A stretch of DNA of 64,000 bases from NCBI RefSeq assembly GCF_900103035.1, contig NZ_FMWO01000041.1, positions 1 through 64,000 on the forward strand, given 5' to 3'. A program made the position numbers and the translations under genes. Under the pieces are notes generated by a model. That model searched no databases and had not been told where the DNA came from. It worked only from the letters and a program-made list of their open reading frames with translations. Positions 1 through 64,000 of this stretch are shown piece after piece; position 1 is the stretch's first letter; every line of letters starts with the position of its first letter. Origin of the DNA: Nitrosomonas mobilis (GTDB taxonomy: Bacteria > Pseudomonadota > Gammaproteobacteria > Burkholderiales > Nitrosomonadaceae).

Positions 1-2
1 CA

Positions 3-953
3 ATGGCGATGAATAAAATTCAGTTTCAGGCAGGCCTGTCACTGCATGAATTTCTGCATCAATATGGCACGGAAGCACAATGTGAAGCAGCATTGTTTGC
101 TGCGAGGTGGCCACATGGCTGGAGATGCCTGCGCTGCGATGGGGAGCGATATTCCTGTACCCATAACGGCCGCAAGCTATGGGAATGCCTGGATTGTGGC
201 TACCAATGTTCTTCAATTGTCGGCACCGTGTTTGAAAATACTAAATTACCGCTAAGAACCTGGTTTCTGGCCATTTACTTGATGACGCAAAGCAAGAATG
301 CGGTCAGTGCATTGGAACTCAAACGTCAGCTGGGGGTAAGTTACAAAACGGCATGGTCGATCAAGCATAGGCTGTTACAGACCATGCTGCTGCGCGAAGA
401 GCAACGCCGTCTGGATGGACGCGTAGAGGTTGACGATGCTTATCTGGGAGGTGAAAGGCCGGGAAAGCGCGGCCGGGGCGCGGCAAGTAAGACGCCATTT
501 GTAGCGGCAATACAAACAAACAGCGAGGGGAAGCCACTTTATATACGCTTGACTCCCGTAGCGGGTTTTACATACGAAGCGCTCAAACAGTGGTCGGCTG
601 AATGTCTGTCATCTACTGCACGAGTCGTATCTGATGGTTTGGGGTGTTTCGGGGCGGTTACGCATACAGCCGCGCAGCATGAGCGCCATATTGTGGGAAG
701 TGGCAAATCTGCTGTGCAGCGTGCCGAGTTTCGCTGGGTCAATACGCTTCTTGGCAATCTCAAGACTGCCTTCAGCGGAACCTACCATGCATTCAATCAC
801 GCCAAGTATGCACAGCGCTATCTTGCAGAATTCTCCTATCGCTTCAATCGCCGTTTTGATTTAGCTGCCATGGTGCCGCGATTGCTGCGCGCCGCCGCAA
901 CGACAGAACCTCTTCCGATCGGTATATTGAGAATTTCTGAGACAGGTAACTAA
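3..953 (+). mobile_element. IS1595-family (ISXO2-like) transposase, apparently intact
   Basis: A 316-residue DDE-type transposase that would cut and rejoin its own IS ends. An N-terminal zinc ribbon is visible (Cys42, Cys45, Cys62, Cys65), then a helix-turn-helix-like stretch (about 100-125). The catalytic core has Asp144 (VEVDDAYLGG), Asp211 (VVSDGLGCF) and an Asn/Lys pair near 247-254, as in the DDNK set of the IS1595 family, and a C-terminal FNRRFDL motif. Length is normal and no lesion is seen. The left end of the element lies outside the window; the right end should lie within about 10-15 bases of the stop codon, because relaxase-like sequence on the other strand resumes near base 962. 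Family assignment is by motif recognition; the exact IS name is not claimed. Confidence 0.88.
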
Positions 954-961
954 TCAGGATA

Positions 962-1712
962 TATTTTGCGCATCACGTAATTGTTGCCGCTCGGCTTTTT
1001 GCTGGCGCGTTATGGCTTGCCGCTTTTCTTCCAACTACGCCATACGGGTTTCAAATGCATTTGCCTGTTCTTGGAACAGCCTATCCAGCCGCACGGTCAT
1101 ATTCTTATCAATCCAGATTCTGGCTTCATCGACCGACGGCAGGATTTGTTCATCGTTCAATTGGCTGCGAACTTCCTTTGTTTTGATTCCAGCCCATTTG
1201 GACACAGCAAAAACCTCGCCCCGGTGAAGTTGCGCGGATCACGGGCATGAGATTGCTTTAAACCGTTAGGCATCGTCCAGCCGTGTATCCAGATACAATT
1301 CACGCGACAATTCAGTTAATTTGCGTTTGATAAAGGAAAGCTGCACCGCTTTCATTTCATCCGCCTTGGTCCGCGACCATACCGCATGACAATACCTGCG
1401 TCCATTTTTTTCATGGAAAACGATGACGTGAAGCTGGCCGGTTAAGCCAAGTCTCTCTTCGGCTTGATCTACGACTTTTTCTAATGCTTCAACCGAAACA
1501 TTCTCATTTTATGGAGGATTTAAACTGAGCGAAAATAAAAATTGTTTGCAGCGCGTGGCGCGACTTATCACGTAGGCCTCATTCAACGCCCCCATGAGAT
1601 TGCGCGAAGCAAAGCCGCGCACTTCATGGATTTCCACATGCTCATTTTCTTCTTTGAGCAGGTGCAAGACCAAATTCTTGACTCCGCCGCGCTGGTTGCC
1701 GACAAGAATCAT
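962..1712 (-). pseudogene. decayed plasmid-type relaxase (MobA/VirD2-like), truncated by the IS
   Basis: Read on the minus strand, the frame opens at ATG 1712 with MILVGNQRGG, the usual start of relaxases that accompany small mobilisation proteins. It continues through VEIHEVRGF and LSLNPP to an in-frame TAA at 1509-1511. The same frame goes on with recognisable relaxase sequence (FHEKNGRRYCHAVWSRTKAD) to a second stop. At least two frameshifts follow before a charged, Gln/Arg-rich C-terminal stretch that ends where the IS1595 element begins. A live relaxase would nick oriT and lead DNA transfer; this copy cannot be functional. It overlaps the mobC relic by ATGA, so the two were translationally coupled. 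Confidence 0.75.
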
Positions 1713-2153
1713 TCGCCATCTTCCGGCACCACACCAAGCGCTGCGATGAGCAGTGCCCGCATGGCTTAGATTTCCAGACAAGCTTGTTCAATTTCTTGCT
1801 CAATTTCCAGGGTGATATCGAGCGTACCCATATTAGCGGCCTTGGCGAATTGGTTTATATTTGATGTTAGCCGCGACTGGCCCAACTCTCTCAGCACCAT
1901 AGCCAGCATAACAATATCGGGCTTGGGTTTTTTGATCTTACGGCGTTTTTCGGCCTTTTCGCTAAACAAACGATCACGAATATATGATCCGAGCGGTTGA
2001 TTACCTGCCATTTCATCTAGCCGTTTACGTTCCTAGGCTGTAAGGCACAAAGAAAAGGGTGGGGTTATAGCGCCGTTTTGCTTTATTGCGAAGACGGCCA
2101 GCGCTGACCGAAAACGCATCACCCACAGATAAAGTATTGGTAGAGCCGCTCAT
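1709..2153 (-). pseudogene. decayed mobilisation accessory protein (MobC-like)
   Basis: On the minus strand a start at 2153 (MSGSTNTLSV) runs through VSAGRLRNKAKRRYNP and then shifts frame. The recognisable core follows (ERKRLDEMAGNQPLGSYIRD, then SNINQFAKAANMGTLD), in the style of plasmid relaxosome accessory proteins. An in-frame TAA lies at 1766-1768, after which AMRALLIAALGVVPEDGE continues to a TGA that overlaps the relaxase start. Both the stop and the frameshift break the gene. In functional systems this protein helps the relaxase bind oriT. Function is inferred from sequence pattern and from its position directly upstream of the relaxase relic. Confidence 0.65.
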
Positions 2154-2472
2154 GGTATCGGCTCCTGTACTTTGCTTTGAAAATATGGAATATGATCTTC
2201 AAGATAGGTGTTCCATTGCGCCAACGTCTCGAAAAGTTCTCGGCATGTTTCCGCGTTGAACGCTGAGTTTAGCTTTGTTTCAGATTTCTTGTTATTCCCG
2301 AGCCACCCACCAAAATTCAACGCCCAATCTGTCCCGATTGGGCGTTTTTATTTGTGTGCACGACATGGGTGTACTCCTGGAGATATATGCCCCGCTGCAA
2401 GTTGATTACGGCGAACGCCTTGTAAGGGGATGTATATGTATGCGGGAATGAGAGACGTCCTGAAGCAAAAGT
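2154..2472. other. non-coding stretch between mobilisation relics and rnpB
   Basis: No convincing coding region is seen on either strand. It holds the hairpin terminator listed separately. Just before that hairpin is a tRNA-like 3' tail (GAGCCACCCACCA) without any T-arm, too little to call a tRNA remnant. Confidence 0.5.
2321..2351 (+). terminator. rho-independent terminator
   Basis: A perfect 9-bp stem (CGCCCAATC / GATTGGGCG) with a 6-base loop is followed directly by TTTTTATTT on the plus strand. No intact plus-strand gene ends just upstream, so it probably served something now lost. Confidence 0.75.
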
Positions 2473-2773
2473 GAAGCTGGCCGATAAGCCGGGTTCTGTC
2501 GTGGACAGTCATTCCTCTAGGCGAATAGTTACCTACTCGCTCAAGCAACCTACCCGCAGACTCGGCGAGCAGCGTCATCGTCTGCCTATTTGGTCTTGCT
2601 CCGGATGGAGGTTACCGCGTTTCACCGTAACTTAATACGCTCGTCTCTGTGGCCCTGTTCCTCGCCTTGGGTCTTACGACTTATAGCGGCCGGCCATTAA
2701 CCGGCATCCTGCTCTGCGGAGCCCGGACTTTCCTCTCCCTGGGTTGCCAGGCAGCGACTGTCTAGCCAGCTTC
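2473..2773 (-). ncRNA. rnpB: RNase P RNA, bacterial class A
   Basis: The catalytic RNA of RNase P, which matures tRNA 5' ends. On the minus strand the 5' end (GAAGCTGGCTAGACAGTCGC) can pair with the 3' end (GGCTTATCGGCCAGCTTC) to form P1/P2. The conserved regions are present in order: GGGAGAGGAAAGTCCGGGCT, GGTGAAACG, and the 3' block AGAGGAATGACTGTCCACGA then ACAGAACCCGGCTTA. About 301 nt is somewhat short for the class but all core signatures are there. Ends are placed from the P1 pairing and could be off by a few bases. Confidence 0.95.
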
Positions 2774-2817
2774 GTCAATCATTCTACCCGAAAACATGGC
2801 CTGCTTCAGGGAAGCAT

Positions 2818-3345
2818 TCATGCACAACGAGGTTCAACGTCTTTCAATAACTCCAGCAGACCTTGTAGCGCAGTTGCCACTGCCTGACGCCTGATCGCTT
2901 CTCGGTCGCCGTTGAACAAACAGGTACGACTACTGGCCGACTGGTTTTCCTGATTGACAATTGACCAGGCGAAACAAACCGCTCCAACCGGCTTGGTTGC
3001 CGTTCCGCCTTCCGGACCAGCGATACCCGTAACGGCAACAGCTACCTGTGCCGCGCTCATTTTGATCGCACCAGACGCCATCGCTCGTGCAGTTTGTTCG
3101 GAGACAGCGCCAAAACGTGTCAGTATCGTAGGTGTTACCGACAGCATCTGCTGTTTGGCGAGATTGCTGTAGCTGATAAATCCCCGATCAAACCAGTCAG
3201 AGCTGCCCGGTACGGCGGTGACAACCTGTCCAATCCAGCCACCAGTGCAGGATTCCGCTGTAGCAAGCATCAATCCGTTTTGTTTGAGCAGCGCCCCCGT
3301 CTGCTGTGCCAGGGCAAGCAACTCCTTATCACTGGGTTTTAGCAT
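2818..3345 (-). CDS. pncC: nicotinamide-nucleotide amidohydrolase, CinA C-terminal family
   Basis: A 175-residue stand-alone CinA C-terminal domain protein. The family deamidates nicotinamide mononucleotide to nicotinic acid mononucleotide, recycling the NMN made by DNA ligase and other NAD consumers in the cytoplasm. Family motifs are LATAESCTGG near residue 30, GFISYSN, and AVTGIAGPEGG followed by KPVGAVCFA. Length fits single-domain PncC proteins. It is the last gene of the minus-strand run thiL-pgpA-pncC, 12 bases after pgpA. The C-terminus is ordinary and no lesion is seen. Confidence 0.93.
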   Translation of the reverse strand: MLKPSDKELLALAQQTGALLKQNGLMLATAESCTGGWIGQVVTAVPGSSDWFDRGFISYSNLAKQQMLSVTPTILTRFGAVSEQTARAMASGAIKMSAAQVAVAVTGIAGPEGGTATKPVGAVCFAWSIVNQENQSASSRTCLFNGDREAIRRQAVATALQGLLELLKDVEPRCA

Positions 3346-3357
3346 ACCCGGAAAATC

Positions 3358-3900
3358 CTAAAAATAACTTTCAAACAGCACCATTGATTTCCAGCCAGCC
3401 AGACAAAGCAGCGTGTAAAACGCTGCCAGCAGATCGTCAAACATAACACCAAATCCCCCTTCGAGTTGTTGGTCATAGTAGTTAATTGGCGCTGGTTTTA
3501 TGATGTCAAAAAAACGGAACAACAGAAATGCAGTGAGTTGCCATTGCCATTCATCCGGAATGAAGAAGAGTACCAGCATGAAGGCCACAATTTCATCCCA
3601 TACCATTCCCGAATGATCAGGTGCGTTAAGCGCGCGGCCCGTGACGGCACAGGCCCAGATTCCTAGAATGAAAAATACGTCGATGACGAGTAGCAGCGAG
3701 AATGCATCCAGCCAGTGGTCTAGAAACCAGTACAAAGGAAAAGCAGCGAGTGTGCCAAACGTGCCCGGTGCGTACCGGATCAGACCGACCCCGGCGCCCA
3801 TGGCAATAAAATGAGCCAGCCGGATATGCACAAAGGTAATATCCGGGTGCCTTTTGCGTGGATATTCCGGTGAATAATTTTCAGGCAAGGAAGTGATCAT
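3358..3900 (-). CDS. pgpA: phosphatidylglycerophosphatase A
   Basis: An inner-membrane phosphatase that removes phosphate from phosphatidylglycerol phosphate, the last step to phosphatidylglycerol. It shows the PgpA signature GLIRYAPGTFGTLAA near the N-terminus, then several hydrophobic helices, and a second conserved cluster around VWDEIVAFM and FDIIKPAP. The frame is open to 3930, but ATG 3900 is preferred because a strong purine-rich ribosome site (GAGAAAAGG) lies just upstream, giving 180 residues. The start lies inside the 3' end of thiL, so the two genes overlap and are probably translationally coupled. Confidence 0.92.
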   Translation of the reverse strand: MITSLPENYSPEYPRKRHPDITFVHIRLAHFIAMGAGVGLIRYAPGTFGTLAAFPLYWFLDHWLDAFSLLLVIDVFFILGIWACAVTGRALNAPDHSGMVWDEIVAFMLVLFFIPDEWQWQLTAFLLFRFFDIIKPAPINYYDQQLEGGFGVMFDDLLAAFYTLLCLAGWKSMVLFESYF

Positions 3901-4864
3901 GGCCTTTTCTCTCATGATGAATGGGAACACCGGCTACAGTTGATAGGGTCAGACCATCGCCGGTAACAATTTCACCAATACAGGACAACTGGATATTACT
4001 CTGTTGCGATAACTGGACAAGCGCTTCATGGTTATTTGCGGCTGCAGTAAAACATAGCTCATAATCGTCTCCGCCTGCCAGCAAACAATCCATGGCAAGC
4101 TTACGTTCAAGATGTCCTGGCATTAGTTTTTTTCTTAGTGCGCTGCTGCAGGGGATACGTTCAAAATCAACTTTCGCACCGATGCCCGAAGACCGAAGGA
4201 TGTGCCCAAGATCGGCGAGTAGTCCATCAGAAATATCAATGGCACTGCTTGCCAGTTTCTGTAACTGTTGACCGAGACCAACACGGGGAACGGGTTTATC
4301 CAGATGACTTAGACAGGCTTGTGCTTCCTGTGGCGTCAATACGATCTTGCGTCGCAGATAACCCAATGCCAGCGCGGCATTGCCCAGCTCACCAGAAACC
4401 CAGATATCGTCTCCAGCTACTGCGGTACTGCGTTTCAATGCCCTGCCATGCTGGATTTCACCCATGATCTGCACGCCGATATTTAACGGTCCGCAGGTGG
4501 TATCGCCTCCGATCAGCTCCACATCAAACTGATCGGCAAGCGTGAAGAATCCACTGGAAAAAGCGTTCAACCAGGCATCATCCTGCGCCAATTCCCGGGG
4601 AATCGTCAATGACAGCATGACCCAGCGGGGTGTTGCACCCATAGCCGCCATATCCGATAGATTCACCGCAAGCGATTTATGCCCTAGATTAGCTGGGTCA
4701 GTATGTGCGAAAAAATGGCGATCTGCCACCAGGGTATCTGTGGAAGCCACCAGATCCATTCCGGTGCGACAGGTAATAATCGCAGCATCATCGCCGACAC
4801 CTAATAATGCCCGTCTGGATGGGCGCGTGAAGTAACGGCGAATGATGTCGAACTCAGAATTCAT
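3881..4864 (-). CDS. thiL: thiamine-monophosphate kinase
   Basis: ATP-dependent kinase that phosphorylates thiamine monophosphate to thiamine diphosphate, the last step of cofactor synthesis. 327 residues, normal for ThiL. Visible family motifs are LLGVGDDAAII at the N-terminus (Mg/ATP binding), KSLAVNLSDMAAMGA, LIGGDTTCGP, DISDGLLADLGHI and LAGGDDYELCF. It lies downstream of nusB (35 bases) in the run ribE-ribBA-ribH-nusB-thiL-pgpA-pncC, a common betaproteobacterial grouping of riboflavin and thiamine genes around nusB. Confidence 0.95.
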   Translation of the reverse strand: MNSEFDIIRRYFTRPSRRALLGVGDDAAIITCRTGMDLVASTDTLVADRHFFAHTDPANLGHKSLAVNLSDMAAMGATPRWVMLSLTIPRELAQDDAWLNAFSSGFFTLADQFDVELIGGDTTCGPLNIGVQIMGEIQHGRALKRSTAVAGDDIWVSGELGNAALALGYLRRKIVLTPQEAQACLSHLDKPVPRVGLGQQLQKLASSAIDISDGLLADLGHILRSSGIGAKVDFERIPCSSALRKKLMPGHLERKLAMDCLLAGGDDYELCFTAAANNHEALVQLSQQSNIQLSCIGEIVTGDGLTLSTVAGVPIHHERKGHDHFLA

Positions 4865-4899
4865 GGAAAAATTAATGTAGAACGAGCGTTATCATATAC

Positions 4900-5388
4900 T
4901 TATTTTTTTTTGCTGGATGTCGACATACCGGTCTCGGCTATGCGCAGTGCTGTTGCCAGTTTATCCAGCACCCCATTGACATAGCGATGGCCATCGGTCC
5001 CACCGTAGCTTTTAGCCAGTTCAATAGCCTCATTGATAATAGCGCGATAGGGGATCTCCGGATGATGCACAAGTTCGTAAGCACCCAGCAACAAAATTGA
5101 ATATTCGACCGGACTCAGCTCGGTCAGTTGACGATCAAGGCAAGGTTGAATATGAGTTTGCAGTTCCAGAGCGTGTTCCAATGCTCCGTTTAATAAATCC
5201 TCAAAATAGGTTTTATCAGCGCGGGCAAAGATTTTGGTTTCGTGTAGCTGTGCGATGATGTCACGTACTTCGCCTTGTGCTTGACGCCACTGGTAAATTC
5301 CCTGCACCGCCAGTTCCCGCGACAGACGACGACGATTTTTGAATTTGGGTGCAGGTTTTACTGATGGAATGGAAGTGGGTTGCGTCAT
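4900..5388 (-). CDS. nusB: transcription antitermination factor NusB
   Basis: An all-helical RNA-binding protein that, with NusE (S10), binds boxA RNA and prevents early termination in rRNA operons. 162 residues. Motifs are [15 protein letters not shown] near the N-terminus and the C-terminal [20 protein letters not shown] followed by [10 protein letters not shown]. It begins with a 4-base ATGA overlap with the end of ribH, so it is cotranscribed and probably translationally coupled to the riboflavin genes. A ribH-nusB arrangement is widespread in proteobacteria. Confidence 0.96.
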
Positions 5389-5879
5389 TCCGGATCGTCA
5401 GCGCTGATTGCGTCGAGCTTGGAAATCGTGATCGCCATTTCCACTGCAACCCGTGCTATTTCAGTGCCTTTCCGGCTCATTCGCGCAATGGCCTCATCGT
5501 CCGTGTTGGTTGTGAGGATGCCGTTCGCAATCGGAATATCATAATCCAGCGTGACCATCATCAGGCCACGCGCCGATTCATTGGCAACCACCTCAAAATG
5601 ATAGGTATCTCCACGAATAACTGCCCCGAGTGCAACTAGCGCATCAAACCGATCGGTTAGCGCAAGCTTCTGCAGCGCAGGCGGAGCTTCCAGCGCTCCG
5701 GGGACGGTTACAAGCAGCATATCGGATTCATTTACGCCTAGTTTGATGAGCTCTGCAGTACAAGCACCAAGCAATCCTTCTGCTACATCGAGATTGAACC
5801 GACTCATGACGATACCGATGCTGAGCCCACTGCCGTCAAGTTCGGTTTCAAGTTCGGGGATATTGTCATAGTAGGCCAT
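5385..5879 (-). CDS. ribH: 6,7-dimethyl-8-ribityllumazine synthase
   Basis: Condenses 5-amino-6-ribitylamino-uracil with 3,4-dihydroxy-2-butanone 4-phosphate to give lumazine, the precursor of riboflavin. 164 residues. Family motifs: [47 protein letters not shown] with the catalytic His of the THFE-like motif, and the [15 protein letters not shown] segment. It sits 40 bases after ribBA and overlaps nusB by 4 bases. Nothing unusual is seen. Confidence 0.96.
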
Positions 5880-5919
5880 TTTAATTCCTTGTTAGATAAT
5901 ATTAAAAAACGTGTTTAGT

Positions 5920-7029
5920 TCAAGTGTCTGATTCGGATTCCAGATAGCCAGTAACTTCGAGGCCAAATCCCGTCATACTCGGCATTCTGCGTGGCGTTGC
6001 CAGCAGGCGCATTTTCTGAACGCCGAGATCTCGCAGAATTTGTGCGCCAATACCATAATTACGTAAATCTGGCCTGGATTTGTCCTCAAGGCAAAGTTGT
6101 GCTGGCATGATACGCTCCAACAGAACATGCATGTCATCTTTACGACTCAGGAGCACAATCACGCCTTGACCGGTTCTGGCAATCAGTGCCATGGCGTCGT
6201 GAACGCTCCAGGCATGAGTACAGTCGTCGATTTCCAGTACATCAATGATCGAAACCGGTTCATGAACGCGGACCAGCACTTCCGAGTCTGTATCTACATT
6301 ACCCTTTACCAGCGCGAGATGCGTCACACCCGATATTTTGTCATGGTAAGCAACCAGGTTGAATTCCCCGTGTGCGGTTTGCAGCAGTCTTTCAGCCGTT
6401 CTGGCGACCAGACTCTCAGTGCGATTGCGGTGCTGAATCAGATCGGCGATAGTGCCAATTTTGAGCTGATGCGCAGCTGCAAAGTCAATTAAATCAGGTA
6501 AACGCGCCATTTCACCATCGTCTTTGAGAATTTCGCAGATAACTGCCGCTTCCGTCAGACCACTTAGGCGCGCCAGATCACAACCTGCTTCAGTATGGCC
6601 CGCGCGTACCAGCACCCCCCCTTTTTGTGCTTTTAGTGGAAAAATGTGACCCGGCTGTACCAGATCCTCCGGCCTGGCATCTGCCTTTACCGCCACCTGA
6701 ATGGTACGAGAGCGATCAGCTGCCGAGATGCCGGTTGTTACACCGCTCGCAGCTTCGATCGATACGGTGAAGTTTGTTCCTAGCGGCGAATGGTTGGCAG
6801 TCACCATCATCGGCAGCTTGAGTTGATGACAGCGCGCTTCCTCCAGCGTCAGGCAAATCAGCCCTCTGCCATGCTTTGCCATGAAATTGATTGCATCCGG
6901 TGTGACGAAATCTGCTGCCAACACCAGATCGCCCTCGTTCTCGCGATCTTCCTCATCCACCAGAATAACCATTTTTCCAGCCTTAAAATCGGCCAGTATT
7001 TCTTCGATGGAACTCACCACGGGCTTCAT
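5920..7029 (-). CDS. ribBA: 3,4-dihydroxy-2-butanone 4-phosphate synthase fused to a degenerate GTP cyclohydrolase II domain
   Basis: The N-terminal half (residues 1-205) is a complete RibB domain that makes the four-carbon riboflavin precursor from ribulose 5-phosphate. It has [20 protein letters not shown] and [14 protein letters not shown]. The C-terminal half resembles GTP cyclohydrolase II in overall layout (VRVHEPVSI, then [14 protein letters not shown] and [11 protein letters not shown]). It lacks the Cys-rich zinc site and the QEGRGIGL-type catalytic loop, so it is probably inactive for ring opening. Such half-dead RibBA proteins are known in proteobacteria, where a separate ribA supplies the activity; that gene is not in this window. 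It lies 6 bases downstream of ribE. Confidence 0.92.
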
Positions 7030-7035
7030 GTTTCG

Positions 7036-7629
7036 TTATCCTGCATGATTTAATAAACGAGCGACATATCGGGCGATCATGTCGGTTTCCAGATTCACCT
7101 TTTCCCCAGGCTTCAGAAAGGCGAAATTGGTGTGCTGCAGCGTGTAGGGTACCAGATTCACCTCAAAGACATTTCCTTCGGCCCGATTGATGGTCAGGCT
7201 GACACCATCAACCGTAATCGACCCTTTTGCCGCGATGTATTTAAGCAAGGCGTCTGGCGCCTGTATAACCAATTGACAGCGATCCTCATGTTGGCTGATT
7301 TCCTTGACAACACCTACGCCATCGACATGTCCGCTGACCAGATGGCCGTCGAGTCGGTCAGATAAGCGCAAAGCCTGCTCAAGATTGACCCGATTGCCAA
7401 CCTTATCCAGACCATTTGTACAGGCCAGTGTTTCACCGGATATTTCAAATGACAACCTGTTATCGTCAATCGCCATCACAGTCAGGCATACGCCATTGAC
7501 CGCAATACTGTCCCCCAGGGCAACCTCCCGCCAGTCGATTTCACCCGGATGAATACGCATCTGCAAAATGTCCTCGCGGTAATCAACATGCTCTATTTTG
7601 CCAACAGTTTTAACAATGCCGGTAAACAT
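7036..7629 (-). CDS. ribE: riboflavin synthase, alpha chain
   Basis: Dismutates two molecules of lumazine to riboflavin. 197 residues in two tandem lumazine-binding barrels. The N-terminal MFTGIV start and the motifs [11 protein letters not shown] (first barrel) and [13 protein letters not shown] (second barrel) are diagnostic, as is [11 protein letters not shown] between them. It is the first gene of the minus-strand run. The 142-base gap to the divergent typA should hold both promoters; no FMN riboswitch could be recognised there. Confidence 0.95.
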
Positions 7630-7771
7630 TCAAAATTGCCTGTAATTTTTGAAAACCATATAGATCATCAATCCGATAGATCAAACAGATAACTGCGGCG
7701 AGCCAGATACACTGGTATAATTAGCGATTTGCATTTGGCTGCAAAATTCGTTTTCCAAGGACTGGTTCATT

Positions 7772-9586
7772 ATGACACGCGCACTCCGTAATATCGCTAT
7801 TATCGCCCACGTTGACCACGGTAAAACTACCATGGTTGATAAATTACTGCATCAGGCCGGCACTTTTTCAGCGCACCAAACTATCGCTGAACGCGTAATG
7901 GATTCCAACGATATTGAGCGGGAGCGAGGTATCACCATCTTCTCCAAGAATTGTGCCATTGATTACGAAGGGGTGCATATCAACATCATCGACACGCCCG
8001 GCCATGCTGATTTTGGGGGTGAGGTTGAGCGAGTATTGTCCATGGTTAACGGTGTATTATTGCTGGTGGATGCGGTCGAAGGTCCCATGCCGCAAACCCG
8101 CTTTGTCACGCGCAAGGCGCTGGCGCTGGGCTTGCACCCAATCGTGGTCGTGAATAAGATTGATCGCCCGGGTGCGCGACCTGATTGGGTCGTCAATCAT
8201 ACCTTCGATTTGTTTGACAAACTGAACGCAACCGAGGATCAGCTTGATTTTCCAGTTGTTTATGCTTCCGCGCTTAATGGTTATGCTTCATTGGATCCAG
8301 CGCAACCTGGCAAGGACATGCGTCCTCTGTTTGACACGATTCTCAAATATGTTCCCGCCCCGACAGGCAACCCGGATGAACCACTGCAATTTCAGATTAC
8401 TGCGCTCGATTATTCAAGTTTTGTCGGGCGTCTCGGTATTGGCCGTATCAATCGTGGACGTCTGAAACCCGGGCAGGATGTAATGGTCATCACCGGTGAC
8501 AAGCCTGCAAAAAAAGCACGTGTTAACCAGGTATCCGGCTTTCATGGGCTGGATCGTGTTCAGCTAAGTGAAGCCGTTGCCGGGGATATCGTGTTGGTAA
8601 GCGGTATTGAGGAAATCGGGATTGGCACTACCTTAACGGATATCAGTCACCCTGAAGCCTTGCCTATGCCAGTCGTGGATGAACCGACGCTATCGATGAA
8701 TTTTCAGGTTAACACCTCACCCTTCGCGGGCAAGGAAGGAAAATTTGTGACCAGCCGCCAATTGCGGGAACGCCTTGAAAAAGAGCTGCTGACCAACGTA
8801 GCTTTACGCTTTGAAGAAACAGGCGATACCGATTCCTTTCTGGTTTCAGGGCGAGGTGAATTGCATTTAACGATTTTGCTTGAAAACATGCGGCGCGAAG
8901 GCTATGAACTGGCGGTTTCTCGTCCCCGCGTGGTCATGCGCGAAATCGATGGTGTTAAGTGCGAGCCATTCGAGGCCCTGAGCGTTGATATGGATGAAGC
9001 GAATCAAGGTGCTGTCATGGAGGCCCTCGGTACCCGTCGCGGTGATTTGCTGGATATGGTTTCGGATGGTCGTGGGCGAGTACGTCTGGATTATCGCATT
9101 CCCGCACGCGGCTTGATCGGTTTCCAGTCAGAATTTATGACCATGACGCGCGGTACCGGCATTATGAGCCATGTTTTTGATGAATACGGCCCCGTCCGGT
9201 CCGATATTGCAGCGCGCAAAAATGGCGTGTTGATATCCGCCGAACACGGGGAAGCCGTCGCTTATGCCTTGTGGAAACTGCAGGATCGTGGCCGCATGAT
9301 TGTCAAGCCGGGCGACCCACTTTACGAAGGCATGGTCATCGGCATACACACCCGTGACAATGATTTAATCGTCAATCCGGTCAAAGGTAAACAGTTAACC
9401 AATATACGCGCTTCTGGTCACGACGAAGCGGTTGCGCTTATTCCACCTGTTGAATTAACGCTCGAGTCTGCTATTGAATTCATCGCTGATGATGAGTTGG
9501 TGGAAATTACACCCAAGAGCATTCGCATTCGCAAGCGTTTTCTGCTGGAGCATGAACGTAAACGTGCGGCAAGATCAGCAGCTTGA
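7772..9586 (+). CDS. typA: translational GTPase TypA/BipA
   Basis: A ribosome-binding GTPase related to EF-G, involved in 50S assembly and stress or cold adaptation. 604 residues, the usual size. The G domain shows [15 protein letters not shown] (P-loop), [12 protein letters not shown] (switch I), [15 protein letters not shown] and NKIDRPGAR. Domain II, domain III and the BipA-specific C-terminal part follow ([18 protein letters not shown]). It is divergent from ribE and stands alone; no gene follows closely. Confidence 0.96.
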
Positions 9587-9985
9587 TTTAGGGCTTGTCA
9601 ATAAATAGCTATCACATCTTACTGGTCCTTTCGTCCGTCTTCGACGTTACAAAAATCCAGCACAATCTGTAACAGTTATTTCCTTCCAGGCCCTTAGCAA
9701 AAATTTTGTATTCTACAACCGGGCAGCAGAGAAAGCATCACATCGCTTGACCTCGCCCGTTTCAAACCCGATACGAAACCACCGTATACGCTGCTCTGCT
9801 GTGTAGTGGGTAAGCATCCGGAGTCACCGATGGCGCTGGCGGTTGACATTGCTTCTTCAAGGCCACCTGTTAAATCCGATTGGTCAACGCAAACCGATCC
9901 GTGCCAACAGAAAAACCTGAAGCCCCAGCCAACACCTGCTAATATAGCCGCATTTCAGATTCATATCCTATCACTGATCAGCTTC
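9587..9985. other. intergenic stretch between typA and the MFS gene
   Basis: About 400 bases without a recognised gene. The second half (from GTG 9806) is open in the frame of the MFS transporter and would add a 60-residue Pro/Ser-rich extension with no hydrophobic segment and no recognised domain. No clear terminator hairpin for typA was found. Confidence 0.4.
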
Positions 9986-11392
9986 ATGTCATCGACTTCC
10001 CCGCCCAAGACTTCCCCTGAAATTACTGAAAAAATGACGCCGGTGGAGTTACGTGCTTCCATCGGGCTTGCTGGTGTGTACGCGCTGCGCATGCTTGGCC
10101 TGTTCATTATTCTGCCGGTATTTTCGTTTTACGCAGAAGATTTACCGGGCGGCACCAGCTTCACCCTCATCGGCATCGCGCTGGGTGCTTACGGATTGAC
10201 CCAGGCCATCCTGCAAATCCCTTTTGGCTGGTTGTCTGATCGTATCGGGCGTAAACCGGTCATTTACTTCGGGCTGATCCTGTTTGCGCTAGGCAGTTTT
10301 GTCGCGGCCAGCGCTACTGATATTTACTGGGTGATTTTTGGCCGGATTCTGCAGGGCGCGGGGGCGATCTCGGCGGCGGTCATGGCACTCGCTGCCGATC
10401 TCACCCGCGAAGAACACCGTACCAAAGCCATGGCAATGATTGGCATAACCATTGGTGTCGTGTTTTCCATATCACTAATCCTGGCGCCCATACTCAACCG
10501 ATGGATTGGTGTGCCGGGTATTTTTCTGTTGACAGGTTTGTTGGCGATGCTCGCTATCTGGGTGGTTTATAAAGTGGTGCCTAATCCAATCGTCAGTCGT
10601 TTTCATTCGGATACCGAGGTCGCATCCAGCCGCTTCAAAACAGTCTTGAGCAACCCGCAACTCCTGCGGCTGAACTATGGTATTTTCGCTCTGCATGCAG
10701 TACTGATGGCCCTGTGGCTGGTCGTACCGCTGTCTTTACGTGAAGCTGGTCTTGCAGCCGATCATCACTGGCAGGTATATTTTCCGGTACTGGTATTATC
10801 GATCATACTGATTATTCCGGCCATCATCTATGCCGAGAAAAAATCACAGATGAAACCCGTGTTCACCGCAGCCGTGGCATTGCTGCTCACCGGACAGATT
10901 CTCATGGGACTGTTCAGTCAGTCGCTGTTCGGGCTGACTTTCGCACTGCTGGTATTTTTCACGGCATTCAATCTGCTGGAAGCGAGTCTACCTTCGCTGA
11001 TCTCCAAAATTGCGCCAGTTGGCGCGAAAGGCACGGCTATCGGCATATACAGCAGCACTCAGTTTCTCGGTGCATTCGTTGGCGCAAGTCTCGGCGGTTA
11101 CCTGTTTCAGCATCATGGCGCTTTTGCCTTGACGGCTCTGTGCGGCGGGTTACTGGTGGTCTGGCTATTGCTGGCAATCACCATGCAGGCGCCAGCGGCG
11201 GTGCGCTCCAAGATGTATGCGGTAAGCAGAATGGACAACCACCAGGCCAGCCAACTCTCACAGGCGCTGGCAGCCTTGCCCGGTGTCAGTGAAGCTCTGG
11301 TGCTGACTAATGAACAGGTTGCCTACCTGAAAGTGGATATGAAAGGATTTGAGGAAGACAAAGTGATTCAGTTATTGCAAAGGAGCGTATAA
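9986..11392 (+). CDS. MFS transporter of the ssb-linked betaproteobacterial type
   Basis: A major facilitator with about 12 membrane helices. The first helix begins near VELRASIGLAGVYALRMLGL, and the loop 2-3 signature appears as GWLSDRIGRKPVIYFGL, confirming the superfamily. After the last helix there is a soluble tail of about 65 residues (HQASQLSQALAALPGV onward), seen in MFS proteins encoded just before ssb. The substrate cannot be told from sequence; multidrug or small-molecule efflux is the usual guess. The start is uncertain: ATG 9986 is used here, ATG 10034 is also plausible, and the frame stays open to GTG 9806. The stop codon abuts the ssb start (TAAATGG), so the genes are probably cotranscribed. 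Confidence 0.85.
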   Translation: MSSTSPPKTSPEITEKMTPVELRASIGLAGVYALRMLGLFIILPVFSFYAEDLPGGTSFTLIGIALGAYGLTQAILQIPFGWLSDRIGRKPVIYFGLILFALGSFVAASATDIYWVIFGRILQGAGAISAAVMALAADLTREEHRTKAMAMIGITIGVVFSISLILAPILNRWIGVPGIFLLTGLLAMLAIWVVYKVVPNPIVSRFHSDTEVASSRFKTVLSNPQLLRLNYGIFALHAVLMALWLVVPLSLREAGLAADHHWQVYFPVLVLSIILIIPAIIYAEKKSQMKPVFTAAVALLLTGQILMGLFSQSLFGLTFALLVFFTAFNLLEASLPSLISKIAPVGAKGTAIGIYSSTQFLGAFVGASLGGYLFQHHGAFALTALCGGLLVVWLLLAITMQAPAAVRSKMYAVSRMDNHQASQLSQALAALPGVSEALVLTNEQVAYLKVDMKGFEEDKVIQLLQRSV

Positions 11393-11848
11393 ATGGCCTC
11401 ATTGAACAAAGTCATGTTGATCGGCAATCTCGGACGTGATCCGGAAATTCGCTACATGCCCAGCGGAGATGCAATGGCAAACCTGAACATTGCCACCACC
11501 GACACCTGGAAAGACAAAACCGGCGAGAAGCAGGAGCGTACAGAATGGCATCGCATCGTCATGTTCGGTAAACAGGCCGAAATCGCAGGTGAATATCTCA
11601 AGAAAGGCTCACAGATTTATATAGAAGGACGTTTACAAACCCGTAAATGGACGGACAAATCCAACGTCGAGCGCTACACCACCGAAATCGTCGCCGACCG
11701 CATGCAGATGCTCGGCAGCCGTTCCGGGGCAAGCTATCAGGATACCTCGAATGACCACGAAAATGAACAAGGGAGTCATTCCAGCAGTAAAAACAGCTCC
11801 CCGGCTGGCAGCGGCTTTGACGACATGGAAGACGACATTCCGTTTTAA
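11393..11848 (+). CDS. ssb: single-stranded DNA-binding protein
   Basis: Binds and protects single-stranded DNA during replication, recombination and repair, and recruits partners through its C-terminal tip. 151 residues: an N-terminal OB fold ([19 protein letters not shown] to about residue 110), a flexible Ser/Asn-rich linker, and the acidic tip DDMEDDIPF that matches the SSB interaction motif. A Shine-Dalgarno site (AAGGAG) lies at the end of the MFS gene immediately upstream. Confidence 0.97.
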
Positions 11849-11991
11849 ATGACTCAGGCGAATTGCCGGAAAAATCGAGTAACGCCCCACCAACTTCAGC
11901 AACACATCACCCAGTGTCGATCAAATTTACACTTTCGTGCCAGGAATACCATTCTTCAAAAATATTACGATGAAATCATATAGTTATTAAA

Positions 11992-12009
11992 TTGGCATGG
12001 ATCGTGCTT
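11992..12009 (+). promoter_or_regulatory. sigma-54 (RpoN) -24/-12 promoter of the PEP-CTERM gene
   Basis: The sequence TTGGCATGGATCGTGCTT matches the sigma-54 consensus (TGGCACG, four bases, TTGC) at most positions. The invariant GG (11994-11995) and GC (12006-12007) are exactly 10 bases apart. Transcription would start near 12019, about 44 bases before the ATG at 12063. Sigma-54 control of PEP-CTERM genes with the PrsK/PrsR two-component pair is known in other exosortase-bearing bacteria. The regulators are not in this window. Confidence 0.65.
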
Positions 12010-12062
12010 TTATAAATATAGTGGTAAAAATTTAATGATCAACTCGAGTGGGGGGCAATGAA

Positions 12063-12875
12063 ATGCAACTGAACAAACTGACTTCAATGTTATCGATTGC
12101 GGTAACCACGCTGGCATTAAGCTTGTCAACGATTCATGAAACTAGCGCGGCAGTCCTGGCAGTAGACTTATCTTCTACTGCCACAAACAGTGGCACCATA
12201 ACCAGCGGCGGCAATACGCTGACTTTTGCCTTTGATCAAACTCAGCCGAGCGGAACCGGCGTACTGAATTCCTTCCTCAGAGTTCAAAAAAACAGCAATG
12301 AACAGGGATACAATACAAATGCAAATAAGGTTTTTGATAACAAAGGTGGAAATTTTACGCGCGACGTACAATTTGGTGAACTGCAAAGCACTGATGGTTT
12401 TTACCAGTTTGTACTGGATATCGGGGAACCTGGGGGGAAGAATGGCAGACTACTATCTCTGGATGGTTTGAAATTATTTTCCTCAACGACCGGCGGTCAA
12501 TCCAGCCAATCAGTAGATCCAAACGGAAACGCAAATGGTATTTCAGGAACATTGCTGTGGGACATGGATAGAACCGTTGATAATTACGTTCTGCTCGATG
12601 CAAACAGAAACGGCAAACCCGGTAATGGTGTGAGTGACATGTTGTTGAAAGTGCCAGAAACGGTTTTTGCCGGACAGAATGCAAATAACTATTTCATCTT
12701 GTGGTCACGCTTTGGTTTACAACCAGGCTCGGGTTCTGCCGGTACATTTGAAGAATGGGCCTTTTTGACGGCCAGCACCAGTGGTCTGAATGAAATCCCC
12801 GAACCCATGAGCCTGCTGCTAATCGGCACCGGCCTGCTTGGTTTTGCTGCCACCCATCGTCGCAGACTGGTCTGA
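12063..12875 (+). CDS. PEP-CTERM sorting-domain exported protein of unknown function
   Basis: A 270-residue secreted protein. It has an N-terminal Sec signal peptide (cleavage probably after HETSAA near residue 30) and a Gly/Asn/Ser-rich body with no Cys. The C-terminus is a PEP-CTERM signal: the PEP motif (EIPEP), a hydrophobic helix (SLLLIGTGLLGFAA), then a basic cluster (HRRRLV). Exosortase cleaves such proteins for the outer surface or extracellular polymer matrix. ATG 12063 is preferred over GTG 12048 because a GGGGGG ribosome site sits before it. It follows a sigma-54 promoter and is closed by a strong terminator, so it is a single-gene unit. Function of the body is not recognised. Confidence 0.88.
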   Translation: MQLNKLTSMLSIAVTTLALSLSTIHETSAAVLAVDLSSTATNSGTITSGGNTLTFAFDQTQPSGTGVLNSFLRVQKNSNEQGYNTNANKVFDNKGGNFTRDVQFGELQSTDGFYQFVLDIGEPGGKNGRLLSLDGLKLFSSTTGGQSSQSVDPNGNANGISGTLLWDMDRTVDNYVLLDANRNGKPGNGVSDMLLKVPETVFAGQNANNYFILWSRFGLQPGSGSAGTFEEWAFLTASTSGLNEIPEPMSLLLIGTGLLGFAATHRRRLV

Positions 12876-12930
12876 TCTTCGACAGAAATTAAATAACAAA
12901 ATATAACAACGATATACTTGCAATCACTCC

Positions 12931-12956
12931 AACGCCGGGCAACCGGCGTTTTTTAT
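12931..12956 (+). terminator. rho-independent terminator of the PEP-CTERM gene
   Basis: Perfect 8-bp stem AACGCCGG / CCGGCGTT with loop GCAA, followed by TTTTTA. It lies 55 bases after the stop codon. Confidence 0.88.
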
Positions 12957-13103
12957 ATGGACAAGCAAACTCGATGCCGGAATCAACAATAGAATGTAAA
13001 GTTTTCCGACATGTACATACTGGGTAAACCTGCTTTGCTCCAAATGGCCATGCCGGAACTCTCCAGTCTGGATGATTCCACCTCGGTAGCTCGGGGTTTT
13101 GTG

Positions 13104-13625
13104 CTATTTCGGCGGGAAAATCGGCAATAGCTTGCCGGCCTGTTCAAATTCGGGCCGGATCAGGCTGTGATCACGAAATTGTGGTTGAATGAGGCGCTCA
13201 TCAGTACGAAAAGGGGCAGGTATGGGTCGCAAGCTGGCACGCCATGCTTCCATGGCAGCATCCGGCTGATACGGTTCGCCATAAACTTTCGCTGGGGGTG
13301 GTGATTTCTGTCTGCGCGCCTTCTGCGGTGGATAAGGTGCAAAAATGGTACAGTTGGGAAACAGGGAACAGTCTGCGTAAAAGGAAGGAACTGGATAAAC
13401 TGGACCTATCCAGCCATACGGCAGATAAAAGGGATGCCATGCGCCACTGGCGGGATGAGTGGCAGAGGCCACGCGTAGTAGTCTTGTGTGACTGCCGACG
13501 GGCAACTGCACACTCAATGCAGGCTGCGCGTATATGTGTGCCCCACCCGATCCGAGCATCAACAGCAAGACAGCCCAACCAGCGCGTAAGCTGTACGTTT
13601 CCTGTGATAAGACCTGACGCGACAT
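13104..13625 (-). CDS. exported hypothetical protein, Pro-rich
   Basis: About 173 residues. ATG 13625 is preferred (MSRQVLSQET) because it lies two bases after the stop of the upstream methyltransferase gene, with AGGGG as ribosome site; the frame is open further upstream inside that gene. Residues 15-35 form a hydrophobic segment (AGWAVLLLMLGSGG) ending near AQPA, consistent with a signal peptide. The mature part is rich in Pro, Tyr and aromatic residues, with two Cys (ADCSLFPNC) that could form a disulfide and a basic stretch (KARRQKSPPP). No family is recognised. It is probably cotranscribed with the methyltransferase gene. Confidence 0.6.
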   Translation of the reverse strand: MSRQVLSQETYSLRAGWAVLLLMLGSGGAHIYAQPALSVQLPVGSHTRLLRVASATHPASGAWHPFYLPYGWIGPVYPVPSFYADCSLFPNCTIFAPYPPQKARRQKSPPPAKVYGEPYQPDAAMEAWRASLRPIPAPFRTDERLIQPQFRDHSLIRPEFEQAGKLLPIFPPK

Positions 13626-13627
13626 CT

Positions 13628-14353
13628 CTACCCCTGCAATAAAAAGACAGCCGGTCGCTTGTGAATGGCTGGCAAACTGTTCTGACGCCACTCGCCAATT
13701 GCCCGGGTGAAAACATACTCATCCACCAGTGTCAGATTGCATGCTATGCACAGTTGTGTCTGTGCGTTGCAGCGTTGTAACAACGCTTCTAGCAAACGCA
13801 GATTGCGGTATGGCGTTTCAATGAAGATCTGGGTTTCATTTTCCTGCCGAGAACGCTTTTCCAACTGTAGGATTTTCTCGTCACGCGCATCCTGCACGAC
13901 TGGCAGATACCCGTGGAAGCAGAAACGTTGCCCATTCAGACCAGAAGCCATCAATGCCAGCAAAATGGCGGATGGTCCGACCAGTGGTACTACCTGGATA
14001 CCCTGTTGATGCGCCAGCCGCACCAGTGACGCACCCGGGTCGGCAACCGCGGGGCAGCCAGCTTCTGACAGTAACCCGACATCCCGCCCATTCAGTAGGG
14101 GCGCGAGCAAATCCGGCAGCACCTTTGCCGCCGTATGTTCGCTGAGCTCCATGAGTTCAAGGGAAGCCAGCGGTGGCAAACCGGCAATCTGCTTGAGAAA
14201 ATGGCGAGCTGTTTTCGAGTGTTCCACCACAAAATGCCTGATGGCGGACAATCGCTGCTGCACCTCGGCCGGCAAAACTGGTGGCAGTCCACTCTCTCCC
14301 AACGGAGTAGGAACCAGATAGAGCCTGCCTTTTGGGTTCATTTTACCAGTCAA
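13628..14353 (-). CDS. SAM-dependent methyltransferase of the tetrapyrrole methylase (RsmI-like) superfamily
   Basis: 241 residues with the fold of RsmI/YraL proteins: N-terminal GRLYLVPTPLGE, then GLLSEAGCPAVADPGASLV, the loop that binds S-adenosylmethionine, and VVPLVGPSAILLALMASG. RsmI proper 2'-O-methylates C1402 of 16S rRNA. This protein has a shorter, divergent C-terminal half, and belongs to a paralogous group often annotated only as SAM-dependent methyltransferase, so its substrate is unknown. The start could be Met1 or Met5. It overlaps the apaG end by 4 bases and is followed by the exported hypothetical protein. Confidence 0.82.
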   Translation of the reverse strand: MTGKMNPKGRLYLVPTPLGESGLPPVLPAEVQQRLSAIRHFVVEHSKTARHFLKQIAGLPPLASLELMELSEHTAAKVLPDLLAPLLNGRDVGLLSEAGCPAVADPGASLVRLAHQQGIQVVPLVGPSAILLALMASGLNGQRFCFHGYLPVVQDARDEKILQLEKRSRQENETQIFIETPYRNLRLLEALLQRCNAQTQLCIACNLTLVDEYVFTRAIGEWRQNSLPAIHKRPAVFLLQG

Positions 14354-14730
14354 TGCAGCACTCTTGGCACACTCAGGATGAACTCGGGTATCTCCACGGA
14401 AAAATGGAAACCATCCTCGGCTACCATTTGATAGCTACCTTTCATGGAACCCACCGGCGCAAAAATGGCGGTGCCACTGGTGTACTCAAAACTCTCTCCA
14501 GGTTTCAGCAAAGGCTGTTCCCCCACTACCCCCAGCCCTCTCACCTCATGCACACTGCCATCCCCATCGGTAATGATCCAGTGACGACTGATAAGCTGTG
14601 AAGCGACTCTGCCAGTATTGACAATGGTGATCGTGTAGGCAAAGACAAAATGTTCCGTCCCGACGTCTGATTGTTCGGGCAGATAAGTGGTTTTGATCTT
14701 CACTTCAATGCAGTATTTTTCGTTGTCCAT
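14350..14730 (-). CDS. apaG: ApaG family protein
   Basis: About 126 residues with a single immunoglobulin-like beta fold. Family motifs are YTITIVNTG, SRHWIITDGDG, VVGEQPLLKPGESFEYTSG and GSMKGSYQMV. The E. coli homologue lies in the ksgA-apaG-apaH operon and is linked to Co2+/Mg2+ homeostasis and heat tolerance; the biochemical role is not settled. The second of two adjacent Met codons is used as start; the first (14733) is equally possible. It is the first gene of a three-gene minus-strand run. Confidence 0.93.
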   Translation of the reverse strand: MDNEKYCIEVKIKTTYLPEQSDVGTEHFVFAYTITIVNTGRVASQLISRHWIITDGDGSVHEVRGLGVVGEQPLLKPGESFEYTSGTAIFAPVGSMKGSYQMVAEDGFHFSVEIPEFILSVPRVLH

Positions 14731-14862
14731 CATTAGGTTAATTCATCTCATTTTGGGCATTTCTAAAAACTCATATTTGCGAGCATCCCCTTCGGGGATT
14801 ACCTGCTGCGTCTCAGGAATATCTCAAGTTTACCAGTGTACCGCCGTCAATAGCTCTTACCG

Positions 14863-14940
14863 ATAAAGGCTAACCTATCGTGAGGTAGGGGCGCAAAGCT
14901 TCCGGTCTTGACAAATTGTCAAGAAAGCGGGGTTGCCGAA
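14863..14940 (+). promoter_or_regulatory. cyclic-di-GMP riboswitch, class I (GEMM-I)
   Basis: Consensus elements appear in order: AAAGGCTAACC, a short hairpin (CCTA TCGTGAGG TAGG), the highly conserved GGCGCAAAGC, CTTCCGGTC, a variable hairpin (CTTGACA AATTGTCAAG) and the closing GCGGGGTTGCCGA. This matches the aptamer that binds one c-di-GMP between its two long helices. It lies about 80 bases upstream of the start of the subtilisin-like peptidase and in the same orientation. A T-rich tract at 14956-14963 could be part of an expression platform acting by termination, but a clear terminator/antiterminator pair was not resolved by eye. ON or OFF behaviour is unknown. Confidence 0.9.
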
Positions 14941-15019
14941 GTTCGCATTTCATGCTTTTTATTTAAGCGTGCTTGCAAACCTTTAGTCGGTATTTTGTCA
15001 ACTACAGGAGCCAAGCATC

Positions 15020-16825
15020 ATGCTACCCTTTTTGTTTCCTAAACATCGCTTTACCATTCATTTTTTTTTACTGGGCTTATTAGTCGCATTCCCTGGCACG
15101 AGCATCGCCAAAGTAACCAAAGAAGCAAACAGCAAGCAGCCCGTTATTTCAAAGAAATTCCCCGATTCCGGTAAATGGGCCAGGGGGCGCCTGCTGGTCA
15201 TGCCGCGCGCCGGTGTTGCCGCGCAATCCATCGATAAAGTGGATGGCATCAAGTCCCGGCACAAACTGAAAAAACTCAATGCCTATATTTACGAACTACC
15301 GGATGGTGTAGATGAAGTCAAATTCATGAACAAACTCCGTAAAGACCACCGCTTCAAATTCGTCGAGCTTGACAGGCTGATTGAGCCAGGACAGACCATC
15401 ACTGATCCTGCCCTGGGAAACAGCTGGGCATTACCCAAGATAGGCGCGCCTGCTGCATGGGATATTGCAGCCGGTGACAGTATCACGATTGCAATCCTCG
15501 ATACCGGAGTGGATAGCAACCATCCTGATCTGGCGGCCAATATGGTTTCTGGCTGGAACATGTACGATAATAATGCAGATAGTTCGGATATTTTCGGTCA
15601 TGGTACCAAAGTGGCTGGCGCTGCGGCTGCAGCTGCCAACAATGGTCAGGGCAGTGCCGGGGTTGCGTGGAGCGCACGCATCATGCCGGTTCGTATTTCC
15701 CGGCCTGATGGCATGGCTTATATCAGCACTATGGCTCAGGCAATTCGCTGGGCAGCGGACAATGGCGCGCAGGTTGCCAATATCAGCTACGGTGGTGCAG
15801 ACAGTGCGACGATTCACAATGCCGCAAATTACATGCGTAGCAAAGGCGGCGTTGTAGTTATGTCGGCTGGTAACAGCGGCACGCTTCTGAACTCCCCACC
15901 TACCGATGCCGTGATTGTCGCCTCCGCCACTGGCAGTAATGATGCCCGCGCAAGCTGGTCGACCTATGGACCGCTGGTCGACGTCGCCGCGCCAGGCGCC
16001 AGCATCTACACGACAACTAATGGTGGTGGCTATGGTTATGTTTCCGGCACTTCCTTCTCCAGCCCGATTACGGCCGCCACCATTGCCCTGATGTTATCGG
16101 CCAATCCGGATCTCGCTCCCACGGATATTGATGAATTGCTCACATCGACTGCCATTGATCTGGGTGAGCCCGGTTTTGACCAGTACTACGGTCATGGCCG
16201 GATCAATGCAGCGCGTGCTGTGGAAGCTGCCTATACAAAAATCAGTGCGGATAACATTCCGCCCGAGATCAGCATCGCATCCCCGACAGGCGGACAGATA
16301 TCAGGCGATGTGCCAGTGGATGTAAATTATTTCGACAACAAAGGTGTGGTGCGAGTGGAGCTGCGCATTGATGAGCAGTCGGTTATTACCGATACCGATG
16401 CGCCTTTTGCTTTCATGCTGGATACAACACAGCTGAATGAGGGGGAACACACTATAACCGCCCATGCATTTGATGCGGCTGGCAACCAGGGAAGCTCTGC
16501 ACCGGTTATCGTCACTGTAAAAAACTCCGACAAATCGGATGATCCCGTTGCTGATCCGGTATTACCTGAAATTACCGAGTTCAATCTCACTGACGGCATG
16601 AAAGTGAGACGCAATCAGGCGGTAATTGCTCGAGCCAGTGAGGCTACTGTAGAAATGGCACTGTCGATCAATGGCAGCATCGTTGCATCCAGCACCAGCA
16701 CATCATTGGGCTATCGCTGGAGAAGCTGGGATGATGCACCGCGCGGCACATGGTTCACCGTCACGGTAGAAGCCAGCGATGCTGAAGGTAACACCATCAG
16801 CAAAACCGTTAATGTGAGCAACTAA
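15020..16825 (+). CDS. secreted S8 (subtilisin-like) serine peptidase with C-terminal Ig-like domains
   Basis: A 601-residue exported protease. The signal peptide ends near Ala30 (GTSIAKV). Residues 50-125 resemble an inhibitor I9-type propeptide. The catalytic domain (about 135-410) has the complete triad: Asp161 (ILDTGVDSNHPDL), His194 (FGHGTKVAG) and Ser345 (SGTSFSSP), with oxyanion Asn285 (SAGNSG). Two Ig-like modules follow (about 420-505 and 520-601), probably for binding surface or matrix partners. The ribosome site AGGAG precedes the ATG. Expression is probably governed by the c-di-GMP riboswitch in its leader, which links it to the biofilm/motility switch. The natural substrate is not known. 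Confidence 0.93.
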   Translation: MLPFLFPKHRFTIHFFLLGLLVAFPGTSIAKVTKEANSKQPVISKKFPDSGKWARGRLLVMPRAGVAAQSIDKVDGIKSRHKLKKLNAYIYELPDGVDEVKFMNKLRKDHRFKFVELDRLIEPGQTITDPALGNSWALPKIGAPAAWDIAAGDSITIAILDTGVDSNHPDLAANMVSGWNMYDNNADSSDIFGHGTKVAGAAAAAANNGQGSAGVAWSARIMPVRISRPDGMAYISTMAQAIRWAADNGAQVANISYGGADSATIHNAANYMRSKGGVVVMSAGNSGTLLNSPPTDAVIVASATGSNDARASWSTYGPLVDVAAPGASIYTTTNGGGYGYVSGTSFSSPITAATIALMLSANPDLAPTDIDELLTSTAIDLGEPGFDQYYGHGRINAARAVEAAYTKISADNIPPEISIASPTGGQISGDVPVDVNYFDNKGVVRVELRIDEQSVITDTDAPFAFMLDTTQLNEGEHTITAHAFDAAGNQGSSAPVIVTVKNSDKSDDPVADPVLPEITEFNLTDGMKVRRNQAVIARASEATVEMALSINGSIVASSTSTSLGYRWRSWDDAPRGTWFTVTVEASDAEGNTISKTVNVSN

Positions 16826-16833
16826 ACTGCCAA

Positions 16834-16863
16834 TGCCTGCCGGGTGGTTTCATCCAGCAGGCA
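16834..16863. terminator. bidirectional hairpin terminator between convergent genes
   Basis: A 13-bp stem with one mismatch and one G-T pair (TGCCTGCCGGGTG against the 3' arm ending CAGCAGGCA) closes a 4-base loop. It sits between the convergent peptidase and ppa genes. U-tracts are weak on both sides, so a transcript-end role is an inference. Confidence 0.5.
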
Positions 16864-16890
16864 TATCTCTTGTTTTTGCTCAATATCAAA

Positions 16891-17439
16891 TCAAAAATTA
16901 GGCTTGACTGGTGCTTCCTTGTACATGGTGATGCTCGACAAAATTTCCTGCTTGGCATCCTCAAGACCGCCCCAGTCCTGTACACGGACCCATTTTCCTT
17001 CATCCAGATCCTTGTAATGCTCAAAGAAATGCGCAATCTGCTCCAGCAATAAAGGAGGCATGTCATCCAGCACCCGCACTTTCTGATAGGCTTTGCACAA
17101 CCGACTGATCGGAACCGCGAGTATCTTGGCATCATCACCTGATTCATCTGTCATTTTAAGCACCCCAATTGGCCGACATTGAACAACCGAACCGACAATC
17201 AACGGCACAGGTGTCACTACCAGCACGTCCACTGGATCGCCATCCTTCGACAAGGTATGCGGCACGTAACCATAATTGCAGGGATAGTGCATCGCTGAAC
17301 TCATGAAGCGATCAACGAACATCGCGCCTGTTTCTTTATCCACCTCATATTTAACAGGATCACTCAAGGCAGGTATTTCGATGATGACATTGATTTCATC
17401 GGGGAGGCTGTTACCGGAACTGACTCTATCTAAATTCAT
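16891..17439 (-). CDS. ppa: inorganic pyrophosphatase, family I
   Basis: Hydrolyses pyrophosphate released by biosynthesis and drives those reactions forward. 182 residues. Motifs: [21 protein letters not shown], then the metal-binding signature [10 protein letters not shown], and [12 protein letters not shown]. Length and motifs are typical of bacterial family I enzymes. It stands at the end of the long minus-strand block, 130 bases after ilvA, and is convergent with the peptidase gene. Confidence 0.96.
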
Positions 17440-17569
17440 AAAATAGCTTTACAAGTATTAAAAAAGGGGGAAAGGATGTTACCAACAATAGAACACAGGT
17501 CTGTTTAACGAGATGCACGGTAACGTGCTGGCACGTCAAAACATAAAAACATGGTATTAAACTAAAAAC

Positions 17570-19081
17570 TCAGGACAAAAAAAGCTTGTACGCTGGATTG
17601 TCGCTTTCATTCCAATAACGATAGCCAAGTTTGTCAAGAAAGGCACTGAACTCATCCTTTTCGTCGGACGGCACTTGCATGCCGACCAGTACACGCCCAA
17701 AATCTGCACCATGATTGCGATAATGAAACAGACTGATGTTCCAGTGGTAGCTCATCTGGTTCAGAAAATTCATCAATGCACCTGGGCGATCTGGAAATTC
17801 AAAACGGTAAAGAATTTCGTTTTTTACCTGATGTGAGCGGCCACCAACCATGTGACGCACATGTAGTTTGGCCATCTCATTGGTAGTCATGTCTTCCGTA
17901 TGCAGACCATTTGCCTGCAGACGTTGAATCAGATCCAGCGCCTCCTCTCGGTTCCTGACCGAAACACCGACAAACACATGCGCTTCGCTAGCATCGGCGT
18001 AACGGTAGTTGAATTCGGTAATGCTAAGCATCCCCAGTAGGCTGCAGAAATTCTTAAAGCTACCGGGTTTTTCCGGAATAGTGACTGCCAGGATCGCTTC
18101 ACGCTGCTCACCCAGCTCCGCGCGCTCGGAAATATGACGTAAGCGGTCAAAATTCATGTTCGCCCCAGAAGCAATCGCCACCAGAGCTTCGTGCTGCAAA
18201 TGCTCACGCTCGACATAGGCCTTGAGCCCCGCAACTGACAGTGCGCCCGATGGCTCGAGAATGACGCGGGTGTCCTCGAAAATATCCTTGGTTGCCGCGC
18301 AAATGGCGTCAGAATCGACCAGAATGATTTCATCCACCCACTCCTGGCATAAGCGGAAAGTTTCTTCTCCAACCTGGCGGACGGCCACGCCATCCGCGAA
18401 CAATCCAACCTGCGAGAGCGTGACGCGCTGTCCTGCTTGTAACGACTGATACATGGCGTCGGAATCGATCGGCTCCACGCCAATTATTTTTGTTAGCGGG
18501 TGCAATTGTTTGATGTAAACAGCAATACCGGCAATCAATCCACCACCACCGATTGGTACAAAAATGGCATGTATCTTACCCTGATGTTGACGCAGGATTT
18601 CCATGCCAATGGTCCCTTGGCCAGCGATGACGTCGGGATCATCGTAAGGGTGAACAAAGGTGGTGCCATCCTTTTCCGCCTGTTGTAACGCGTACTCGTA
18701 GGCATCATTGTAGGAATCTCCATGCAGCAGCACCGTTGCACCACGTGCCATCACAGCGTTGACTTTGATCTGCGGGGTGGTGGTCGGCATTACGATCGTA
18801 GCTGGGCAACCCAGTCTTTGGGACGCCAGCGCCACACCTTGTGCGTGATTACCTGCGGAAGCCGCAATCACCCCGTGCTGCAGTCGCTCAGGGGTAAGTT
18901 TGGCCATTTTATTGTAAGCACCTCGCAGCTTAAAGGAGAAAACCTGTTGCAAATCTTCTCGTTTGAGATAGATGCGGTTATGCATACGCGAGGAGAGTAG
19001 TGGTACTTCCTCAAGTGGTGTCTCTACTGCGACATCATAGACAGAGGCAGTAAGGATTTTTTGCAGATAATCATACTTCAT
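17570..19081 (-). CDS. ilvA: threonine ammonia-lyase, biosynthetic
   Basis: PLP-dependent deamination of threonine to 2-oxobutanoate, the first committed step of isoleucine synthesis. 503 residues, the long regulated form. PLP lysine Lys51 lies in FSFKLRGAYNK. The SAGNHAQGVALA and GGGGLIAGIA phosphate-binding loops are present. Two ACT-like domains occupy about 325-503 and should mediate isoleucine feedback inhibition. It is 17 bases downstream of metZ and probably in the same transcript. Confidence 0.96.
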   Translation of the reverse strand: MKYDYLQKILTASVYDVAVETPLEEVPLLSSRMHNRIYLKREDLQQVFSFKLRGAYNKMAKLTPERLQHGVIAASAGNHAQGVALASQRLGCPATIVMPTTTPQIKVNAVMARGATVLLHGDSYNDAYEYALQQAEKDGTTFVHPYDDPDVIAGQGTIGMEILRQHQGKIHAIFVPIGGGGLIAGIAVYIKQLHPLTKIIGVEPIDSDAMYQSLQAGQRVTLSQVGLFADGVAVRQVGEETFRLCQEWVDEIILVDSDAICAATKDIFEDTRVILEPSGALSVAGLKAYVEREHLQHEALVAIASGANMNFDRLRHISERAELGEQREAILAVTIPEKPGSFKNFCSLLGMLSITEFNYRYADASEAHVFVGVSVRNREEALDLIQRLQANGLHTEDMTTNEMAKLHVRHMVGGRSHQVKNEILYRFEFPDRPGALMNFLNQMSYHWNISLFHYRNHGADFGRVLVGMQVPSDEKDEFSAFLDKLGYRYWNESDNPAYKLFLS

Positions 19082-19098
19082 TTATCGGAACACTGATT

Positions 19099-20271
19099 TC
19101 ATAGGCCGCGCAACAAGTCTGCTTTTATATCCTCAGGCGACTCCAGTCCTACCGCAATACGTAACAGTCCCTCGGTGATGCCGGCAGCATCGCGCGCCTG
19201 CTGACTAATACGGCCATGCGTGGTGGAAGCGGGATGGGTAAGTGTACTTTTAGTATCCCCCAGATTCGCAGTAATCGACAATAGCTGCACGGAATCGATG
19301 ACATGCCAGGCTTTGTCTCTGCCTCCCATGATCTCGAAGGAAACGATTCCGCCGCCGGCTTTCTGCTGTTGCATCGCGAGAGTATGCTGCGGATGCGAGG
19401 ATAATCCTGGATAATAAACCCGTGCAACACCCGGATGAGCTTCGAGCCACTGCGCGATTTCAAGCGCATGCGCAGAATGTGCCTGCATTCTCAAACTCAG
19501 AGTTTCCAGCCCCTTCAGAATGACCCAGGCGTTGAATGCACTCAATGTCGGCCCTGCCGTACGCAAAAAAGCGAATATGCCGCCATCCATCAACAGATCT
19601 TTATTTCCTAAGATGGCACCACCCAGAACCCTGCCCTGCCCGTCCAGATACTTGGTTGCAGAGTGAATGACGATATCCGCACCCAGCTTGAGCGGTTGTT
19701 GCAATGCGGGCGTACAGAAACAGTTATCAACCACCAGCCACGCTTTAGTTTTGTGGGCAATGTCTGCCAGCGCAGCAATATCCGATATTTCCGTCAATGG
19801 GTTGGAAGGAGTTTCCAAAAAAAACAGACGGGTATTGGACTTCACGGCCTGCTGCCATTCCATCGGATCAGTTGCCGAAACAAAAGTGGTTTCGATGTTG
19901 AAGCGACTGAAGATATTTGAGAAAAGATTGACGGTCGAACCAAAAATACTGCGTGAGGCGACGATATGATCCCCTGCGGACAGCAGACCCATGACGCACG
20001 ACAGAATGGCTGACATGCCCGAAGCAGTTGCAATGCAGACTTCAGCGTCTTCCAGCGCAGCAAGGCGCGTCTGCATCGTCGAAACGGTGGGATTGGTGAA
20101 CCGGGAATAGATGTTACCGGGTTCCTCCCCGGAAAAGCGTGCAGCCGCCTGGGCAGCGCTATCAAACACAAAACTGGAGGTCAGATAGAGTGCCTCAGAA
20201 TGTTCATTGAATTGACTACGCTCGATGCCCGTATGAATGGCCAGCGTCTCCAGTTCCAGCTCTTTAGTCAT
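19099..20271 (-). CDS. metZ: O-succinylhomoserine sulfhydrylase
   Basis: PLP enzyme of the Cys/Met metabolism family that makes homocysteine directly from O-succinylhomoserine and sulfide, bypassing cystathionine. 390 residues. The PLP lysine is in HSATKYLDGQGR; the N-terminal ETLAIHTGIERSQFNEHSEA and FVFDSAAQAAARFSGEEPGN are typical of MetZ rather than MetB. It follows purF by 18 bases, the usual purF-metZ linkage in proteobacteria. Confidence 0.94.
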   Translation of the reverse strand: MTKELELETLAIHTGIERSQFNEHSEALYLTSSFVFDSAAQAAARFSGEEPGNIYSRFTNPTVSTMQTRLAALEDAEVCIATASGMSAILSCVMGLLSAGDHIVASRSIFGSTVNLFSNIFSRFNIETTFVSATDPMEWQQAVKSNTRLFFLETPSNPLTEISDIAALADIAHKTKAWLVVDNCFCTPALQQPLKLGADIVIHSATKYLDGQGRVLGGAILGNKDLLMDGGIFAFLRTAGPTLSAFNAWVILKGLETLSLRMQAHSAHALEIAQWLEAHPGVARVYYPGLSSHPQHTLAMQQQKAGGGIVSFEIMGGRDKAWHVIDSVQLLSITANLGDTKSTLTHPASTTHGRISQQARDAAGITEGLLRIAVGLESPEDIKADLLRGL

Positions 20272-20289
20272 TTGTTAACTCCCAACAGA

Positions 20290-21807
20290 TCAGTCGGCCA
20301 GCAAGAGACTGAGGTCCAGCTGGGTGGCGTGTGCAACCCGAGTTGAACTCACAATCTTGCGCTTGGATTCAATTCTAGAAAGATAATCCTGGGTAACATT
20401 ACCCGTGATGTAGTGGCCATCAAAACAGGATGTCTCAAAACTTTTCACTGATGGATCTGCGCGGGTGATGGACTGTTTAAGAGCGTCCAAATTCTGAAAA
20501 ACCAGATAATCTGCGCCAATCTTGTAGCAGATTTCTTCATCAGCAAGATCAGTCGCGATCAGCTCCTGGCGGGTAGGCATATCGATTCCGTAGACATTCG
20601 GATAGCGTACCGGTGGTGCGGCAGAAGCAAAGAAAATCTTATTTGCACCTGCTTCACGTGCCATTTGCACAATCTCGCGACTGGTAGTACCGCGCACGAT
20701 GGAATCATCCACCAGCAGCACATTTTTACCACGAAATTCAATTTCAATCGCATTCAGTTTCTGGCGTACCGATTTTCTGCGCTGCTGCTGTCCCGGCATG
20801 ATGAATGTCCGGCCAACATAGCGATTCTTGACAAACCCCTCACGAAACTCGATTCCAAGCTGATTGGCCAGCTGCATCGCGCTCGGACGACTGGATTCCG
20901 GGATCGGAATTACCACGTCGATATCCAGATGACGCATGGTTGCACTGATCTTATCCGCTAGGTTGATGCCCATGTTCAGTCGCGTTTCATAAATCGAGAT
21001 CCCGTTCATCATGGAATCCGGGCGCGCCAGATAAACATATTCAAATATGCACGGATTCAGGCTGGCAGGGCCAAGATAGCGCTGGCTGTAAAAACGACCA
21101 TCGACATCAATAAAAATAGCCTCTCCGGGAGCAACATCACGTATCAGACGAAACCCGAGTGTGTCCAGCGCCACACTCTCTGATGCCACCATGTACTCTG
21201 TACCATTCCCAGTTTCAATTGAACCGAATACCAGCGGACGGATACCATGGGGATCACGAAACGCCAATAGACCATAACCGGCAATCATGGTAATAACCGC
21301 ATAGGCACCCTGGCAACGCTCATGCACGCCGAATACAGCCGAAAAAATTTCAGCAGGATCAAGCTGGTAACCTGTCGCCCGTTCCTGCAGTTCGTGTGCT
21401 AGCACGTTCAGCAAGACTTCGGAATCGGAATTGGTATTGACATGACGGCGATCGGCGAGAAACAGCTCCTGATTCAGCGCATCGGCGTTGGTCAGATTAC
21501 CGTTATGTGCCAGCACAATGCCAAACGGGGAGTTGACATAGAACGGCTGTGCTTCGGCGGGCGAGTTGGATGACCCGGCAGTCGGATAACGAACATGCCC
21601 GATACCCATATTTCCGGCCAGGGCGCGCATGTTACGGGTACGAAAAACATCGCGCACCATACCGAGCCCTTTATGCATATGAAAAGTGTTTCCCTGGGCG
21701 GTAACTATTCCAGCAGCATCCTGGCCACGATGCTGCAGCATCAACAGGCCATCATAAAGCAGTTGGTTAGCGGGTGTCCGCGCCACCACACCTAGAATCC
21801 CACACAT
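20290..21807 (-). CDS. purF: amidophosphoribosyltransferase
   Basis: Transfers ammonia from glutamine to PRPP, the first committed step of purine synthesis. 505 residues. The N-terminal nucleophile Cys2 follows the start (MCGILGVV). The glutaminase domain runs to about 235. The phosphoribosyltransferase domain carries the PRPP loop VLLVDDSIVRGTTSREIVQ near residue 365. No propeptide, as in E. coli. It lies downstream of cvpA, as in E. coli, separated here by 94 bases. Confidence 0.97.
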   Translation of the reverse strand: MCGILGVVARTPANQLLYDGLLMLQHRGQDAAGIVTAQGNTFHMHKGLGMVRDVFRTRNMRALAGNMGIGHVRYPTAGSSNSPAEAQPFYVNSPFGIVLAHNGNLTNADALNQELFLADRRHVNTNSDSEVLLNVLAHELQERATGYQLDPAEIFSAVFGVHERCQGAYAVITMIAGYGLLAFRDPHGIRPLVFGSIETGNGTEYMVASESVALDTLGFRLIRDVAPGEAIFIDVDGRFYSQRYLGPASLNPCIFEYVYLARPDSMMNGISIYETRLNMGINLADKISATMRHLDIDVVIPIPESSRPSAMQLANQLGIEFREGFVKNRYVGRTFIMPGQQQRRKSVRQKLNAIEIEFRGKNVLLVDDSIVRGTTSREIVQMAREAGANKIFFASAAPPVRYPNVYGIDMPTRQELIATDLADEEICYKIGADYLVFQNLDALKQSITRADPSVKSFETSCFDGHYITGNVTQDYLSRIESKRKIVSSTRVAHATQLDLSLLLAD

Positions 21808-21901
21808 AAAACACTCACCGAAAAAAGTCGTTCAGTAGAAAAGTTGTGCTGCCATTTACTGACGGTCATGCCAACCGCAGTGTTCTGTCGCCACTTCTAT
21901 T

Positions 21902-22399
21902 TTATTTTTTTTCGAAATCAATCAAGTCTCTGAAACTCGTCGGTAGCCAAGGGATGATGTCAGCTGCCAGAATTTCAAGTGGTTTACTCAATACGGCCTG
22001 CTGCCAGACAGGCAATTGTGGCAATGGTGTTAATCCCGCTGCCAGCACTAGCGCGATCACAATGATTACACCGCGTGCAAAACCGAAAATTGCTCCCAGC
22101 ATTCGGTCTACCAGGCCCAAGCCAACGCTTCTGGTCAAAGTGGACAATAGCATTGATAACAACATCACTATAACCAGAACAATGAAAAAAGTTACTGCGT
22201 AAGCCATCAACATACGCAGCGAATCATCTTCAATAAAACCAGATAATAAGGGTTCAACTTCAGCAGCATAACGACTTGCTGCAAAAAAAGCGATGATCCA
22301 CGCCAGTAATGACACAATTTCTTTAACCAGGCCGCGAGTAATGCTTAGCAGTGCCGAGATCGAGATGACTCCAATAACGAAATAATCAAAGACAGTCAT
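21902..22399 (-). CDS. cvpA: CvpA family inner-membrane protein
   Basis: 165 residues with four hydrophobic helices (TVFDYFVIGVISISALLS at the N-terminus, then segments near 30-45, 65-90 and 105-125). The CvpA family is named for colicin V production and is linked to envelope stress tolerance; its activity is unknown. The GLVDRMLGAIFGFARG loop is the usual conserved segment. It abuts the SPOR protein gene without a gap and precedes purF. Confidence 0.92.
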   Translation of the reverse strand: MTVFDYFVIGVISISALLSITRGLVKEIVSLLAWIIAFFAASRYAAEVEPLLSGFIEDDSLRMLMAYAVTFFIVLVIVMLLSMLLSTLTRSVGLGLVDRMLGAIFGFARGVIIVIALVLAAGLTPLPQLPVWQQAVLSKPLEILAADIIPWLPTSFRDLIDFEKK

Positions 22400-23068
22400 T
22401 TACTTGCTGGTGACAACGCCGCTCAAGCCGAGTTGTTTTAATCGATCATGTTCGATTTCCGCCAGCTCACGAGTAGCAAACGGACCAATACGTACACGGG
22501 TCATTTCATTACCGCCAATCTTGATCGTTTCTGTATAGGCATTTACTCCACTGGCGATCAAATTCTGTTTTTGCAGACTGGCTTTGGATGGATCGGAGAA
22601 CGCACCCAACTGAATGACATAGGCACCATCGGAATTTTTGATGGCGCTAGTAGCGCTCTCTGTGATAGTTTTTTTCTCGGGCGCTGGCTGTGTAACAGTG
22701 AGTATGTGGGCAGGTTTTTTGGCAGGAATCGGAATCTGTCCTCTCATATTCACGGAATCAGGCAGAGTGTCGGCAGTCATGGCAGGCATGTCGTCACTGA
22801 AAGGTAACGGCAGCTCTTCCTGTGGCAAGCTAGGTTTATTTCCACCCAAGACCAGATCATCCTCAGGGGTCATCCACGGGTAGGATTCGTCTACCAGATT
22901 CTCGGGTGGAATCAGAATATCGATCTCCTGTTGCTCCGGTTTGGGCTCATCGTCGAGAATCATCGGCAAAAAGACCACTGCCAGAATGACAAGCGTTATT
23001 GCGCCAACCAAGCGTCTTCTTGCTCGTTTTCTTAGCAGATTTTCTTCTTCACTAATATTTCTGTTCAT
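22400..23068 (-). CDS. SPOR-domain cell-division protein, DedD-like
   Basis: 222 residues. A basic N-terminus (RKRARRRLVG) is followed by one membrane helix (AITLVILAVVFLPMIL, about 20-37). A Pro-rich periplasmic linker and a C-terminal SPOR domain (about 148-222: YVIQLGAFSDPSKASLQKQN to RVRIGPFATRELAE) follow. SPOR domains bind denuded septal peptidoglycan, so the protein probably acts at the division site. The order folC-dedD-cvpA-purF equals that of E. coli, which supports a DedD role. Confidence 0.88.
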   Translation of the reverse strand: MNRNISEEENLLRKRARRRLVGAITLVILAVVFLPMILDDEPKPEQQEIDILIPPENLVDESYPWMTPEDDLVLGGNKPSLPQEELPLPFSDDMPAMTADTLPDSVNMRGQIPIPAKKPAHILTVTQPAPEKKTITESATSAIKNSDGAYVIQLGAFSDPSKASLQKQNLIASGVNAYTETIKIGGNEMTRVRIGPFATRELAEIEHDRLKQLGLSGVVTSK

Positions 23069-23084
23069 ATTGATTTATACTTTT

Positions 23085-24368
23085 TCAACGGTTGATAGCC
23101 GCAAATACTTCCAGCACAGCACCAACTGTGTGGAATGATCCGAATACGCATATTCTATCATTTTCATTGGCATAGTCACAGGCATAAGCATAGGCAAGCG
23201 AAACATTCGAAAAAACGCCAATCAAACACTTATGGTCAATACCCGCTTGCCGTAGCGCAACCTGCATTTCCTTGGCCGAAGCGCCACGTGATACTTCCAG
23301 TCCGGCCACTACCCAGCAATCTACAGAACCGACCAGTTCACGAATAGTGCTAACAATATCTTTGTCTTTCAGCATGGCCACAACTGCAATGGTCTGACCA
23401 TCGGGTACTGCAGCATTCAGATTAGCAGCAAGCTGGCGCACTGCGCCAGGATTATGCGCCACATCCACTACGACTGCTGGATTGATGGCAATTTGCTGAA
23501 ATCTTCCCGTCAGACTGACTCTCTCCAAACCCCGGCGAATGCAGTCCTGTGCGACAGGTAGTTTCGCTTCCATTGCTTCCAGCGTTGCCAGAACGGCACT
23601 GGCATTTTGCAACTGACAGGCACCATTCAGGGCTGGCAACGGTAGATTGCAATCCTGGCGATGATGGCCCTGATAATGCCAGCACAAATCTTCCGACTGG
23701 TAACTGAAATGCTCATTTAGCAAAAAAAGATTGGCACCCATCTCTTGCATATGTTGACGCACGATGAACGGGATTTCCGGTTCAGCACACACGGCTGGTT
23801 TATGCTTACGAAAGATCCCGATTTTTTCCAAACCAATCGCCCCCCGAGTATTGCCGAGGTAATCCTGATGATCCAGATCAATACTGGTCACCACGGCACA
23901 ATCCGGATCAAAGGCGTTAACCGCATCCAAACGTCCTCCCAATCCTACTTCCAGTATCGCAACCTCTACTGATTGGCGTATAAAAAGCCACATGGCCGCA
24001 AGCGTGCCTACCTCAAAATAAGTCAATGAGGTTTGATGCATCTGCCGCGCTGATTCTATTGCAGAAAACGCGGCACATATTGCTTCGTCGGGAGCTTCCT
24101 GGCGATGAATGCGAATACGCTCATTGAAACGCAGCAGGTGTGGCGACGTATAACAGCCAACGCGATAACCAGCTTCACTCAGAATTGCTTCAAGCATAGC
24201 GCAGACCGAGCCCTTTCCATTAGTCCCCCCTACCGTGATGACTGGAAATTGAGGATGCAGATCAGCAGCCAGTCTGACCTGCTGGACTCGTTCCAGTCCC
24301 ATGTCAATCATCCTGGGATGAATCTGCTCCAGGTAAATAAGCCAGTCTTTTAACGATCTAGCTGTCAT
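23085..24368 (-). CDS. folC: dihydrofolate synthase / folylpolyglutamate synthase
   Basis: Adds glutamate to dihydropteroate and to reduced folates. 427 residues of the Mur ligase superfamily. The ATP loop is in VITVGGTNGKGSVCAMLEAI; GYRVGCYTSPHL, ILEVGLGGRLDAVNAFDPD and VDVAHNPGAVR are the other family motifs. It lies between accD (164 bases upstream) and the SPOR gene. Confidence 0.96.
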   Translation of the reverse strand: MTARSLKDWLIYLEQIHPRMIDMGLERVQQVRLAADLHPQFPVITVGGTNGKGSVCAMLEAILSEAGYRVGCYTSPHLLRFNERIRIHRQEAPDEAICAAFSAIESARQMHQTSLTYFEVGTLAAMWLFIRQSVEVAILEVGLGGRLDAVNAFDPDCAVVTSIDLDHQDYLGNTRGAIGLEKIGIFRKHKPAVCAEPEIPFIVRQHMQEMGANLFLLNEHFSYQSEDLCWHYQGHHRQDCNLPLPALNGACQLQNASAVLATLEAMEAKLPVAQDCIRRGLERVSLTGRFQQIAINPAVVVDVAHNPGAVRQLAANLNAAVPDGQTIAVVAMLKDKDIVSTIRELVGSVDCWVVAGLEVSRGASAKEMQVALRQAGIDHKCLIGVFSNVSLAYAYACDYANENDRICVFGSFHTVGAVLEVFAAINR

Positions 24369-24532
24369 GATTCAGCAATGGCCGGAGCAGAAATAATGAT
24401 ATTTGGCGTAATAGCCAGTTGGGTTATTGTCCATCACAAGGTTAAAACTGCCGGTTTTAGCCGATGGTTGTTTAGATACAGGCAGGCCCAAGAGTGGATG
24501 GCGTTATTGCAAAATACAACGCCTGGTTATTG

Positions 24533-25402
24533 CTATTTTCGGGACGCAGGCGTACGTAGCAACAAATTACATAAATTAGCCAATCGCTCTCGCATTTCGC
24601 GACGGTCTACAATCAGATCAATTGCACCGTGTTCAAGTAAAAATTCTGCTCGCTGAAATCCTTTGGGCAACGTTTGCCTGACCGTTTGCTCGATGACACG
24701 CGGCCCGGCAAATCCAATCAACGCACCTGGTTCTGCAATTACCACATCACCAATAAAAGCAAAACTTGCCGATACCCCCCCCATCGTAGGGTCAGTCAGC
24801 ACTGATATAAAAGGTAATTTATTTTGGGCCAGCCGTCCCAATGCCGCGCTGGTTTTGGCCATTTGCATCAGTGAAAACAAACCTTCCTGCATCCGCGCAC
24901 CGCCACTTGCACTGAAGCAGATAAAAGGTGAATGCTGATTCAGCGATACCTCAACGGCGCGAGCAAAACGTTCACCAACTACTGATCCCATAGACCCGCC
25001 CATAAAACCAAACTCAAATGCGGCTGTTACGACAGGTACTGATAGAATAGTGCCTTGCATGACAATCAAGGCATCCGTCTCATTAGTAGACCCACTTGCC
25101 TGCGTTAATCTCTCGGTGTAGCGTTTACCATCCTTGAATTTAAGCGGGTCCAGCGGGGTCACATCCGCGGCGACTTCCTTACGATCAGCCGGATCCAGTA
25201 ATAATTCGAGCCGTTCTCGTGCAGCAATACGGTTGTGATGCCCACATTTCGGGCAAACATTGAGGTTTTTGACCAGATCAGTATAGTAAAGTACCGCCTC
25301 GCAAGCCGCGCACTTGCTCCATAAACCTTGAGGCACAGCTTTCTTCTCGCCGTTTTCCTTACGCTTGATCTTTGGTGGGATAATACTATGAAACCAGCTC
25401 AT
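24533..25402 (-). CDS. accD: acetyl-CoA carboxylase carboxyltransferase, beta subunit
   Basis: Half of the carboxyltransferase that makes malonyl-CoA for fatty-acid synthesis; its partner AccA is encoded elsewhere. 289 residues. An N-terminal zinc ribbon is visible ([10 protein letters not shown], then [10 protein letters not shown]). The crotonase-type core includes [11 protein letters not shown] and [13 protein letters not shown], with the oxyanion Gly-Gly. It follows trpA by 3 bases; a trpA-accD-folC order is common in beta- and gammaproteobacteria. Confidence 0.97.
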
Positions 25403-25405
25403 GAC

Positions 25406-26233
25406 TTATTTTTCCGTGACAACCTCATTAAGACTCGCGCTATCGATGGCACGACGCATGGAAGCAACCAAATTTCCGACAACCTCCAGCGGGTTATCGC
25501 CGGAAGCTTGCTCGATTTCTTCGACAATACGACTACCAACCACTACTGCATCAGCCAACTGAGCGATCGCGTGAGCAGTTGATTCATCTCGAATACCAAA
25601 ACCAACCCCAATTGGGAGATTGATATACGATCGAAGCTGAACAAGTTTATCCCTGACACTATCAAGGTCAAGGTGTGACGCACCCGTCACACCTTTTAAT
25701 GAAACATAATAAACATAGCCGCTCGCTAATTGGGCAACCTGTTTCAGGCGCGTTTCCGGTGTCGTGGGAGACAACAAAAAAATCGGATCAATATCCCATT
25801 TTTTCAGTTGCTGCACCCACTCGGCGCATTCTTCTGGCGGATAATCGACAACCAGCACCCCATCGACCCCTGCCTCACTGGCAGCTTCGGCAAAAGCTGC
25901 ATATCCCATCGCCTCAATAGGATTAGCGTAACCCATCAACACCACCGGTACCGCCTGGTTTTTCTGGCGAAATTTCGCCACCATGACAATCACGTCTCTC
26001 AGGCCAACGTGATGTTTCAATGCTCGCTCCGAAGAACGCTGAATAGTCGGACCATCCGCCATCGGATCTGAAAACGGCACGCCTAATTCGATAATATCCA
26101 CACCAGACTGTACCAACTGATGCATCAGTGCCACTGTGACAGCAGGATCAGGGTCGCCGGCTGTGATAAAAGGAATCAAGGCTTTTCTTTTTTGTTGCGC
26201 TAATGCTGCGAAAGTTGATGTGATTCGGTTCAT
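25406..26233 (-). CDS. trpA: tryptophan synthase, alpha subunit
   Basis: Cleaves indole-3-glycerol phosphate to indole and glyceraldehyde 3-phosphate; indole is tunnelled to TrpB. 275 residues. The catalytic Glu and Asp are in [19 protein letters not shown]. Phosphate-binding GVTGAS and [11 protein letters not shown] are present. It lies 54 bases after trpB and 3 bases before accD. Confidence 0.97.
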
Positions 26234-26287
26234 TTCCTTCTCAGGTGAAATAAGTCAGACGGCGGAAAGGTAATGATCACCACCTGA

Positions 26288-27487
26288 TCAGAGTGCAATT
26301 CCAGATTGTTCTGCGACAGTTGCCATATCTTTATCGCCCCGTCCCGAAAGATTAATCAGCAGAAGCTTATCTTTACCCAACGTAGGAGCGAGCTTGGCAG
26401 CATAAGCCAGCGCGTGACTCGACTCCAGTGCAGGAATAATACCCTCAAACCGGCAAAGAGCATGAAAAGCCGATAATGCCTCCTCGTCTGTTACTGCGAC
26501 ATATTCGGCACGCCCGCAATCCTTGAGCCAGGAATGCTCTGGCCCGACACCAGGATAATCTAATCCAGCAGAGATGGAATGAGTCTCGACAATCTGACCA
26601 TTCTCGTCCTGAATCAGATAGGTGCGGTTACCATGCAGGACACCCGGCTTACCGGTAACCAGCGTAGCGGCATGTTGGTGAGTCCCGATCCCTTTGCCTG
26701 CTGCTTCAACACCGATCATGCGTACACCGGTATCATCGACGAATGGATAAAAAAGCCCGATTGCGTTTGATCCACCACCAACACAGGCTATCAGTATGTC
26801 CGGCTGCCGGTCATAGTCCTGCTGCATTTGCATTTTTGCTTCTTGACCGATAACAGCCTGAAAATCCCTGACCATCATTGGATAGGGGTGCGGCCCGGCT
26901 ACCGTACCAATAATATAGTAAGTATTTTCAACATTGGTCACCCAGTCGCGCATGGCTTCATTGAGTGCATCCTTAAGCGTGCGCGAGCCAGACTCTACCG
27001 GCACGACCGTCGCACCAAGTAATTTCATGCGGTAAACATTGGTTGCCTGCCGCCTCATATCTTCGGACCCCATGTAAACCACGCACTCCATACCATAACG
27101 CGCAGCTACCGTTGCACTTGCCACGCCATGCTGACCAGCGCCCGTTTCTGCAATCACGCGGGTTTTGCCCATACGCCTGGCAAGCAGTGCCTGGCCGACC
27201 GTATTGTTGATTTTATGTGCACCAGTATGATTGAGATCCTCGCGTTTGAGCAGGATCTGCGCGCCACCCAGATGCTCTGACCAGCGTTTCGCATGATATA
27301 CCGGACTGGGACGTCCCACGTAATGTTTGAGTTCTTGTGAAAATTCCGCTTGAAATATTGGATCATTACGACAACGCTCATAATGCTCGCATAATTCGTT
27401 CAGTGCCGCAATTAGCGTCTCGGCTACGAATGTGCCACCATAAGGACCAAAATGACCGTGTTTGTCGGGTAGATCATAAATTTTCAC
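26288..27487 (-). CDS. trpB: tryptophan synthase, beta subunit
   Basis: PLP enzyme that joins indole and serine to give tryptophan. 399 residues, TrpB1 type. The PLP lysine is in [31 protein letters not shown] and the phosphate cup [10 protein letters not shown] are present, and the C-terminal LSGRGDKD motif is intact. It overlaps the end of trpF by 14 bases, so translation is probably coupled. Confidence 0.98.
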
Positions 27488-28100
27488 AAGCTCTGACTCC
27501 TTGCATGAATGCAGCTATTTTATTGATATCCTTGATACCCGGCGTCAGTTCAACACCGCTGGATACGTCCACAGCTAGCGGACGCGTATGCTGGATTGCT
27601 TCCACGATATTTTCCGGATGCAACCCACCTGACAGCACCCAAGGCACAGGTAAAGCAGCGGGAATCAGCTTCCAGTCGAAGACACAGCCTGTGCCACCCG
27701 GCATACCCGCCTTATATGCATCCAGCAACAAGGCACGTGCATTCGCATGTTGCTGTGCGCATTGTAGCAAATCCAATCCCTCCTTGACACGAAACGCCTT
27801 GATATAAGGTAAATGAAACTGGCTGCAGAATTCGGGAGATTCATCACCATGAAACTGCAATAGACTCAAATTTGCTATTGCTGCACTTTTTTCTACCCAC
27901 GCTTTTTCCGGATTGACATACACTCCCACAGTATGCACAAAAGGTGGTAAAAATTCGGTGATTTTTTTGACATCGACCGGTGAAATAAAACGCGCGCTCT
28001 GTTCCCAGAGAATAAAACCAATAGCATCCGCCCCGGATGCTACAGCTGCCAGTGCATCTTCCGGGCAGGTGATGCCACATATTTTTACGCGAATCTGCAT
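27474..28100 (-). CDS. trpF: phosphoribosylanthranilate isomerase
   Basis: Amadori rearrangement of phosphoribosylanthranilate, the third step of tryptophan synthesis. About 208 residues, an (alpha/beta)8 barrel. [15 protein letters not shown] at the N-terminus has the catalytic Cys; [23 protein letters not shown] and AVDVSSGVE (with the catalytic Asp) follow. ATG 28100 is chosen because a GGAAA ribosome site precedes it and the family starts here; the frame is open further upstream to 28214, inside truA. The remaining trp genes (trpEGDC) are not in this window. Confidence 0.96.
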
Positions 28101-28131
28101 GAGAGTTATTTCCTTCGGTTTCTGCCAAACA

Positions 28132-28914
28132 TCACGAGATGCTTGTATGCAGTGCCTTGATTGTCGGCAAGTGCCAGATATCAGGGTAATGCACACCCGC
28201 CAGATACAATCCATCCGGCGAAAAGGTGGGGGCGGCTAAAGCACGATCGCGTTTATCCAGGATCATTTGAATCCATTCGGTAGAATATCGTCCCTTACCA
28301 ATATAAACGAGGCTGCCGACAATATTGCGAACCATGTGCTGCAAAAAAGCGTTGGCGTGCAGCTCAAAAGTCAGGAGTGGCCCTTGCTGCGTAATCTCAA
28401 GTTTGTGAATTTGACGCACCGCACTTTTTGCCTGGCATTCGGCTGAACGAAATGTACTGAAGTCATGTTCCCCGACTAACCACTCGGACGCGGCCTGCAT
28501 TTTCCTGAGATCAAGGGGGTCGTGAATCCAACCAACTTTTCCTTGCAGAACCGCAGGGCGAACAGGACGATTTAGTAGGCGATATACGTAAGTACGCCCA
28601 TTTGCACTGTAACGGGCATGAAAATCGTGAGGAACCTCACCAGCCCATAGCACCGAAAGCGCAGGGGATACTAACGCATTCACTCCCCTGACCCAGGCAG
28701 TCATAGGACGCGCAACATTGGTTTCAAAATGTACAACCTGATACAAGGCATGTACGCCTGCGTCGGTACGTCCCGCAGCTACCGTCCGAATAGACTGACA
28801 GGCGATATGCGATAATGCGTTTTCCAGTTCAGACTGAACAGACGGACGCGCAGGCTGTTTCTGCCAGCCACAATAGCCTTGTCCATCGTATTCCAGCACC
28901 AAGGCAACTTTCAC
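28132..28914 (-). CDS. truA: tRNA pseudouridine synthase A
   Basis: Converts U38-U40 of the tRNA anticodon arm to pseudouridine. 260 residues. The catalytic Asp is in AAGRTDAGVHALYQVVHF. Other motifs are EYDGQGYCGWQKQ at the N-terminus, HDFHARYSANGRTYVY and FLQHMVRNIVG. It precedes trpF by 31 bases in the fimV-truA-trpF order typical of many proteobacteria. Confidence 0.97.
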   Translation of the reverse strand: MKVALVLEYDGQGYCGWQKQPARPSVQSELENALSHIACQSIRTVAAGRTDAGVHALYQVVHFETNVARPMTAWVRGVNALVSPALSVLWAGEVPHDFHARYSANGRTYVYRLLNRPVRPAVLQGKVGWIHDPLDLRKMQAASEWLVGEHDFSTFRSAECQAKSAVRQIHKLEITQQGPLLTFELHANAFLQHMVRNIVGSLVYIGKGRYSTEWIQMILDKRDRALAAPTFSPDGLYLAGVHYPDIWHLPTIKALHTSIS

Positions 28915-29202
28915 GAAAAGGAGATGATTGCCAGCTGTTGGTTTCGGACAGTGATCATAAAATAAACGGGTTCAATAAAAGACGCGTCCCAAAAACCACA
29001 GCTCATCACAATACTTCGCTGCATAAAAACGTTTTCTCACATACATGCGGCGTCAACATTTTTTATTCGCACTCAGTCTTGCTTAAAACTTTAAATTTTG
29101 GAGGTCAACTAAAGAACGTAACGCAGGCCATTTGATACGATGCCCCAACCGAAACGAGCTTCGCTTGGGTTACGTAATGTGCAACCCGACCTGTTTAATC
29201 AT

Positions 29203-31521
29203 TTAATCACCGATTTCAGACAGCATGGTTCGTGCTGTTTCCTGTTGCTCAGCATCACCTTCCTGCAGAACTTCCTGAAGAATTTCTCGAGCGCCATCCC
29301 GATCTTCCATTTCAAGATAGGCTTTTGCCAGATCAATTTTAGTGGAAACTTCCTGCCAGTGATCGCTTCCTGCTTCCACAAAGTTTTTGGATGCCGGCGT
29401 TGCTGCAGATTCGTCTCCAAAATTCAGATCAATACGAGCGAATTTTTCGTCGAGATTGACAGATTTATGCCCGGCCTGTTCCGCATGGTCTGCATAGTTC
29501 GATTCAAAATCAATTTCGTGACTATCCTTGGAGGCCGCAGGTTCATCAACCAGCGCATCTTCGTCAAAAATATTCTTCTCGACGTGTTCCTCAGTTTCAC
29601 GAGTTTCGCTACTAGGGGAACGCCACGTATCGATTGCCTTCTCAGCCATAATGTCAGCCGATTGTTTGGAACCTTCATCTCTTTCATCGGAATCGGAATC
29701 AGTTTCAATTTTAATCTCTTCTTGAAATATTCTTGATAATTCAATTGAATCTTCTGAACTGGTTTGAGCAGATCCAGCTGTAGATACCTCTTCTGTAGAC
29801 GGACTCTCATCCAGTTTCCTGCCAAAGAAAAATGCTGGGTTGGGAGACGTTCCTTCAACTCCGCTCTTTTCTGTTTCTCGATCAAAATCAGACTGGCCAG
29901 GAACATCATTTTCTGTGCGTGTGCCGGAAATTTCCGAAGCCGAAGCACTCCCCGGCTCAATCACTTCATAATTTCCTATGTCATCATATGCGTCTATCTC
30001 CGCTTGCTCCTGACGACGATGAAACATGGAAATACCAAGCCAAGTAGCCAGTAAAACTGCCAGCGCACCACCGATCAGCATAACATTTTCGGTCGCGAAA
30101 TCAATGAGCGCATCCAGCCAGGCGAATTCGTCCGGATCTGTGAGATCGGGTTGCAAAATAGTTGCAGGGATCGGATCTGTTACGGGTTGAGCAGGGATTG
30201 TAAATTCCGGCATGACCGACGAGTCCCTTGCAAAATCCTGACCGGCATATTCATCTGCAGGCACTGATGGTGCTTCTGCAGATGGTATACTGGCCGGCTC
30301 AGCGGGTGTCAATACTGACTTAGAAAGCTGGCCAAGCTGTGCCGATTCCAGTCCTTCATCCTTAAGCTGCAATAAGCGCTGCAGCCTGTTAACATTCTGC
30401 TCCAGCTGGGCAACACGCTCATTTGCCTCTCGCAAAGCACGTTCTTTCGCGATGGCGTCTTCTTCCATCATTTGCATATGTTGCTGAGATGAACCTTTCG
30501 CAACCTCAGCATTGGTCGGTTGTTTGTCCTGAAGCAGCTCCCCTTTAGAGAGTCGCAGCACCTCTTGGGATATGGCGCCTTCTGCCGAAGTGGCCTCATC
30601 GGTAACCGATGTAATTTTACCCGATGCTGATTGCTGCGATTGCGAGCTGACAATCCCGTTGGCCATATCGGCAACTCTCTGGCGATAACTATGCCAGTCG
30701 GCTGTTTGCGTTCTGACTTCACGTACCGCTTCTTTTGGTGAGATTGATGCAATTTCCTGTTGCTCGGGAATACGAAGAACTGCTCCAATTCTGAGCAAAT
30801 TCATATTTTTTTCAATAAAAGCATCACGATTGGCACGATATAACGCTACCAGCATCTGGTTAAGATCAATACCATCTGGCGTTATTTGCCGTGCGATTCG
30901 GGTCAGATTGTCACCGGATACCACAGGACCATAACTGGCTTCATTCCAGTCATCGGCAGATTGCTGCCGGACGCTTGATACAACTGACCTAGTGTTTGCC
31001 ATCCCTTCGGTAGATGCTCGCGCAGATTCGTCAGTACCCGCTTTAACCGCGTCATTCTGTGTAACGGGGACTTGTGGCGTGAGTGGCATTTCTGCCGGAT
31101 CAAGTAAAACTGTATATTCCCGCAACAAGCGGCCAGCTGCCGAATTCAGTTCAATCAGCAAGTTAATGAAGGGCTCATTAATGCTTTGCGAAGAAGCCAT
31201 CTGCAAGTATGGGCGACCATCAACTCGCCTTGCTACCGTTACCGATAAACCAGCATGATAATCAAGGTATTTCAGCCCAGCTTGTCGGAATGCCTCCGGT
31301 GATGCCAACTTCGCTGTCAGGGTGGGAATGTCGCTTTCCTTGATTGCAACCAGCTCTACCTCAGCCTTAAATGGTTGCCCTAGATAAGAACCCACGGTCA
31401 GCTTACCCAGGCCCGCTGCCAGCACTATCCATGGGGCCATGAACAGACAAATCAATAGCGATATATTTAGCAGCAAGTGGGGAAGAAATATTATCTTCCG
31501 CATGTATTTAATTTTTTTCAC
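29203..31521 (-). CDS. fimV: FimV/HubP-family polar peptidoglycan-binding protein
   Basis: A large single-pass protein (about 772 residues) that in relatives organises the cell pole and type IV pilus assembly. A signal peptide ends near VLAAG. The conserved FimV N-terminal domain follows (LGKLTVGSYLGQPFKAEVEL). A LysM-like domain is near 200-255 (VSGDNLTRIARQI). A coiled coil lies at about 345-400, one membrane helix at about 478-500 (NVMLIGGALAVLLATWLGI), an acidic Ser/Glu-rich cytoplasmic region, and a C-terminal FimV domain (TKIDLAKAYLEMEDRDGARE). GTG 31521 is preferred (AGGGG site upstream); ATG 31545 and ATG 31503 are alternatives. It lies between asd and truA, the usual place. Confidence 0.9.
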   Translation of the reverse strand: MKKIKYMRKIIFLPHLLLNISLLICLFMAPWIVLAAGLGKLTVGSYLGQPFKAEVELVAIKESDIPTLTAKLASPEAFRQAGLKYLDYHAGLSVTVARRVDGRPYLQMASSQSINEPFINLLIELNSAAGRLLREYTVLLDPAEMPLTPQVPVTQNDAVKAGTDESARASTEGMANTRSVVSSVRQQSADDWNEASYGPVVSGDNLTRIARQITPDGIDLNQMLVALYRANRDAFIEKNMNLLRIGAVLRIPEQQEIASISPKEAVREVRTQTADWHSYRQRVADMANGIVSSQSQQSASGKITSVTDEATSAEGAISQEVLRLSKGELLQDKQPTNAEVAKGSSQQHMQMMEEDAIAKERALREANERVAQLEQNVNRLQRLLQLKDEGLESAQLGQLSKSVLTPAEPASIPSAEAPSVPADEYAGQDFARDSSVMPEFTIPAQPVTDPIPATILQPDLTDPDEFAWLDALIDFATENVMLIGGALAVLLATWLGISMFHRRQEQAEIDAYDDIGNYEVIEPGSASASEISGTRTENDVPGQSDFDRETEKSGVEGTSPNPAFFFGRKLDESPSTEEVSTAGSAQTSSEDSIELSRIFQEEIKIETDSDSDERDEGSKQSADIMAEKAIDTWRSPSSETRETEEHVEKNIFDEDALVDEPAASKDSHEIDFESNYADHAEQAGHKSVNLDEKFARIDLNFGDESAATPASKNFVEAGSDHWQEVSTKIDLAKAYLEMEDRDGAREILQEVLQEGDAEQQETARTMLSEIGD

Positions 31522-31651
31522 ACAGTTACCCCTGATATTTCCCAAAATAACTTTTTGATACTAACATCGAAATATGCCAAGTGGAATCAGAATTGATTGA
31601 TCAAATCAGCTTAATTTGTCATTTCCAGCCAAAAACTATGCTATAAGGATA

Positions 31652-32773
31652 TCAGCAAGCCTGCTCAGTGACGATCATTCGCATCATCCGGCGCAATGGT
31701 TCTGCCGCGCCCCACAGCAACTGGTCACCTACTGTAAAAGCAGACAAATATTTCCCACCCATATTTAATTTACGAATGCGGCCAACATGAATATCCAGCT
31801 TACCGTTTACGGCAACTGGTGTGAGTTCTTTGGTCGTAATTTCCCGTTCATTGGGAATAATTCGTACCCAGTCATTCGCTGTCGAAATCATTTCATCAAC
31901 TTCATCCAGCGGAACATCACGCTTAAGTTTAATCGTTAACGCCTGCGAATGGCAGCGCATGGCACCTACCCGCACACAGATACCATCGATTGGAACCGGA
32001 CTGACAGTATGATCGAGTATCTTGTTGGTTTCAGCCTGACCTTTCCACTCTTCGCGACTTTGTCCATGCGCAATTTCACGATCAATCCATGGGATCAAAC
32101 TGCCAGCCAGTGGCACACCAAAATTTTCAACTGGGAAGTCATGGTCACGCAGTTTTTGGGATACCTGGCGATCAATATCCAGGATATTGGATGCCGGGTT
32201 TTCCAGCAAATCCTTGGCAACCTGATAAGTCTGCCCCATCTGGGTCAGTAATTCTCGCATATTCTGTGCGCCCGCCCCTGAAGCGGCCTGATAGGTCATA
32301 ATGCTTGCCCATTCGACTTGGTCATGCTCAAACAATCCCCCAACCGCCATTAGCATCAGACTGACCGTACAATTACCTCCAATAAAATTTTGCACTCCAC
32401 GGCGCAAAGCTTTTTCAATAACCGGACGATTGACCGGATCGAGTACGATGACAGCATCATCCTGCATTCTGAGGGTTGAAGCCGCGTCAATCCAGTAACC
32501 ATTCCAGCCGGCAGTACGCAGTTTGCCAAAAATTTCATTAGTATAATCACCGCCCTGACATGAAATAATAATATCCATACCCCGCAGCGCATTAGTATCA
32601 AAAGCGTTTTTGAGCGGGGGAACGTCGCGCCCGATTTCGGGGGCTACACCACCCGCCTGTGAAGTTGAAAAAAATATTGGCTCGATTAGATCAAAATCAT
32701 TTTCTTCGCGCATCCGCTGCATCAATACAGAACCGACCATTCCCCGCCACCCAACAAAACCAACTCTTTTCAT
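31652..32773 (-). CDS. asd: aspartate-semialdehyde dehydrogenase
   Basis: NADPH-dependent reduction of aspartyl phosphate to the semialdehyde, branch point for Lys, Thr, Met and diaminopimelate. 373 residues, the Gram-negative long form. [18 protein letters not shown] is the NADP loop; the catalytic Cys is in [12 protein letters not shown], and the catalytic His region is in [15 protein letters not shown]. It stands between leuB and fimV on the minus strand. The 278-base upstream gap could hold its own promoter. Confidence 0.97.
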
Positions 32774-33051
32774 TTGATGATTAAACTCGTATTGTGATAA
32801 AACTAATTAAACAGACATTCTTTTCGAGGAGTGTCTGTAGATATGGATTTTTATAAGAATCCGCAAAGAGTTATTACGTGAATTTCAATAGTCGACTTTA
32901 GGGCGTTTCCTGAAATTCAGAGCTCTAAACGATACCGGGCAAGTATAAAAAATATTGGTGCAACATCTATTTGATATATAGAAAGTATTTTCATGCACAA
33001 CAACATACGGCAACAAAAATGAGTTTTAATAGACGCCCTTTGGGACCGTGC
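32774..33051. other. intergenic region between leuB and asd
   Basis: AT-rich, no reading frame with family resemblance, and no strong hairpin plus U-tract seen. It is the likely site of the asd promoter on the minus strand. Confidence 0.35.
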
Positions 33052-34113
33052 CTACAAATAGCTTAATACTGCATCGCCCATCTCGGTTGTACTGACTTTG
33101 CGCATACCTGTCTCAAAGATATCAGCCGTTCGATAACCTTCCGCCAACACCTGTCGGACTGCGCGCTCTATCCTGACAGCCAGCTGCTCTTCACTGAAAG
33201 AATAGCGCATCATCATCGCAACGGACAAAATAGTCGCTAACGGATTGGCAATATTTTTGTCAGCAATATCCGGCGCCGATCCATGTATCGGTTCGTATAA
33301 TCCCTTGTTGTTCTCATCCAGAGAAGCAGACGGAAGCATGCCGATTGAGCCAGTCAGCATGGATGCTTCATCCGAAAGAATGTCACCAAAAATATTGCCG
33401 GTCACCATAACATCGAACTGTTTGGGATCCCTTACCAACTGCATGGCAGCATTATCCACCAGCATGTGGGATAGCGTAACATCCGGATAAATCTCGGCTG
33501 TTTCAATGACGACATCTCGCCATAGCTGGGTGCATTCCAGCACGTTCATTTTATCAATAGAGCACAACCTGCCGTTGCGCCTGCGGGCAGCCTGAAAAGC
33601 AACATGCGCAATCCGTGCAATCTCTGACTCTGAATAAATCATGGTATTGAAACCAAACCGCTGACCTTCTCTGATTTCAATACCACGTGGCTGCCCAAAG
33701 TAAATATCACCCGTTAATTCACGCACAATCAGAATATCGAGACCAGAGACAACTTCCGCTTTCAGCGTAGAAGCATTTGCCAACTCAGGAAACAACATGA
33801 CAGGTCGAAAATTAGCAAACAGATTCAAAGCCTTGCGAATAGACAGCAATCCTTGCTCTGGACGTTTTTCACGAGGCAATAAATCGTAGCGCGGTCCACC
33901 AACCGCGCCCAGCAAAAGTGCGTCGGCATCGGCAGCTAATTGCTGCGTTGCAGGCGGAAAAGGCTCACCGCAAGCGTCAACCGCGCACCCGCCCAATAAA
34001 CCGGGCTCAATCTCAATTTTCTGGCCTTCCTCGATAAAAAACCGTAGCACCCGTTCAGCCTGAGCAACTATTTCCGACCCGATACCGTCCCCTGCAAGCA
34101 ATGCAATCTTCAT
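33052..34113 (-). CDS. leuB: 3-isopropylmalate dehydrogenase
   Basis: NAD-dependent oxidation and decarboxylation of 3-isopropylmalate, third step of leucine synthesis. 353 residues. Motifs: [39 protein letters not shown] with the catalytic Tyr, [17 protein letters not shown], and [13 protein letters not shown] that sets NAD preference. It follows leuD by 15 bases. Confidence 0.97.
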
Positions 34114-34128
34114 ATTATTCCGCTTATG

Positions 34129-34767
34129 TTACGCAAACAACCACGGTTGCTCTATCCGTCGTTTTTTCTCGTAGTCCCTTATTTTTTCAGCATGTTGCAA
34201 AGTCTGACCAATTTCATCCAGGCCATTCAGTAGACAATGTTTGCGGAAAGCATCTATCTCAAAAAAGTAATGTTCTCCTGAAGGGGTTGAAACAATCTGC
34301 GCATTAAGTTCAACTAACAATCGATAGCCAACTGTAGCTTCAGTTGCCTTGATCAGGCGATCTACAATCGTTCCATCCAGCACTATCGGCAACAAACCTA
34401 TCTTGAAGCAATTGTTGAAAAAGATATCGGCAAAACTTGGGGCGATGATGATGCTGAATCCATAATCCTGCAACGCCCACGGCGCATGCTCGCGGCTGGA
34501 TCCGCAGCCAAAATTATCGCGTGCGAGCAGAATCTCCGCACCCTGATATCGCGGTTGATTCAGAATAAAATCCGGATTGATCTGGCGTTGGGCCACTGTC
34601 ATTCCCGGTTCACCATGGTCCAAAAAACGCCATTCATCAAACAGATACTGCCCAAACCCGGAACGTTTGATTGATTTCAGAAACTGTTTGGGAATAATTG
34701 CATCGGTATCGACATTAGCGCGATCCAACGGTACCACCAGGCCATTACACTGCTCAAATTTCTTCAT
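34129..34767 (-). CDS. leuD: 3-isopropylmalate dehydratase, small subunit
   Basis: Swivel domain partner of LeuC in the isomerisation of 2- to 3-isopropylmalate. 212 residues. [22 protein letters not shown] and [20 protein letters not shown], which binds substrate, are diagnostic. It is the third gene of leuC-ecn-leuD-leuB. Confidence 0.97.
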
Positions 34768-34788
34768 CTATTAATCTAATAACCGAAT

Positions 34789-34914
34789 TTATTTCGCCGT
34801 TTTCTCAATTGCCTCACCACCCCGCTGAACATCCTTACCAAGACCCTGCATAGTATTACAGGATGACAATGACAACACTAATACCAACAACAATAATAAA
34901 CAGCTATTTTTCAT
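34789..34914 (-). CDS. entericidin EcnA/B-like small lipoprotein
   Basis: A 41-residue lipoprotein inserted between leuC and leuD. The signal (MKNSCLLLLLVLVLSLSSC) ends in the lipobox LSSC, so the Cys is probably lipidated. The mature 23 residues (NTMQGLGKDVQRGGEAIEKT) match the entericidin pattern of a short amphipathic helix. ATG 34914 is chosen over the longer open frame to 34980 because it gives a proper signal peptide. Entericidins are discussed as antidote/toxin lipoproteins of stationary phase, but the function in betaproteobacteria is not known. Its place inside the leu operon recurs in this class. Confidence 0.85.
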   Translation of the reverse strand: MKNSCLLLLLVLVLSLSSCNTMQGLGKDVQRGGEAIEKTAK

Positions 34915-34948
34915 GGGCAATATCCTCTGAAGAAAAGTAATAATTAAA

Positions 34949-36352
34949 TTATGAATCAATATCAACAAAATGACCTGCAATAGCCGCCGCTGCCGCCATT
35001 ACCGGACTTACCAAGTGGGTTCTTCCACCTGGGCCCTGTCTGCCTTCAAAGTTGCGATTGGAAGTCGAAGCACAGCGCTCTCCCGAACCCAATCGATCTT
35101 CATTCATAGCGAGACACATCGAACACCCTGGATCGCGCCACTCAAATCCCGCCTCCCGAAAAATCCTGTCCAGCCCTTCCTGCTCTGCTTGTGATTTTAC
35201 CAGACCCGATCCCGGCACAACCATGGCAAGTTTGATGTTGGAAGCGATTTTTTTTCCAGCCACTACAGCTGCTGCCGCCCGCAAATCTTCAATGCGAGAG
35301 TTGGTGCAAGAACCGATAAAAATTTTGTCGAGATAGATTTCAGTGATGGGCATATGGGGCTGCAGATCCATATATTCAAGCGCACGCATCACGGCATTGC
35401 GCTTGACCACATCCACAATATCGGACGGAGCAGGAACACGTCCATTTACTGACGCAACCATTTCGGGCGAAGTCCCCCACGTCACTTGTGGCTTGATTCT
35501 GGTCGCATCCATTCTTACCGTTCGATCAAAAATGGCATCTTCATCACTCTTAAGTGTCCGCCAATAAGCTATTGCCTGTTCCCATAACAAACCTTTTGGC
35601 GCAAAAGGTCGATCCTTGAGGTAATCGATAGTCACATCATCTACTGCGATCATACCAGCGCGCGCACCTGCCTCAATTGCCATATTGCACAACGTCATGC
35701 GTCCTTCCATACTCAGCGCCCGGATTGCGCTACCAGCAAATTCAATAGCATATCCATTTCCGCCAGCGGTACCAATCTCGCCAATTACCGCAAGGGCGAT
35801 ATCCTTGGCAGTCACACCTGCAGGCAACACCCCTTCCACCAGCACCTGCATCGCTCTGGATTTTTTGGTCACAAGGCATTGTGTTGCCAGCACGTGCTCA
35901 ACTTCCGAAGTGCCAATACCAAAGGCCAGGCAGGCAAATGCTCCGTGCGTGCTGGTGTGGGAATCTCCGCAAACTACCGTCATACCAGGTAAAGTAGCAC
36001 CCTGCTCCGGCCCAATGACATGCACGATCCCTTGGCGCAGGTCGTCCATTTTGAATTCAGTAATACCAAATTCATCACAATTTTGATCGAGCGTCTCGAC
36101 CTGTAGACGCGATACAGGGTCGCTGATACCGTGCCGACGATCCGTTGTTGGAACATTATGATCCGCCACCGCCAAAATTGAGCTGGTTCGCCATGGCTTG
36201 CGCCCAGCCATTCTCAAACTTTCAAATGCCTGCGGGCTTGTCACTTCATGCACCAAATGCCGGTCGATATACAGCAGAACCGTGGCGTCGGCTCCATCTG
36301 ACTCCGCATGTACAACGTGACTTTCCCACAGCTTATCGTATAACGTTTTCAT
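34949..36352 (-). CDS. leuC: 3-isopropylmalate dehydratase, large subunit
   Basis: Aconitase-family [4Fe-4S] enzyme of leucine synthesis. 467 residues. The three cluster Cys are in [14 protein letters not shown] and [11 protein letters not shown]. Other motifs are [20 protein letters not shown] and [10 protein letters not shown]. It is the first gene of the leu run on the minus strand and is divergent from rluD; the 146-base gap between them should carry both promoters. Confidence 0.97.
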
Positions 36353-36498
36353 GGCCTTAATCTTAAACTAGATGACTGCCTGGATTTTCAGGAATACTCT
36401 TTAACCAGAAGATTATAATTCTTTTAGTCTCTCGGAAAGCGCATGATATGCCGGAAGCAGTGAACCCTCTCTTTCATTTCAAAAAATTGTGATACACA

Positions 36499-37509
36499 AT
36501 GAGTCATACCAAACGTAAACATTCCTTTGAGGATTATAACGTAAAGCAAATACTTTCCACGTCGATTGAACGGGATGATGATGTACTCGATCTGGACGCA
36601 CCCGAAAACACTGCCGGCCTGCGTCTTGATCAGGTTCTGGCTCGTTTATTGCCGCAATGGTCGCGCAGCAGACTGCAAGAATGGATCAAACAGGGCCGTA
36701 TCAGTGTAGATGGCATGATCGCCAGCACCCGACAGAAAATATGGGGGGGTGAGAAAATCAGAGTTTTGCCCGGCCTGATCGATACAGATCGCTGCCATCA
36801 CCCTGAGGCGATACCACTAAGCATTGTGTACGAAGACCGTCACTTGCTGGTAATCGACAAACCCGCCGGACTTGTCGTCCACCCAGGAAATGGCAACTGG
36901 CAGGGCACCATGCTTAATGCATTACTCAATCATGCAGAGCAGCTCAACCACGTCCCCCGCGCAGGCATTGTTCATCGCCTGGATAAACTGACATCCGGGC
37001 TGCTCGTCGTTGCCAAAACTGTTGAAGCACAATTCAGCCTGGTCAGGCAATTACAGCAACGATCCGTGAAAAGAGACTATCTGGCAATTGTACTGGGCGA
37101 TATCAGAAAAAATGGCGTGGTGGATGCACCCATTGGCAGACATCCCAAGCACCGGACACGAATGGCGGTTACCGAAAACGGTAAGCCTGCACGTACCTAC
37201 TACTATATCTTGGAGAATTTTCAGACATGCACACTATTGCGTTGCAGCCTGGAAACTGGTCGCACACATCAAATACGCGTTCATTTACGTGCAATCGGTC
37301 ATCCTCTGGCCGGAGATCCTGTCTATGGCGGAAAATTTGTTGATCCAATTAATGCTCGCTTGCCTGAAACGATTTTGCAATTTCCAAGGCAGGCCCTGCA
37401 CGCACTGCGGCTTGAACTGAACCACCCACAGACCGGACAATGGATGCAATGGAACTCACCCATACCAAATGATATTGCCGATTTGTTGAGAACATTAAGA
37501 TCTTTCTGA
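36499..37509 (+). CDS. rluD: 23S rRNA pseudouridine synthase, RluC/RluD family
   Basis: 336 residues: an N-terminal S4 RNA-binding domain ([20 protein letters not shown], about 40-95) and a catalytic RluA-type domain. The catalytic Asp is in [18 protein letters not shown], where most relatives have HRLDKDTSG; the key Asp of HRLD is kept. [13 protein letters not shown] and [13 protein letters not shown] are further family motifs. The length and S4 domain fit RluD (positions 1911, 1915 and 1917 of 23S rRNA) better than RluA. It precedes rplM. Confidence 0.9.
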
Positions 37510-37603
37510 TTGTTTTTTGATAATACTCTTTCAGAAGATTGACATTTTCATGGCGCTGGCTGATAATCGCGCTTCATTTTTGTACCTCAAAGGGAAATCA
37601 GTA

Positions 37604-38038
37604 GTGAAGACTTTTTCTGCCAAACCACATGAAGTCAATCACGAGTGGTTTGTGGTTGATGCGACCGACAAAGTTCTAGGCAGACTGGCCGCGGCCATTG
37701 CCCACCGTCTGCGCGGAAAACATAAGCCGATTTATACCCCGCATGTGGATACAGGCGACTATATTGTGGTAATTAATGTTGACAAGCTGCGAGTTACAGG
37801 AAACAAGGCTGACGACAAGAAATATTATCGTCATAGCGGCTATCCCGGTGGAATTTACGAAACCACTTTCCGCAAGATGCACACTCGTTTTCCTGACAGA
37901 CCACTTCAGAAAGCCGTCAAGGGTATGCTTCCCAAAGGGCCCCTTGGCTATGCCATGCTTAAAAAGCTAAAACTTTATGCTGGAAGCACGCATCCCCACA
38001 CTGCTCAACAACCACAACCTCTAGAGATCAATACATAA
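37604..38038 (+). CDS. rplM: 50S ribosomal protein L13
   Basis: Early-assembling large-subunit protein. GTG 37604 is chosen as start ([20 protein letters not shown]) with AAAGGG eight bases upstream, giving 144 residues, the normal L13 size; the frame is open to 37517 but that extension has no family support. Motifs: [20 protein letters not shown] and [18 protein letters not shown]. It is cotranscribed with rpsI, 9 bases downstream. Confidence 0.96.
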
Positions 38039-38047
38039 CATTCACTT

Positions 38048-38440
38048 ATGGCAATCCAATACAATTACGGTACCGGGCGTAGAAAAAGCGCTGTCGCACG
38101 AGTTTTCATCAAATCTGGAACAGGCACCATTACTGTGAATCGTAAACCCATAGATGAATATTTTTCGCGGGAAACCGGGCGCATGGTGGTACGTCAACCT
38201 CTGGAACTTACTGGGCACACCAACACTCTCGATATCATGGTGAACATACATGGCGGCGGTGAATCCGGTCAGGCGGGCGCGGTTCGTCATGGCATTACGC
38301 GTGCACTCATTGATTACGATGAAACCCTTAAGCCTGTTCTGAAAAAGGCAGGTCTTGTGACACGTGATGCACGCGAGGTGGAGCGAAAGAAAGTTGGATT
38401 CCGCAAGGCTCGTCGGCGTAAGCAATTCTCAAAACGCTAA
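38048..38440 (+). CDS. rpsI: 30S ribosomal protein S9
   Basis: 130 residues. The C-terminal tail [18 protein letters not shown] reaches into the P site of the ribosome; the ending in SKR is diagnostic. The N-terminal [15 protein letters not shown] motif is present. Second gene of the rplM-rpsI operon, closed by a strong terminator. Confidence 0.98.
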
Positions 38441-38453
38441 GCTGTTTACCATC

Positions 38454-38482
38454 AAGAAAGCCGCCTTCAGGGCGGCTTTCTT
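38454..38482 (+). terminator. rho-independent terminator of rplM-rpsI
   Basis: A 12-bp perfect stem AAGAAAGCCGCC / GGCGGCTTTCTT with loop TTCAG begins 13 bases after the rpsI stop. The 3' arm carries the T-rich part. Confidence 0.85.
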
Positions 38483-38537
38483 GTGTCCGGATTACTGTAA
38501 CTTCGATTATTTATAGGAATGGGAGTTTTTACCGGCA

Positions 38538-38906
38538 ATGTCTAAACTACTATTCAAACTGCGAGGAGTGCCGGATGATGAAGCGGATGAGATTCGTGCG
38601 CTACTGACAGAAAAGCAGATCGAATACTATGAAACGTCAGCGGGTAACTGGGGCATTTCACTGCCGGCACTCTGGCTGCAGGACGACTCGCGCTATCCGG
38701 AAGCCAAAGAGTTGCTGGATGCTTATCAGATAGACCGTACCCAACGTATACGTATAGAATATGCCAAACTAAAACAAGCGGGTAAACAAAAAACACTGAA
38801 AGATAGTTTTCTGGAAAATCCGCTCGCGTTCATTGGCTATATTTTTATCGTTATTGTGTTGCTTTATCTGCCATTCAAGATCGTGGTAGAGCTTGGAAAA
38901 TGGTAG
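38538..38906 (+). CDS. DUF6164 family membrane-anchored protein
   Basis: 122 residues. The soluble N-terminal part (LLFKLRGVPDDEADEIRALL, about 1-95) resembles the fold used by DUF2007-like signal proteins, and a single C-terminal membrane helix follows (PLAFIGYIFIVIVLLYLPF). No activity is known for the family. It lies between the rpsI terminator and lnt; the 43-base gap to lnt suggests cotranscription. Family name is from recognition of the overall pattern. Confidence 0.75.
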   Translation: MSKLLFKLRGVPDDEADEIRALLTEKQIEYYETSAGNWGISLPALWLQDDSRYPEAKELLDAYQIDRTQRIRIEYAKLKQAGKQKTLKDSFLENPLAFIGYIFIVIVLLYLPFKIVVELGKW

Positions 38907-38949
38907 ATCTACCGAATAGTATTCATAAAAATTATTTTATTGCGCTGAT

Positions 38950-40443
38950 TTGAAGCATACCTCAAGAGCCTTATCCGCCTGTCTGCTTGGCATCCTGACG
39001 GTTCCAGGTTTCGCGCCATTCTATTTTTACCTGCTGCCGTTGCTCACACTGGCATTACTGGGTATATTGCTGCGTAAAAGTGCCACCCCTTTTCAGGCTG
39101 CCTTAATCGGCTTCAGCTTTGCCGCAGGATTGTTTGGTGTCGGTGTAAGCTGGCTATACATCAGTTTACATGATTTCGGGAGCATGCCACCGCCACTGGC
39201 AATCATCGCGCTGATACTGCTGTGCATTTATCTTTCCCTGTTTCCCGGGCTGGCCGCCGGTATTGCCAACCTCACTGCTTTGCGCAGGTCGCTGATCTGG
39301 CCATGGATCATTGCTGCCCTTTGGACATTTAGTGAATGGTTGCGTGGTGTGCTGTTTACCGGTTTTCCCTGGCTGGCGGTCGGTTATTCGCAAGCACCGG
39401 CCAGTCCGCTAGCCGGTTTTGCATCCATTATCGGAGTATACGGCGTTTCTTTCCTGCTGATTCTAACTGCCTCCGGATTGGCCTGCTGGCAGGAGCAATG
39501 GAAAAACTGGCGGTTTGGCGTACCGCTGATCGTAATCTGGCTGGCTGGATGGGGATTGCAACAGCTCAGTTGGGTTACACCCTCTGGTGAGCCGATCAAA
39601 GTAAGTCTGCTGCAGGGCAATATTCCACAGGATCTGAAATGGCGTCCCGATCATACGCTAACCTCGTTGCAGACTTACCTGCAACTGGTTAAGGAAAGCT
39701 CAGGTCAACTGATCATCACGCCGGAAATCTCCTTTCCATTGTTCAGCGAGGAATTACCCGAGTCATATCGATCAATCCTCAGAGATCATGCACGGCGCAA
39801 TCAGGGAGATACCCTGATCGGTATGGCGGAACGGGGCACAACTGATGACGAATATTACAATACGATGTTCAGTTTTGGGATATCACCCGAACAAAAATAC
39901 CGCAAGCATCATTTGGTACCGTTTGGCGAGTATATTCCGCTAAAACCGGTATTTGGGCGCATCGTTGAAGTCCTGAATATTCCATTGTCAGATTTTTCTC
40001 GTGGCAGCAGGCACCAGCAGCCAATGCAACTCGCGGGGAAGCAAGTCGCGATCAATATCTGCTACGAAGACGTATTTGGCGAAGAAATTATCTGGCAACT
40101 TCCTAAAGCTGAACTGCTGGTGAATGTCAGTAATGATGCCTGGTTCGGACGGTCGATCGGCCCCTGGCAGCATTTACAGATTTCGCAGATGCGCGCGCTC
40201 GAAACCGGGCGCTACATGCTGCGTGCCACCAATACAGGGGTAACCGCAATCATCGACGAGCGCGGACGGGTGCTACAAACGCTGGAAATGTTTACGACTG
40301 GCGCACTGAACGGAGAAGTACAGGGGTTCAGTGGCGCCACTCCGTACGTGCGGTATGGCAACGGACCGATCCTGGGTCTGATCAGCCTGCTGTTGCTGGC
40401 TGGCAGCGTCACAGTGTTTTCGGCACTGCGCAAAAACCTGTAG
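38950..40443 (+). CDS. lnt: apolipoprotein N-acyltransferase
   Basis: Inner-membrane enzyme that adds the third acyl chain to lipoproteins. 497 residues: six or more membrane helices in the first 200 residues, then a periplasmic nitrilase-like domain with the catalytic triad Glu259 (ITPEISFP), Lys319 (YRKHHLVPFGEY) and Cys371 (INICYEDVFG), and a C-terminal helix. The only in-frame start that fits the family is TTG 38950. In many genomes lnt sits before glyQ, as here. Confidence 0.94.
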   Translation: MKHTSRALSACLLGILTVPGFAPFYFYLLPLLTLALLGILLRKSATPFQAALIGFSFAAGLFGVGVSWLYISLHDFGSMPPPLAIIALILLCIYLSLFPGLAAGIANLTALRRSLIWPWIIAALWTFSEWLRGVLFTGFPWLAVGYSQAPASPLAGFASIIGVYGVSFLLILTASGLACWQEQWKNWRFGVPLIVIWLAGWGLQQLSWVTPSGEPIKVSLLQGNIPQDLKWRPDHTLTSLQTYLQLVKESSGQLIITPEISFPLFSEELPESYRSILRDHARRNQGDTLIGMAERGTTDDEYYNTMFSFGISPEQKYRKHHLVPFGEYIPLKPVFGRIVEVLNIPLSDFSRGSRHQQPMQLAGKQVAINICYEDVFGEEIIWQLPKAELLVNVSNDAWFGRSIGPWQHLQISQMRALETGRYMLRATNTGVTAIIDERGRVLQTLEMFTTGALNGEVQGFSGATPYVRYGNGPILGLISLLLLAGSVTVFSALRKNL

Positions 40444-40476
40444 AATCGCGATATTTTGAATCACACGGGCAGGCGC

Positions 40477-41406
40477 ATGACCACACCAACTTTTCAGGAA
40501 ATTATTCTGACATTGCAGCAATACTGGGGACAGCAGGGGTGTGCTTTGCTGCAACCCTATGATATGGAAGTTGGTGCGGGTACCAGCCATACCGCGACAT
40601 TTCTGCGTGCTATCGGTCCTGAACCCTGGCGAGCTGCTTACGTGCAACCCTCGCGCCGCCCCAAAGATGGACGTTATGGCAATAATCCCAACCGGCTTCA
40701 GCACTACTATCAGTTTCAAGTAGTGCTCAAACCTGCGCCCCGCAATATTCTGGATTTATATTTTCGCTCATTGCAGACATTGGGGCTGGATTTGCAGCAG
40801 AACGATGTTCGTCTGGTCGAGGACGACTGGGAGAATCCCACGCTGGGCGCCTGGGGATTAGGCTGGGAAGCGTGGCTGAATGGCATGGAAGTAACGCAAT
40901 TCACCTATTTCCAGCAGGTGGGCGGATTGAGCTGCCGACCGGTTACCGGTGAGATCACTTACGGACTGGAGCGCCTCGCCATGTATTTACAGGGGGTGGA
41001 AAGTGTGTTTGATCTTAGCTGGACCAAAGGACTCAGTTATTATGACGTCTACCACCAGAATGAGGTGGAGCAATCCACCTATAACTTTGAATACAGCGAT
41101 ATCCGTTTTCTGTTACTGGCCTTTGGTGAATACGAGGCGCAGTGCGACCGTCTGATGGATGTACAACTCGCTCTACCAGCTTATGAGCAGCTGTTGAAAG
41201 CCGCACATACGTTCAACCTGCTCGATGCGCGTAATGCCATCTCGGTGACCGAGCGCGCCGCTTATATTGCACGAATTCGCAATCTGGCACGACGTGTTGC
41301 GCAAGCCTATTATGACAGTCGCGCGCGTCTGCAACCTCCCTTTCCGCGAGCACCCAGAGAATGGGTGGAAGAACTGCTTGAACAGCTCCAGACCAAATCC
41401 GCATGA
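40477..41406 (+). CDS. glyQ: glycyl-tRNA synthetase, alpha subunit
   Basis: Catalytic subunit of the bacterial alpha2beta2 glycyl-tRNA synthetase. 309 residues. Diagnostic stretches: [38 protein letters not shown], and [23 protein letters not shown] 40477 is used because the family starts at MTTPTFQE; the frame is open to TTG 40456. It ends in a 4-base ATGA overlap with glyS. Confidence 0.97.
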
Positions 41407-43526
41407 ATTCCCAAAACCTGCTGGTCGAACTGTTGACGGAAGAGTTGCCACCCAAGGCGCTCAGAAAGCTCGCTGCAGCTTTTGCGGAAGGCATTGAAAG
41501 AAGCCTGTGTCGGCAAAATCTTGCGACGGAAGCATCCTGTGCAACAGTATTCGCCACACCCAGGCGACTGGCCATTCACCTGACGGCAGTGCTGGCACAG
41601 GCTCCCGAACAACCCGTTTCGCAAAAATTGATGCCAGTTCAAGTTGGTCTGGACGCCCAAGGTCAGGCTACACCCGCCTTGCTGAAAAAACTGGCAGCGC
41701 TTGGTGCAGAGGCAACAGTCGTGCCACAGCTCAGACAAATACGTGAAGGCAAGTCAAATGTGCTGTTTCTGGATCGCACTCAGCCGGGGGAGTCTCTAGC
41801 TGATGGCTTGCAGATTGCGCTCAATGAGGTCGTGCAACAATTACCAATTCCCAGGGTAATGGCCTATCAGCTTGCTGATGGCTGGCAGAATGTGCATTTT
41901 GTGCGACCTGTACATGGTTTGCTGGTATTGCACGGGGATGCGATCATCCCCATTCAGGCATTTGGGCTGGTTGCGAGCAGTATGACTCAGGGACACCGTT
42001 TTGAAGCCAAAACAGAGCATCTGATGATCGGACATGCGGATCACTATGAAGCACGGTTACAAACCGATGGAGCGGTAATCCCTCACTTCGACCGACGCTA
42101 TGAGCTTATCTGGCATGAATTGCAAGCTACCGCCGCCAGTCTTGACTTGAGAGTGATCGAAGATACCGCCTTACTCGATGAAGTGACCGCACTGGCCGAA
42201 CGTCCCAACATCCTGGTTGGCTCATTTCCTGCGGAATTCCTGCAAGTACCGGCAGAATGCCTGATTCTGACGATGAAGGCCAATCAGAAATACTTTCCGC
42301 TGGTGGATGCTGCCGGCCAGCTCGCCAATCGCTTCCTGATCGTCGCCAACATCACGCCGACCGATGCAACCAACATCATTACCGGCAATGAACGTGTCGT
42401 CCGTTCAAGGCTTGCGGATGCGCAGTTCTTCTTTGAGCAGGATCGAAAAACCACGCTGGCCTCCCGCCTGCCCGGCCTTGACAAGGTGATTTACCATCAT
42501 CAACTGGGTTCGCAAGGAGAGCGTATTGCCTATCTGTGTCGGCTGGCACAGGCATTCGCCACCCAGCTGGGAAACGATGCACTGGCAAAACAGGCAAAAC
42601 AAGCTGCCAGTCTCGCCAAGGCGGATCTGCTGACGGATATGGTAGGCGAATTTCCCGAGCTACAGGGCATCATGGGGCGCTACTACGCGCAATACGAAGG
42701 GATCTCCGACGCCATTGCCTTTGCAATCGAGGATCATTACAAGCCCCGTTTTGCCGGAGACGAATTACCGCGTAACCTGGTCGGGGTCTGTGTGGCGCTC
42801 GCTGACAAACTGGAGACACTTGTCAGCATGTTCAGTATCGGACTGACCTCAAGTGGGGATAAGGATCCCTACGGACTACGCAGGCATGCTCTCGGTACCA
42901 TCCGCATTCTGATCGAAAAAAACCTGCCATTATCGCTCGATGAACTGCTTGCAACAACGATCGCCATTCTCGGTGATCCGGTAACAAGCCATGTGCGGCC
43001 AGTTTCGCCGCAGCTCGCCTCGCAGTTGCAGGAATTTTTCTTTGACCGGCTCGCTTATAATCTGCGCGAGCAAGGCTACCGTCCACAGGAAATCGAGGCT
43101 GTACTCAACCTGCGACCGCAGCACCTCTATGACATTCCAAAACGGCTCGCTGCTGTACGGGCTTTTGCAGCGTTACCCGAAGCAGCCAGTCTGGCAGCGG
43201 CAAACAAGCGTGTCAGCAACATACTCAAGAAATCAAATAATGCAGATATGTCGCTGCAGTTGGCCAATCTACGGGAACCAGCAGAAATTACCCTTTATCA
43301 GGTACTTTCCGCAATCGAGAAAGAGGTCGATGCTGCATTCAGCAATGGAGATTATGTCAATGCATTGCAAAAACTGGCAGCATTGAAAGAACCGACAGAT
43401 CATTTCTTTGATCAGGTATTGGTCAACTGCGAAGATCTGCTGTTGCGTCAAACACGCCTCGCCCTGCTGGCAAAATTACAAGCTGCGATGAACCGGGTAG
43501 CGGATATAGCCTGTCTTGCTGGATAA
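41403..43526 (+). CDS. glyS: glycyl-tRNA synthetase, beta subunit
   Basis: 707 residues. The N-terminal [19 protein letters not shown] is diagnostic; the HD-like region ([18 protein letters not shown]) and the C-terminal anticodon-binding DALR-like part ([20 protein letters not shown]) follow. Provides tRNA binding for GlyQ. It is translationally coupled to glyQ by the ATGA overlap and is followed 7 bases later by the gmhB homologue. Confidence 0.97.
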
Positions 43527-43533
43527 GCCTGTC

Positions 43534-44073
43534 ATGAAGTTGATCATTCTCGACCGGAATGGCGTCATCAATCAAGCGCTCGATACTTACATCAAGTCAC
43601 CTGACGAATGGTTGCCGATTCCGGGAAGTCTACAGGCGATTGCTCGCCTGACACACGCCGGTTACCGGGTAGTCATCGCGATGAATTGTGCCACGATCGG
43701 GCGCGGATTACTCGATATGAGCACTTTCAACGCCATCAACGACAAGATGTTCCGGTTGGTGCAGCAATCAGGTGGAAGAATCGATTCTCTATTTTTCTGC
43801 CCTCATGCCGACGGCAACAAATGCACCTGTCGCAAACCCGACATTGGCATGTTCGAAGAAATCAGTCAACGCTATGGCATCGGGCTTGATCATGTGCTGG
43901 CCGTAGGTGATTCACTGCGCGACCTGCAGGCGGCTGCCAAGGTGGGAGCCACACCAGCACTGGTACTGACCGGAAATGGTAAAAACACCCAGAAAGCTGG
44001 TAAATTGCCCGAGGGCACACAAATTTTTTCAGATTTGGCTGCGGTGGTAGACAGTTTTGGCATTAGTGCGTAG
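43534..44073 (+). CDS. gmhB: GmhB-like HAD phosphatase (heptose 1,7-bisphosphatase homologue) with altered catalytic motifs
   Basis: GmhB removes the 7-phosphate in ADP-heptose synthesis for LPS core. 179 residues from ATG 43534. The structural zinc site is intact (Cys89, His91, Cys97, Cys99 in CPHADGNKCTCRKP), as are HAD motif III Lys101 and motif IV (VGDSLRD, Asp126 and Asp130). However motif I reads LDRNGVIN, so the general acid/base Asp of DxD is Asn9, and motif II reads AMNCATIGRG, where relatives have TNQSGIARG, so the Thr is Met50. Either the enzyme is weak or inactive, or the chemistry has changed. The genomic place between glyS and plsC is the usual one for gmhB. Confidence 0.82.
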   Translation: MKLIILDRNGVINQALDTYIKSPDEWLPIPGSLQAIARLTHAGYRVVIAMNCATIGRGLLDMSTFNAINDKMFRLVQQSGGRIDSLFFCPHADGNKCTCRKPDIGMFEEISQRYGIGLDHVLAVGDSLRDLQAAAKVGATPALVLTGNGKNTQKAGKLPEGTQIFSDLAAVVDSFGISA

Positions 44074-44812
44074 AAAGAAGTGGCTTGCGGGTGCCCGCTC
44101 GCTGATCTACCTGCTGCTGCAGGCAATCATTACGCCGCCGTATGCGCTGGTTACGCTCGCCTGTTATCCGTTGTCTCCCCATCAGCGCTATCGCGTCACC
44201 TACGGCTGGACCAGACTAATGCTGTTTCTGCTATGGCATGTCTGCGGCCTGCACTATCGCGTTATCGGTCGGGAGAACATACCCAGTCAACCCAGCATCA
44301 TTCTCTCCAAGCATCAATCTGCTTGGGAAACACTCGCTTTACAGCAGATTTTCCCACCGCAGGTCTGGGTACTTAAAAAGGAGTTGTTGCGTATTCCTTT
44401 CTTTGGCTGGGGGCTAGCGATGACCAGCCCGATCGCCATTGACCGTAGCGCGGGTAAAGCTGCACTGGAGCAGATTGTCGAGCAGGGCAAAGAAAGGTTG
44501 AAACAAAATTTCTGGATCGTGGTATTTCCTGAGGGTACGCGAGTTCCCCCTGGCAGCAAAAGAAAGTACCGTATTGGCGGTGCCTGGCTGGCAGTGCATG
44601 CCAATACATTGCTCGTTCCGGTCGCACACAACGCTGGTGAATTCTGGGGAAAGAATTCGTTCATCAAATACCCCGGCACAATCGTAGTAAGTATCGGCGA
44701 ACCCGTCAACCCGGCTGGCATGGAACCAGCTGAGCTGATCCAGAGGATGGAAACATGGATCGAATCAGAAACCGCGCGCATCAGCAATGCTGAAAGTAGA
44801 AACAGCGATTGA
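44057..44812 (+). CDS. plsC: 1-acyl-sn-glycerol-3-phosphate acyltransferase family protein
   Basis: Membrane-bound acyltransferase that would make phosphatidic acid from lysophosphatidic acid. About 251 residues. A hydrophobic N-terminal helix (SLIYLLLQAIITPPYALV) anchors it. The catalytic motif is LSKHQSAWETLA, His86 followed by Glu91: HX4E instead of the classical HX4D, a variant seen in this betaproteobacterial subgroup. The second block FPEGTRVPPG is intact. The start is TTG 44057 or GTG 44066, both inside the end of gmhB. Confidence 0.88.
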   Translation: MALVRRKKWLAGARSLIYLLLQAIITPPYALVTLACYPLSPHQRYRVTYGWTRLMLFLLWHVCGLHYRVIGRENIPSQPSIILSKHQSAWETLALQQIFPPQVWVLKKELLRIPFFGWGLAMTSPIAIDRSAGKAALEQIVEQGKERLKQNFWIVVFPEGTRVPPGSKRKYRIGGAWLAVHANTLLVPVAHNAGEFWGKNSFIKYPGTIVVSIGEPVNPAGMEPAELIQRMETWIESETARISNAESRNSD

Positions 44813-44861
44813 TCACAATACCTACTTTCGAGTTTCAGTCTGTATGTCTATAATGGAATCG

Positions 44862-44902
44862 AAAACGGCAGGCGTAGCCACTAGCTGCCCTTGACCGTTT
44901 TT
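44862..44902 (+). terminator. probable terminator after plsC
   Basis: An outer stem AAAACGG / CCGTTTT with further imperfect pairing inside (CAGG with CCTTG) runs into TTTTT. It lies 50 bases after the plsC stop and just before the P460 gene. Confidence 0.55.
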
Positions 44903-44939
44903 GATTATCAATCCAATAATGAAATGAGGAGTAACGTAA

Positions 44940-45464
44940 ATGAAGTCAAGAATATGGGCTATGACTCTGATAAGTTTATTAGTACCACTCCATGCCAATG
45001 GCGGTGGCAATCCAGATTTCGTCAAATTTCCGGAAGGCTATGAGCAGATTTTTTCTCAATACAGTGTCGCCAATCGCGCCAATCAAACCCAGGTAGCAAA
45101 GTTCTACGCAAATCAGATTGCGGTGGAGAGCTACAAGAAAGGCGAAGAAGCCGCTCCCGGTTCGGTCGTCATCATGGAAATCTATGAACCAAAAAAAGAT
45201 ACCAGTGACAAAATAATCTCCGGGCAGAATGGCCTTTTCGAAATTGACAAACTGGCAGCCGTAGCGGTTATGGAAAAAAGAAATAACTGGGATAGCGCCT
45301 ATCAATCCTCTGACCGTACCGGAGACTGGGGTTTCGCTGTCTATAACCCCGATGGTACGGTAAAAGTAAATGACCTCAACTGCGTGCAGTGTCACACTCC
45401 ACTGCAACAGCAGGATTATTTATTCAGTTTCCAGAAATTGGTGGATTTTGCTACCGGGCATTAA
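44940..45464 (+). CDS. cytochrome P460 family c-type haem protein
   Basis: A 174-residue periplasmic haem protein. It has a Sec signal peptide (MKSRIWAMTLISLLVPLHAN) and one haem c site, Cys148-x-x-Cys-His152 (CVQCH), near the C-terminus as in cytochrome P460 and cytochrome c'-beta. The beta-rich core carries GSVVIMEIYEP and a GDWGFAVYNPDGT strand, both matching the family layout. In cytochrome P460 a lysine in the first of these strands is cross-linked to haem and permits hydroxylamine oxidation; here Met79 appears to occupy that place, so a cytochrome c'-beta-like NO-binding role is also possible. Strong ribosome site GAGGAG upstream. It is a single-gene unit flanked by hairpins. Confidence 0.85.
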   Translation: MKSRIWAMTLISLLVPLHANGGGNPDFVKFPEGYEQIFSQYSVANRANQTQVAKFYANQIAVESYKKGEEAAPGSVVIMEIYEPKKDTSDKIISGQNGLFEIDKLAAVAVMEKRNNWDSAYQSSDRTGDWGFAVYNPDGTVKVNDLNCVQCHTPLQQQDYLFSFQKLVDFATGH

Positions 45465-45480
45465 TAAAAGATTGGTTATT

Positions 45481-45518
45481 TAAGCGTACATTTCCGCAAA
45501 AACGGGAATGCACGCTTA
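45481..45518. terminator. long hairpin between convergent genes, likely bidirectional terminator
   Basis: A 16-bp stem (TAAGCGTACATTTCCG against CGGGAATGCACGCTTA) with one mismatch, one G-T pair and a CAAAAA loop. It lies 16 bases after the cytochrome stop codon and between convergent genes. No long U-tract follows. Confidence 0.6.
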
Positions 45519-45612
45519 GCTATCTCAAAATTTTGACTGAAAGTCGGACATCACGAGTGTCCATGCATGGACGTCAGCGCTCTTTTTATTGGAAACAAGC
45601 AAGGCCAGAAAT

Positions 45613-46497
45613 TCAATTCTCATTTTCTTGATTGGGGAGATTAATTCTGGCGTCAATAGACTGGCTCCGAATCCACCCTGAGCGACCATCCCGAGTTTCA
45701 ATACGTAGCCAGTACCCGTGATAGGTAGTGGCAGTTACGGCAGTGTTCGGTGCCAACATGCTTTGTGTTTCTGCGTTATCGTTTGGAGCGATTTTCAGTG
45801 ATTCGTTTTGCTTGGTTTGCAAGAGAAGCGGAGTACTCAATATCGCAGAAGTTGGCTGTTGCTCGTATGATTTTTCTGTCAATCTAGTGATCATTTCAAT
45901 ACCTTCCTGGGATTGCGCGGCATAACTCATGGCGCTACTGAAATCTGCATGTTCATAAGCCAGGAGGGCGGCATCCAGAAAAGACTGCACAAGCGATAGC
46001 AATGCAGGGTTGTATTTGGCGACGGCAGACTGTTTCAGCATATTCAGCGAAACTTCAACTTCAGCGATTTTGGAAGCAGCTTCGGGTTTCGTGGCGAGTC
46101 GATATTGCTGACTCTTGGCCTGACTAACACCGCTTGCTGGCCTCAGCAAGGTCTGCTCCTGAGTTTGATCCGGATCTAGCTCTCTGGTGGCTTGGCTCTG
46201 GATAAGTTTGTCCTTTTCAGTCAATAACCGTTTTAATCTGACAATTTCATGCTGATATGCTTTCACTGTCGGCATTTTCTCTGGAACAGGAATGACGACA
46301 CGCTTACCCGGCCAGGATGCAACTGATCTTTTGGGAACAGGAGTAGCCGTAGCATTGTCGGTATTCCCGAGACCTGGTTGATGGAATGCACATCCGGACA
46401 CGCCAATGCTGACTACTATTAGACTGACCGACAGGAGTCGAGTTAAGATAGTACGCCTACGCCGCGACTGTCTGTAATTTGGTATTTCTCGATACAT
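45613..46497 (-). CDS. SH3-domain lipoprotein of unknown function
   Basis: 294 residues. A long basic N-terminus (RQSRRRRTILTRLL) leads into a hydrophobic stretch and the lipobox VSGC near residue 36, so it is probably an anchored lipoprotein. Residues 75-110 look like a coiled coil (AYQHEIVRLKRLLTEKDKLI). A helical middle part (about 140-205) resembles DUF4398-type repeats (AALLAYEHADFSSAMSYAAQ). The C-terminal 70 residues form a bacterial SH3-like domain (VTATTYHGYWLRIETRDGRS, GWIRSQSIDARI). SH3 domains of this kind often bind peptidoglycan. It is convergent with the P460 gene and divergent from the hydrolase. Confidence 0.72.
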   Translation of the reverse strand: MYREIPNYRQSRRRRTILTRLLSVSLIVVSIGVSGCAFHQPGLGNTDNATATPVPKRSVASWPGKRVVIPVPEKMPTVKAYQHEIVRLKRLLTEKDKLIQSQATRELDPDQTQEQTLLRPASGVSQAKSQQYRLATKPEAASKIAEVEVSLNMLKQSAVAKYNPALLSLVQSFLDAALLAYEHADFSSAMSYAAQSQEGIEMITRLTEKSYEQQPTSAILSTPLLLQTKQNESLKIAPNDNAETQSMLAPNTAVTATTYHGYWLRIETRDGRSGWIRSQSIDARINLPNQENEN

Positions 46498-46706
46498 AAG
46501 AAAATGACAAGCATTACCATTAATTGACGAATTATTTCATTGATATCTCAAAGCCAAGTCACGAAAAGCTGGGGGAAAGGGGCTTAATCCACCATAAACC
46601 CATTATATACGTCAGGTCATCGCGATTCCAATTTACCGTATCGACACATTTGCAGCGACTCCTTTCCTGCCCTAAAATGCAGCATTCAAGACACTGAATG
46701 ATCTAA

Positions 46707-47576
46707 ATGCAAACACTATTGCGCTGGTTAGCCATTCAATTTGCTGCCATTCTGATTCTGCTGGGAATCGTCACTGTGATACTGGGGGAAATTGCAACCG
46801 GACCAGCTCCGACTTCGGTCGAGATCCTGGTCCCAGACTTTCCGGTAAAAAATGTCAGAATAAATACGAATAATCATCATACTGTCCACGGCTGGTTGAT
46901 TGAAGGGCGACCTGGCCACGGCGCAGTGTTGCTTGTGCATTCGATGCGCAGCAATCGCCTCGAAATGCTCGGGCGGGCAAGTTTCCTTGGTAATCAAGGT
47001 TACAGTGTGCTAATGATCGACCTGCAGGCACATGGCGAAACGCCAGGTGATCGAATCACATTTGGTGCGCGTGAATCCAATGACGTAGCTGCTGCCATCG
47101 CTTATCTGCGCGAGCAGTTTCCCCGGGAACGTATTGGCGCTATCGGCGCTACTCTTGGGGCTGCTGCCATTTTACTGGCTGATCCCCCACTCAGACTGGA
47201 TGCCGTGATATTGGAATCAGTACATCCCACTTTTGCACAAGCTGTCGAGAATCGACTGAGGTTGCACTTGGGAGAGACAGGAGTGTATCTCAAGTTTTTG
47301 CTGCTGCCTTATTTTGCTTTCCTGCTAGATTTACCTGTCAATGAATTGAATCCGATCGACCGAATTGGTAGTTTACATGCTCCCTTATTGCTGATTGCAG
47401 GTACACAAGACCAGCACACCACGCAATCGGAAGCGGCACATTTATTTGTAGCTGCGTCGCCACCCAAGGAGTTCTGGGTAATTGAAGGTGCAGAACACTA
47501 TAATATGCATACCTACGCCGGAAAAACCTACGAGGAGCGGATTGATGATTTCTTGTCCAGCTACCTCCGGAAATGA
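46707..47576 (+). CDS. alpha/beta hydrolase-fold protein with Thr in place of the nucleophilic Ser
   Basis: 289 residues. An N-terminal membrane anchor or uncleaved signal (about 5-30) precedes an alpha/beta hydrolase domain similar to YfhR/FrsA-type esterases: VLLVHSMRSNRLEML (oxyanion loop), VLMIDLQAHGET, and the acid Asp235 (AGTQDQH) and His264 (GAEHYN). The nucleophile elbow reads IGATLGAA, so the expected Ser is Thr149. Substrate unknown; it may be a weak hydrolase or a non-catalytic member. It precedes a universal stress protein gene by 68 bases. Confidence 0.78.
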   Translation: MQTLLRWLAIQFAAILILLGIVTVILGEIATGPAPTSVEILVPDFPVKNVRINTNNHHTVHGWLIEGRPGHGAVLLVHSMRSNRLEMLGRASFLGNQGYSVLMIDLQAHGETPGDRITFGARESNDVAAAIAYLREQFPRERIGAIGATLGAAAILLADPPLRLDAVILESVHPTFAQAVENRLRLHLGETGVYLKFLLLPYFAFLLDLPVNELNPIDRIGSLHAPLLLIAGTQDQHTTQSEAAHLFVAASPPKEFWVIEGAEHYNMHTYAGKTYEERIDDFLSSYLRK

Positions 47577-47644
47577 CTACAGACCTGATTTTCAGCAATG
47601 CTGTCTTTGATCGGCCTTTTTAAATTCACGTCTTATGGATTGTC

Positions 47645-48088
47645 ATGACTGGATATCAACATATTTTACTGGCAGTAGATTTCTCGGATCAGGACGACTA
47701 CGTTATGCAAAAGGCACGCGGCCAGGCCGCGTTAACGGGCGCCAAAATGAGCATCATTCACGTGCTGGATAATATTCCCATGCCGGATACGCCTTATGGA
47801 ACCATGATCCCTCTTGATGCAAAAACAACCTATGCCATGCTTGAGGCTGAGAAAAACAGACTGAACAAACTGGCTGAAGTGATAGCAATCGAACCCGCAC
47901 ACCGCTGGCTAGTGTGGGGCGAACCCAAGCAGGAAATTGTTCGGATTGCCGAGCAGGAAAATGTTGATCTAATTGTAGTAGGTTCACATGGCAGACATGG
48001 CCTGGCTTTGCTGCTTGGCTCAACTGCCAATGGTGTACTGCACCACGCCAAATGTGATGTGCTGGCTGTCAGACTGCAACATTCCTGA
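47645..48088 (+). CDS. universal stress protein, UspA family
   Basis: 147 residues, one Usp domain. N-terminal YQHILLAVDFSDQDDYVM and the ATP-binding loop GSHGRHGLALLLGSTANGVL are present, which indicates the ATP-binding subclass. Expected role: stress survival in stationary phase or under nutrient limitation. Neighbours (hydrolase upstream, glgA downstream) suggest no specific pathway. Confidence 0.92.
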   Translation: MTGYQHILLAVDFSDQDDYVMQKARGQAALTGAKMSIIHVLDNIPMPDTPYGTMIPLDAKTTYAMLEAEKNRLNKLAEVIAIEPAHRWLVWGEPKQEIVRIAEQENVDLIVVGSHGRHGLALLLGSTANGVLHHAKCDVLAVRLQHS

Positions 48089-48139
48089 TAGCCAATTGGG
48101 GCAGCACGGCAATAACCGTTTCGCTACAATACACATTTC

Positions 48140-49642
48140 TTGAGCCTGTTCCCTGTGAAGCCTTCTTCTTTGCGCAAAAAATTGCGCGCACTGTTCATTA
48201 CTCCCGAAATCTTTCCGCTATGCAAAACCGGAGGACTAGGTGACGTCAGTGCTGCCCTGCCTGCAGCACTTCGCGATCTTAACATCGATATCCGTATTTT
48301 GTTGCCAGGCTATCCGTCAGTATTATCCGGGTTAAAAGTCAAACGCAAACTGGCCGAATTCAATTTCTCGCCACATTTTCCGGTCGCTACGCTGATTGCA
48401 TCCCGACTACAGGTACATGTGAACGACTATGTTCCTATCTATGTAATTGATTGTCCGGAATTATATAAACGAGAGGGCGGGCCTTACAGCAACGCTGCCG
48501 GAGAGGACTGGCCGGATAATGCCCAGCGTTTTGGCCTGCTATCCAGAATCGGTGCGCTGCTGGCAAGTGACGCCAGCCCACTGGCTTGGATACCTGAAGT
48601 TGTTCACTGCAATGACTGGCAGAGTGGTCTGACACCGGCTTATCTACATTTTCATGATGGAAAAAAAGCTGCCAGCCTCATGACGCTGCACAATCTGGCC
48701 TTTCAGGGCTGCTTCCCGCCCGGAGAAGTTGGCAGACTTGGATTGCCGTCAGAAAGTCTGAGTATGCATGGGCTGGAATATTACGGCAATATGTCATTCC
48801 TCAAGGCGGGTATTTTTTATGCTAACCACATTACTACCGTCAGCCCCAGCTATGCCGAGGAAATACAGCAAGAAACACTGGGTTTTGGCCTGCAGGGATT
48901 GCTGACTGAACGCCGTAATCATCTGTCCGGCATCCTCAACGGCATCGACACAACTATCTGGAATCCGCAGACCGATCCCTATATTTGCAAAAATTATTCG
49001 ATCAGAACGCTGGCGGCCAAATCTGTTAATAAGCTCGCCTTGCAGCAGTCACTCGGACTAGAAGTCAATATTACCATCCCCCTGTTTGCCGCCATCAGCC
49101 GTATCAGTCACCAGAAAGGCTACGATCTATTGCTGCAGATTGCCCCCATGCTGGAAAAATGGTCTGCACAGCTGGTTGTGCTTGGTAGTGGAAATACTGC
49201 ACTGGAGAATCAGCTGATTGCACTGCAGCAGGCATTCCCAAAAAATATTGTAGTCCGCATTGGCTACGATGAACCGCTGTCACATCAGATCGAAGCGGGC
49301 GCTGATTGCTTCCTGATGCCTTCCCGTTTTGAACCTTGCGGGTTAAACCAGATGTACAGCCAACGCTATGGCACATTACCACTGGTCCATGCCACGGGAG
49401 GATTGCAGGATACTGTCGTGGATACTACGCCCAGAACCATCGCCAATGAGACCGCCAGCGGATTTATTTTTGATGCCGTGACACCACAATCTTTTCTCGC
49501 CGCGATTGAGCGGGCCCTGGCTACCTATGGTAATCGCCGATTATGGCGCAGCCTGCAACGCAATGCTATGCGCAAGGACTTCAGCTGGAAAACGAGCGCA
49601 CTAGCTTATCGCTCGATTTATCAAAAAATTGCATTCAACTAA
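48140..49642 (+). CDS. glgA: glycogen (starch) synthase, GT5 family
   Basis: Transfers glucose from ADP-glucose to glycogen. 500 residues, two Rossmann-type domains. LFITPEIFPLCKTGGLGDVSA carries the KTGGL motif that binds the ADP-glucose phosphate; the C-terminal domain has RISHQKGYDLLLQ and PSRFEPCGLNQMYSQRYGT. TTG 48140 and GTG 48155 are possible starts. Other glg genes are not nearby. Confidence 0.94.
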   Translation: MSLFPVKPSSLRKKLRALFITPEIFPLCKTGGLGDVSAALPAALRDLNIDIRILLPGYPSVLSGLKVKRKLAEFNFSPHFPVATLIASRLQVHVNDYVPIYVIDCPELYKREGGPYSNAAGEDWPDNAQRFGLLSRIGALLASDASPLAWIPEVVHCNDWQSGLTPAYLHFHDGKKAASLMTLHNLAFQGCFPPGEVGRLGLPSESLSMHGLEYYGNMSFLKAGIFYANHITTVSPSYAEEIQQETLGFGLQGLLTERRNHLSGILNGIDTTIWNPQTDPYICKNYSIRTLAAKSVNKLALQQSLGLEVNITIPLFAAISRISHQKGYDLLLQIAPMLEKWSAQLVVLGSGNTALENQLIALQQAFPKNIVVRIGYDEPLSHQIEAGADCFLMPSRFEPCGLNQMYSQRYGTLPLVHATGGLQDTVVDTTPRTIANETASGFIFDAVTPQSFLAAIERALATYGNRRLWRSLQRNAMRKDFSWKTSALAYRSIYQKIAFN

Positions 49643-49663
49643 CCGGGTAAGCTGGAAACAGCT

Positions 49664-50563
<900 letters not shown>

Positions 50564-50592
50564 TCAGGTGACAGCAGCATTTATTTCTACCT

Positions 50593-51114
50593 CTACCGGG
50601 CAATCTGATAAAAAGCTTGTAATCGCACCAGTCTGGCAAGATTAAGTACTCGCCACGACCGACCCTGTCGATCATGATAAATGCCGGTTACAAAAGGACG
50701 AGGGTCATCGCTATCCGGTGACAGAGTAAACTCAGCCATGCTCCTGATCCCGAGCATGCCACCTGTCAAAATGGCACAGTTGGCATGCAGACGCGAAGTA
50801 GCGAGAATTACCCGGTTTTTTATGCTGTGCCCAGTAGTTGGCGCATCTCCGATGAATTGAGTAAGATCGCATAATCCATAAGGATTGCCGTGTACATTGA
50901 TCATACCGAGAAACCAGGAGCGTGTCAGAAATACAGGCGTAATTTTGGGAACGGGTAATACCTCGCCAATTTCGTTCATGCCAACCAGCCAGCGATCATT
51001 CCCAATCAAAAATCCCAATACCGGAATAGTTGCCGGTTGGTTTGGGTTGATTTTGTCGATTTGTGCGTTTAATGCCAGCTGATAGTCCAACATGATGCCC
51101 GGTTTGCTTCTCAT
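50593..51114 (-). CDS. CheW-domain protein, PilI-like
   Basis: 173 residues with one CheW-type domain (about 28-165: IPVLGFLIGNDRWLVGMNEI, GMINVHGNPYGLCDLTQFIG). In type IV pilus chemosensory systems PilI couples the receptor PilJ to the histidine kinase ChpA. Here it overlaps the preceding response-regulator gene by 4 bases, the usual pilH-pilI order, but pilJ and chpA are absent and argB follows instead. The role is therefore inferred from the domain and partner. Confidence 0.8.
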   Translation of the reverse strand: MRSKPGIMLDYQLALNAQIDKINPNQPATIPVLGFLIGNDRWLVGMNEIGEVLPVPKITPVFLTRSWFLGMINVHGNPYGLCDLTQFIGDAPTTGHSIKNRVILATSRLHANCAILTGGMLGIRSMAEFTLSPDSDDPRPFVTGIYHDRQGRSWRVLNLARLVRLQAFYQIAR

Positions 51115-51482
51115 GGAAAATCAAGGTTCTTAATCTTTTGTAATAAATCGTCGATACTCACCGGCTTGGTGATATACGCTCGCGCCCCCTGCCGTAGGCC
51201 CCATATTTTGTCGGTTTCCTGGTCTTTGGATGTGCAGAGAATAACGGGAATATGCCGAGTTTCATCATCCCTGGCTAACATGCGGGTAGCCTGAAAACCA
51301 TTGATTCCCGGCATTACCACATCCATCAACACCAGATCCGGCATGTATTGCTTGATCTTGAGCACACCCTCTTCACCACTTTCAGCAGTTCCAACCTGAT
51401 AACCACCTTTGGTCAGCATTCTGCTCAGGATATGCCGGTCTGTTGGTGAGTCATCAATCACCAGTATCGTGTTGATTATCAT
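51111..51482 (-). CDS. single-domain response regulator, PilH/PilG-like
   Basis: 123 residues, a CheY-like receiver alone. The acidic pocket is Asp10-Asp11 (VIDDSPTDR), the phosphoacceptor is Asp54 (VLMDVVMPGINGF), and the conserved Thr/Lys occur in LCTSKDQ and YITKPVS. Related proteins PilG and PilH steer type IV pilus twitching. It is coupled to the CheW-like gene by an ATGA overlap. Upstream of it lies an epimerase pseudogene. Confidence 0.85.
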   Translation of the reverse strand: MIINTILVIDDSPTDRHILSRMLTKGGYQVGTAESGEEGVLKIKQYMPDLVLMDVVMPGINGFQATRMLARDDETRHIPVILCTSKDQETDKIWGLRQGARAYITKPVSIDDLLQKIKNLDFP

Positions 51483-51587
51483 CTTTTACTTGTATATTAA
51501 ATACCTATCTCAATACTTCTCAAGTAGATTCTTCAATGCTGCAGATAGGGTATCAAATTTGAAGCTAAAATCATATGTCTCCATCAA

Positions 51588-52140
51588 TTATTGAGAGGAG
51601 ATCCGATAGCTATCCAATCCCAGCTCCGCCGCCTCACCGGGAATTAGCCGCGGCACGCCAGTCGGAGTGGTGAGCAGCGCTGGTCGACGCAATACTTCGC
51701 CAAGTATCTGTGCAGATACCAAGTGTCGCACCAGGTTGGGCGCGACCGCATTGACCGAAGCACTGTAACGCGTATTACACGTTGCGTTATGCCATATTGG
51801 AAAATATCATCGAGATGAGAATCCACGGTAGCCATCACCAATACTTCCACCCAGCCCCATCCTGAATAGTGGCAGCAGCTTTCCCAACACACCGCCTTTA
51901 CCCAAGCTCTTCCCCATCAGATGAACGATTCCATCCACATCAGGAAGTGCCTGATCAGGTATCGATTCGTGCCTTATAGTCCCAGTTATACGCAGATGTG
52001 CCGGGTGTCTGGCTGGGCACGTCCAGCGTGGCGACTAAGCACCTTGACTGAATATCCCGATGCTCGCAGACTTGCTACAAGCGGCTGGCCAATCAGGACC
52101 AGTGGCGCCAGTCATCAACGGGTTCATGGCAGGTACGATA
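51588..52140 (-). pseudogene. shattered NAD-dependent epimerase (TIGR01777/YfcH-like)
   Basis: On the minus strand recognisable pieces occur in order but in different frames. Near 52130 is MNPLMTGATG (Rossmann start). Then LIGQPLVASLRASGYSVKVL with SRHAGRAQPDT, PDVDGIVHLMGKSLG near 51910, and GKLLPLFRMGLGG. The C-terminal block VNAVAPNLVRHLVSAQILGE, RRPALLTTPTGVPRLIPGEA, ELGLDSYRISSQ ends at TAA 51588. The middle third is missing. The pattern is that of SDR epimerases of the TIGR01777 family. It cannot be expressed as one protein. Confidence 0.7.
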
Positions 52141-52155
52141 TTTCATAAAGCTTCT

Positions 52156-52620
52156 TTACGGCTGGTTGCTGTGTTGAACGATGCGCGTATGTGCCAATCG
52201 GTCATGCAAAAACTGGCGATCACGGTCGAACAACGCCCACCATAGTCCAATTCCAAAGAAACTGATACCGATGACTGCCATTACATAGCGTTTGACTGCC
52301 TGCTGGACAGTGACCCGGTCATCACCTGTTGTCTCAATCGATACCAGTTTCATCCGCCACGTCTGCATGGCCAGCGTCTGACCACCATGCGTCCAGAACC
52401 AGGTGAAATAAATACCACCGATCGACAGCAGGTAGAACTGAAATAACGGCCTGAAATAAGCGGCGTTCGGATCACGAAAGACGAGATGAAACAGCAGACT
52501 GACTACAAACCATACACCAAGCAACAGGATGAATTCATAGCACAAGGCCAGCACGCGCCGACCGAACCCCGGCACCACTCTTTCTGTTGAAAAATGTGTT
52601 TTATTTAGCAGCTTGGTCAT
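52156..52620 (-). CDS. RDD family membrane protein
   Basis: 154 residues, three hydrophobic segments (RRVLALCYEFILLLGVWFVV; YLLSIGGIYFTWFWTHGG; YVMAVIGISFFGIGLWWALF). The RDD-type layout (paired Arg near the first helix, Asp in the C-terminal DRDRQFLHDRLAHTRIV) is present. Function unknown; some members are proposed transporters. It sits 27 bases after the haem A synthase gene. Confidence 0.85.
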   Translation of the reverse strand: MTKLLNKTHFSTERVVPGFGRRVLALCYEFILLLGVWFVVSLLFHLVFRDPNAAYFRPLFQFYLLSIGGIYFTWFWTHGGQTLAMQTWRMKLVSIETTGDDRVTVQQAVKRYVMAVIGISFFGIGLWWALFDRDRQFLHDRLAHTRIVQHSNQP

Positions 52621-52646
52621 TGCCTTTGATTGTAGCTATCAACATA

Positions 52647-53717
52647 TTAGGTCAATTTACGTGTACACCACAGTACCGCGGTAAACAGCAGGACAGCGCC
52701 AGCCTGATGCGCGGCAGCAAAAGTTAACGGGACTGCTAACAGCAGTGTGGTAATTCCCAATCCCACCTGTATTATCAACGTGAGTAGGAGCAGGTGACAT
52801 GCCAGTCGGGCAGAAGTCGACAAATCTGTCGTGCGGAGGGCTTTGAACCAAAAATAGGGTACTAAAAAGATCAGCAGCCAGGCAATCAGGCGATGATCGA
52901 ATTGCACCGTCGTAATGTTATCGAAAAAATTCCGGTACCAGGGGTCAAGCACGAACAATGCCGGAGGAATCAAGAACCCATCCATCAATGGAAAGGTATT
53001 GTATGCCTTTCCGGCATGGATGCCGGCCACCAGCCCACCAGACAGCACCATGATAAAAACCAATCCGGTCAGCGCCAGCGAGAAATGGCGCAATTTGACC
53101 AAAGATTTGGCAGAGTCTGCGTTGCTGGCATCAGCACTTGCATTTGATCCAGGCGATAACAACCCGGTTGCTACCCAGAACATTGCGGCATAGATAACGA
53201 ATGCCAATCCCAGATGTGCCATCAACCGGTATTGACTGACATGAGTATTCTCTGACAGACCGCTCATTACCATATACCAGCCCATCAATCCTTGCAGCCC
53301 TCCCAGTATAAAAATACCGAACAGCTTGAGGCCCAGCGCACGATCAACCTGCTTGCGCACGATGAAATAAACCAAAGGCACAAAATAGACCAGCCCAATC
53401 AACCGCCCAAGCAAGCGATGGAAGTATTCCCACCAGAATATACCCTTAAACGCATCCAGCGACATGTCCTTATTCACCAGCTCATATTGCGGAATTTTCT
53501 GGTATTTTTCAAACAGGATCACCCAATCCTGTTCGGATAGCGGCGGTATGGTACCAATCAAAGGCTGCCATTCGACGATTGACAATCCCGAACCGGTCAG
53601 TCGAGTCACCCCACCAACAACAACCATCGCAAAGACCAGCACACAACAAATCAGCAACCAAACAGCGATGGCGGTATGGCTGCGCACTGGCAGAACCGGG
53701 ATTGCAGATGTTTTCAT
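52647..53717 (-). CDS. ctaA: haem A synthase, COX15/CtaA family
   Basis: Oxidises the C8 methyl of haem O to make haem A for cytochrome c oxidase. About 356 residues from ATG 53717 (the frame is open to 53759), eight hydrophobic helices. [34 protein letters not shown] and [13 protein letters not shown] contain haem-binding His. The presence of this enzyme implies an aa3-type oxidase in the organism. It is 42 bases after smpB. Confidence 0.93.
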
Positions 53718-53759
53718 GGTAGATGAGTTATATGCATGATTGTCAAAATTTATTATCAA

Positions 53760-54218
53760 TCAAGAGTTGTTACGCATGCGCAACAAACGCTGCCGGTCAC
53801 GCTCCCATTCCTTATTTTTCTCGCTTTCACGCTTGTCATGTTGTTTTTTACCTTTGGCCAGGCCAATTTCCAGTTTGATTCTACCTGTTTTATAATGCAT
53901 ATCCAACGGCACAAGGGTATAGCCGGCGCGTTCGACATTTCCGATGAGCCTACTAATTTCAGCCGCATGCAACAATAACTTGCGCGTTCTAACCGGATCC
54001 GGATGAATATGAGTAGAAGCAGCAGGTAAAGGGCTGATGTGACAGCCAATCAGAAATAATTCTCCGCGCCGAATAACAACATAAGCTTCTTTCAGTTGAA
54101 CACGCCCCGCACGAATGGCCTTGACCTCCCAGCCTTCGAGCACCAAACCCGTTTCGTATTTTTCTTCGATAAAGTAATCGTGAAAGGCTTTTTTATTTTG
54201 CGCAATACTCATCGACAA
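53760..54218 (-). CDS. smpB: SsrA-binding protein SmpB
   Basis: Binds tmRNA and delivers it to stalled ribosomes for trans-translation. 152 residues. Motifs: [37 protein letters not shown], and the basic C-terminal tail that inserts into the mRNA channel ([20 protein letters not shown]). Divergent from ratA, as in many proteobacteria. No tmRNA gene was seen in the window. Confidence 0.97.
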
Positions 54219-54370
54219 TTTGTACGGGAAAAAGGAATATGACTTTTAGAAAAATTTCGTTTAGTGTAGCAGCTTTTGGGAAAGGCTGAAAAATGGTCGG
54301 ATAAGATCACGCTACCATTTGATCAGACTTTCCTCTGGCATAACACCATTCGCAAAGGATAATTTAATGT

Positions 54371-54811
54371 ATGGCTGAAATAGAAAAATCCGTGTTAGTT
54401 AGTTATTCGGCAGCACAAATGTTTAATCTGGTAGATACGGTAGAGAACTACCCGGCCTTCCTGCCGTGGTGTTCTGGAGCCTCCATGCAAATACAAGATG
54501 ATGAAGTGGCACATGCAACGATTCACATCAATTATCACCACATCAAACATAGTTTTACCACCAAGAACAACCGACGCCCACCCGAACTAATTCAGATGGA
54601 ACTGCTGGAAGGACCTTTTGAGAAGCTCGATGGGCACTGGCGTTTTATTCCTCTATCAGATAATGCCTGCAAGATTGAATTCAGCCTGCATTACACTTTC
54701 TCGAATAAGCTGCTGGAAAAGGTAGTGGGTCCGGTTTTTTACCTGATCGCCAACAATTTTGTGGAAGCTTTTGTTGCGCGCGCGGAAGCAGTTTATGGCA
54801 CATCAGCCTGA
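54371..54811 (+). CDS. ratA: RatA-type START-domain protein
   Basis: 146 residues, one START/SRPBCC domain (EIEKSVLVSYSAAQMFNLVD, FLPWCSGASM, FEKLDGHWRF). In E. coli RatA binds 50S subunits and blocks 70S formation; other relatives act in coenzyme Q binding, so either role is possible. Divergent from smpB and coupled to ratB, whose start lies inside its 3' end. Confidence 0.9.
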   Translation: MAEIEKSVLVSYSAAQMFNLVDTVENYPAFLPWCSGASMQIQDDEVAHATIHINYHHIKHSFTTKNNRRPPELIQMELLEGPFEKLDGHWRFIPLSDNACKIEFSLHYTFSNKLLEKVVGPVFYLIANNFVEAFVARAEAVYGTSA

Positions 54812-55103
54812 TCCGCCAACCCACATTCCGATTGAAATTACCTGCGCGTTTCCTCAGCACCAGTTCCTGAAAAAACTTGAAGTAGTCGCTGGCACAACCA
54901 TTGCGCAGGCAATCGCGCTATCTGGTATTGAAAAGTTTTTATCGGACAAAAATTGCACAACACAGTTCGTCGGTGTTTTCGGCAAACGCGCGAATATGCA
55001 AACAGTATTGCAAGCCAATGACCGAGTGGAAGTCTATCGCCCGCTGGCAATTGACCCCAAGGAGAAACGCAGAATGCGTTCGGCTGGCCGGCAAAAACGG
55101 TGA
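54795..55103 (+). CDS. ratB: RnfH/RatB family ubiquitin-like protein
   Basis: 102 residues with a beta-grasp fold (IPIEITCAFPQHQFLKKLEV, VGVFGKRANMQTVLQANDRV) and the terminal signature EVYRPLAIDPKEKRRMRSAG. ATG 54795 is used; the frame is open to 54759, within ratA. It overlaps the ratA end by 17 bases. The cellular role of this family is not settled. Confidence 0.9.
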   Translation: MAHQPDPPTHIPIEITCAFPQHQFLKKLEVVAGTTIAQAIALSGIEKFLSDKNCTTQFVGVFGKRANMQTVLQANDRVEVYRPLAIDPKEKRRMRSAGRQKR

Positions 55104-55201
55104 GTTCTATCAATTGGGCCCAACAACGATTGGGATTACTCTGCGCAAGAATAAGAGTACCTAGTTATGAACCTGAAACCGTTTTCGCTATTTTATGCAA
55201 A

Positions 55202-55576
55202 TCAGCTTCCATGTAATTGCCAAAAGTTGGTTGGTGTAAGAATTGGGTATTTATCAACTAAAGTGAGCAGATTCTTATCACCAGTAACGAGGTAATTAGC
55301 GCTTGAAGCCAAAAGTGTTCCAAGAATGAATGATCTGTCACATCTCGCAAGTGCGAATATGACGTTTCCAGCGACTCCACAAAATCTCGAATTTCTTGAT
55401 TAGACGACCCCAAGCGATGATGAAGTCTTGGCAACACGCCGTGTGATTCATCCAAGATATAGTGCGAAAGTATTACATTCAAACTGTCACTTATCCAAGC
55501 AGAGAGTATTTTTCCTGGGATGGAACCAGAAAAGTAGTACGTTTGTATTCAATACAATGCCAAGCTGCGCCATCAC
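55202..55576 (-). pseudogene. dead PIN-domain toxin
   Basis: Minus-strand pieces in separate frames match a PIN-family ribonuclease toxin: VMAQLGIVLNTNVLLFWFHP, then KILSAWISDSLNVILSHYIL, GSSNQEIRDFVESLE, and finally ILGTLLASSANYLVTGDKNL to the stop at 55202-55204. At least two frameshifts separate them. The first catalytic acid (LDTNVL in relatives) is also changed to Asn (LNTNVL). It follows the antitoxin relic. Confidence 0.68.
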
Positions 55577-55580
55577 GGCG

Positions 55581-55712
55581 TTAAGGATGCCTGCTGTCCG
55601 AGATTATTGCTTCAATTTCAGTCATGCCTTCTTATGGTGGAACATTCATATAAGCTTCGGTGATTGATTGGCTGAGGCTGTCTAATGTTAATATGGTTTG
55701 TGTCGTTTTCAT
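55581..55712 (-). pseudogene. dead antitoxin of the PIN toxin pair
   Basis: A 44-codon frame (MKTTQTILTLDSLSQSITEA, then EGMTEIEAIISDSRHP) is interrupted by one in-frame TAA and ends 5 bases before the PIN relic. Position and size fit the antitoxin of a VapBC-like operon. Assigned mainly by context. Confidence 0.5.
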
Positions 55713-56310
55713 TCTTGGTCATGGACCTGATGCCGAGCTTTCGTCGCAACACCTGGCTGGTTTTTCAATCCACGTCGACAGCGTGGCTGGTGAAACTTCC
55801 AGCCCATACAGATCGTCGATCAGTTGCGCGATCCGCGCGAGGGGCAACAGTTGGCCTTGCGTCAGATGAACCGCCAGCGCGCGAATGTTCGGCTCATACA
55901 TACTGCACCGCTCCGCGGACGCCTGAGAGAAATTGACTCTCGTGCAGTTTACCGCATCCGCATTGCAGTCGCAGGGGGCGAGGTCTCCCCACATCCATCG
56001 CAACGCTCCGGTAAGCCATGCTCAATCACCTCGCCCGGTTCCCGCACGCGCTTGAGAGTCATTCCTTTGTGTCTGATCTGGCCACCAGACTTGGCACCCG
56101 AGGGGCGGCGCAGTGAGCGTGTCTTCTTTAGCTCATCGAAGGACGGTGGCGTGCTCGAATTGTGGCGGTCCTTGGATAATTGAGTTTCCGATTCTGACAC
56201 GCGCGCAGTCAAAATCCGAACCTCTCCGAATAACAGGCGGATCAAATCATTCTTTTGATCCGAGGTTAGGAGATTCAGGTTCGCGCGTGACTCGTAGTAT
56301 GGTAAACAAC
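55713..56310 (-). pseudogene. IS66-family transposase (TnpC) N-terminal relic
   Basis: On the minus strand, NLNLLTSDQKNDLIRLLFGE, then LSKDRHNSSTPPSFDELKKT, RRPSGAKSGGQIRHKG and the zinc-site CDGCGE match the start of IS66 TnpC. After a frameshift, YEPNIRALAVHLTQGQLLPL and DDLYGLEVSPATLSTWIE follow, and the match ends near 55735. The catalytic DDE part is missing. It is a truncated, inactive remnant lying next to the toxin-antitoxin relic. Confidence 0.78.
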
Positions 56311-56358
56311 TGACAAGAACTAATTAGTACCTGCTCGGAAACCTCTATCCCAGAAAAA

Positions 56359-56966
56359 CTATGTCTGCATTAAACGTTGAAACTAATTTTCTCTCGTCCG
56401 AGAGCGGCCTGGAGTCCAGCGATGGGCAATTCCGAAGCTATAAGCGACAGACCGGCAGGCGACGGCATTGCTACAGAAAATGACATCCTTAGCCAGAACA
56501 GTCCGCAATGAAAGCTCCAATGAAAGCTCGATTGTCTTTTTATCAAGCACATTCAATATGGAATCCGCTGTTGCACCAGAGCGGTCGCGTACTACCAGCA
56601 CAGACACCTGGTCTTTGCCTGTGCCACGTGTATAGATTTGCTTGCCGCGTTTGCGCGGTGGACGATCCAAGTGACGTTGACCTTTGCAGGAAAGGGGAAA
56701 GGAGGTTTCATCCGCGTTGATGATTTCTTGCAGGCGACTGGCTTTAGTAGCTGCCGGCAAAGTCAGGAACCGATGACACCAGTGAAAACTGGTATTTTTG
56801 TCTGTTCCGCATTGCCTTGCCTGTTTTTTTGACCGCGGCCAAGTTACGATATTTTTCAACCACTCGCGAAAATCAGAGACTTTCATGACTATGACTTCCA
56901 GTCTTAATATTCCAGTTTCCATTCCATTGGACAAAAATACATTTTCAACGTTTAATGCAGACTTAG
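56359..56966 (-). mobile_element. internally deleted IS1595-type element with both inverted repeats
   Basis: A 608-bp element. Its ends are inverted repeats of about 24 bp: CTATGTCTGCATTAAACGTT at 56359 and the complement of CTAAGTCTGCATTAAACGTT ending at 56966. The minus-strand frame (56359-56934) keeps MKVSDFREWLKNIV, HWCHRFLTLPAATKAS, INADETSFPLSCKG and GKQIYTRGTGKDQ. It lacks the zinc-ribbon part and most of the C-terminal third; the C-terminus of the 63.7-kb copy shows what is missing. The second catalytic Asp also appears as Asn (FCSNAV). It could be mobilised only in trans. No flanking target duplication is evident. Confidence 0.78.
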
Positions 56967-57171
56967 CCTAAGTAAATGCATAATACCCCCTTATTTTTAG
57001 CCGCACCGACCCAGATGTTATCCATCGGCTCGGCTGCAAAGGCGCATGCAAGCCCAAAATGAGGGCGTATCCGTTTTTAGACTGTGCTGCTGACTGACAG
57101 CCCCGGCGTTCACAAAGATATTTAAGATATCTGGAGCAAGTTGCGACGATTCTTGAAAGCAGTTACTGGAA
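56967..57171. other. gap between the deleted IS and the antiporter gene
   Basis: No recognised gene. Probably carries the promoter of the antiporter gene. Confidence 0.3.
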
Positions 57172-58959
57172 ATGACAAAAACTGCTGCTGATCATTTTCA
57201 TCAAACTCAATTAGAAAATATTCGTTTAATGGCAAATCTGTCACAAATCATCCTGCTGCTGGGCGTTACGGTATCAGTTGTACTCGCTTTCCAGCGTCTG
57301 CACATTCCCACCGGTCTGGGTTATATTCTTGTCGGGGTAATTCTCGGACCCCATACTATCGGTGCGGTCGTTCACGTGCCGGAATTCAAGGTCATGGCAG
57401 AGTTTGGTGTGGTTTTCCTGCTATTTACGATCGGTCTGAATTTTTCCTTACCGCAATTGCATGCCCTGCGTCATCAGGTGTTGGGACTCGGTACCGGACA
57501 GGTGTTTTTTACGACCATCATGGTTGGTATCATCGCCTGGCTAGCCGGGCTAGCTGCTCCTGCGGCATTCGTGATCGGAGCAGTTTTTGCCCAGTCATCG
57601 ACTACTCTCATCGGCAGTCAGCTGGCCGAGCAAAAAGAAGAAAACACTCCTCACGGTCGACTCGGGTTGGCGATGTCGGTTTTCCAAGACGTCACGGCAG
57701 TACCATTTCTGGTGGTCATTCCTGTGCTGAGCATGGCAGTTGGCGCCGATTTATTGGCCATCGCGCTCGGTTGGGCGATTGCCAAAGCTTTACTGGCATT
57801 CGCGCTGGTCTTCTACCTCGGCCGTTGGGTCCTGCGCCCACTGTTTCATCTGGTTACCTGGCGTCGCTCCGCCGAAGTGTTTACTCTAGCCGTGTTAATG
57901 GTGGTTTTACTGGCCGCCTGGACAACCTTCAACCTCGGACTGTCATTGGCATTCGGCGCATTTTTGGCCGGCATGATGTTGGGCGAGACCGAATTTCGTC
58001 ACCAGGTCGAATCCAGTATTCGACCTTTCCGTGATGTACTGCTCGGTCTGTTTTTCATCGGTATCGGTATGCTGTTCGACCCGGCGGCATTGCCACGTAT
58101 ATGGAATTTGGCCTTGCTCGGCGCGCTGCTTCTGCTTGTAAGCAAAACGCTGATTGTGGCGGCCATGGTGAAGCGCAGCGGCATCGATACTTTGATGTCA
58201 TGGCGGACGGCACTGCTCTTGTCGGTAGGTGGGGAATTCGGCTTTGCCCTGTTGGCCATTGCACTTGACGCCCAGGTAGTCGAGGCCGAGGTAGGGCAGA
58301 TCGCACTGACCGCTGTACTTTTCTCCATGACCGCAGGCGCATTTATAATCCGCTTCAATTACGCCATCGCCAGCGGACTGACGAGCGCTTTTGGACTCAA
58401 TCGCAAGGCAGATCAGATTATTGACCAACGACTGACAGACGTACCTGAGCCACTAGTTATTATTGGTGGTTATGGACGTGTAGGGCACACCATTGCTGTA
58501 CTGCTTAAGGAAAGTGGCGTACCATTCCTGGCCATTGATACCAACCAGAAAAGGGTGGCACAGGGACGCGCCGATGGCCATTCTGTACTCTATGGCGACA
58601 TCTCCGATGCCGAATTACTGACGGCGGTGCATATCGAAAGGGCCTCGCTGGTAATCGTCACGGTAGATGATCACGCCGATGCCCTACGCACCGTTGTAGT
58701 GCTGCGCGGCAATTGCCCGCACATACCTATCATCGCGCGAGCACGCGATCTCGAAACCAGTTCGCAACTCATTACCGCCGGCGCCACCCACGCTTATCCT
58801 GAAGCGATTGAGGCCAGTTTGCGCTTGGGAGCAACGGCTCTGCGGATGCTGTCGATTCCTACCGACGATATCGATGCGATGATTCAGGACGTGCGGGATT
58901 GGGACTATAAGCCTGTGCTCGAAGAAAAACCCATTCAGGAGAACGACACCTCTCGCTAA
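57172..58959 (+). CDS. CPA2 monovalent cation:proton antiporter, KefB/YbaL-like, with RCK_N domain
   Basis: 595 residues. The membrane part (about 20-400) has 12 or so helices with the CPA2 landmarks LGYILVGVILGPHTIG, EFGVVFLLFTIGLNFSL, QSSTTLIGSQLAE, FQDVTAVPFLVV and LSVGGEFGFALLAIAL. The cytoplasmic TrkA-N/RCK domain (about 420-545) opens with LVIIGGYGRVGHTIAVLL, a nucleotide-binding loop. It probably exchanges K+ or Na+ for protons at the inner membrane. ATG 57172 is used; Met20 (57229) would also fit. It is the first of three ion-transport genes in an IS-rich stretch, and is followed directly by an IS630 fragment. Confidence 0.9.
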   Translation: MTKTAADHFHQTQLENIRLMANLSQIILLLGVTVSVVLAFQRLHIPTGLGYILVGVILGPHTIGAVVHVPEFKVMAEFGVVFLLFTIGLNFSLPQLHALRHQVLGLGTGQVFFTTIMVGIIAWLAGLAAPAAFVIGAVFAQSSTTLIGSQLAEQKEENTPHGRLGLAMSVFQDVTAVPFLVVIPVLSMAVGADLLAIALGWAIAKALLAFALVFYLGRWVLRPLFHLVTWRRSAEVFTLAVLMVVLLAAWTTFNLGLSLAFGAFLAGMMLGETEFRHQVESSIRPFRDVLLGLFFIGIGMLFDPAALPRIWNLALLGALLLLVSKTLIVAAMVKRSGIDTLMSWRTALLLSVGGEFGFALLAIALDAQVVEAEVGQIALTAVLFSMTAGAFIIRFNYAIASGLTSAFGLNRKADQIIDQRLTDVPEPLVIIGGYGRVGHTIAVLLKESGVPFLAIDTNQKRVAQGRADGHSVLYGDISDAELLTAVHIERASLVIVTVDDHADALRTVVVLRGNCPHIPIIARARDLETSSQLITAGATHAYPEAIEASLRLGATALRMLSIPTDDIDAMIQDVRDWDYKPVLEEKPIQENDTSR

Positions 58960-58968
58960 TCAAAATTT

Positions 58969-59260
58969 GATTTAGGCGTGTGCGATAACCGACTGATCTG
59001 TGACAACGCCCGTTACTACCATGCCCAGTTAGTGAAGGGCTACCTGGCGAATTCCAGAATCGAACTGGTTTTTCTGCCGCCTTATGCACCGAATCTCAAC
59101 TTGATCGGGCGGTTCTGGAAATTTTTCAAGAAAACCGTACTGTATGAGCGCTACTACGAAACCTTTTACCAATTCAAAACAGCGTGCAACAATTTCTTTG
59201 CCGGACTAGACTAGTACCACGCCTCGCTACGCTCGCTATTGACCGATTGCTTCCAAATCA
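58969..59260 (+). pseudogene. IS630-family transposase C-terminal fragment
   Basis: Only the last third of a DDE transposase remains: LICDNARYYHAQLVKGYL (second catalytic Asp), IELVFLPPYAPNLNLIGRFW where the usual ERFW Glu is Gly, and VLYERYYETF. After FFAGLD comes an in-frame TAG and then YHASLRSLLTDCFQIIGHA. The N-terminal part is absent, so it is dead. Confidence 0.75.
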
Positions 59261-59416
59261 TCGGTCACGCTTGAGTGCCGAAATTTGAAGTGCGGTGGGT
59301 ATAATCTGACAAAGCATCAACAAAGTATTTAACCTGTTTTAGCACTTCCTCTACCGAAGTAAATTCACGCATTTACCACTGCACCGCACCTAATCTGGTC
59401 TGAGTTTTCTTGACGT

Positions 59417-59720
59417 TCAAAACAAAAAATGGCGGCTATAAAAAATGTTATTCCAATCCAGTAAAGTGACATGGCCCAGAGATTTTTTATCTTCTGGCAG
59501 ATATTTATGCATCAACCGCGTGACCTGAAAATCATTGGAAAGCTGAAACGTTAAAATCGGATCATAAATTTCTTTACGAGAGGCCTGCTCTATATATTCT
59601 GCAGGTGAAAGCTTGTCCGCGAATTTATAATAGTTTGGAATGCGTCTACCGGCCAGAATCGCCCGCAGATTCATGTGCAGAAGCTGACCGGCATGATCAG
59701 GGCGTGAGAATTTAATTTTA
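59417..59720 (-). pseudogene. fragment of a GNAT/carbon-nitrogen hydrolase-type protein
   Basis: The minus-strand frame reads FSRPDHAGQLLHMNLRAILA, GRRIPNYYKFADKLSPAEYI, KEIYDPILTFQLSNDFQV and YLPEDKKSLGHVTLLDWNN, which fits the end of the acetyltransferase domain of fused GNAT/nitrilase proteins. Both ends are missing: no start before about 59720 and a stop right after the domain at 59417. Probably a relic cut out by rearrangement. Confidence 0.55.
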
Positions 59721-59786
59721 CAGATTAATCCGAGCTAAAGCTCCACTCTGGACAAGCCACTATATTGCTAGCCAAAGAGGGATGTT

Positions 59787-61595
59787 ATGACTACTGACCA
59801 GATTATTATTTTTGCTGTACTCGCAGCAACGCTTGGTTTATTTATCTGGGATAAATTGCGTTATGACATCGTCGCTATCTTAGCTTTATTATCGGTTGCT
59901 TTGACTGGCTTAATTCCCGCCGATAAAGTGTTCTCGGGACTTGCCCATCCAGCAGTAGTAACCGTGGCAGCTGTGTCGATTTTAGGACAAGCGTTAGTAA
60001 ATGCGGGGGTGGTCGACGCTATCGCAAGACAACTCACCCGTGTTGGCAATCACCCAACCATGCAGATGGCCGCCCTGACTGTTACGGTGGCAGTTTGTTC
60101 AGGATTTATGAACAACGTTGGGGCGCTAGCGTTATTAATGCCTGTGGCGATCTGGATGTCACGACAAAGTGGTCACTCTCCATCAATGTTTTTAATGCCG
60201 TTAGCATTTGGTTCGTTACTCGGTGGTTGCCTGACTCTGATTGGTACGCCACCTAACATCATTATTGCTAGTTATCGAACTCAAACAGACGCTCCTGCGT
60301 TTGGCATGTTTGATTTTTTACCAGTTGGTGCTGCAATTACCCTTGTCGGCGTTATTTTTCTGGTGCTATTTGGTCGTTTTTTAACTCCTCAACGGCAGGC
60401 GACCAACAGCGAAGATGAATTATTTGAGATCAATAGCTATCTCACTGAATTAAGCGTTCCGGAAGAGTCTGATTATATGGGCCGCAGCTTGATGGACTTG
60501 GTTGCTGCCGTTGAGGATGAAGCCGATATTACTGTGGTGGCATTGGTGCGAGGTGATGATCGTTTCAACACGCCTTCTATGTATAAGGTTTTGCAGCAAG
60601 ATGATGTTCTGTTGATTAAAGCTGATCCGGATAGTTTGAAAGCACTCACTGATATCACGAAGTTAAAGCTGACCGGAGGTAAAACCGATCAACAAATTGA
60701 AGATGAAAAAAAAGAAAAATCAGAATCAAAAAAAACTGAGAATTTGGACGTTGCCGAAGCCATACTGGCGCATGATTCGATACTGATAGGAAATACCTTA
60801 AGCAGTTTGTCTATCCGCCAACGCTACGGCGTTAATATTCTCGCTGTGGCACGCCAAGGTCATCAGTTAGACCAACGGCTGCATAAAATCCGCTTTGTCG
60901 CAGGCGATATTTTACTGATGCAAGGCAGTGAGGATGTGCTTAAATCGGTGATGGTTGACCTCGGATGCCTACCCTTGGCTTCACGGGGATTGAGTTTGGG
61001 CCAGCCAAGAAAGGTGGCTATCGCTTCACTGATCTTTGTCGCCGTTATTCTGTTGATTATGTTTGATGCCATCCCCACCGCGACGGCAATGGTAGCTGGA
61101 GTAGCAGCCATGTTCTTTGCTGGTTTATTACCGATTGCAAAGTTATACAAGAGTCTGGATTTGCCAGTCATTGTGCTATTAGCCGCGATGCTGCCTGTTG
61201 GGCAAGCTTTGGAAACCACAGGTGGCTCAGAATTAATTACCAGCTTATTACTTAATATGGCCGAATCGACGCCACCTGCAATGACATTAGTCATTCTAAT
61301 GGTGGCCACAATGTTACTGTCGAATATTATCAATAATGCTGCAGCGGCGATATTGGCTGCACCGATAGCGTTGAGTGTGGCCAGTGGTATGGAGGTTTCA
61401 GCCGATCCATTATTGATGGCTGTGGCGATAGGCGCTTCCTGCGCTTTTTTGACACCGATCGCCCATCAATCTAATACGTTGGTCATGGAGCCGGGTGGAT
61501 ATAGTTTTGCCGATTACTGGCGACTTGGTTTGCCCATATCCATTTTGGTCATATTGACCGCTTTACCCGTTATCTTGTGGGTATGGCCGTTGTAA
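59787..61595 (+). CDS. SLC13-family permease with two RCK_C domains
   Basis: 602 residues. N- and C-terminal halves of the transporter (about 1-205 and 400-602) contain the DASS-type hairpin motifs SGFMNNVGALALLMPVAI with LIGTPPNIIIASYR, and SNIINNAAAAILAAPIAL with FLTPIAHQSNTLVMEPGGYS. Between them are two TrkA-C (RCK_C) domains (about 215-295 and 310-390). Such proteins carry sulfate or dicarboxylates with Na+; the substrate here is not known. Base use looks more A/T-rich (many TTA codons) than in the flanking core genes, which fits acquisition by transfer. A good ribosome site (AGAGGG) precedes ATG 59787. Confidence 0.9.
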   Translation: MTTDQIIIFAVLAATLGLFIWDKLRYDIVAILALLSVALTGLIPADKVFSGLAHPAVVTVAAVSILGQALVNAGVVDAIARQLTRVGNHPTMQMAALTVTVAVCSGFMNNVGALALLMPVAIWMSRQSGHSPSMFLMPLAFGSLLGGCLTLIGTPPNIIIASYRTQTDAPAFGMFDFLPVGAAITLVGVIFLVLFGRFLTPQRQATNSEDELFEINSYLTELSVPEESDYMGRSLMDLVAAVEDEADITVVALVRGDDRFNTPSMYKVLQQDDVLLIKADPDSLKALTDITKLKLTGGKTDQQIEDEKKEKSESKKTENLDVAEAILAHDSILIGNTLSSLSIRQRYGVNILAVARQGHQLDQRLHKIRFVAGDILLMQGSEDVLKSVMVDLGCLPLASRGLSLGQPRKVAIASLIFVAVILLIMFDAIPTATAMVAGVAAMFFAGLLPIAKLYKSLDLPVIVLLAAMLPVGQALETTGGSELITSLLLNMAESTPPAMTLVILMVATMLLSNIINNAAAAILAAPIALSVASGMEVSADPLLMAVAIGASCAFLTPIAHQSNTLVMEPGGYSFADYWRLGLPISILVILTALPVILWVWPL

Positions 61596-61724
61596 ACTTC
61601 TAATCAGAATACCTTTTGTCTTGCTCGGGATTTAAACGCTATTCGAAACGTGCAGGCTAGCGATTGCAGCAAGGCTAAAGCGGTATTCGTTTAACACCAG
61701 AGCGAGTCAATTTTGGTGAATAAC

Positions 61725-63545
61725 TTAGACCTCAGCCTTCGCAGGTGCAGCAACTTCATCGATCATCGGCAGTACTGAGACGATTCGATATCCTTCCTCA
61801 ATCTTAGCGGTTTCCTCTGCGACAAAAACGTGAATTTCATCTTTTTGGTTTAAGTAAAACAGCTTGATTGCTTTTGGATTTTTCGCCAAATAGGCATCGT
61901 AATCAAATTCTTCGGTTATTTTGGTGGTTCGAATCTCATAGTCCTTGGTGAGCAAACTGGAAAGTTTAGCAAAGGTTGCCTGGTCATCAAAGAGGGTGTA
62001 TCCGCGCAAATCCTTTGCGGAGAGGTGCTTTTCCAGTGTTTTTTGATCGGTGGTCGTTGCGATATGGAAAATGTGCTTACGACCAAATTCAGTTGAATAG
62101 CGTATTGAAGCGATAGCATTGAGTTCCTCTTGAGGTGATAACGCCAATAGCTTGCCGATACCGATCAGGTCAAGGTGTTGGTCGGCATATTTGGATACGC
62201 AATTTCCATAAAAAGTTGCTAGCCCCTCCATCCGGGCGGTCCGAATATTGCTATAATTGGAGTCGGCGACCAGCACCTGAGCACCATGCTTTTGGAGCGC
62301 TAGGGCGATAGCTCGCGCCAGTGGATTTGCTCCTACTATCAAGAATCCATTGGGCTCTGGGTCTGAAACACCGAGCCAGCGTCCCAGCGTTCCAGCCGTC
62401 AAACTTTGTACTAGTACCGTACCAATGATCACGGTAAACGTTAAGGATACTAAAAGTTCCGCATTCGGGTAGTTGATAGCCTGCAGTTTAATCGCAAATA
62501 AAGCGGAAATTGCTGCTGCAACAATGCCGCGCGGACCAATCCATGCGATCAGCAAGCGCTCTCGCCAGCTCAGTTCGGAGCCGATGGTCGAAACCGCCAC
62601 CGTCAGTGGCCTCGCGACGAATTGAACCAATAAATAACAACCAATCGCGGTGCCAGCAACCGTGATCAATCGATTTAAATCGAGCTGTCCGGCGAGTACA
62701 ATAAAAAGTACCGATATCAATAGCACGGTGAGGTTTTCATTGAAGTTAAGGATATTCTCGATATGGATTTTTTCCCGGTTAGCGAGCCATATGCCCATCA
62801 AAGTCACGGCAAGCAGACCGGATTCGTGGGCAATATAATTGGACGCACTGGAAGTGAGCAACACCAGCGCCAAAGTGGCCAAATTATGTAAATATTCCGG
62901 AACCCAGTGGCGATTGAGAAGCTGCTCAAGCAGATATCCGGCGGCAAGTCCGAGCAGAGCTCCGGTAAAAATAATCTCGACGAATAACCAGACCAGGTGG
63001 CCCAGCGGCAAGCCACTGCTGTTGAGAATAATAAATTCAAAGACCATGACCGCGAACAACGCACCAATCGGGTCAATCAGTATGCCTTCCCAGCGCAAGA
63101 TGTTAGATATGTTGGCGTTCGGCCGAACCGTCCGTAATATTGGAACTATGACAGTGGGACCAGTGACTATCATCAAAGAGCCGAACAATATGGACAGTGA
63201 TAAATCCAGTTCGAATAACCAGTAGGCGCCGAAGGAAACAACCAACCAAGTCAACATCGCACCGAAGGTAATCAGGTGCCTGACGACATTGCGTACCTGT
63301 TTTATTTCGCTGAATTTCAGCGTCAGACTACCCTCAAATAAAATGATGCTAACCGCAAGCGATACTGCCGGGTAAAGCAGATCACCAAAAAGGGCCTTGG
63401 GATCGAATAAATGAAACACCGGCCCAGCGATGATACCCACCGCCAGCAGGGGCAAAATCGCAGGTAGACCGATGCGCCAGGATGCCCATTGGCAGAGGAA
63501 TCCGAGCACAATAATCAAGACGATAGTCAAGCCGATATTTTCCAC
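61725..63545 (-). CDS. CPA1 sodium:proton antiporter (NhaP-like) with RCK domain
   Basis: 606 residues. The membrane domain (about 1-385) has the CPA1 landmarks PAILPLLAVGIIAGPVF, SIILFEGSLTLKFSEI, VTGPTVIVPILRTVRP, WEGILIDPIGALFAVMVFEF and WIGPRGIVAAAISALFAI. The cytoplasmic part has a Rossmann-like RCK_N (GFLIVGANPLARAIALALQK) and a C-terminal domain. It should export Na+ (or K+) in exchange for protons. It converges with the SLC13 permease gene and is followed upstream by the second IS1595-type copy. Confidence 0.9.
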   Translation of the reverse strand: MENIGLTIVLIIVLGFLCQWASWRIGLPAILPLLAVGIIAGPVFHLFDPKALFGDLLYPAVSLAVSIILFEGSLTLKFSEIKQVRNVVRHLITFGAMLTWLVVSFGAYWLFELDLSLSILFGSLMIVTGPTVIVPILRTVRPNANISNILRWEGILIDPIGALFAVMVFEFIILNSSGLPLGHLVWLFVEIIFTGALLGLAAGYLLEQLLNRHWVPEYLHNLATLALVLLTSSASNYIAHESGLLAVTLMGIWLANREKIHIENILNFNENLTVLLISVLFIVLAGQLDLNRLITVAGTAIGCYLLVQFVARPLTVAVSTIGSELSWRERLLIAWIGPRGIVAAAISALFAIKLQAINYPNAELLVSLTFTVIIGTVLVQSLTAGTLGRWLGVSDPEPNGFLIVGANPLARAIALALQKHGAQVLVADSNYSNIRTARMEGLATFYGNCVSKYADQHLDLIGIGKLLALSPQEELNAIASIRYSTEFGRKHIFHIATTTDQKTLEKHLSAKDLRGYTLFDDQATFAKLSSLLTKDYEIRTTKITEEFDYDAYLAKNPKAIKLFYLNQKDEIHVFVAEETAKIEEGYRIVSVLPMIDEVAAPAKAEV

Positions 63546-63721
63546 GAAGACCTCGGAATCAGTGAAGAGCTGAACGGTCGGTGCAAGCCGACACGGATAA
63601 TTGATTTGGTTGCAACGGCAATAGGAATTGCTGCGACTACTTTAGCTGAGAGTTGCACTAAATCCAAATGCTGGTCGGAAATATACTGGTCAATGGTACG
63701 TACTGCAACATTAAAAAGGGC

Positions 63722-64000
63722 TATGTCTGCATTAATAGTTGAAACTGATTTTCTCGTCCGAGAGCGGCCTGGAGACCAATGATTGGCGAGTTGTGCCCAC
63801 CCCAACGTTCCAGCCATCTACGCCAGCCCAGGTAATTTTCCAGGTATTTGGTTGCGACCCCATGAAATCTTTTCATCCACTGTTTAAGTCTGCTGTCGTA
63901 GGCATTAACATTCTGGATATGGTAAACACCAGCAATGACTCGAATTCCAGCAGAGAGATTGACGGGGCGATGGGTAATTCCGAGGCTATGAGCCACAGAC
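63722..64000 (-). mobile_element. IS1595-type element, 3' part of transposase and right inverted repeat; runs off the window
   Basis: Minus-strand frame entering from the window edge: [68 protein letters not shown] and stop. The stop codon TAG lies in the terminal repeat CTATGTCTGCATTAATAGTT. The end is shared with the deleted copy at 56359, and the orientation is the same. This copy keeps the C-terminal part that the other has lost. Whether it is complete cannot be seen. Confidence 0.8.

Follow-up and report, generated by a model that had tools for sequence, protein, structure and literature searches.

Among c-di-GMP-I riboswitches, C. difficile gave the one report found of a protease-type target, and there the protease is of another type than the one described here. 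In that species zmpI, which encodes PPEP-1, carries a class I riboswitch and is regulated negatively by c-di-GMP, and PPEP-1 cuts the sortase-anchored proteins CD2831 and CD3246, whose genes bear class II ON switches (PMC6366702). In Methylophaga nitratireducenticrescens GP59, c-di-GMP riboswitches flank PEP-CTERM genes (PMC12530212), and a PEP-CTERM gene is reported to contribute to floc formation (PMC9850573). No description of a riboswitch-subtilase pairing was found among the titles and abstract openings listed in searches of an open-access collection that leaves most subscription papers outside. To our knowledge, PEP-CTERM proteins have no described protease that is devoted to them and governed by a signal.

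The locus studied here lies in a 64,000-nt stretch of Nitrosomonas mobilis DNA, which was analysed as a whole and is called the window. As in C. difficile, a class I c-di-GMP riboswitch precedes a (probably) secreted protease, and the targets carry a C-terminal sorting signal, which for the window protease is a proposal. However, PPEP-1 is a zinc metalloprotease of a sortase/LPXTG system, whereas the window system would pair a serine protease with exosortase/PEP-CTERM. Moreover, the PPEP-1 substrate genes are under an opposed riboswitch in that account, whereas the window genome has a single c-di-GMP-I site, at the protease. The locus shares with GP59 the occurrence of c-di-GMP riboswitches in a PEP-CTERM/exosortase context, but in GP59 they stand directly before PEP-CTERM genes, the table consulted naming no protease next to them (PMC12530212), and in the window before the protease.

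The whole window was scanned against Rfam at gathering thresholds, which gave two RNAs, RNase P and an aptamer of the c-di-GMP-I clan at 14859-14941 on the forward strand (cmscan, E 3.9e-12). Searched through the genome (3.08 Mb, 112 contigs), RF01051 scored 65.3 bits on the aptamer against a gathering score of 35 (E 1.8e-12) and matched nowhere else even at E <= 1, so no second c-di-GMP-I riboswitch was found by this model in the whole genome; class II c-di-GMP riboswitches were scanned for in the 64-kb window. The original prediction of a c-di-GMP-I riboswitch upstream of the protease thus held, with 78 nt between the aptamer and the ATG, and the RF01051 covariance search that it had set as its refuting test returned a match above threshold. 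It had placed the start at 14863, which was right as to class and 4 nt late as to position. Folded by itself, the aptamer had an unremarkable minimum free energy (z -1.66, 17 of 200 shuffles equally low), so the case rests on the covariance score and on conservation. The other RNA, a class A bacterial RNase P RNA at 2469-2773 (-), was ordinary (234.7 bits).

The first name printed by Rfam for the window aptamer, through clan competition, was c-di-GMP-I-GGC (RF03167), of which the same aptamer was the single match in the genome. This subtype was reportedly set apart as a separate variant by Weinberg in 2017, and it is defined by a G at the A47-like position, as its consensus line also indicates: RF01051 reads GACGC-A-AAgC, RF03167 GACGC-G-AAgC and the window GGCGC-A-AAGC. 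The pocket letters of the window aptamer were G, A and C at what we take to be the G20-, A47- and C92-like positions (Vc2 numbering). A GGC assignment was first considered from the Rfam name and was dropped, as the discriminating letter is A, not G. That the RNA is such a variant with another ligand is very improbable: RF03167 was indeed printed first with 61.7 bits against its cut-off of 59, but the letter separating the two models contradicts the name, and RF01051 lies 30 bits above its own cut-off.

The same letters were compared in an alignment of 35 aptamers, namely the window, 31 before protease homologs of the family, L105 (an aptamer before a contig end) and two named-MAG loci, L111 and L113. 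The A47-like letter was A in 34 and C in one (L072), the C92-like letter was C in 34, and the G20-like letter was G in all 35. The cGAMP (c-AMP-GMP) variant of GEMM-I has an A at the G20-like position, and this A was absent from all 35. We conclude from these letters that the window RNA is a canonical c-di-GMP-I riboswitch, an unexceptional representative of an established class (GEMM-I, RF01051) that it resembles in covariance score, architecture and pocket letters, the aptamer itself showing no difference. A further model, R1, was used only for finding aptamers, since its RNAalifold structure pairs GGC with GCC and departs from the Rfam topology. Across two locus scans (family with named-MAG loci, and order), c-di-GMP-I-GGC was printed for 8 of 21 clan matches, all eight with A; besides the window, the loci so named despite the canonical A were L071, L074, L111, L113, L155, L156, L157 and L169. 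Surveys that go only by the model name may overestimate the c-di-GMP-I-GGC class.

The gene after the aptamer (15020-16825, +) encodes a subtilisin-like protease of 601 aa with Ig-like C-terminal domains. Peptidase_S8 (PF00082) matched its product with 176.1 bits (cut-off 21.8, E 1.3e-51), together with the Ig-like domains Big_7 and Big_13, as the original prediction had it. The triad motifs were all intact, starting at residues 161 (DTGV), 193 (GHGT) and 343 (GTSFSSP), and these Asp/His/Ser motifs lined up with thermitase (PDB 1thm), which shares the catalytic domain (E 1.2e-49). Unlike thermitase, the window protease has an extra N-terminal region and the Ig-like C-terminal domains. By eye its N-terminus is hydrophobic and signal-peptide-like, and the protease is probably secreted; no PF07589 match, that is, no PEP-CTERM tag, was found in the protein itself. 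The window genome has two AMO (PF02461) genes, from which the organism is an ammonia oxidiser, as had been stated. It also has 13 GGDEF matches, so the organism probably makes c-di-GMP.

A PEP-CTERM protein gene at 12048-12875 (+) gave 21.9 bits with PF07589 (cut-off 20.7) and is a possible, non-adjacent member of the same surface system. It lies 2.1 kb upstream of the protease with two opposed genes between, and downstream of the protease is a pyrophosphatase-like ORF on the opposite strand. The ORFs called RsmI-, ApaG- and pyrophosphatase-like were recognised by eye, and the names are presumptive. The neighbourhood evidence in the window itself is weak: the genome has 13 PF07589 matches, 11 above the cut-off, about one per 240 kb. 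Its sole exosortase match is at L178 (G000:C82; domain 4471-5223, -), and the genes around it resemble, by eye, an exopolysaccharide cluster.

Homologs of the protease were then counted in the family. They occurred at E <= 1e-30 in 37 of 125 genomes, of which 35 were counted after exclusion of G037 (L107, weak) and G074 (Ig part only); two fragments, L105 and G021:C38, were also left out, as was L115 for its weakness. In the fetched family loci, 31 of 44 homologous genes were preceded by a same-strand aptamer, which lay 95-503 nt upstream of the first residue aligned. With the window included, linked genes numbered 32 of 45, and genomes with a link 32 of 35 (exceptions G066, G105 and G097), a count in which L072, with a decayed aptamer of 36.2 bits, is taken as linked. 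Nine of the 13 unlinked family genes stood in tandem with a linked copy.

The pair was also present elsewhere in the order. A homolog at E <= 1e-60 was found in 21 of 399 genomes, 15 of them outside the family with 16 genes, and a c-di-GMP-I aptamer stood directly upstream of 11 of the 15 assessable ones (upstream sequence is lacking for the 16th; L168 did not enter the riboswitch tally on this ground). The four negatives all belong to one genus (g32). RF01051 matched 19 sites across these 15 genomes, and 11 of the 19 lay at the protease. Seven loci from named MAGs were compared: a link was present in L111 (Thauera) and in L113 (labelled Desulfosoma), and none in L108, L109, L110, L112 and L114; the eighth, L115, was too weak for counting. 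In 20 genomes picked among those bearing homologs, a site lay upstream of 21 of 27 homologs vs 0 of 43 other S8 genes, the link being a listed RF01051 site at most 1.5 kb upstream of the S8 domain, among the sites listed.

In a rapid tree without bootstrap, built from 45 linked and 22 unlinked proteases (67 in all), linked members occurred in most large clades, and unlinked ones in a clade of four MAGs, in a separate clade of four g32 genomes and among tandem copies. The linked label required 13 changes on the tree, and none of 500 label shuffles was as low. We read this pattern as an old pairing with repeated losses, a direction that we infer from the sequences. The closest relative of the window protease by tree path was L072; its aptamer (4649-4730, -) has changed letters in the pocket region and offers a natural loss for comparison. 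The pairing is conserved far beyond the window genome, as the homologous sequences indicate, and more widely than the original prediction saw. What stands out is the conserved coupling of riboswitch and subtilase, often near PEP-CTERM genes and tied to exosortase-bearing genomes, the RNA class being already known.

Next to the protease genes of relatives, a regular expression matched a PEP-CTERM gene within 4 kb in 21 of 36 loci of the family, 10 of 15 of the order and 6 of 7 from named MAGs, although the L114 match among the last was false by eye. The control gave a match in 5 of 80 overlapping 8-kb windows, cut from twenty 20-kb stretches that came only from 12 of these family genomes, a comparison in which the loci spanned 3.2-13.5 kb (4-kb flanks for the window) vs 8 kb for the controls, and in which false positives by eye were one of four matches in the control stretches, one of two in L164 and that of L114. 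PF07589 was passed by all seven proteins tested, six neighbours and the PEP-CTERM protein of the window. In L071 and L074, genes of the same kind stand before the riboswitch, and a PEP-CTERM gene directly follows the protease.

Without their last 30 residues, the PEP-CTERM proteins fell into 12 groups of at least two and 8 singletons (E 1e-4), some of the singletons being false matches, and the window PEP-CTERM protein had no similarity at E 1e-4 to those beside related proteases. On this sequence comparison, the common feature of the neighbours is apparently the tag, and their ectodomains appear unrelated. Exosortase (PF09721) was found in 165 of 399 order genomes, and in 20 of the 21 that bear the protease (the exception, G289, had no match) vs 145 of the 378 others; Fisher's test gave p 1.4e-7, a value that overstates the true significance, as do the other p values, because the genomes are related and non-independent.

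The enrichment of PEP-CTERM neighbours and of exosortase argues against a reading in which the riboswitch controls a general secreted protease, serving matrix turnover or nutrient scavenging or acting on many envelope proteins, and in which the PEP-CTERM vicinity is mere clustering of surface genes. Such a protease would agree with the mutually unrelated ectodomains, with the 15 of 36 family loci that have no PEP-CTERM match within 4 kb, and with the nearest solved relatives, which are broad-specificity subtilisins and thermitase; we consider it a possible explanation, at clearly less than an even chance. Our preferred explanation, to which we give about an even chance, is that a c-di-GMP-I riboswitch gates the translation of a subtilase acting on exosortase-sorted (PEP-CTERM) surface or matrix proteins. 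It draws on the computed aptamer, gene, conservation of the pair, frequency of PEP-CTERM neighbours in relatives and co-occurrence with exosortase, and also on the OFF-type energies of 14 of 34 leaders described below, the GGDEF matches and the C. difficile precedent. Against it count the 20 of 34 leaders whose folding energies differ little, the 15 of 36 family loci that lack a PEP-CTERM match, the distance and dissimilarity of the window PEP-CTERM protein, the decayed L072 aptamer, the aptamer-free homologs of four g32 genomes and five MAG loci, the missing exosortase match in G289, and the single c-di-GMP-I site of the window genome, which leaves none for opposed control of a substrate gene.

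The leader between aptamer and ATG (14942-15019, +; 78 nt) is the probable expression platform, with an SD-like AGGAG just 5' of the ATG. No terminator-like or promoter-like site was found in 14700-15100, and a terminator platform was set aside for want of a terminator-like site there. A leader arm near 14980-14992 (CCUUUAGUCGGUA) could base-pair with the aptamer at its 5' end and at its 3' end. Pairing of the arm with the SD was undetectable in the window, both as ungapped helices and by RNAduplex against shuffles (SD arm p 0.59, aptamer arm p 0.58), and opening of the SD cost 5.7, 5.1 and, without the leader, 4.8 kcal/mol, values that do not discriminate. For these two reasons, the sign of control appears unreadable from the window sequence in these models.

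Other leaders were more telling. By RNAduplex against shuffles, the SD arm stood out in nine loci of g3 (p 0.003-0.06) and was also significant in L080 (p 0.023), L081 (p 0.003) and L113 (p 0.013). In the nine linked g3 loci the SD-pairing arm (e.g., GGCGGUUCCGCCUCC) overlaps the arm that pairs with the 3' end of the aptamer, and SD opening cost 8.0-12.5 kcal/mol once the aptamer was excluded from folding, which mimics the bound state, vs 4.1-8.1 kcal/mol with the whole leader folded, a difference that we read, within the folding model, as suggesting OFF logic. Excluding the aptamer made opening dearer by roughly 1 kcal/mol or more in 14 of 34 leaders (the nine g3 loci, L074, L077, L078, L080 and L081) and cheaper by at least 1 in 0 of 34. 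The other 20 had no clear energy difference; these included the window, most other leaders of genus g1, L113, and L111, whose start codon in the folding analyses is probably the wrong ATG. In L073-L077 a single arm (e.g., GUCGGCUUU) could pair weakly at each of three places, the SD and the 5' and 3' termini of the aptamer; the best helices fell on one arm and were singly mostly non-significant (p 0.02-0.44, ungapped helices, 12 leaders). The single covarying case was L075, with CCGAU for CCGAC in the aptamer and AUCGG for GUCGG in the arm.

If the switch works at all, high c-di-GMP would, by analogy, be somewhat likelier to turn the protease OFF. The opposite sign, in which c-di-GMP raises protease synthesis and the matrix is matured or remodelled during biofilm growth, is rather unlikely: the window itself gives no readable sign, and class I switches of both signs are known (PMC6366702), but 14 of 34 leaders had OFF-type energies and none the reverse by at least 1 kcal/mol. 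It is also improbable that the riboswitch is a relic in the window genome with its regulation lost. Such a loss would match the decay in the neighbouring lineage L072 and the SD-pairing arm not found in the window leader; against it, the window aptamer retains its pocket letters and 65.3 bits.

In the preferred reading of a gated subtilase acting on PEP-CTERM proteins, c-di-GMP would bind the leader aptamer and control would act at translation, so that high c-di-GMP would keep the protease OFF and the enzyme would be made on the turn to the free-living state. PEP-CTERM proteins would then be its substrates, and their cutting would loosen the matrix, these last two steps being the least certain. 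The role in biofilm dispersal or adhesin trimming that had been proposed for the protease is plausible, with the PEP-CTERM proteins as a candidate substrate class. More speculatively, and in our view doubtfully, the pair may form a shedding module: the subtilase would be silent at high c-di-GMP and, on its fall, would cut PEP-CTERM proteins of varied ectodomains near the shared tag region, freeing cells from floc or biofilm. If true, this module would parallel the sortase/PPEP-1 system as an independently assembled analogue based on a serine protease. A conserved pair of this kind in exosortase-bearing bacteria would let the exit of flocculating and nitrifying bacteria from their matrix be tested through a single RNA and a single gene.

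Other c-di-GMP-I aptamers were observed in the relatives. In one family genome an aptamer stood directly before a PEP-CTERM gene (L013:1689-2573, +; PF07589 28.4 bits), and at L175:3333-4124 (-) one stood directly before a VPLPA-like gene with 17.3 bits, below the cut-off. Aptamers also preceded genes whose products matched Pfam weakly and below threshold, either glycosyl hydrolase family 42 (L004, L018) or polysaccharide lyase (L006, L023); L016 and L028 resemble L004 and L018 by eye and had no Pfam match. A c-di-GMP-controlled set of polysaccharide-acting proteins in the family is possible. Pairs of aptamers about 240 nt apart on the same strand were present at G090:C28 (82150/82391), G044:C42 (14284/14527) and G091:C1 (2670312/2670552), and are possibly tandem riboswitches. 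A DUF1631 gene (Pfam) directly followed the aptamer at L173:990-3791 (-), and the post-aptamer genes of L170, L172, L174 and L177 resemble it by eye.
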